From IMG/VR virus record IMGVR_UViG_3300018469_000009, positions 1-22,738 of that record: DNA of 22,738 bases; one strand, written 5' to 3'. Shown in pieces: positions 1 to 22,738 of this stretch (positions are counted from its first letter, which is position 1; each line of letters opens with the position of its first letter). The stretch comes from a virus. Both the position numbers and the translations under genes were made by a program. The notes under the pieces were generated by a model. It ran no database searches and had not been told where the DNA came from. It was given only the letters and a program-made list of their open reading frames with translations.

Positions 1-120
1 GCACACCCAGCCTTGCGCGTTGTACTGCAGCGCCGCGTTCGGGCCGGTGCAGAACGGTGGCGTCCAGGCCTGTGCCAGCGCGCCGGTGGTCGACAGCAGC
101 AGCATGATCAGGATCCACAT
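1..120 (-). CDS. Small secreted protein, 3' part cut by window edge
   Basis: Reading leftward from an ATG at 120, forty codons stay open to the window edge. The N-terminus, MWILIMLLLSTTGALAQAW, is a convincing signal peptide: a hydrophobic core followed by a likely ALA-QA cleavage site. The visible mature part has two cysteines, in FCTG and WVC. Compact exported proteins with an 'FCTG....LQY...GWVC' pattern are common hypothetical proteins in alphaproteobacterial phages, but I do not know a function. The start overlaps the end of the upstream gene by 13 nt, which suggests coupled translation as the last visible gene of the leftward repressor operon. The product probably acts in the periplasm or outside the cell. 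The C-terminus is not visible, so length and fold cannot be judged. Confidence 0.6.
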   Translation of the reverse strand, partial: MWILIMLLLSTTGALAQAWTPPFCTGPNAALQYNAQGWVC

Positions 121-284
121 TTGGCCTTCCTCGCCCGGTATTTGCGCTTCTGCAGCTTGACGTATTCGCGGTTGGCGGCGTGCCATTCCCGCTGGTAGTC
201 GGGATGCAACCTGCGCCAGCGAGCCTGTGCAGCCCGCTGGCGTTTCTTCTTCTCGGCCTCGGTGAGCAGAGGCCGCTTGCGCAT
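108..284 (-). CDS. Small basic hypothetical protein (58 aa)
   Basis: The ATG at 284-282 directly abuts the TAA of the PEP-CTERM-like gene, and the frame ends in TGA at 108. The product begins MRKRPLLTEAEKKKRQRAAQ and is very rich in Lys and Arg, with the pattern ARWRRLHPDYQREW...REY..LQKRKYRARK. Short basic helical proteins with repeated 'R.WR..HP.Y' and 'RKYRAR' patterns are frequent in phage genomes and may bind nucleic acid, but that is inference from composition only. It is the fourth gene of the leftward operon and overlaps the next secreted protein by 13 nt. It has no membrane segment and no recognisable catalytic motif. I recognise no named family. Confidence 0.55.
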   Translation of the reverse strand: MRKRPLLTEAEKKKRQRAAQARWRRLHPDYQREWHAANREYVKLQKRKYRARKAKCGS

Positions 285-1025
285 TTACGCCAAGCGACGA
301 CGACGTAGCCGGTTGAAGCCAAACAATCCCAGAACGCCGGCCAGCAACGCAGGCAAGCCCGCGCCGACCGCTGGTCCCGGCACCGCGAACGGCAGCAGGA
401 AAAACGAGTCCGGCCCGTCGTTGGCGTTGGTGATCCTGGCAAAGAACCCGATGCGATCGCCGGCGTTGATGCCGGCCAGCGAGAAGCCGCTGATGGTATA
501 GTCAGGGAACCCCGTGCCGTTGTTCAGCGGGTCGATGTCGTAGCCGCCCGGTCCCGGCGAGAACACCGCGAGCACGGATTGAGTTGTGAAGTTCAAGAAC
601 CAAAAGCTCTCCAGCACCTGCGTGCTGGTGCCGGCTTGGTTGCTGTCGACACCGACCGAGAACGTCAGATTGCCGCCGAGCGCCTGCAGGAACGGTGAGC
701 CGGCGTTGATGGTGTAGCCAGAGTTCACGCCGCCGAACACGTCGGCACCCAGCGAGCCGCCGACCACGGACGTCGAGAAGTACGGCAGCGTGGTCAAATT
801 CCCCTGATTTCCGAACAGGTTATAGCCGAACCCGCTAGGCTGTTGAGGTTGGTTGGCCCCGCAGATGAGGCATGGCAGGTTGGTGACCTGCTGCCCTGGT
901 GCCGTTGGCGACACCGTCAGCACTGCAGCGCCGGCCAAATTCCAATCGATGCCGCCGAGAATGTCCGCTTTCGCGCCGCTGGCGAGCGCGCAAAGCATGG
1001 CAGATGCCAGCAGTAGCTTCTTCAT
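285..1025 (-). CDS. Exported protein with PEP-CTERM (VPxPA-like) sorting tail
   Basis: The 246-residue product has a signal peptide (MKKLLLASAMLCALASGAKA, likely cleavage after AKA). A Gly/Asn/Thr/Phe-rich body predicted to be beta-structured follows. The C-terminus is tripartite: VPGPAVGAGLPALL, a hydrophobic stretch AGVLGLFGFN, then RLRRRRLA. That is the layout of PEP-CTERM-class sorting signals, in the VPxPA/'PGP..GAGLP' variant common in Bradyrhizobium and relatives, where exosortase-type transpeptidases process exported proteins. The body has a CLIC pair and a segment 'SGFSLAGINAGDRIGFFARITNANDGPDSF' that resembles bodies of chromosomal PEP-CTERM proteins. An AGAGGAG Shine-Dalgarno precedes the ATG at 1025. 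It lies 31 nt after the GcrA-like gene. No exosortase is visible, so processing would rely on the host. Such genes are unusual in phages; this is probably accessory cargo. Confidence 0.75.
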   Translation of the reverse strand: MKKLLLASAMLCALASGAKADILGGIDWNLAGAAVLTVSPTAPGQQVTNLPCLICGANQPQQPSGFGYNLFGNQGNLTTLPYFSTSVVGGSLGADVFGGVNSGYTINAGSPFLQALGGNLTFSVGVDSNQAGTSTQVLESFWFLNFTTQSVLAVFSPGPGGYDIDPLNNGTGFPDYTISGFSLAGINAGDRIGFFARITNANDGPDSFFLLPFAVPGPAVGAGLPALLAGVLGLFGFNRLRRRRLA

Positions 1026-1056
1026 AGGCTTCGTCTCCTCTGGGGTTGGTAGACAC

Positions 1057-1512
1057 TCACGATAGCACCTTTAGCGACGGGCAGGACCGCACCGCGTGCA
1101 CCCAGCAGTACGAGCTGCTGCCGTGCCTGGGCTCGCCGCAGAACAGGAACGGCGCGCGGTCGCCCTCCGGCCACCGGCAGTCGTTCGGCTCGAGCTGCTC
1201 GAGCGGCACCCGCCCGGCCGACGGTCGTGACATCGGCCTGAACCGCGGCGTCAGCCGGATCTTGGCCACGTAGGGTTTTGGCTTGCGGTTCTTGCGGCCG
1301 GCGTACGAGCGCGGCGGCTGGCGCTTCGGCACCCCGGCGTGCCGGCCGTGCCCGATGCAGGCGTTCTTGGTCAGCGTGATCTTGAACTCCAGCGACAGCC
1401 GCTGCGCGATCGCGGTGTAGCTCAGCTTGGGGTCGATCCTCAGCAGCTCGTGGAAGCGCGCGTCGAGCTGCGGCGTCCTGCGCCAGATCCCGGTGGTGGC
1501 GTTGGTCTTCAT
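1057..1512 (-). CDS. gcrA: GcrA-family transcriptional regulator
   Basis: The 151-residue product carries both GcrA signatures. Residues 31-63 (SYTAIAQRLS...LTKNACIGHGRHAGVPKR) match the family's N-terminal helix-turn-helix, normally written '..IA..LG..T+NAVIGK.HRLGL'. Residues 104-140 (LEQLEPNDCRWPEGD...FLFCG....SSSYCWVHA) match the C-terminal block with C112, WP114-115, C125, C136 and H139. In Caulobacter, GcrA binds sigma-70 RNA polymerase and activates promoters carrying CcrM-methylated GANTC sites. The start at 1512 gives a 4-nt ATGA overlap with the upstream repressor, so both are probably cotranslated. The middle (residues 64-100) is a basic Pro-rich linker. The N-terminus lacks the usual 'MSWT.ERV..L..LW' opening and reads IWRRTPQLDARFHELL instead, so it is a divergent phage version. 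Its target promoters are unknown. Confidence 0.85.
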   Translation of the reverse strand: MKTNATTGIWRRTPQLDARFHELLRIDPKLSYTAIAQRLSLEFKITLTKNACIGHGRHAGVPKRQPPRSYAGRKNRKPKPYVAKIRLTPRFRPMSRPSAGRVPLEQLEPNDCRWPEGDRAPFLFCGEPRHGSSSYCWVHAVRSCPSLKVLS

Positions 1513-1730
1513 CGCTTGCGCCTCGGCTTGGGCCGCATCGCCCACAGATCGTCGCGGACATCGAGGCCCATCTTCTTGATGCGGGATCGCAGGACATCGG
1601 CGGTCGCCGCCGGCAGCTTACCCTTGCGCCAGTTGCTGACCGCGCTGGGGGTCGAGCCGGTCAGGGCGGCGACCTTCTGGTTGCCGCCCAGCACGTCGAT
1701 CAGGATCCGGGTCGAGGTAATTGTGGACAT
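1509..1730 (-). CDS. Cro/YdaS-like phage repressor (73 aa)
   Basis: The product has one helix-turn-helix: residues 12-38, DVLGGNQKVAALTGSTPSAVSNWRKGK, with the recognition helix near SAVSNWR. The segment KMGLDVRDDLWAM and a basic tail PKPRRKR follow. This pattern (VLGGN..VA.LTG....V..W.......P......I...G) is shared by small Cro-like regulators of alphaproteobacterial prophages. The start at 1730 is chosen because GGAGG precedes it, and an upstream extension would run through the tandem operators. It is the first gene of the leftward operon and faces the rightward small-gene block, the classical position of a lytic/lysogenic switch regulator. Direct autoregulation is inferred from the dyads at 1743-1774. 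Whether it acts as maintenance repressor or Cro is not decided by sequence. The presence of such a gene hints at a temperate phage. Confidence 0.78.
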   Translation of the reverse strand: MSTITSTRILIDVLGGNQKVAALTGSTPSAVSNWRKGKLPAATADVLRSRIKKMGLDVRDDLWAMRPKPRRKR

Positions 1731-1742
1731 CCTGGGGTTTCC

Positions 1743-1774
1743 TCCAAATCGTTTGGACGTCCAGATTAGTTGGA
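1743..1774. promoter_or_regulatory. Tandem 15-bp operator dyads (TCCA-N7-TGGA)
   Basis: Two dyads lie head to tail: TCCAAATCGTTTGGA (1743-1757, six-base perfect arms) and TCCAGATTAGTTGGA (1760-1774, four-base outer arms). Their centres are 17 bp apart. The junction itself forms the palindrome TGGACGTCCA (1754-1763). They sit 13 nt upstream of the repressor start and overlap candidate promoters in both directions, so they are the likely binding sites of the repressor encoded at 1509-1730. Confidence 0.65.
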
Positions 1775-1790
1775 TTAGCGTGCCGGTCAA
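1763..1790 (-). promoter_or_regulatory. Candidate leftward promoter of repressor operon
   Basis: On the minus strand, TTGACC (1790-1785) and TAATCT (1768-1763) are separated by 16 nt, a plausible sigma-70 pair. The -10 lies inside the second operator dyad, which fits autorepression. A weaker rightward pair, TTGGAC (1753-1758) and TAGCGT (1776-1781) with a 17-nt spacer, overlaps the same dyads and could serve the gene at 1808. Confidence 0.45.
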
Positions 1791-1807
1791 GCACAGGAGA
1801 TGGCAAA

Positions 1808-2107
1808 ATGACAAAAGAACAGTTCAAGCAGCAGGCGCGCGAGATGCTCCAGGACGGTCGGGTGCTCGAGGCCGGCTGGATCGTTAACCTGCGAATGGGG
1901 GCCCCGCCGGAGGCCACCGAAAACGAGCTGTACGTGGCGCGCTGCGGGTTCTTCTTTGGCGCGCGCTTCATGCTGGAGATCATGGTCGACGCGCAGCGCG
2001 CCTCGGAGCAGGATCTGCGGCGCACCGTCGCCAACCTGCGAAAAGAGCTGGAGACGTTCGGCGCGCAGCTGGTCAAGGACGCCGGCCAGGACGAGGCTCT
2101 GCACTGA
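1808..2107 (+). CDS. Hypothetical protein (99 aa), first gene of rightward block
   Basis: The ATG at 1808 is preceded by AGGAG at a normal distance, and the frame closes with TGA at 2107. The product (MTKEQFKQQAREMLQDGRVL...) looks mostly alpha-helical. The last third, QRASEQDLRRTVANLRKELETFGAQLVKD, has heptad-like spacing that suggests a short coiled coil. There is one Cys, no signal peptide and no membrane segment. It is divergently oriented from the repressor and shares the operator region with it, so it probably behaves as the first gene expressed when repression is lifted. I do not recognise the family. A host-modulating or regulatory role would be typical for this position but is not shown by the sequence. 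Confidence 0.65.
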   Translation: MTKEQFKQQAREMLQDGRVLEAGWIVNLRMGAPPEATENELYVARCGFFFGARFMLEIMVDAQRASEQDLRRTVANLRKELETFGAQLVKDAGQDEALH

Positions 2108-2111
2108 CGGT

Positions 2112-2141
2112 TTGACAGGCCTGCCGTGGTGGCAGTATAAG
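2112..2141 (+). promoter_or_regulatory. Strong sigma-70-like promoter, repeat copy 1
   Basis: A consensus TTGACA (2112-2117) is followed after 18 nt by TATAAG (2136-2141). The spacer contains the small dyad CTGCC-GTGGT-GGCAG (2121-2135). Positions 2112-2134 recur at 2640-2662 with only two differences in 23. The promoter lies directly in front of the 24-codon gene at 2170. Confidence 0.72.
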
Positions 2142-2169
2142 GGCCGCCCATCACAACGGAGGACTGACA

Positions 2170-2244
2170 ATGCAAGCATCCAACCTGCTCGCCGCGGCCG
2201 CGCTGATCGCGTTCTGCGGCGCGATCCTGCTGGTGATCCCATGA
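2170..2244 (+). CDS. 24-residue single-span membrane peptide
   Basis: ATG at 2170 opens a 25-codon frame encoding MQASNLLAAAALIAFCGAIL followed by LVIP and TGA. It is one hydrophobic span with almost no flanking residues, so it probably sits in the inner membrane. Three features make it credible despite its length: a GGAGG at 2158-2162, seven nt before the ATG; a near-consensus promoter starting about 50 nt upstream; and a 4-nt ATGA overlap with the next gene. It could be a functional microprotein or a leader peptide whose translation opens the start of the downstream gene. No homology can be judged at this size. Confidence 0.5.
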   Translation: MQASNLLAAAALIAFCGAILLVIP

Positions 2245-2423
2245 GCCGCTTTCGCGCCTGCCCATGCGGCTCCGGGCTCGCCAGCGAATGGCAGTGCGAC
2301 GCCCGCGGCATCGAGCTGACCCGGACCTGCCTGAAGTGCCACAAAGAGAAAATGCGGCGCTACCGGCCGGACGTCTTGACCGACCCGAACTATTGGCACG
2401 ACGAGCCGATCGAGGAGGACTGA
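2241..2423 (+). CDS. Cys-rich small zinc-binding-like protein (60 aa)
   Basis: The start overlaps the preceding microprotein stop (ATGA), and the frame ends at 2423. The sequence MSRFRACPCGSGLASEWQCD...LTRTCLKCHKEKM has cysteines at 7, 9, 19, 30 and 33 plus His34. This is suited to one zinc knuckle and resembles the CPCGSG start of SEC-C-type motifs. The tail YRPDVLTDPNYWHDEPIEED is the hallmark of a conserved hypothetical family that I associate with rhizobial phages and chromosomes, with 'YRPDVL...NYW.DEPI.ED' nearly invariant. Function is unknown. It is probably cytoplasmic, and the metal site suggests contact with nucleic acid or protein (inference). The next gene begins 1 nt after its TGA. 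Confidence 0.75.
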   Translation: MSRFRACPCGSGLASEWQCDARGIELTRTCLKCHKEKMRRYRPDVLTDPNYWHDEPIEED

Positions 2424-2424
2424 C

Positions 2425-2613
2425 ATGCACACCTATTTCAAGACAAAGGGCGAGGATGTTTGGACCGTCGGGCACTACAAGCTCGTCGGTGACGAACATT
2501 GCTCCTCGGAGCACGTCTGGGAAGCAATGAAGGATTTTGGCAGCGAGGTCGAAGCTGCCGCCTACGTCAATTACCTGAACGGCGGCGAGGGAAGCTGGCG
2601 GGCGTCACGCTGA
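2425..2613 (+). CDS. Hypothetical protein (62 aa)
   Basis: The start lies one base after the preceding stop, with GAGGAGG from the previous gene's end as ribosome-binding site. The product begins MHTYFKTKGEDVWTVGHYKL and continues VGDEHCSSEHVWEAMKDFGSEVEAAAYVNYLNGG. The first half looks like a short beta-hairpin and the second like a helix. The 'DFGSEVEAAAYVNYLNGG' ending resembles small phage proteins in which a 'sEaeA...v.yLNGG' helix closes the fold. No catalytic motif, membrane span or signal is present. It is the last gene before a dyad and the second promoter cassette, so it closes the first transcription segment of the rightward block. Confidence 0.6.
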   Translation: MHTYFKTKGEDVWTVGHYKLVGDEHCSSEHVWEAMKDFGSEVEAAAYVNYLNGGEGSWRASR

Positions 2614-2621
2614 CAGCGTTT

Positions 2622-2665
2622 CTATGCCACCCTGCCAGATTGACAGGGCTGCCGGGGTGGCATAG
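2622..2665. repeat. Perfect 11-bp inverted repeat spanning promoter 2
   Basis: CTATGCCACCC (2622-2632) is exactly inverted by GGGTGGCATAG (2655-2665). The 22-nt interval holds the -35 box, and the right arm covers the first bases of the -10. It could be an operator, or an RNA hairpin that stops read-through from the gene ending at 2613; no T-run follows. Confidence 0.6.
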
Positions 2666-2668
2666 ACT
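2640..2668 (+). promoter_or_regulatory. Sigma-70-like promoter, repeat copy 2
   Basis: TTGACA (2640-2645), a 17-nt spacer and TAGACT (2663-2668). It shares 21 of 23 positions with the cassette at 2112-2134, including the TGCC-N5-GGCA spacer dyad. An AACGGAGG ribosome-binding site, also shared with copy 1, precedes the next start at 2700. Confidence 0.62.
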
Positions 2669-2699
2669 GCTTCCGTTCATCAACAACGGAGGTTTTCCC

Positions 2700-2990
2700 A
2701 TGATGAAGCCAAGTCGACGCGACCGCCGCCGCCGCGAAGCCCGCGAGGCGCTGTACCGGGCCGAGCTGCGACGCGACCAGATCCTCGCCATGCTGGTCCT
2801 CAACACCAACCGCATCAAGCGGCTCCGCGCCGCGCTGGCGCGGCTCGACAAGCTCGATCCGCTGCACATCAGCAACCAGCCGCTGTCGGTGGCCGAGGGC
2901 AAGCTGCTCCACCCGGAGACACTCGCGCTTGTCACAAGGATGGCCCGCGAGCTGAACGACGACATCCCCGACCTCGGGGGCGACCGATGA
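2700..2990 (+). CDS. Basic helical hypothetical protein (96 aa)
   Basis: The start at 2700 is chosen because ACGGAGG lies about 8 nt upstream and promoter copy 2 ends just before it; the open frame extends further upstream without a ribosome-binding site. The N-terminus, MMKPSRRDRRRREAREALYR, is strongly basic. Residues 15-52 form a probable long helix or coiled coil (ALYRAELRRDQILAMLVLNTNRIKRLRAALARLDKLD). The C-terminal half (LSVAEGKLLHPETLALVTRMARELNDDIPDL) is a second helical patch. A role in binding DNA or RNA is possible from charge alone. The TGA overlaps the next start by 4 nt. I recognise no named family. Confidence 0.65.
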   Translation: MMKPSRRDRRRREAREALYRAELRRDQILAMLVLNTNRIKRLRAALARLDKLDPLHISNQPLSVAEGKLLHPETLALVTRMARELNDDIPDLGGDR

Positions 2991-3436
2991 GGATGCGCGT
3001 GACCCTGACCGACGGCGGCCGCAAGGCCGCCGGGTTCACCGCCAAGGCAAAGGGCGACTGCGTCGCCCGCGCCATCGCGATCGCCAGCGGCCGGCCCTAC
3101 GCCGAGGTCCACGCCCGGCTCGCCGCCGGCCGCGGCTCTCAGCGCGCGACACCGCGTACCGGCAAGCAAGAGGCCAGCGCCGACAATGGCGTCCACGTCC
3201 GGCGCAAGTGGTGCCAGGACTACATGCGCGAGCTGGGGTTCGTCTGGGTGCCGACCATGGGGATCGGCACCGGCTGCACGGTGCACCTGCGCCGCGGCGA
3301 GCTGCCGAACGGCCGCCTGATCGCGTCGCTCAGCAAGCACTGGACCGCCGTGATCGATGGCGTGATTTTCGACAACCACGACCCGTCACGCGGCGGCACG
3401 CGCTGCGTGTACGGTTACTGGAAACTTAATCAGTAG
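2987..3436 (+). CDS. Conserved phage protein, possible papain-like fold (149 aa)
   Basis: The start overlaps the preceding stop by 4 nt. Conserved-looking blocks are GDCVARAIAIASGRPYAEVH (residues 23-42), NGVHVRRKW (67-75), LGFVWVPTMGIGTGCTVHLR (83-102), LPNGRLIASLSKHWTAVIDGVIFDN (106-130) and RCVYGYW (139-145). I recognise this as a widespread hypothetical family in phages and plasmids ('DCV.RAIAIA...Y.EV', 'VSKH..AVIDGVI.D', 'R.VYGYW'). Cys25 at the start of a helix, His117 before a beta-strand and Asp129/Asn130 after it have the order of a papain-like cysteine peptidase or transglutaminase triad, so a peptidase-like role is possible. That is inference; the family has no established function known to me. 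It is probably cytoplasmic. Confidence 0.75.
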   Translation: MRMRVTLTDGGRKAAGFTAKAKGDCVARAIAIASGRPYAEVHARLAAGRGSQRATPRTGKQEASADNGVHVRRKWCQDYMRELGFVWVPTMGIGTGCTVHLRRGELPNGRLIASLSKHWTAVIDGVIFDNHDPSRGGTRCVYGYWKLNQ

Positions 3437-3457
3437 TCACGCGAAAGGACGTTTCCT

Positions 3458-3736
3458 ATGCCAAGCCTACCAAAGCACCGCGCAAGAGCCGTTGAGGCGA
3501 TGGCCCGGCATTGTTGCGCGACTGACAAAACGGACGGGTTTTGCTGTCCGCGTGACGGTAAGTGCCAACAGAACCTTGATGGCAAGCACGACCATCTGGA
3601 CTGCATGAGGTCGGCTGAAAACCTGATGCGGACAATGGAAGGGCGCGGCATGTCCGTGGTATGGGACCACGATCCGGCCAACCATCCAGACCCCATAGTG
3701 AACGCGGCTGAACTCGCTGCAATCCGGGGCCTCTAA
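3458..3736 (+). CDS. Cys-rich hypothetical protein (92 aa)
   Basis: An AAAGGA precedes the ATG at 3458. The product, MPSLPKHRARAVEAMARHCC..., has Cys19-Cys20, Cys29-Cys30, Cys36 and Cys49, with His18, His44 and His46 between and around them. These are enough ligands for a metal site in the first half. The second half (RSAENLMRTMEGRGMSVVWDHD) looks helical and the tail VNAAELAAIRGL is a short amphipathic helix. There is no signal peptide, so the paired cysteines are more likely metal ligands than disulfides. It follows the papain-like candidate by 21 nt and is transcribed with it. I recognise no family. Confidence 0.6.
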   Translation: MPSLPKHRARAVEAMARHCCATDKTDGFCCPRDGKCQQNLDGKHDHLDCMRSAENLMRTMEGRGMSVVWDHDPANHPDPIVNAAELAAIRGL

Positions 3737-3745
3737 CATCACACT

Positions 3746-3910
3746 ATGGACCCGAAGGCCATGAACAAAAACGACCATCTGGAAATGCTGTGGCTCTGCC
3801 TGCGCTGCAACGACAAGTTCAAGGCGGGGCAGATCATCGTGAGATACAGATTAACGTGCCCATCATGTGGTGGCGAGGATTTGCGCTGCGTCGATGAGAG
3901 CAAGCATTAG
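3746..3910 (+). CDS. 54-residue zinc-ribbon protein
   Basis: The short frame starts ATG at 3746 and ends TAG at 3910. It encodes MDPKAMNKNDHLEMLWLCLR followed by CNDKFKAGQIIVRYRLTCPSCGGEDLRCVDESKH. Two CxxC knuckles (C18-x2-C21 and C38-x2-CGG) are separated by 16 residues, the layout of a rubredoxin/zinc-ribbon fold such as those in small transcription or RNA-binding proteins. The Shine-Dalgarno before 3746 is weak; Met6 at 3761, with GAAGG close upstream, is an alternative start. It is the last gene of the rightward block, 16 nt before a strong hairpin. Target and function are unknown, but the CxxC pairs make a chance frame unlikely. Confidence 0.6.
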   Translation: MDPKAMNKNDHLEMLWLCLRCNDKFKAGQIIVRYRLTCPSCGGEDLRCVDESKH

Positions 3911-3926
3911 CATCACAATAAAGCAT

Positions 3927-3958
3927 CCGCCCCGGCGAGGGCTGCTCAGCCGGGGCGG
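3927..3958 (+). terminator. GC-rich hairpin ending the rightward block
   Basis: CCGCCCCGGC (3927-3936) pairs perfectly with GCCGGGGCGG (3949-3958) across a 12-nt loop, 16 nt after the last rightward stop codon. There is no clear T-run after the stem, so it is a strong barrier or processing stem rather than a textbook intrinsic terminator. Confidence 0.65.
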
Positions 3959-3981
3959 AACGCCTGCATGCGTGACAGGCG

Positions 3982-4011
3982 GGGTGCTTTGTTCATCACA
4001 ACGAAGCACCC
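3982..4011. terminator. Hairpin between convergent operons
   Basis: GGGTGCTTTGTT (3982-3993) pairs with AACGAAGCACCC (4000-4011), with one T/G mismatch and a 6-nt loop. It lies 31 nt beyond the last late gene's stop at 4043, so it can end the leftward late transcript. It can also back up the hairpin at 3927-3958 for the rightward one. Confidence 0.65.
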
Positions 4012-4042
4012 GGAAGATAGGGCCGCGACCGTCCACCGTCAA

Positions 4043-4246
4043 TTACAGCCGGATCGGGCCCACGACGCCCAGCAGGCTGGCGATGATCCAGACCACCACC
4101 AGCACCACGACCACCGTGATCAGCACGTTGACGATCAGGCCGATCGGGTGCGGCATCGGCACCAGCGGCAGCAGCTGCTGGACCGCCCACAAGATGACGC
4201 CCAGCACAATCAATATCAGAATGACGGAAATCAGGGTCCCGATCAT
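4043..4246 (-). CDS. Two-span membrane protein, Thivi_2564-like
   Basis: The start at 4246 gives a 4-nt overlap with the endolysin stop. The 67-residue product is almost entirely hydrophobic: span 1 is residues 2-26, then a Pro-rich turn LPLVPMPHP, then span 2 at residues 35-60. The order 'hydrophobic helix, P.P..I..I.N, VVVV.VVWI..LLG' resembles the Thivi_2564 family of small membrane proteins, which has no assigned activity. Its place directly after the endolysin, as the last late gene, and its two-helix shape with short termini make a holin or lysis-accessory role reasonable by inference. A separate single-span protein at 5156-5368 is the other holin candidate. Confidence 0.65.
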   Translation of the reverse strand: MIGTLISVILILIVLGVILWAVQQLLPLVPMPHPIGLIVNVLITVVVVLVVVWIIASLLGVVGPIRL

Positions 4247-4977
4247 TGGTCGTCCTCCTCCTCGGCATTGATCAGCGGCACGCCGTTGATGACAACGGTG
4301 ACGTTGACGCCTTCCGGCACCGTCAGCTCGATCTTGAACACCTCGGCCAGCGTCTTCTTTGGCTGCGACGAGATCGTCAGCGCGTGCAGGAAGTGCTCGT
4401 GGTAGCCGGCGATCAGCTTGCCGATCGAGACGCCGTTCGACCAGCTCGGGATGATGTGCTTGTCGCCGTTCACGATCTCTCGGCTGCCGTAGACGTCGTC
4501 TGCTGTGGCGCTGAAGAACAGCGGCAGCGCGTTCGGCGGTCGGAACCAGCCTTCCAGCATGCCGGCGTACAGCACCGCCGCGGCGATCTTGGGATCCAGC
4601 GCGCGGTCGGCGTGCCACTCCAGATCGTCGCTGCCGCCCAGCTTGAGCCGCTGCGTCGCGAAGCTGTAGTTCTCGCGCCACGTGAGCTGCACAAAGCCGC
4701 GCCCGTAGTAGGTCTGCCCGGTCTGCGGATCCGGCACGCCGTAGGGCTGACCCTGGCCGAGGCCGAACTCCCGGATCGGGAGCATCTCGTTGGCCGTCTC
4801 ATGTTTGGCGTTTGCCAGGGCACAGGCCGCGTGGCGCAGGTCATCGGTTGGCTCCCGCGTCTCCCAGGCCAGCAGCAGCGCCTCCTGGCCCATCACCTGA
4901 CCCTCGGTCATGCTGCCGCCGAACAGCGTGTGCCGGACGCTGTCGAAGTACGTCTCGCGGTCGAAGTGGATGCTCAT
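4243..4977 (-). CDS. GH19-type endolysin (chitinase-like muramidase)
   Basis: The start at 4977 overlaps the upstream stop by 4 nt and gives 244 residues. The glycoside hydrolase 19 core is clear: ALANAKHETANEM (residues 53-65, with Glu60 the probable catalytic acid), PIREFG..QGQPYGVPDPQTGQ (67-88), and YYGRGFVQLTWRENY (90-104), the family's signature substrate-binding block. Phage GH19 enzymes cut the peptidoglycan glycan strand. The core ends near residue 190. The tail (residues 210-244, KTLAEVFKIELTVPEGVNVT... ending in an acidic EEEDDQ) looks like a small beta extension, perhaps for wall binding. There is no signal peptide, so it needs a holin to reach the wall. Its neighbours are small membrane proteins on both sides, which completes a lysis cassette. 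Confidence 0.9.
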   Translation of the reverse strand: MSIHFDRETYFDSVRHTLFGGSMTEGQVMGQEALLLAWETREPTDDLRHAACALANAKHETANEMLPIREFGLGQGQPYGVPDPQTGQTYYGRGFVQLTWRENYSFATQRLKLGGSDDLEWHADRALDPKIAAAVLYAGMLEGWFRPPNALPLFFSATADDVYGSREIVNGDKHIIPSWSNGVSIGKLIAGYHEHFLHALTISSQPKKTLAEVFKIELTVPEGVNVTVVINGVPLINAEEEDDQ

Positions 4978-5159
4978 GGCAGCCGCTCGATCACACCGGC
5001 AGCCTTCGCCTCGTTCTCGATCAGGCGGCGCACGCCGGCCTCGAAGCGATCGATCGCCTTCGACGTCGAGGCCTCGGCCATCAGTACCAAGAACAGCGTG
5101 ATGAACTGTTGCCTGACCGCAGCCTCGAGCGCCTCGTCGAGCGATGCCTTGGTGCTCAT
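4974..5159 (-). CDS. Small hypothetical protein in lysis cassette (61 aa)
   Basis: The frame overlaps the holin candidate upstream and the endolysin downstream by 4 nt each, which argues strongly for a real gene. MSTKASLDEALEAAVRQQFITLFLVLMAEASTSKAIDRFEAGVRRLIENEAKAAGVIERLP is helical. Its short hydrophobic patch (FITLFLVLMA) is barely long enough to span a membrane, and the rest is amphipathic. It could be a membrane-associated lysis regulator or a soluble helper. No lipobox is present, so it does not look like an outer-membrane spanin. I recognise no family. Confidence 0.6.
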   Translation of the reverse strand: MSTKASLDEALEAAVRQQFITLFLVLMAEASTSKAIDRFEAGVRRLIENEAKAAGVIERLP

Positions 5160-5368
5160 GTTTTTGGTCGATCAATCGGCTGGCAGCTTCGCGCCAGCTC
5201 AGCGATCAGTGTGTCGCGGCGCTCGATGGCGTCGCTGACCTTGTAGAGAACGTATCCAACGACGGCCAAGCAGATCACGTTGATGACCACCAGCGGCAGC
5301 GCCAGCGGCCCGCCGGCCGCCAGCCCCTTCACGGCATCGCTCGCAAGCTGGCCGGTCTTCTCGATCAT
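5156..5368 (-). CDS. Putative holin, single membrane span (70 aa)
   Basis: The N-terminal 19 residues (MIEKTGQLASDAVKGLAAG) form a possible amphipathic helix. Residues 20-44 (GPLALPLVVINVICLAVVGYVLYKV) form one membrane span. A charged tail SDAIERRDTLIAELARSCQPIDRPKT follows. An amphipathic N-helix, one span and a charged cytoplasmic helix is a layout shared by several small single-span holins and inner-membrane spanins. Position two genes before the endolysin supports a lysis role. Assignment as holin is inference from size, topology and context. The 4-nt overlaps on both sides indicate coupled translation with its neighbours. Confidence 0.6.
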   Translation of the reverse strand: MIEKTGQLASDAVKGLAAGGPLALPLVVINVICLAVVGYVLYKVSDAIERRDTLIAELARSCQPIDRPKT

Positions 5369-5961
5369 GGCACCGCCGCGTAGGCCTGTTCGATCTGTTC
5401 CTTGGTGGTGACAGTCTCGGCCTCGATCCCGACCTGCAGCTCGAGCTGCACCCTGGCGCAGCCGCTGATGCGGTTTTCCATGCGCTGCTCGATCGCGACC
5501 ATCTGCGCCTCCGGCACCGAGATCACGTCGCTGCCGCCCAGCTCGTCCCGGAAGTCGTGGATCACCGGCTTCGGCGGATCCGGCCGCGCTGCGATCACCC
5601 GGTAATCAAAGAACACCGCGCGGGTCGCGGGGTCGGTCGGGATCTTGCGCACCTTGCCGGCGACCGTGTGCTCGACCCCGGCCAGCTCACGGTATTCGCG
5701 CTGCTGGCGGGAGTAGGTCTTCAGCCGCGGTTTCATCTCGTCGGGCGTGTAAGGCGTCGCGATCCACGTCCAGGGCGCGTTCGGGTTCGGGTAGACGTTG
5801 GCGTAGAAGCTGTCCGGCTGCGGCTCGTCGGCTTCTTCTGTGATGCCGGCAGCGGCGCGCGCCTGCGGCGTCGCGGTGCGCACCCAGCCGGGCGGATAGA
5901 GCACGCCGTTGCTCTCGAACGCGTCGTCGGGCGACAGCGGGACACCATTGAGCAGCAGCAT
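5365..5961 (-). CDS. Phage hypothetical protein between fibre and lysis genes (198 aa)
   Basis: The start at 5961 follows the fibre stop by 3 nt. The N-terminus, MLLLNGVPLSPDDAFESNGV followed by LYPPGWVRTATPQARAAAGI, is a pattern I associate with phage proteins near tail-fibre genes ('F...G..YP.GWLRNA.PEERAAIGI'). These are sometimes described as fibre-associated or assembly proteins. The middle has YPNPNAPWTWIATPYTPDEMKPRLKTYSRQQREYRELAG, and the end is a helix (EAETVTTKEQIEQAYAAVP). There is no signal, membrane span or catalytic motif. It lies after the two fibre genes, so a chaperone or assembly role for the fibre is plausible but unproven. Confidence 0.62.
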   Translation of the reverse strand: MLLLNGVPLSPDDAFESNGVLYPPGWVRTATPQARAAAGITEEADEPQPDSFYANVYPNPNAPWTWIATPYTPDEMKPRLKTYSRQQREYRELAGVEHTVAGKVRKIPTDPATRAVFFDYRVIAARPDPPKPVIHDFRDELGGSDVISVPEAQMVAIEQRMENRISGCARVQLELQVGIEAETVTTKEQIEQAYAAVP

Positions 5962-5969
5962 GCATCACC
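5955..5969. repeat. 15-nt junction repeat, copy 1
   Basis: GCAGCATGCATCACC occurs here and again at 17393-17407, each time exactly at a gene junction. Read leftward, it is GGTGATGCATGCTGC, which holds the stop TGA of one gene, two bases of TGC and the ATG of the next. It may be a shared coupling sequence or a recombination joint. Confidence 0.6.
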
Positions 5970-8754
5970 TCGCGCGCGCGTATTTGAACGGGCACTCTGC
6001 AAAGGCAGCATAGACGATATTGTTGCCCGATCCGTTGTTGCTTACTGAATTGCGAATGAGCTTGAAGCCGTTGGACGTGAAATCAATCCAGTCCGTGCCG
6101 GGCACTTCTGCAGAGTTGATGTCGTTGTAGAGGGACATATCCACCGGGTTGCGCGGGGTGCGCGAACTGTCAAAAATCTGCCAGCTTGCGACAACGGCGC
6201 TGTTTTTGGTCATCACCCACTGCGGCCGGAAGCCGGTCCAGACAAACGGCCCGTCGAGCAAACCGTTGCCCAGGTAAGAACCAAAGGCGCTGAACCCCGG
6301 CACCGGTGCAAACACGTAGGCGATGTACTGGTCGCCGGCCTTGTTGTGCTGTGCAGCTGGCCCCAGGCCAAAATCCTGGGTGTCGGCCTCCATTGCGGCC
6401 CAGTAGTTGCCGCTCGACGTTTTGATGTCATTGGTATCGAACAGCAGCCGCTCGGTCGCCGGCGTCGGCATGCCGCCGTGATAGACCACCCAGTTCACCG
6501 CGGCTCCGACCGTGTTGTAGGCCTTGATGATGATCATGCCCGGCTTGACGCCCATGCCGTGGGCGACCTTGCGGCCCGGCGGGTAGGCCGTGCCGTCGCC
6601 GGTGTAGAGCACCATGTTGAAGCCGCTGGCCGGCGACTTGCGCCACATCCAGTGCACCATCGAGCCACCGGCCACATTGAGCCGGGACGCGGTGCTGCCA
6701 TCGAACCCGTCAGGATGAAACGCCGTCACGCCGGTCGTCGAGATGACTTGATCGGCCACTGTCGGGTAGCCCATGTCGGCATTGGCCCCGCGCGCGGTGT
6801 CGAACCAGACGTGATCGAGCGCACTGGCCCGTGATTTTGTCCAGATCAGGCCGGGCGGAAACCGCATGCCGCTGACCGTGAACGGCGCGCCGGTGCCGGC
6901 GCGAAGAAACGAGATCATGTGCTCGTCGCCGCGCTTGATCGGCGGGGTCGGGAAGCTATCGGTGCAGATCGGCACAGCGCCGGCCGGGACTGCGCCGACG
7001 TAGGGCAGCTGGCCGGCGTTGAGCGACGAGACGGAGCTGGCCGTCGGCTTGATGAGGACAAAATAGATTTTGCTGGTCCCCAGCCCGAGCCCGGTCGAGA
7101 TCTGCGTCCATGTCCCGGCGTCGGTGACGTTCCGGTAGGAGATCGTGCCGGTGGATTTGACGAAGTGAAACCCGTAGGTTTTCCCGGCCGCAATGCTTGG
7201 CACCGTATGCTCGACCCCGAGATCGTCCACGATCCCTGCGGTGCAGCCGGCGACCGCCGTCGACACCTCCCAGTACGAATTGAAGTAGTGCACCGGGATG
7301 GTGCCGTTGGATGCAACGCCGCCGGCGACCGGGCAATCAAGGTTGCCGTTAAGCGGGGCGGCGACGCTCGCCACCAGCGGATTGATTACGCAAAAATTGT
7401 TGGACGGACTGTCGAGCGAGCTGTCGTAGCCGGAGCCAGCGCTCAGGCTGATGTTGAATGGCGTCCAGTCTTTGCTGCCGACGGTCGACCACGTGTACAT
7501 GTGCTCCTTGGGGACCCTGGGACCGTTGGTCAGGCTGGCGCGGAAGAACAGCAGCCCGGCGTTGAGCGTGGTGGTCGGATCGTCCAGATAGACGGTGCAC
7601 TGTGCCGGAGTGCCGGCACCGTTCTTGACCGTCACCGAGCACTGCCACCAGCCGTCGGCCGCCGCCGTAATGGCCGCCGCGACCTCGGAGCCGGTACCGA
7701 TCGGCACGATGTCGGAAACCGTCCCGGCCACCAGATCGAACTTGGCCGAGCCGCCGTTGGTGCTGTTGTTGTAGAGCACGACCTTGCTGATTTCCTGCGG
7801 CTTCAGATACACCGCGAAGGTCGTGACGCTGTCGGCGATCACCGCGACGTTCTGCGCCGCGGAGGGGTTTGCCAGCACGTTGACGTTGATCTCGTAGGCG
7901 CGCTGCGTGCCGTAAGGATCGAAGGCTCCGACCGGGACGAGACTGGCCCCGTTGCCGGGCAGCCAGGGGGCCTGCGTCAGGTCGTCGGAGAACACCAGCA
8001 GGTTATGCATCCCGGTCTGGTCTTTGCCGATCGTGGTCGATGACGCCGGCGCAGTGTTGTTGCTGAAGTCCAGATGGAAGCCGTTCACTCCGTAGAGGCC
8101 GTTGTACTTGGCCGGTTGCCAGACGTTGTTGGCGTCGTACTTCGCAAAGTAGCCGGGCTCCAGCGCCAGCCCGTCGATGAAGTGGATCTGCGCGAGGTAG
8201 CCGGAAAAGTGGTTGAGGTTGTTGTACGCGCCAATGATGTGAGTGTTCACAGAATTGACGGGGCACTGCGCGTTGTTCTGTGCCGGGTTGGTCAGGATCG
8301 AGAACGACGGGACGCGCCTGCCGTTGTAGTACATGCGGATGCGATCGTTCGCCACCGCGTTGGGCGTGTCGAGCACGAGCACCACGTGATACCAAGCCGC
8401 CGGGTCGCGCCACATCATGGTGGTGACCCTGCGCCCGATCGACACGCCGCCGCTGACATAGTTGAAGTCCAGATCGTCGTTCACGCCAGATCTGAATTGA
8501 AGCAGCGCGTACTCGGTCCCAGAAACGTACACAGCAAAGACGGAATTGTTCGCGGCGGGGCTGATCGCACCGCGCTTGACCCACAGGCTTAGCGTCCAGC
8601 GCCGGCGATCAGAGGCATGAAACAGATAGCTGCTGCTCAAGTACGCCTGATCCGGCGTGTTGAGCCGAACCGACCGCGCCACCTTGACGATGTTGCCGGT
8701 GTCGGTGCCGGGCTCGTCGAGGTTGCGCCAGATACTGACCGGAAGATTGAACAT
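5965..8754 (-). CDS. Large multidomain tail fibre / receptor-binding protein
   Basis: The start at 8754 (TGATG overlap with the upstream fibre gene) gives 929 residues; the frame is open further upstream but inside the neighbour. Residues about 25-235 form a LamG/concanavalin-like domain (ARSVRLNTPDQAYLSSSYLF, WTLSLWVKRG, AWYHVVLVLDT, RIRMYYNGRRV, YLAQIHFIDG). Residues about 250-410 resemble a carbohydrate-binding jelly roll (NLLVFSDDLTQAPW...DGWWQCSVTV). A SPRY-like segment follows (SYWEVSTAV...YGFHFVKSTGTISYRNV). The C-terminal third has the DUF7483 pattern: HGMGVKPGMIIIKAYN, NWVVYHGG, YIAYVFAPVPGFSAFGSYLGNG, DGPFVWTGFRPQWVMTK, FIDFTSNGFKL-type, AAFAECPFKYARAR. Such proteins decorate phage tails, and carbohydrate recognition at the host surface is the likely role. 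Confidence 0.8.
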   Translation of the reverse strand: MFNLPVSIWRNLDEPGTDTGNIVKVARSVRLNTPDQAYLSSSYLFHASDRRRWTLSLWVKRGAISPAANNSVFAVYVSGTEYALLQFRSGVNDDLDFNYVSGGVSIGRRVTTMMWRDPAAWYHVVLVLDTPNAVANDRIRMYYNGRRVPSFSILTNPAQNNAQCPVNSVNTHIIGAYNNLNHFSGYLAQIHFIDGLALEPGYFAKYDANNVWQPAKYNGLYGVNGFHLDFSNNTAPASSTTIGKDQTGMHNLLVFSDDLTQAPWLPGNGASLVPVGAFDPYGTQRAYEINVNVLANPSAAQNVAVIADSVTTFAVYLKPQEISKVVLYNNSTNGGSAKFDLVAGTVSDIVPIGTGSEVAAAITAAADGWWQCSVTVKNGAGTPAQCTVYLDDPTTTLNAGLLFFRASLTNGPRVPKEHMYTWSTVGSKDWTPFNISLSAGSGYDSSLDSPSNNFCVINPLVASVAAPLNGNLDCPVAGGVASNGTIPVHYFNSYWEVSTAVAGCTAGIVDDLGVEHTVPSIAAGKTYGFHFVKSTGTISYRNVTDAGTWTQISTGLGLGTSKIYFVLIKPTASSVSSLNAGQLPYVGAVPAGAVPICTDSFPTPPIKRGDEHMISFLRAGTGAPFTVSGMRFPPGLIWTKSRASALDHVWFDTARGANADMGYPTVADQVISTTGVTAFHPDGFDGSTASRLNVAGGSMVHWMWRKSPASGFNMVLYTGDGTAYPPGRKVAHGMGVKPGMIIIKAYNTVGAAVNWVVYHGGMPTPATERLLFDTNDIKTSSGNYWAAMEADTQDFGLGPAAQHNKAGDQYIAYVFAPVPGFSAFGSYLGNGLLDGPFVWTGFRPQWVMTKNSAVVASWQIFDSSRTPRNPVDMSLYNDINSAEVPGTDWIDFTSNGFKLIRNSVSNNGSGNNIVYAAFAECPFKYARAR

Positions 8755-10088
8755 CAGCCAATATCCTGCGCCCGGCCGATCTCCTCCAGCACGGTCGCAC
8801 TGCTGGCGATGAACGTGAAGCGATCGACCGCGTTCTCGGTCGCCGTGATGGCCGGCGCGTCGCCGTCGACGAACTTGAAGTTGGCCGCCGTCCACAACAC
8901 CGCCTTGTTGGCGGCCGCGGCTTGCTTGACCCGCAGCGTGTAGACGTGCCCGGTCACCGCCCCCGTCACCGACAGCGTGACGTCGCCGGTCAGCGTCACC
9001 GTGGCGACCGGCTTGGCGAACACATCCCACGCCACCGCGCCGGTGGTGCCCGGCAATGCGCTCTCGATGTAGCCGCCGGCCTTCTCCAGCCGGCACGCGC
9101 CGCCCTTGACGAACAGCGTTGCCGTGATGTCCTCGTCGACGCCGACGACGCCGTATTCAAACGTGGTGACGCCGTTGACCAGCATGCCACCGCTGCTCGG
9201 GATCCGCACCCGCTCGACCGGCGCGCTGTCGGCGCTGGTGCGGAACACCAATGCGGTTGGCGTGCCGGCGGCCGTGGGCGCGCCGTCGACGACCGCCGCC
9301 GTCTCGGCGCTGTAGCGGAAGTCCGTGGTGTCGCGGAAGTAGAAGTAGTGCGCGCCGACCTCGTCGTCGATCTCGACGACCAGTGGCGCTTCCTTGGTGC
9401 CGCGCCCGTAGGTGTAAGACGCCCCGCCACCGACCCCGCCGTCGCCGTAGCCTTCGGTGCTGATTTCGGCGTAGCCCGAGGGATCCTGAAACGTCCCGAT
9501 CATGTAGTGGGTGTCGTACAGGACGTCGGGATCCGCCGTCAGATCGTCGGCGCTGTTGGTGATGACAAACCCAACCGGATCCTCGGTTTCGATCGACAGC
9601 GGGCCCGTCATGGTGCCGCCGGTCTTGGCAACCGCCGACTTGTCGCCGATCGACCAGCTGCCCCACGTGCCGGCCACCTTCTGTCGCGTGTAGCGGAAGC
9701 CGGTCGACGTGCTGTAGGCCTCCAGCGTGATGTTGGCGGTGACGCCGGACGTCGCGGTGTGCATCAGCACCGTGCCGACGAACAATTCAGTGGCCGTGCC
9801 GCCGGACGGCGGCGCGGCGGTCGCACCGGTGTTCGACAGGAACGAGCCCGGCACCCAGGCGTGGCTGTCGTAATTGGCGACGACCTGTTTGCCTTTTTCG
9901 GCTCCCAGCGCGATCAGCGCGGTGTCGGGGCTGGTCGCCCCGGTGCCGCCGGAGCTGATCGGCCGCGGCGCGTTGAGATCCTGCTCAACGTCGGCGACGA
10001 AGCCGTTGTAGACGACGCTCTCGATCGTGGTGTCGCCCACCACGTCGGGGAACGGCTTGCTGTAGATCCCTGAACCGTCGCGTGGCAT
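8754..10088 (-). CDS. Tail fibre-like protein (444 aa)
   Basis: GGGGGG lies four nt before the ATG at 10088. The N-terminus, MPRDGSGIYSKPFPDVVGDT followed by TIESVVYNGFVADVEQDLNAPRPISSGGTGATSPDTAL, is typical of short-tailed phage fibres. They open with 'MPRD.SG.Y', continue with a virion-attachment helix, and have the SGGTGAT repeat motif. Next come KTGGTMTGPL (another fibre-repeat signature), a Gly/Tyr-rich beta region and a C-terminal beta domain ending 'AVLWTAANFKFVDGDAPAIT...DRFTFIASSATVLEEIG', as in many fibre tips. The following gene starts with a 1-nt overlap, so this may be the particle-bound adaptor that carries the larger 929-residue protein (inference). Confidence 0.78.
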   Translation of the reverse strand: MPRDGSGIYSKPFPDVVGDTTIESVVYNGFVADVEQDLNAPRPISSGGTGATSPDTALIALGAEKGKQVVANYDSHAWVPGSFLSNTGATAAPPSGGTATELFVGTVLMHTATSGVTANITLEAYSTSTGFRYTRQKVAGTWGSWSIGDKSAVAKTGGTMTGPLSIETEDPVGFVITNSADDLTADPDVLYDTHYMIGTFQDPSGYAEISTEGYGDGGVGGGASYTYGRGTKEAPLVVEIDDEVGAHYFYFRDTTDFRYSAETAAVVDGAPTAAGTPTALVFRTSADSAPVERVRIPSSGGMLVNGVTTFEYGVVGVDEDITATLFVKGGACRLEKAGGYIESALPGTTGAVAWDVFAKPVATVTLTGDVTLSVTGAVTGHVYTLRVKQAAAANKAVLWTAANFKFVDGDAPAITATENAVDRFTFIASSATVLEEIGRAQDIG

Positions 10089-10097
10089 GCGACCCCC

Positions 10098-12188
10098 CTA
10101 TTGTCTGTAGCGTGGCGGGCGATTGCCCCACGGGTCGACACCGCGCCGGCGCAGCTCCCAAGCCTTAACACGATCGGCCAGCGCCTGCGCCGCGGCGGGG
10201 TCGCGCGACAGCAATGCGTTGGTGATGGCGACGCGCTGCGCTTCGCTCTCGCCCTTCGCCACCCGGCCGGCCATCTCGGCGGCCGACCGCATGAACTGGA
10301 ACGGCCGCCCCGACGCAGCCGAACCCAACAGGCCGAGCAGCTCGCCGGCTCCAGGGCCCTGCGCCATGTCGGCGAGGTTTTCGGCCGTCGGCGAGCCGCC
10401 CTTGGCTGCGGTGTTGGTCCGCAACATTTCTTCTTCGCGGTTGAGAAACTTGCGGAGCTGGTCCGGCTCGCCGGGGCGGCGTGGCCCCTGGTACATCGAC
10501 AGGTCGCGCAGCTCGGTCGAGCCCTTCAGCGATTTCTCGCGCAGCAGCCCTGGGAAATTGCCGCCGCGCTCCAGCGGCGTCACGGCGGCGTCAGCGTAGC
10601 CGATCCGCACGCCGTGCTTCTGGGCGTCCGGCAATGCGCGGAACGCCGGCACTGTGTCGGCGGCGCGGCCGCGCGTCGCCATGCTGCGGCCGACGTCGAC
10701 CGCCTCGCGCACCGAGGCCGGGCCGGCAAACGTGCGCCGCGCCGCGGCGTAGGTCGGGTTGAGAGCGTCGACCTCCTCGAGCATGGCGCGCCGCACCTGA
10801 TCGATCGCGCGCCCCCTGGCGTCGAGGTTGAGCCGTCGCGTCACCGGGTCGCGGTACTTCTCCAGAATGTCGTCGAGGCCGATCTTGGCGAGATTGATCG
10901 TCCGCATGTTGGGGACGCCGCTGATGATCGGGTCGCCCGCCTTGTCGAAGCTGGTGATCGCGTAATCGTTCGGATCGAACTTGCGCCCGGCCGCGAGGCT
11001 CTCCAGGCGCTGCACCTCGACGCCGGTCTTGAGCCCCTGCTTCATAATCGGGTCGTCGAAGAATGATTGCAGACGGTCCGTCCACACCACGCCGTGCCGC
11101 TCAGAGGCGTCGTACAGCGGCCGCGACGCCGCCCGTGCCTGGGTGATCAGCTCCTCCCGCGCCTGCCGGGCGGTGCCGGGCGCGCCCAGTGCCTGCCCGA
11201 CCTCGGCGCTGACACGGTGCGGCATGTTGATGGTGCGGCGGTCGATCACCTCGGTGATCGCGTCACGCTGCACGCCAGGGGATTTCGCCATCGCCGCCAG
11301 CTTGCGCTGGCCCTCGACGCCGATCGCGTCGGCGATCGTGTAGTCGGTCTGGCCGGCGGCGTGCGCGTTGCGCACGCTCTGCGCGATGTCGTCCATCGAG
11401 CGGCCGCTGGCGCGGACCACGTCGGCGACCTGCTCGGTCGCAATCTTCTGCGGATCCCGCAGCCGCGGCAGCTGCAGCGCCCGTCCGGTCGCCCCGATCA
11501 CCGAGGTCACCGCTGGCAGCGCCGCGCCGACCCCGGCACCGATGACACCACCCATCGCCATGTTGGCCGGCATGTCGGCGATGGTCGGGGCCTCGCCGCC
11601 ACCGACCGCAGCGCCGAGCGCACCAGCCTTGGCGACGTTCGCGCCGTAGGCCGTGACGCCGGCGGGCAGCGTCTTGTTGATGATCGGGATCGCCACCGGT
11701 GCGGCCCGCGTCCCGGCCCCCAGCACGCCGGCACCACCGGCCAGACCGCCCAGCACCTCGGTGGCACCGCCCAGGAAGCCCGCGGTGTTCTCGTCGATCT
11801 TCTTGTTCTTGAGGTCTTGGTAGGCCTTGTTGTAGCGGTACGCCTCGGTCGGTCCGACGCCGCGCCGGATCATCTCGAGCGGCACCGATGCGCCGGCCGA
11901 CAGCTCGTCCAGCCAACCGAACCCGGCACCGCGCGCCAGCCGATCGGTGTAGCCTTCGTTCATCGGCACGCCGGCCTTCACCAGCCGCTCACGCTCCTCG
12001 AGCGCGGCCTGCTGGTACTTGTCGGGCGGCGGCGGCGGCGCAGCGGCGTCTCTCCGCTGCGCATCGAGGTCGCCGTACAGGCTCGGCCGCGGAGCCACCG
12101 GCACCGTCGGCTCGGTCGACGCGATCGGCGCGTAGGCCGGCGGCGGCGGTTGCTGTTGTTGCGCGTCGAGATCGTCGTAGATGCCCAT
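10098..12188 (-). CDS. Internal virion / DNA-ejection-like protein (696 aa)
   Basis: The ATG at 12188 makes a TGATG overlap with the upstream stop; a GTG three bases earlier is an alternative. The N-terminal 60 residues are rich in Pro and Gln. The segment TDRLARGAGFGWLDELSAGASVPLEM resembles the 'GFGFADEI.G' block of phage injection-type proteins. A Gly/Ala-rich hydrophobic stretch (residues about 145-230, GFLGGATEVLGGLAGGAGVLGAGTRAAP...) could insert in membranes. A long helical C-terminal half follows (ITEVIDRRTINMPHRVSAEVGQALG, RPLYDASERHGVVW, DALNPTYAAARRTFAGPASVREAV). Such proteins are packed in the capsid of short-tailed phages and form the channel for genome delivery. The assignment rests on order, composition and partial motifs. 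Confidence 0.65.
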   Translation of the reverse strand: MGIYDDLDAQQQQPPPPAYAPIASTEPTVPVAPRPSLYGDLDAQRRDAAAPPPPPDKYQQAALEERERLVKAGVPMNEGYTDRLARGAGFGWLDELSAGASVPLEMIRRGVGPTEAYRYNKAYQDLKNKKIDENTAGFLGGATEVLGGLAGGAGVLGAGTRAAPVAIPIINKTLPAGVTAYGANVAKAGALGAAVGGGEAPTIADMPANMAMGGVIGAGVGAALPAVTSVIGATGRALQLPRLRDPQKIATEQVADVVRASGRSMDDIAQSVRNAHAAGQTDYTIADAIGVEGQRKLAAMAKSPGVQRDAITEVIDRRTINMPHRVSAEVGQALGAPGTARQAREELITQARAASRPLYDASERHGVVWTDRLQSFFDDPIMKQGLKTGVEVQRLESLAAGRKFDPNDYAITSFDKAGDPIISGVPNMRTINLAKIGLDDILEKYRDPVTRRLNLDARGRAIDQVRRAMLEEVDALNPTYAAARRTFAGPASVREAVDVGRSMATRGRAADTVPAFRALPDAQKHGVRIGYADAAVTPLERGGNFPGLLREKSLKGSTELRDLSMYQGPRRPGEPDQLRKFLNREEEMLRTNTAAKGGSPTAENLADMAQGPGAGELLGLLGSAASGRPFQFMRSAAEMAGRVAKGESEAQRVAITNALLSRDPAAAQALADRVKAWELRRRGVDPWGNRPPRYRQ

Positions 12189-15025
12189 CACCCACCCTGG
12201 CGCTGGCGGCGCTTGGCGCGGGCGATCTCCAGCTCGGCAGCGCCTTCGCCGAACCGCTTGTCGAACTCGTCACGCGCCTCGCGATTGGTTCTGAACTCCA
12301 GCAGCCGCTCGATGTACGGCTGCGGCGCTGACGGCGGGGCCTTGACCTCGAACGCCTTCTCCGCGCCGTGCCCGGACAGGTAGTGGTGGTGCTGGTCCTC
12401 GTAGTCGGCGATCTTGGTCCGCGCGACGCGCTCATTCTCGTTGATGATCTTCTGAATGGTGGCGAGCTGCAGCTTGGGATCCGCGCCGATCGTGCCGCTG
12501 GCGACCTTGATGTCGCTGTCGGTGACGCGGCTGTCGGTGCCCTGGATGTTCTGCACCGCCACGCTCAGCATCGACTTGACCGCCGCCGACATCAGCTCGC
12601 TGTTCGAGGCGAGGTCGCCCTCGACCTTGTTGTTGAACATCCAGTCGCGCAGCTTGGCGAGATCGATCCGGCGCTCGGCCCCGAACCCGGTGATGATGCC
12701 GTTTTTGATCGCCTCCTTGGCGAGCTGGCTCTGCCGCAGCACGTTGGCGTTCATGGCGGCGGCGTCTTTTTGCTTGCTGAAGTCGGTGAAGAACTTCTCC
12801 GGCTCGCGCCCGAACCGCTTGGTGTCGGCCGCCTTCTGCTGGGCGTCGCTGGCCTCCGACCACGCCTTGCCCAACGCCGCGGCGTTCTTGTCGCGCTCGC
12901 GCTGGAACGTGTCGTAAGTCGTGGTCTGCTGCTTGTAGATGTCCATGTCGGCTTTGTATTGCTCGACCGACCGCGCGTAAGCGTGCGACCGCTTCTCCTT
13001 CTCGCTCGTGATCACCTGATCGGCGATGCGGGCGACATCCGGGTCGCCGGGGTTTGCCATCTTCCACTGCATCGCCTTGCGCTCGCGCTCGCCCATCGGC
13101 GGCTCGGGCGGCAGCGTCGGCTTGACTGGCGGCTGCATCTCGTAGGGCGCGGCAGTCTGCTGTTGCCCGACCGGCGGCGGCGCGACTTGGGGCGCTGCGC
13201 CTTGCCCGCCACGGGCCTGTGCCAGCACGTCGCCGGGCCGGATCCCCGCCGGCATCGGCTGGATGTCGGTGGTGATGGTCGCCGGCTCAGAGCCAGTCGA
13301 GGTCGGGGGCGAAATCGCCCCCGATTTCGTAGGGTCCGGTTGCGGCACCGCCGGGGCCGGGGTCTGCTGCTGCTGCTGGATGGTGTTGGTGATGGCGTTG
13401 CGTCGCGCCCTGACAGCATCGGCGATGCCGCCGCCGGTGATCGGCCCGACGTCGACCGGCGGCGCGTCACTGGCGACGTCGCCACGGCCCAGCGCTGCGG
13501 TCTGTACGCCGCGGCCGCCGCCGCTGCCGCCGACCACCTCGGCCAGCAGCGCGTCGGACAGCAGCTCCCGCGGGGAGGGCTCGTCCTGCTGCATCAGCGC
13601 CGCCGCCACCCGCTCGCGCGGGCCGGCATTGACCGTGATGGCGGTGCCGCCACCGCCGGGCTCGCCGGGCAGTCCCATCCGTCTCGTAAAATCCTGACCG
13701 TAGCCGGCGACCGTCAGGCGGCCATGCTGGTCGGTCTTGGCGAGGTTCTTCATGCCACGCTCGCCGGCGTACCACGCCCGCGCCGCGCCCTCGTCGCCGT
13801 ACTTGGGGATGTAGTCGCCCTCGAACTTCTGCCGGAACGTGATGTCCTGGGCGTTCCGGTTTCCTCGGAACTGCTCGGGCGTCATTCGGTAGCCCAGCGC
13901 CTTCTCGGTCCACGGGCCGACGTTGCGGCCCATGATGCCGTAGGCACCGACAGCTCGATCGCCGGTCTTGGTGACCGCATGCAGCATGTTGTAGGGGTCG
14001 CGGTTGCCGCCGCTCTCGATCCCCCTGCTTGCCGCCATACGGGCCTGCGACCGCGGGTCCATCTGTGGCCCCTCGAACGGGATCCCACTAGGTGAGGGAG
14101 CTGCAGCCGCCTGCTGCGGCTCCGGGATCTGCGGCCGCGGCCGTGGCATGGCCATGGGGCCGGGCTGCGGGGCCCGTGGATCGACCGGCGGATTGACCGC
14201 GGCAGTCGGCAGCGTCATCGGCCCACCAGCGCCCTGCGGCGGCCCCTGCGGGGCCTGCGCCAGCTCCGGTGGCGGCTGCACTGGCGACAGCGGGGCGTTC
14301 AGCGCGGCGAGCTGCGGGTCGCTGTAGGTGCGACCGGCAAAGCTGGCCGCGGGTAGATTGCTGACGTCCGGCTGCACGCCGCCCTGCGCCTGGGTTGGGT
14401 CGAACACCAGATCGTTGCGCGACGGCATCGCCCGCGTCAGCGGCTGCTGCATTGCTGGAGCGAAGCGGCTGGCGACCTGAGCGTTCGGTGACGGCTCGGG
14501 TGCCGGGGCGGTCGAGGTGAACGCCGCATTGAACCGGTCGGCGACCGGGCTCTCCTGCGGGGCCAGCGACGCCGCGCCGGGCGGCGGCCCGGTGTCGGCG
14601 ACAACATCCGGCGGCACCTCGGGCGGCAGCGCCGCGGTGCGCATCGGCGGATCCGGGAACGCGCCTGGGTCAGCGCTGCTGACCGGGGCCGGCGCGACGT
14701 CGACCGGGGCCTCGGTGCGCGGCGCAACGGAGGGCCGCTGCGGCGTCGGCTCTGTCGTGACGGTCGGCTCGGTGAATTGCCGGCTCTCTTTCGCGAGCTT
14801 GGCGTCGCGCGCCCTCTCGGCCTGCTCGAGCCGCCACATCAGGCCAGCCTCGCCGATCCCCTCGCCCAGCGCTGTGAGGCCCTCGCCGAGGTTCTTCGGG
14901 TAGCCCTTCTGCCGCGCCGCCAGGGCGAGCGCGATGCGGCGGCGCATCTCCAGTGAGCTGTAGCTCATGCCAGGATCCTGGCCGCCGCCGGGCCAGATCA
15001 GGTAGCCACCTTCTTCGCGGGCCAT
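12188..15025 (-). CDS. Virion-associated lytic transglycosylase-like protein (945 aa)
   Basis: The start at 15025 has AGGTGG upstream and follows the preceding stop by 1 nt. Residues 1-80 are helical. Residues about 85-325 are a Pro/Ala/Gln-rich linker, probably disordered. Residues 327-450 carry a lysozyme-like transglycosylase core: ARMAASRGIESGGNRDPYN with candidate catalytic Glu337, then GDRAVGAYGIMGRNVGPW, then YGDEGAARAWYAG. A second disordered linker (about 540-640) is followed by a long coiled-coil C-terminal part (KMANPGDPDVARIADQV...EKEKRSHAYARSVEQYKADMD...). Internal enzymes of this design locally open peptidoglycan during genome injection, as T7 gp16 does. The neighbours are other putative internal proteins. 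A pair of overlapping hairpins lies in the second linker (13305-13329). Confidence 0.78.
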   Translation of the reverse strand: MAREEGGYLIWPGGGQDPGMSYSSLEMRRRIALALAARQKGYPKNLGEGLTALGEGIGEAGLMWRLEQAERARDAKLAKESRQFTEPTVTTEPTPQRPSVAPRTEAPVDVAPAPVSSADPGAFPDPPMRTAALPPEVPPDVVADTGPPPGAASLAPQESPVADRFNAAFTSTAPAPEPSPNAQVASRFAPAMQQPLTRAMPSRNDLVFDPTQAQGGVQPDVSNLPAASFAGRTYSDPQLAALNAPLSPVQPPPELAQAPQGPPQGAGGPMTLPTAAVNPPVDPRAPQPGPMAMPRPRPQIPEPQQAAAAPSPSGIPFEGPQMDPRSQARMAASRGIESGGNRDPYNMLHAVTKTGDRAVGAYGIMGRNVGPWTEKALGYRMTPEQFRGNRNAQDITFRQKFEGDYIPKYGDEGAARAWYAGERGMKNLAKTDQHGRLTVAGYGQDFTRRMGLPGEPGGGGTAITVNAGPRERVAAALMQQDEPSPRELLSDALLAEVVGGSGGGRGVQTAALGRGDVASDAPPVDVGPITGGGIADAVRARRNAITNTIQQQQQTPAPAVPQPDPTKSGAISPPTSTGSEPATITTDIQPMPAGIRPGDVLAQARGGQGAAPQVAPPPVGQQQTAAPYEMQPPVKPTLPPEPPMGERERKAMQWKMANPGDPDVARIADQVITSEKEKRSHAYARSVEQYKADMDIYKQQTTTYDTFQRERDKNAAALGKAWSEASDAQQKAADTKRFGREPEKFFTDFSKQKDAAAMNANVLRQSQLAKEAIKNGIITGFGAERRIDLAKLRDWMFNNKVEGDLASNSELMSAAVKSMLSVAVQNIQGTDSRVTDSDIKVASGTIGADPKLQLATIQKIINENERVARTKIADYEDQHHHYLSGHGAEKAFEVKAPPSAPQPYIERLLEFRTNREARDEFDKRFGEGAAELEIARAKRRQRQGG
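13305..13329. repeat. Two overlapping mutually exclusive hairpins in coding DNA
   Basis: CGAAATCG-CCCC-CGATTTCG (13310-13329) is a perfect 8-bp stem with a 4-nt loop. GGGGGCGA-AA-TCGCCCCC (13305-13322) is a second perfect inverted repeat sharing most of the same bases. Both lie in the disordered linker of the transglycosylase gene, where codon choice is free. Confidence 0.55.
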
Positions 15026-15026
15026 G

Positions 15027-16430
15027 TCACGCCACCTTCAGGATTGAGCCCAGCTTGGCTTGGTCGATGTACTTGATGCCGCCGCGGGTCTTGACGGCGC
15101 GCTTGTCGATCTTCTCGACGTCCTGCGCCATCGGTCCGACGTGGCGCTGCTTTTGCGGGTCGTGCTTGTAGCTGTACTCGTAGACCGGCAGCTCCTCGCG
15201 CTCGCCCTTCGGGTCGGTCGCGAACACGCTGGCGATCGGCACCACGTTGTCCTTCATGCGCTCGTCGGACATCTTCATCATGCCGCCGAGCATGCCGAAT
15301 ATGCCGCCCATCAACGCGTTCTGGTTGGCGCTCTCCTGCTTGTAGACGTCCATGTCCTGCGAGAACCGCGTGTTGATCAGCCCGGCGACGTCGGTGGTCG
15401 GGATCTGGTTGTTCGGCGTGTTGACAAAGTTTGGGTTGCTGATCTGCGAGCCCGACAGCAGCGAGCTGATCTCGTTGATCGGCTGATTGCGCAGCGCGTA
15501 CTGCTCGTTCATGTACTGGTTGCGCGACATGTTCTGCGCGTTGAACGCGGTCTGCGCCTGCGCCATCTGCTGCGCGAGGCCGGCGTTGGCGAACTCACCA
15601 CGCGCCGCGGCCTGCGTGAAATCGTTGATCTGCGCCTGATTGAAGAATTGCCCGCGGCCCTGCGCCTGCGTGTAGGCCTGCTGCTGCGCGGCATTCTGGA
15701 AGCCGGCGCGCTGCGCCGCCATGTCCATCATGCGCTGCTGCTCGGCCCCGCCGGCCGCCGTCACACCAAGCCTCGTGTCGGTGGCCTGCCGGTTGTAGTC
15801 GTCCATCGCCGACGCGTAGGCCTGCGAACCATAGCGAATGCCCTGGTCGGCCAGCCGCTGCTCGATGTTGCCGCGCTCGCGCTCGAGCTGCGGATTGAGC
15901 CGGCCGAACAGCGCCTCCTCGACGCGGCTACGGTCGGCGCTGAAGTTGTCGGCCGGCCCGTAGCTGCGCGTGATGTCGCCGGCATCGCCGAACGTGCGCT
16001 GCTGCGCGCCGACGTCGCCGAACGTGGTGGCCGCCTGCGGGATCCCGCTGATGGTCGAGGCGTCGCCGGCCTCCGGGGCCGCCTTGAGATTGATGTCGGC
16101 ACCGAGGTGCTTCGACAGCCGCGCCGATTGCGCGTTCGCCATGCCAGCCAAGTTGTACTTGGTGGCCATGGTCTGGTCTTGGATGGCTTGGCCTTGCGGC
16201 GACAACACCTGCGTCGCCGTGAAGGTCGGGATCCCGACCGAGAGGTTGGTGTAGGGGTCGCTCCAATTGTATTGGCCCGTCACGTCATAGCGCATCGAGC
16301 CTTCGGGCGTGATCTGGTTGGTGTTGTTGAGAAACGCATTGGCGATCGACGTCGCGACGTTGGTCGACGTCGAGGCGCGCGCGGTGTCGACCGGGTTCGG
16401 TGCGGGAGGTGGTGAGGACTTGCCGCCCAT
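15027..16430 (-). CDS. Virion protein with C-terminal S74-type chaperone domain
   Basis: The start at 16430 follows the upstream stop by one base and gives 467 residues. It opens MGGKSSPPPAPNPVDTARAS, with 'SIANAFLNNTNQITPEGSMRYDVTGQYNW' after it, the usual opening of a podovirus virion protein family. The centre is Ala/Gln-rich and helical (AQRAGFQNAAQQQAYTQAQGRGQFFNQ...). Residues 388-467 form a peptidase S74/intramolecular chaperone domain: SDERMKDNV with the Ser388/Lys393 pair, ELPVYEYSYKHDPQKQRHVGPMAQDVEKID, and GGIKYIDQAKL. In endosialidases and fibres this domain trimerises the protein and then cuts itself off at the Ser. Here it lacks the long coiled-coil tail, so cleavage is uncertain. 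It probably belongs to the tail or injection apparatus. Confidence 0.8.
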   Translation of the reverse strand: MGGKSSPPPAPNPVDTARASTSTNVATSIANAFLNNTNQITPEGSMRYDVTGQYNWSDPYTNLSVGIPTFTATQVLSPQGQAIQDQTMATKYNLAGMANAQSARLSKHLGADINLKAAPEAGDASTISGIPQAATTFGDVGAQQRTFGDAGDITRSYGPADNFSADRSRVEEALFGRLNPQLERERGNIEQRLADQGIRYGSQAYASAMDDYNRQATDTRLGVTAAGGAEQQRMMDMAAQRAGFQNAAQQQAYTQAQGRGQFFNQAQINDFTQAAARGEFANAGLAQQMAQAQTAFNAQNMSRNQYMNEQYALRNQPINEISSLLSGSQISNPNFVNTPNNQIPTTDVAGLINTRFSQDMDVYKQESANQNALMGGIFGMLGGMMKMSDERMKDNVVPIASVFATDPKGEREELPVYEYSYKHDPQKQRHVGPMAQDVEKIDKRAVKTRGGIKYIDQAKLGSILKVA

Positions 16431-16431
16431 C

Positions 16432-16914
16432 TCAGTACAGCCCCTGCCCTGGCACTGGTGGCAACGGCAGCTGGGTGCCTGGGACCTGCCCGAGCTGCGG
16501 CGGCTGGCCGCCGACCACGCCCGGCACCGGCGGCACCGGCGGCAGCGGCGCGCCGCCCATCTGCGGCGGCGGTGCCTGCGGCGGTCCGACCGTGGGCTGG
16601 GCGATCGAGCCCGGCGGTGGCGCAAACATCTGTCCTGGGCCTCGCGCGGGGCCGCCACCCGGCATTGCGGTCGGCATTGCGCCCGCCATGCCGGGAGCCG
16701 GCGGCGCGGCGGTCGGAGGCATCGGGCTGCTCATGCCCGGCATCCCAGGCATGCCCGGCGGTGCAGCGACGCCGGCGGGGACGATCGGCGACTGCGTCGG
16801 CGCGCCGGCACCGCTGCCCGGCATCGCGGTGCGCGGCGGCGGGTTCTGCACATTCATCAGCGCCTGCGTGATCTGGTTGCGCATACGGTCTGCGCCGTAG
16901 CTCGGGACTGGCAT
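16432..16914 (-). CDS. Pro/Gly/Met-rich low-complexity virion-operon protein (160 aa)
   Basis: The ATG at 16914 gives a 1-nt TGATG overlap with the GNAT-like gene; a GTG three bases upstream is an alternative. After a short helical N-terminus (MPVPSYGADRMRNQITQALMNVQN) the rest is low-complexity, with stretches such as PGMPGMPGMSSPMPPTAAPP, PGGGPARGPGQMFAPPP and PPLPPVPPVPG. No strict Gly-X-Y collagen repeat is kept. Such a chain would be disordered or form polyproline helices, useful as a flexible spacer in the injection apparatus (inference). The start of the next gene follows its TGA by one base. The opposite strand shows long open frames only because of the GC-rich repeats. Confidence 0.62.
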   Translation of the reverse strand: MPVPSYGADRMRNQITQALMNVQNPPPRTAMPGSGAGAPTQSPIVPAGVAAPPGMPGMPGMSSPMPPTAAPPAPGMAGAMPTAMPGGGPARGPGQMFAPPPGSIAQPTVGPPQAPPPQMGGAPLPPVPPVPGVVGGQPPQLGQVPGTQLPLPPVPGQGLY

Positions 16915-17399
16915 CACGCGGCCTCCATCATGGTGGCAGCCTCAGGCAGATGATGCTTGAGGCGCTTGTTGAAGCGATTGTTGGCCCAGTCCTCGACCGT
17001 CAACGTGCACAGCACGCCGTCGCGGTCGCGGCCGAACATGCGAGGCACTTTGATGAACGCGTAGTCGTAGGCCGCCAGCATCCCCAGCAGCTCCTCGTTG
17101 TCGGCCGGCGTGCGCTGCCAGACCATCTGGCACCCGCACGTCACGAACGGGTACTGATACATCCGCGCGATGGTGCCGCGCGTCAGCCAGCGCTTGTCGA
17201 CCGCCGCGCCGTTGATCTCGATGGTCGCGGAGAGCGGATCGTAGTTCGCGTACACCAGCCCGGCGATCAGCTTGCCGTCCTCGTCGATCACACCGATCGC
17301 GCGCGCGCCAGGACCGAACGAGCGGCCGCCGACGTGCGGGATCATCGCCGAGACAAAATCGGCGACGACGTCGTGGTGATCGTAGACGTATCGCAGCAT
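16914..17399 (-). CDS. GNAT-like acetyltransferase of the virion operon (161 aa)
   Basis: The start at 17399 follows the upstream stop by 3 nt. The order of elements fits a GNAT fold. An N-terminal helix (DVVADFVSAMIPHVGG) comes first, then paired strands AIGVIDEDGKLIAGLVYANYDPLSATIEINGA. Next comes a helix-loop segment RWLTRGTIARMYQYPFVTCGCQMVW where acetyl-CoA would bind, then QRTPADNEELLGMLAAYDYAFIKVPRMFGRDRDGVLCTL. Phage proteins of this type recur between head and tail genes of short-tailed phages and are annotated as acetyltransferases; substrates are unknown. The usual R/Q-x-x-G-x-G/A loop is not clearly kept (RGTIARM is the closest), so catalysis is open. Confidence 0.65.
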   Translation of the reverse strand: MLRYVYDHHDVVADFVSAMIPHVGGRSFGPGARAIGVIDEDGKLIAGLVYANYDPLSATIEINGAAVDKRWLTRGTIARMYQYPFVTCGCQMVWQRTPADNEELLGMLAAYDYAFIKVPRMFGRDRDGVLCTLTVEDWANNRFNKRLKHHLPEAATMMEAA

Positions 17400-17407
17400 G
17401 CATCACC
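17393..17407. repeat. 15-nt junction repeat, copy 2
   Basis: Second identical copy of GCAGCATGCATCACC, at the junction of the hypothetical gene ending at 17403 and the acetyltransferase-like gene starting at 17399. The proteins on either side of the two copies are unrelated, so the identity does not come from gene duplication that I can see. Confidence 0.6.
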
Positions 17408-17936
17408 CGTACTGGAACGCGTACTGATCCGGCTGGCCGCTGTAGGCGTCGTCGCCCAGATACCAGGGGTCGTCTTGGATATTGCGCGCCCAGTTGTTTC
17501 GGTTGGTGGTGTTGTCCATTAGCCGCTGCGCGATCGAGGCGCGCCGCGCGCCCATGTCGTAGCGGCCGCCCTGCGCCAGCGCGCGCAGCGCCTCGGGATC
17601 CGCAGTGCCGCGCTGATCGGTAAAGCGCAAGTTGTCTGGAACGCGGGCCGCCCCGTAGGGCCCGACGCCGCCGGGATAGACGCCGGACACGCGGGTGTCG
17701 GTCCACGCCTCCGGCATCCGGGTCGCCTCGATGTCGGCGTGCGTCAGCCCGCGGTTCTCGGCGCGCCACGCGTCGACCGCGCGCTCGGATGGCCGGAAGC
17801 CACGGATGTAGCCGGGTGCGAACATGTCGGTCGGCGCGCCGGGGTCGTACTGCGCGAACAGTTCGCCCAGCGCCTCCGGGCTGGCCTGGGACACCGGCAC
17901 CTCGGGGATCGGAACAGCAACAGCAGCAGCAGGCAT
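17403..17936 (-). CDS. Hypothetical virion-operon protein (177 aa)
   Basis: TAGGAG lies 6 nt before the ATG at 17936, one of the best ribosome-binding sites in the late operon. This suggests high or independent translation after a 9-nt gap. The product has a helical block (SPEALGELFAQYDPGAPTDM), a middle with 'SERAVDAWRAENRGLTHADIEATRMPEAWTDTRVSGVYPGG', and a C-terminal part rich in Asn, Arg and aromatic residues (MGARRASIAQRLMDNTTNRNNWARN, DDPWYLGDDAYSGQPDQYAFQYG). There is no signal, membrane span or known motif. Position between the nozzle-like protein and the acetyltransferase-like gene suggests a minor structural protein. I recognise no family. Confidence 0.6.
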   Translation of the reverse strand: MPAAAVAVPIPEVPVSQASPEALGELFAQYDPGAPTDMFAPGYIRGFRPSERAVDAWRAENRGLTHADIEATRMPEAWTDTRVSGVYPGGVGPYGAARVPDNLRFTDQRGTADPEALRALAQGGRYDMGARRASIAQRLMDNTTNRNNWARNIQDDPWYLGDDAYSGQPDQYAFQYG

Positions 17937-17945
17937 GACACGCTC

Positions 17946-19610
17946 CTAGACGTTGACGCCCAGACGCTCGAACGTCGCATCGATTGAAACCAGCTCGACC
18001 ACCGGCCGCGCGCCCTGCGCCACCATCACCTGCAGGATCGGCGCGTGCGAGTAGCCGGTGCGGCCGACCGAAACCCAGCCGGTGTTGCGGATGCTTGGCG
18101 CGGTGCCGGCGGTCGCCTCCTGATCCCACTTGGCGTCATCCCACAGACCCTGGTCCCACAAATCGGAGACGCCGCTGTCGATGCCGGCCAGCGGCGGGGT
18201 CGGCAGCACGACGACGAAGTCGGTGGCGGCGCTGAGCTGCGGCAGGAACGGCTGGCCGGTCGGCGCAATGAACGACGCCCGCGCCTGATGCCAGACCAAC
18301 TGCGAGGGCTGCGATTGCAGCGCGCCCCAGCCGCCGACCATGGTCGCGACGTAGGGCTGACCGTTGTCGTAGCCGGTGCGGTCGGCCTGCATGATCTGGC
18401 CGGTCTGCGTGCCAAAGAACAGCTCGCCGCGCATCATCATGAAGCACGTAGCGTCCCAGCCGGTGAAGCGGCACCACGCGTTGGTGCTGGTGTTGACGAC
18501 GGCGCAGCGTTGCTGGCCCGGCTTGCCGCCCGGCCATGTCACGAACATGCCGCCGTACTCGTCCCAGCGCTGCATCGTCCACGGCCACTCGCGCTTGTCG
18601 ATTGCCTCGGCGCGCCACATCGAGCGGATGTTGAACGTGACCGCCGCCAGATCGAGCTGGCCGGCGTCCTTGGAAATCGCAGCGCTGGTCGGGATGATGC
18701 CGTCGATCGTCGCGATCAGCAGATCGCCGCCGATGTTGATGTGAGCGTTCATGCCCATCGGGGCCGGCACCTGATAGCGACCCTCTTGCCGCCAGCTCGC
18801 GGCGTTGCTGGGGTCACTGCCAGTGAACACCAAAATTTCTCCGAGGTCGGTCACGAAGCAACACTTGTCGTCGGTGCCGTCGCCTGCATCCAAAGACCAA
18901 ACCGCTCCGAACAGCAGCTTGCCGCCCTTGCTGGCTGCGCCCGACAGCGGGATCATCTCGAGCTGGCCGCCGACCGCGTTGATCGGCAGATACCACGCGT
19001 TCATCGAGCTGGCCTCGATGAAGAAGAACCGATTGCGGTACTTCCAGACGTAGACGAGGTTACTGCCGTTCTCGATGTTGGCGTCCGGGTACTTGATCAT
19101 GTCGACGGTGATCTTGGACGGCTTGCCGGCCGGCGGCATGTAGGCGGCGTCCATCACCTCCCACAGCGAACCGTCAAAGCGCAGCGGCGGGTCGCCGAAA
19201 TCGTTGACCGCAATCAGCCAGTCGCCGGCAGCGTTTGCCACCTGCGAGGCGGCGTAGTTGCCGGACAGTTGTCCGGCCTTGACGACAGCAGCGACCGGCG
19301 AGGTGACCTCGTAGAGCGTGTCGAGCGTGGCGGCGAACATTCGCTGCACGCCGGCGCTGGCGTACTCGAACGACGACACCACCGGAGTGCCGCCCGGCAG
19401 CGTCGCCCATGGGATAAAACCAGCCCGCAGCTTGATGCCGCGCGTGGTCGGCACCCAGTTGTCGAGCACCACCGCAGCGCCCGGCTTCATGAAGGCAAGA
19501 TTGTCGTTGGTGTTCAGCCCGCGGGTCGGCGCGGGGAGCGTGGCCGCCGTGTGCTTCTGGGCGACCTGCTGCGGGACCGGCTGACGCCGGAAGGCAAGAT
19601 GCGCGCTCAT
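17946..19610 (-). CDS. Tail nozzle / DNA-stabilisation-like protein (554 aa)
   Basis: The ATG at 19610 makes a 4-nt ATGA overlap with the adaptor gene; a GTG at 19631 in the same frame is an alternative. After a short lead (PAPTRGLNTNDNLAFMKPGAAVVLDNWVPTTRGIKLRAGF) the protein is rich in beta-strand patterns that repeat, such as VVSSFEYASAGVQRMFAATLDTLYEVTS, NLVYVWKYRNRFFFIEASSMNAWYLP, GEILVFTGSD, GDLLIATIDGIIPTSAAIS and WDATCFMMMRGELFFGTQTGQIMQAD. This looks like a beta-propeller such as those of P22 gp10 and T7-type nozzle proteins, which close the tail channel below the adaptor. The opening 'GL.T.DN...M.PG.A..LDNWVPT..G...R.G' is typical of that class in short-tailed phages. Function is assigned from architecture and order. 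Confidence 0.72.
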   Translation of the reverse strand: MSAHLAFRRQPVPQQVAQKHTAATLPAPTRGLNTNDNLAFMKPGAAVVLDNWVPTTRGIKLRAGFIPWATLPGGTPVVSSFEYASAGVQRMFAATLDTLYEVTSPVAAVVKAGQLSGNYAASQVANAAGDWLIAVNDFGDPPLRFDGSLWEVMDAAYMPPAGKPSKITVDMIKYPDANIENGSNLVYVWKYRNRFFFIEASSMNAWYLPINAVGGQLEMIPLSGAASKGGKLLFGAVWSLDAGDGTDDKCCFVTDLGEILVFTGSDPSNAASWRQEGRYQVPAPMGMNAHINIGGDLLIATIDGIIPTSAAISKDAGQLDLAAVTFNIRSMWRAEAIDKREWPWTMQRWDEYGGMFVTWPGGKPGQQRCAVVNTSTNAWCRFTGWDATCFMMMRGELFFGTQTGQIMQADRTGYDNGQPYVATMVGGWGALQSQPSQLVWHQARASFIAPTGQPFLPQLSAATDFVVVLPTPPLAGIDSGVSDLWDQGLWDDAKWDQEATAGTAPSIRNTGWVSVGRTGYSHAPILQVMVAQGARPVVELVSIDATFERLGVNV

Positions 19611-20317
19611 GGTGGTGTCGGGGCTGGCCACGGATAGGCGACCGTGGCGGCGACCGAGATCGGCACGCGCCCGACGATAATCGGCGACGGCTTGTCGTAG
19701 CCCATCGCCATCGCCAGCGCGTCACTGTAAGTCCCCATGTCCTCCGCGTAGGGCGAGCCTTTGTGGGCCTTCCATTGCCACGTCATGCCCAATTTCAACA
19801 GCCTTTCGCTCAGCACAAAGCGATCATCGTCGGCCGCAAAGGTATCGCCGAACCCGCCGGCGCTCAGCTCCACGCAATTCTTGTCGATGTAGACGAACGA
19901 CGCGGTCTGGCCGACCGGCATCACCGGCGAGATGTGCATTTGCCCGCCGTAGATCGTCCACTCGCCGCGGCCGTCGGACGCGTCGTTGGTGCGGCGCTTC
20001 ACCCACTCGTCGGTGTCCGACACGAACCGCATCGGGGTCTGGGTCTGACCTGAGTTCCAGACGTTGGACGTGATCGGCATCCGCAGGTAGTTGTCTGGCA
20101 GGTCAAACGCCGTGGCGACGCCGTCGCCGACCAGCGTTGCCCGCACCTTGAGCCGGGTCCAGTCGCGGGTGTCATAGGCGATGCGCCGGGCCATTTCGTT
20201 GGCCAGCGCCAGCATCTCCAGCATGGTGCGATTGGCGGTGATCCCGGAGAACACGCTGGCCGGCACGACGACGCCGACCGTCGCGCAGACATCCTTCGTC
20301 ACCGACAGGATCGTCAT
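19607..20317 (-). CDS. Head-tail adaptor-like protein (236 aa)
   Basis: AAGG precedes the ATG at 20317. The N-terminal half is helical: TILSVTKDVCATVGVVVPASV...RTMLEMLALANEMARRIAYDTRDWTRLKVRATLVGDGVATAFDLPDNYLRMPITSNVW. It fits phage tail-accessory/adaptor proteins (P22 gp4 and T7 gp11 class), in which a helical bundle contacts the portal and 'ANE....I....W..L' is usual. The C-terminal half has GEWTIYGGQMHISPVMPVGQTASFVYIDKNCVELSAGGFGDTFAADDDRFVLSERLLKLGMTWQWK, a common phage block ending with '...ERLL.LG..W.WK...G.PYAED...Y..AL'. That block is frequent in proteins between capsid and nozzle genes. It would extend the portal channel toward the nozzle encoded next. Confidence 0.72.
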   Translation of the reverse strand: MTILSVTKDVCATVGVVVPASVFSGITANRTMLEMLALANEMARRIAYDTRDWTRLKVRATLVGDGVATAFDLPDNYLRMPITSNVWNSGQTQTPMRFVSDTDEWVKRRTNDASDGRGEWTIYGGQMHISPVMPVGQTASFVYIDKNCVELSAGGFGDTFAADDDRFVLSERLLKLGMTWQWKAHKGSPYAEDMGTYSDALAMAMGYDKPSPIIVGRVPISVAATVAYPWPAPTPP

Positions 20318-20319
20318 CG

Positions 20320-21054
20320 CTAGACCTTCTGCTGTTGCACGTCGCGAGCCATGCGGGCCAGCGTCTTGCGACCGATCGAGCCGTGCGGCGCGTGTCCGCT
20401 GTTGACGGTGATGAAGTCGCGCAGCTGCTCGAGGCTCATGTTGTCAAACGTGAGATCCGCGTCGCCGGGCTGCTTGTCCTCGTCATCGCCGACGCGATCG
20501 CGACGCGCCCTGGCGTCCTCCTCGAGGATGGCATTGCGCGCCTTCAGCGCCTCGACCTCTGCCGCCATCATTGCGCTCGGCGCAGCGGCCTTGGCCTCAA
20601 CGATGTATTCCTGCGCCATGTTTTTCAGCGTACGGCCGTTCTGGCCCAGGTTCTTCAACTCCTGGCCGTCGATCGCAGCGAGCTGCTCGACCGTGTAGAT
20701 GTTGAGCGCACGCAGCTCAGCGCGGCGCGCCTCGGTCAGGAACGGTGCAACCGCCAGCGGCGTGCCGGCCTTGGTCTGCTGCTGCTCGCCCTTGAATTGC
20801 TGGTACTGCCGGCGAAACCGCTCGGCGTAGGTCACCGCGGTTTGCTCGCCGGTCTGCGGATCGTTGCGCCAGTGCGAGAACGCCGTCGCCGGGAACACCG
20901 ACACGCTGCGCGAACCGGGAAAGCGGATCTCGCAGATCTCCATGTCGTCGTAGATCGGACGACCCTCGGAGGCAGACTTGGCTTCGTTCTTGATGGCGTG
21001 GTGACGAAACAGCGCGACGATCACCGCGTCCGGATCTTGCTGCATCATAGCCAT
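20320..21054 (-). CDS. Hypothetical head-region protein with HeH/LEM-like end (244 aa)
   Basis: GGAGA lies about 10 nt before the ATG at 21054, after the hairpin that follows the capsid gene. The middle is helical with conserved-looking text: PFLTEARRAELRALNIYTVEQLAAIDGQELKNLGQNGRTLKNMAQEYI. This resembles helix-hairpin-helix type 'LTEARRAEL.A..I.TVEQLA.ld...l..lG..gr.lr..A..yl' segments of phage structural proteins. A charged linker (RARRDRVGDDEDKQPGDADL) follows, then a C-terminal MSLEQLRDFITVNSGHAPHGSIGRKTLARMARDV, a likely HeH/LEM-type nucleic-acid-binding motif. It may contact DNA at the portal or serve in head completion. This is inference from motifs and position; the family has no name I am sure of. 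Confidence 0.68.
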   Translation of the reverse strand: MAMMQQDPDAVIVALFRHHAIKNEAKSASEGRPIYDDMEICEIRFPGSRSVSVFPATAFSHWRNDPQTGEQTAVTYAERFRRQYQQFKGEQQQTKAGTPLAVAPFLTEARRAELRALNIYTVEQLAAIDGQELKNLGQNGRTLKNMAQEYIVEAKAAAPSAMMAAEVEALKARNAILEEDARARRDRVGDDEDKQPGDADLTFDNMSLEQLRDFITVNSGHAPHGSIGRKTLARMARDVQQQKV

Positions 21055-21083
21055 AGGCAGTGTTCTCCGTTGCTAACATGAGA

Positions 21084-21123
21084 AGCCGCCGCCCGGTGGC
21101 TGGGAGGCTGCGGAGCGGCGGCT
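21084..21123 (-). terminator. Hairpin after the major capsid gene
   Basis: AGCCGCCGC (21084-21092) pairs perfectly with GCGGCGGCT (21115-21123), with a 22-nt interior that can fold further. It lies in the 87-nt gap between the capsid stop (21142) and the next start (21054). Read leftward, it is followed by TTCTCATGTT with no strong T-run, so it probably attenuates rather than ends transcription. Confidence 0.6.
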
Positions 21124-21141
21124 CAGGACGGCAGAGTAAAA

Positions 21142-22164
21142 TTACGCTGCCGGGTTGCTGTCGTAGAAACGCCAGTTGAACTGCGGATTGACCATCGTGA
21201 GCTCGCCCATCCACCCTATGAACTGGGCAACCGCGTCCTTATCAATGGGCATCTGCCCATCGCCTTCGAACACGCGATCGAAGTTGCGGTTTGGATGGTA
21301 GCGGATGCGCAGGCTGTCGGTGTTCAAGCCGAACGTGGTGTTGGCCGGCATGTTTGATCCAATGCCGCCGTCGAGCACGATCTCGGCCCGCTTGCCGCCG
21401 CCGACATACTCGACCGACGAGAAGCCTAGCTTCGCCATCGAAGTCTCGTTGGTCTGGCGCTGGATCGCCACCGCGGCCGCGTCGTAGGCCGCGTAGTGCT
21501 CCGGCGACATGATCAACAGATCCGCGTAGTCCTTGCCGCGGCTCTGCTTGGTCATCACGTAGTTCAGCATCGGCCGGATCGTGGTCGCGCTGACTTGCGT
21601 GCCCAGGGCGACCGCCATCGATTGCGCGTCATAGGTCTTGGTCTGCCAGATCGTGGCAGTGGCGCGATCGATGCCGCCGTAGATCCCGGTGTTGGTGACG
21701 ACCGGCACCGCGGTGGCAAGGCCGGTGAGCTGCTTGCCGCCGTTGGCGGTGCCGTCACCGTACAGCGCGGCGTCCATGACGTCTTCGAGCGCGCGCTCTG
21801 CCGCGTCGATGTATGCGTCGTAGACATCCATCAGCTGGTTGTCGCCCTCGTTGTTGAGGATCTCCTGCATACTGAGAATGACAGGCACCACGACCATCTT
21901 GGGGTCGAAGTAAGCGTCGTTGAACAGATCGATCGCCGGGTTCAGCAGCTGATCGTAGCCGCTGTACCATTGCGCGACCTGCTTGCCGATCTGCAGGGTC
22001 TGGCGGATACGCGGACCAGAGTAGGTCTGCCACAAGCCTTTGCGCTTGAGCACTGCAAGCAGCGCGTTGTTGTTGGAGACGAGATCCTGATAGCCCGAGG
22101 ACCGCGTCTCAAGCGACATCGACAGTATCTGCTGATACTGGGACAGTGGTGCGATATTGGGCAT
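21142..22164 (-). CDS. Major capsid protein (340 aa)
   Basis: GGAGGGG precedes the ATG at 22164. The product has the order of an HK97-fold capsid protein. An N-terminal helix is MPNIAPLSQYQQILSMSLET followed by RSSGYQDLVSNNNALLAVLKRKG. An E-loop-like strand pair is RIRQTLQIGKQVAQWYSGYDQLLNPAIDLFNDAYFDPKMVVVPVILSMQEILNNEGDNQLMDVYDAYIDAAERALEDVMDAALYGDG. The P-domain-like part has ADLLIMSPEHYAAYDAAAVAIQRQ and IVLDGGIGSNMPANTTFGLNTDSLRI. The 'G......L.....D.F..A.FD.K......V.S..E.L.NEG...' and 'ALYGDGT....QLTGL' blocks are shared by capsid proteins of rhizobial and Burkholderia short-tailed phages. It follows the scaffold-like gene and precedes the adaptor genes. Confidence 0.85.
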   Translation of the reverse strand: MPNIAPLSQYQQILSMSLETRSSGYQDLVSNNNALLAVLKRKGLWQTYSGPRIRQTLQIGKQVAQWYSGYDQLLNPAIDLFNDAYFDPKMVVVPVILSMQEILNNEGDNQLMDVYDAYIDAAERALEDVMDAALYGDGTANGGKQLTGLATAVPVVTNTGIYGGIDRATATIWQTKTYDAQSMAVALGTQVSATTIRPMLNYVMTKQSRGKDYADLLIMSPEHYAAYDAAAVAIQRQTNETSMAKLGFSSVEYVGGGKRAEIVLDGGIGSNMPANTTFGLNTDSLRIRYHPNRNFDRVFEGDGQMPIDKDAVAQFIGWMGELTMVNPQFNWRFYDSNPAA

Positions 22165-22189
22165 CGTGCCCCTCCATTACGGGTTCAGA

Positions 22190-22738
22190 TTAGACGCCGC
22201 CGTTCACACGCCTGATGGCGTCCTGAATGGCTTCGCGTCGACCAATCGGTTTGCCGTCTCGGCGCGGCTTCCCGTTTGAGGGGCCGCTGTCTGGTGCGCC
22301 AAAGATCGACTTGTCTGACCGGGTCTGAGCCGGGTTGGATGGGTCACGGGTCTGAGCCGTGTGGGAGGCGGGACGAAGCAGCTCTGCGCGTTGGTATGCC
22401 GTTTGAAGGTCAAAACCAAACTGCAGTTCGTGCTCGATCAGGTCCCCCAGTTCGTCAAACCGGGGATGCGCGTCAGCGAACTGATCGACCGCAGACCGGG
22501 TGTGAACGAATTGCTGTTGAGTATGCATCTGATGCAGCTGGTTCTTCAAGCCCGATAGCTCCTGATGCAGCGCCCCAATTTGGTGCGACGCCGCCTGCTG
22601 GGCGTTGCCCTGCTGGACCTGCTTAAGCTGCTCCGGCGATTGCGACAGCACGTGGTACGCGACGTCGCGCAGCGAGATCCGCTGACCGTCCGGCGTGGTC
22701 AGGCCCAGGTTGTTGACGATGACGTCGAGCCCACCGAC
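22190..22738 (-). CDS. Scaffold-like head assembly protein, 5' part beyond edge
   Basis: The frame is open to the right edge (182 residues visible), so the GTG at 22651 is not the start. The visible N-terminal part, VGGLDVIVNNLGLTTPDGQR followed by ISLRDVAYHVLSQSPEQLKQVQQ, leads into a Gln-rich coiled coil (GALHQELSGLKNQLHQMHTQQQFVHTRSAVDQFADAHPRFDELGDLIEHELQFGFDLQTAYQRAELL). A basic C-terminal tail (KPRRDGKPIGRREAIQDAIRRVNGGV) follows. A long helix, low-complexity linker and small basic C-terminal helix directly before the capsid gene is how phage scaffolding proteins are built. The C-terminal helix would contact capsid subunits. The 'FA..HPRF.EL.D.I...L..G.DL..AYQRAELL' segment is typical of this family. 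Twenty-five bases separate it from the capsid start. Confidence 0.72.
   Translation of the reverse strand, partial: VGGLDVIVNNLGLTTPDGQRISLRDVAYHVLSQSPEQLKQVQQGNAQQAASHQIGALHQELSGLKNQLHQMHTQQQFVHTRSAVDQFADAHPRFDELGDLIEHELQFGFDLQTAYQRAELLRPASHTAQTRDPSNPAQTRSDKSIFGAPDSGPSNGKPRRDGKPIGRREAIQDAIRRVNGGV
22320..22359. repeat. 13-bp direct repeat in scaffold-like gene
   Basis: CGGGTCTGAGCCG occurs at 22320-22332 and 22347-22359, 27 bp apart. On the coding strand each copy encodes the motif AQTR in the disordered linker (TAQTRDPSNPAQTR). It looks like a small in-frame duplication or slippage product. Confidence 0.6.

Follow-up and report, generated by a model that had tools for sequence, protein, structure and literature searches.

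The closest described system is the PEP-CTERM/exosortase (EpsH) system, in which a substrate has an N-terminal signal peptide and terminates in a PxP motif, a helix and a basic end (PMC1569441). The known substrates are cellular proteins. The exosortase substrates of characterised systems attach EPS to the cell surface, and floc or biofilm formation depends on them (PMC12188702; PMC9850573). The LPXTG/sortase route of Gram-positive bacteria follows a shared logic, with a signal peptide, a C-terminal motif-helix-basic tail and a dedicated transpeptidase, but its enzymes and envelope differ from the case described here and the likeness is one of analogy only.

Among phage proteins, lambda Lom and Bor and T5 Llp are surface or membrane proteins involved in lysogenic conversion or superinfection exclusion. 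P22 SieA is a phage-encoded membrane protein for superinfection exclusion (PMC10883804). Like the protein described here, all of these are exported envelope proteins encoded by phage accessory genes, with a possible effect on the infected cell; they use lipoprotein, outer-membrane or inner-membrane routes, whereas the present protein has an exosortase-type tail. To our knowledge, no lysogenic-conversion or superinfection-exclusion protein of the Lom/Bor/Llp/SieA kind carries such a tail, and no report of a phage-encoded PEP-CTERM protein was found in the open-access literature, subscription papers being outside that search.

The DNA analysed here (the window), IMG/VR virus record IMGVR_UViG_3300018469_000009, is 22.7 kb long (22,738 nt) and bears phage genes for a major head protein, tail proteins and endolysin. 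The protein of interest, P0001 (hereafter F), is the product of the ORF at 285–1025 on the minus strand. F and the relevant features of the window are as follows.

1–120, minus strand: small secreted protein (cluster 23), 5' part, cut by the contig start; it adjoins F also in L008, L011, L042, L048 and L055
108–284, minus strand: 58-aa basic protein, its start codon abutting the F stop; the order F, 58-aa protein, secreted protein is also found in L008 and L011
285–1025, minus strand: F, predicted exported phage protein with an exosortase-type C-terminal tail, 246 aa, ATG start
288–383, minus strand: VPGP-type tripartite tail of F, residues 215–246, with the VPGPAVGAGLP motif, a helix (224–245) and the RLRRRR cluster
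399–965, minus strand: beta-rich body of F, residues 21–209, with invariant CxxCG.NQPQ (C52, C55), NNGTGFPD and DGPDSFF motifs
966–1025, minus strand: signal peptide of F, residues 1–20, MKKLLLASAMLCALASGAKA, assigned from the sequence and from the hydrophobic-core test in the family
1057–1512, minus strand: GcrA-domain protein (PF07750, E 1.7e-10), with a likely ATG at 1512 that overlaps the HTH stop; a longer GTG ORF extends to 1545
1509–1730, minus strand: HTH (Cro/carph-isopro-like) regulator, 73 aa (NF046037, 3.2e-07, below its cut-off; phrog_8008, 2.9e-06)
21142–22164, minus strand: major head protein (phrog_9953, 3.9e-80; 61.6% identity to Rhizobium phage RHph_I3_18), which marks the contig as phage

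The GcrA-domain gene overlaps the HTH gene and is followed after 31 bp by F, whose ATG is preceded by a Shine-Dalgarno-like AGAGGAG. The stop codon of F and the start codon of the following gene are contiguous (TAAATG), and translation of F and the 58-aa gene is therefore probably coupled. The tight leftward operon of F with a repressor (HTH) and GcrA, proposed in the first-pass annotation, is thus present in the window. It is not a trait of the F family, and was rejected as such from the gene context of the relatives: in L002 and L004, the nearest ones, F sits elsewhere, so that the association with the HTH/GcrA pair is not conserved. The phage-borne pair itself (window 1057–1730) recurs away from F in L002, L004 and L079.

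The N-terminus of F, MKKLLLASAMLCALASGAKA|D, is a standard signal peptide with an AxA site, and the C-terminus, FAVPGPAVGAGLPALLAGVLGLFGFNRLRRRRLA, comprises VPGPAVGAGLP, a hydrophobic helix and RLRRRR; both ends had been noted for this ORF in the earlier annotation and are confirmed from the sequence. Scored with a tail profile built without P0001 and one close relative, the P0001 tail reaches 47.3 bits, against 15.0 for the best among 20,000 shuffles of it. The hydrophobic-signal test is passed by 79 of the 81 family proteins, with an AxA-like site in 78, and the test for a PxP motif, helix and basic cluster likewise by 79. The two tail-test failures (L034 and L035) both carry VPEPATWAMM and were missed solely through the slicing rule. 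The PxP-type motif is PGP in the window protein and PEP, PLP or PIP in the homologues.

The family alignment contains 38 invariant columns, and conservation is higher in the body (mean pairwise column identity 0.58) than in the tail (0.45). Comparison of the body with L002 and L004, the nearest relatives with estimable dS, gives dN/dS values of 0.08–0.14, by which measure the F gene is under purifying selection. The AlphaFold2 model calculated with the family alignment has a confidently predicted beta-rich body and a C-terminal helix spanning residues 224–245 (mean pLDDT 82.7, pTM 0.74). Foldseek returned no significant match for this fold in the PDB or BFVD at E 1e-3, and no biochemical function can therefore be read from it; CBM35-like fold matches were set aside as insignificant. 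A search of solved structures by sequence gave no match at E 1e-3. P0001 matched no Pfam or NCBIfam family at E 1 and no PHROG at E 0.1, and a PHROG scan of 35 family members was also negative.

Relatives of F were found on 197 IMG/VR stretches; a second scan, for which a divergent query was used, gave 216, so that at least 216 viral contigs carry a homologue. The carriers are uncultured soil and sediment phage fragments, numbering in the hundreds, and every complete relative that was read has a signal peptide-like start, a body with the invariant CxxCG, an NNGTGFPD-like motif and DGPDSFF, and a tripartite tail. Gene context was read in 80 loci, mostly on fragmentary contigs. In about 14 of these F lies directly between the terminase large subunit gene (phrog_9, 2.4e-115) and genes for a fused head maturation protease/major head protein (phrog_617, 1.5e-107) and portal, and in others the neighbouring gene is one for an endolysin, a RecT- or Erf-like protein, a ParB-like protein or an integrase. 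For at least 52 of the 80 loci, the stretch read contains a hallmark gene from an annotated cluster, encoding a terminase, head protein, portal, endolysin, annealing protein/exonuclease or integrase. The description of F as phage-borne holds: it is a genuine phage gene, surrounded by other genes of phages on many independent viral contigs. Different phages with unrelated head genes share F, which indicates that it moves as an accessory gene, and tyrosine integrases on some of the contigs make at least some carriers look temperate.

A tblastn search of cultured phages and plasmids gave no match at E 1. A motif scan of 84,980 species genomes, derived from the family alignment, returned 27 stretches and no relative, with the proviso that strict motifs may miss diverged copies. 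None of the head-module prophages at the 77 genome loci that were checked carries F. We cannot explain the absence of F from the prophages found, given the temperate appearance of some carriers, other than by poor sampling of hosts.

Five exosortase-type tail types occur among the 81 family rows, namely VPGP (55), VPLPA (12), PEPxxWA (6), VPEP-GS (4) and PxPA (4). At least 11 changes of tail type are needed on a tree built from the bodies only, compared with a shuffled mean of 25. The two parts of the protein also diverge separately: L009 matches F at 76% in the body and 37% in the tail, and L005 at 67% and 83%, respectively. At the DNA level, the most similar partner switches at the body/tail boundary, with the F body nearest to L002 and the tail and two downstream genes nearest to L008. 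In L034 and L035 the sequence reads VPGPTVGA-VPEPATWAMMLLGF, that is, the stub of an old tail followed by a new one (in L034, VPGPTVGA-VPEPATWAMM). Since replacement of tail for tail is otherwise hard to explain, the F tail appears to work as a sorting signal; when F enters phages whose hosts use a different sorting subtype, its tail would be exchanged and the body retained.

Homologues of F match PEPxxWA-CTERM (8.7e-11), VPLPA-CTERM (1.5e-6), TIGR02595 (4.4e-5) and PF07589 (1.6e-7), and L034 lies above two curated cut-offs (NF035944, 38.9 against 35; TIGR02595, 22.8 against 16). Some relatives thus pass the PEPxxWA-CTERM and TIGR02595 cut-offs of the EpsH system, whereas the VPGP tail of the window passes no model. 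The match to a PEP-CTERM model anticipated for the window protein is accordingly seen in its homologues and not in P0001 itself, for which no Pfam or NCBIfam family was found at E 1. Assignment of the tail to the exosortase type nevertheless stands, as homologous bodies carry recognised sorting tails, and the objection that no homologue has such a tail clearly fails.

The family profile was run over 385 alphaproteobacterial genomes and identified three distant proteins, all of them cellular and with PEP-CTERM or VPLPA-type tails, which the stricter motif scan had not revealed. A body-only profile, from which the tails had been removed, matched L162 (5e-12) and L163 (1e-8), whose genomes both encode an exosortase, and more weakly the third cellular protein (0.002). 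As sensitive profiles thus detect the body of F in distant PEP-CTERM proteins of cells, the F gene was probably captured from a host; on the simplest reading of the sequences, phages acquired a cellular gene for such a protein long ago. L162 and L163 also have weak profile matches (5e-4 and 7e-5) to PepA (NF033554), the floc-forming PEP-CTERM protein of Zoogloea, over part of the body and the tail; these amount to at most ~23 bits against a curated cut-off of 80 bits and do not establish homology between the bodies of F and PepA.

F differs from the known exosortase substrates in being encoded by a phage that lacks the enzyme. No EpsH-type exosortase (PF09721) was found on 45 phage records, nor any match to a divergent exosortase profile on 28 phage records including the window, and the enzyme of the host would therefore have to act on F. 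Five alphaproteobacterial genomes (G467, G172, G282, G482 and G433) encode a divergent 7-TM exosortase-like protein and, at a distance of ~1 kb or less, a small secreted protein whose tail is VPGP-like. These pairs, each consisting of a VPGP-tailed secreted protein and the adjacent divergent 7-TM protein, are located at:

L190:1315–2419
L165:1333–2551
L167:1306–2557
L187:308–1737
L172:1306–3086

The divergent enzyme has multiple TM segments and invariant C188, N231xxR234 and H249xxxG253 (A5). Of the three motifs of EpsH (PMC1569441), NxxR and HxxxG are thus present in the divergent enzyme, and the third, Cys-x-Gly in EpsH, is replaced by Cys-x-Ser. Among these proteins the TIGR04178 cut-off is passed by L190 only, and most fall below present models. 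That VPGP-like tails occur close to a 7-TM enzyme with Cys, NxxR and HxxxG motifs in each of five genomes speaks for VPGP as a signal recognised by an exosortase, and the pair is possibly an undescribed exosortase subsystem. On the other side, three models found no exosortase in G608 (six VPGP tails) or G610 (two). With contig numbers above 390 and 950, the two assemblies look fragmented; the gap is nevertheless a genuine one and counts against VPGP as an exosortase signal.

Relatives of the head module are mostly found in Alphaproteobacteria. An EpsH-type exosortase exceeds the cut-off in 3 of 32 alphaproteobacterial genomes with head-module prophages (Lichenifustis, Sphingomonas and Sphingopyxis), and none was found in the tested genomes of Rhizobium, Sinorhizobium, Mesorhizobium, Bosea, Devosia and Microvirga. 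The rhizobial host presumed in the first-pass annotation is unsupported, and the likeness of the head protein to that of a Rhizobium phage was not accepted as an argument for it, since most of the rhizobia tested are without an exosortase.

We consider it likely that F is a phage accessory gene whose exported product serves as a substrate of the host exosortase, or of a close functional equivalent, and that the displayed body would alter the encounters of the infected or lysogenic cell. From the signal peptide, the conserved body, the tripartite tail, the phage location, the exchange of tail types and the lack of an exosortase on the phage contigs, all read from the sequences, we infer the following course. 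F would be exported by the Sec pathway and held by its tail in the inner membrane, transiently, until the host exosortase recognises the PxP motif and the body is released or transferred towards the outer surface or EPS. There it may influence the contacts of the infected or lysogenic cell with other phages, with its own EPS or with its neighbours. Our guess is that F most probably serves superinfection exclusion or the control of adsorption, and that a biofilm change as an end in itself is less likely. The late position of the gene in head operons and its early or regulatory position in other phages both suit a protein that changes the cell surface.

The tail could conceivably act as a plain C-terminal membrane anchor, by which F would stay in the inner membrane with a periplasmic body that, for example, blocks the entry of superinfecting DNA or helps lysis, and no exosortase would be involved. 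VPGP tails in cellular genomes without a detectable exosortase, and the position of F beside endolysin genes at several loci, are consistent with such an anchor. It would, however, have no need for the PxP motifs of recognised sorting subtypes, nor would modular replacement by other sorting tails be expected, and we regard this explanation as unlikely. F might also be a decoy that saturates the host exosortase, so that the PEP-CTERM proteins of the host itself (receptors or EPS anchors) fail to reach the surface, as a tail that matches host sorting subtypes on a phage that brings no enzyme could suggest. Such a decoy needs the tail alone, yet it is the body that is more conserved, with its invariant columns and strong purifying selection, which makes a pure decoy the less likely and, in our estimate, quite improbable.

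The location between terminase and head protein/protease genes in ~14 loci might suggest a virion component such as a head decoration. This is very improbable, as the signal peptide and C-terminal helix would send F out of the cytoplasm, and other phages have the gene among early recombination, lysis or integrase genes. That positions 1–1056 are host chromosome joined to the phage by misassembly, a possibility raised in the first-pass annotation, would agree with the distant cellular relatives of the body. It is excluded, with hardly any reservation, by the number of homologous viral contigs and by the head-operon loci; moreover, the order of F, the 58-aa protein and the secreted protein is repeated on phage contigs L008 and L011, and the motif scan of species genomes found no close relative.

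A phage-carried putative substrate of exosortase type, belonging to a protein family with exchangeable tails, is new. If F is indeed sorted by host exosortases, phages use a Gram-negative counterpart of the LPXTG/sortase route, and whether a cell is infected could affect the anchoring of its EPS, flocculation and the adsorption of phages in soils and sediments. A broader proposal, which may equally well prove right or wrong, is that alphaproteobacterial (perhaps other) phages repeatedly exploit host exosortases for surface display of a conserved protein of their own, changing only the tail by host, and that VPGPxxGAGLP, the commonest tail, is the mark of an as yet undescribed exosortase subsystem of Alphaproteobacteria that has a divergent enzyme of its own. 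The host-wise tail swaps would then be a natural experiment on the pairing of motif and exosortase in a poorly understood system, and the phage tails would point to a VPGP-type enzyme missed by present models.

Several further observations were made on the genes mentioned above. The VPGP-tailed secreted proteins of G608 and G610 (L191, L193–L196, L198 and L199) have very similar tails. Directly behind F, a small secreted protein (cluster 14) and a two-helix membrane protein (cluster 2), neither with a Pfam match, recur at L041:3298–3552, L054:4232–4432 and relatives. The L008 version of the small secreted protein (compare window 1–284) contains a collagen-like GPAGPAGPPGPAG. An acyl-CoA N-acyltransferase (phrog_4470) is encoded inside the structural operon of the window at 16914–17399, and Rhizobium phage RHph_I3_18 has an N-acyltransferase at a similar place.
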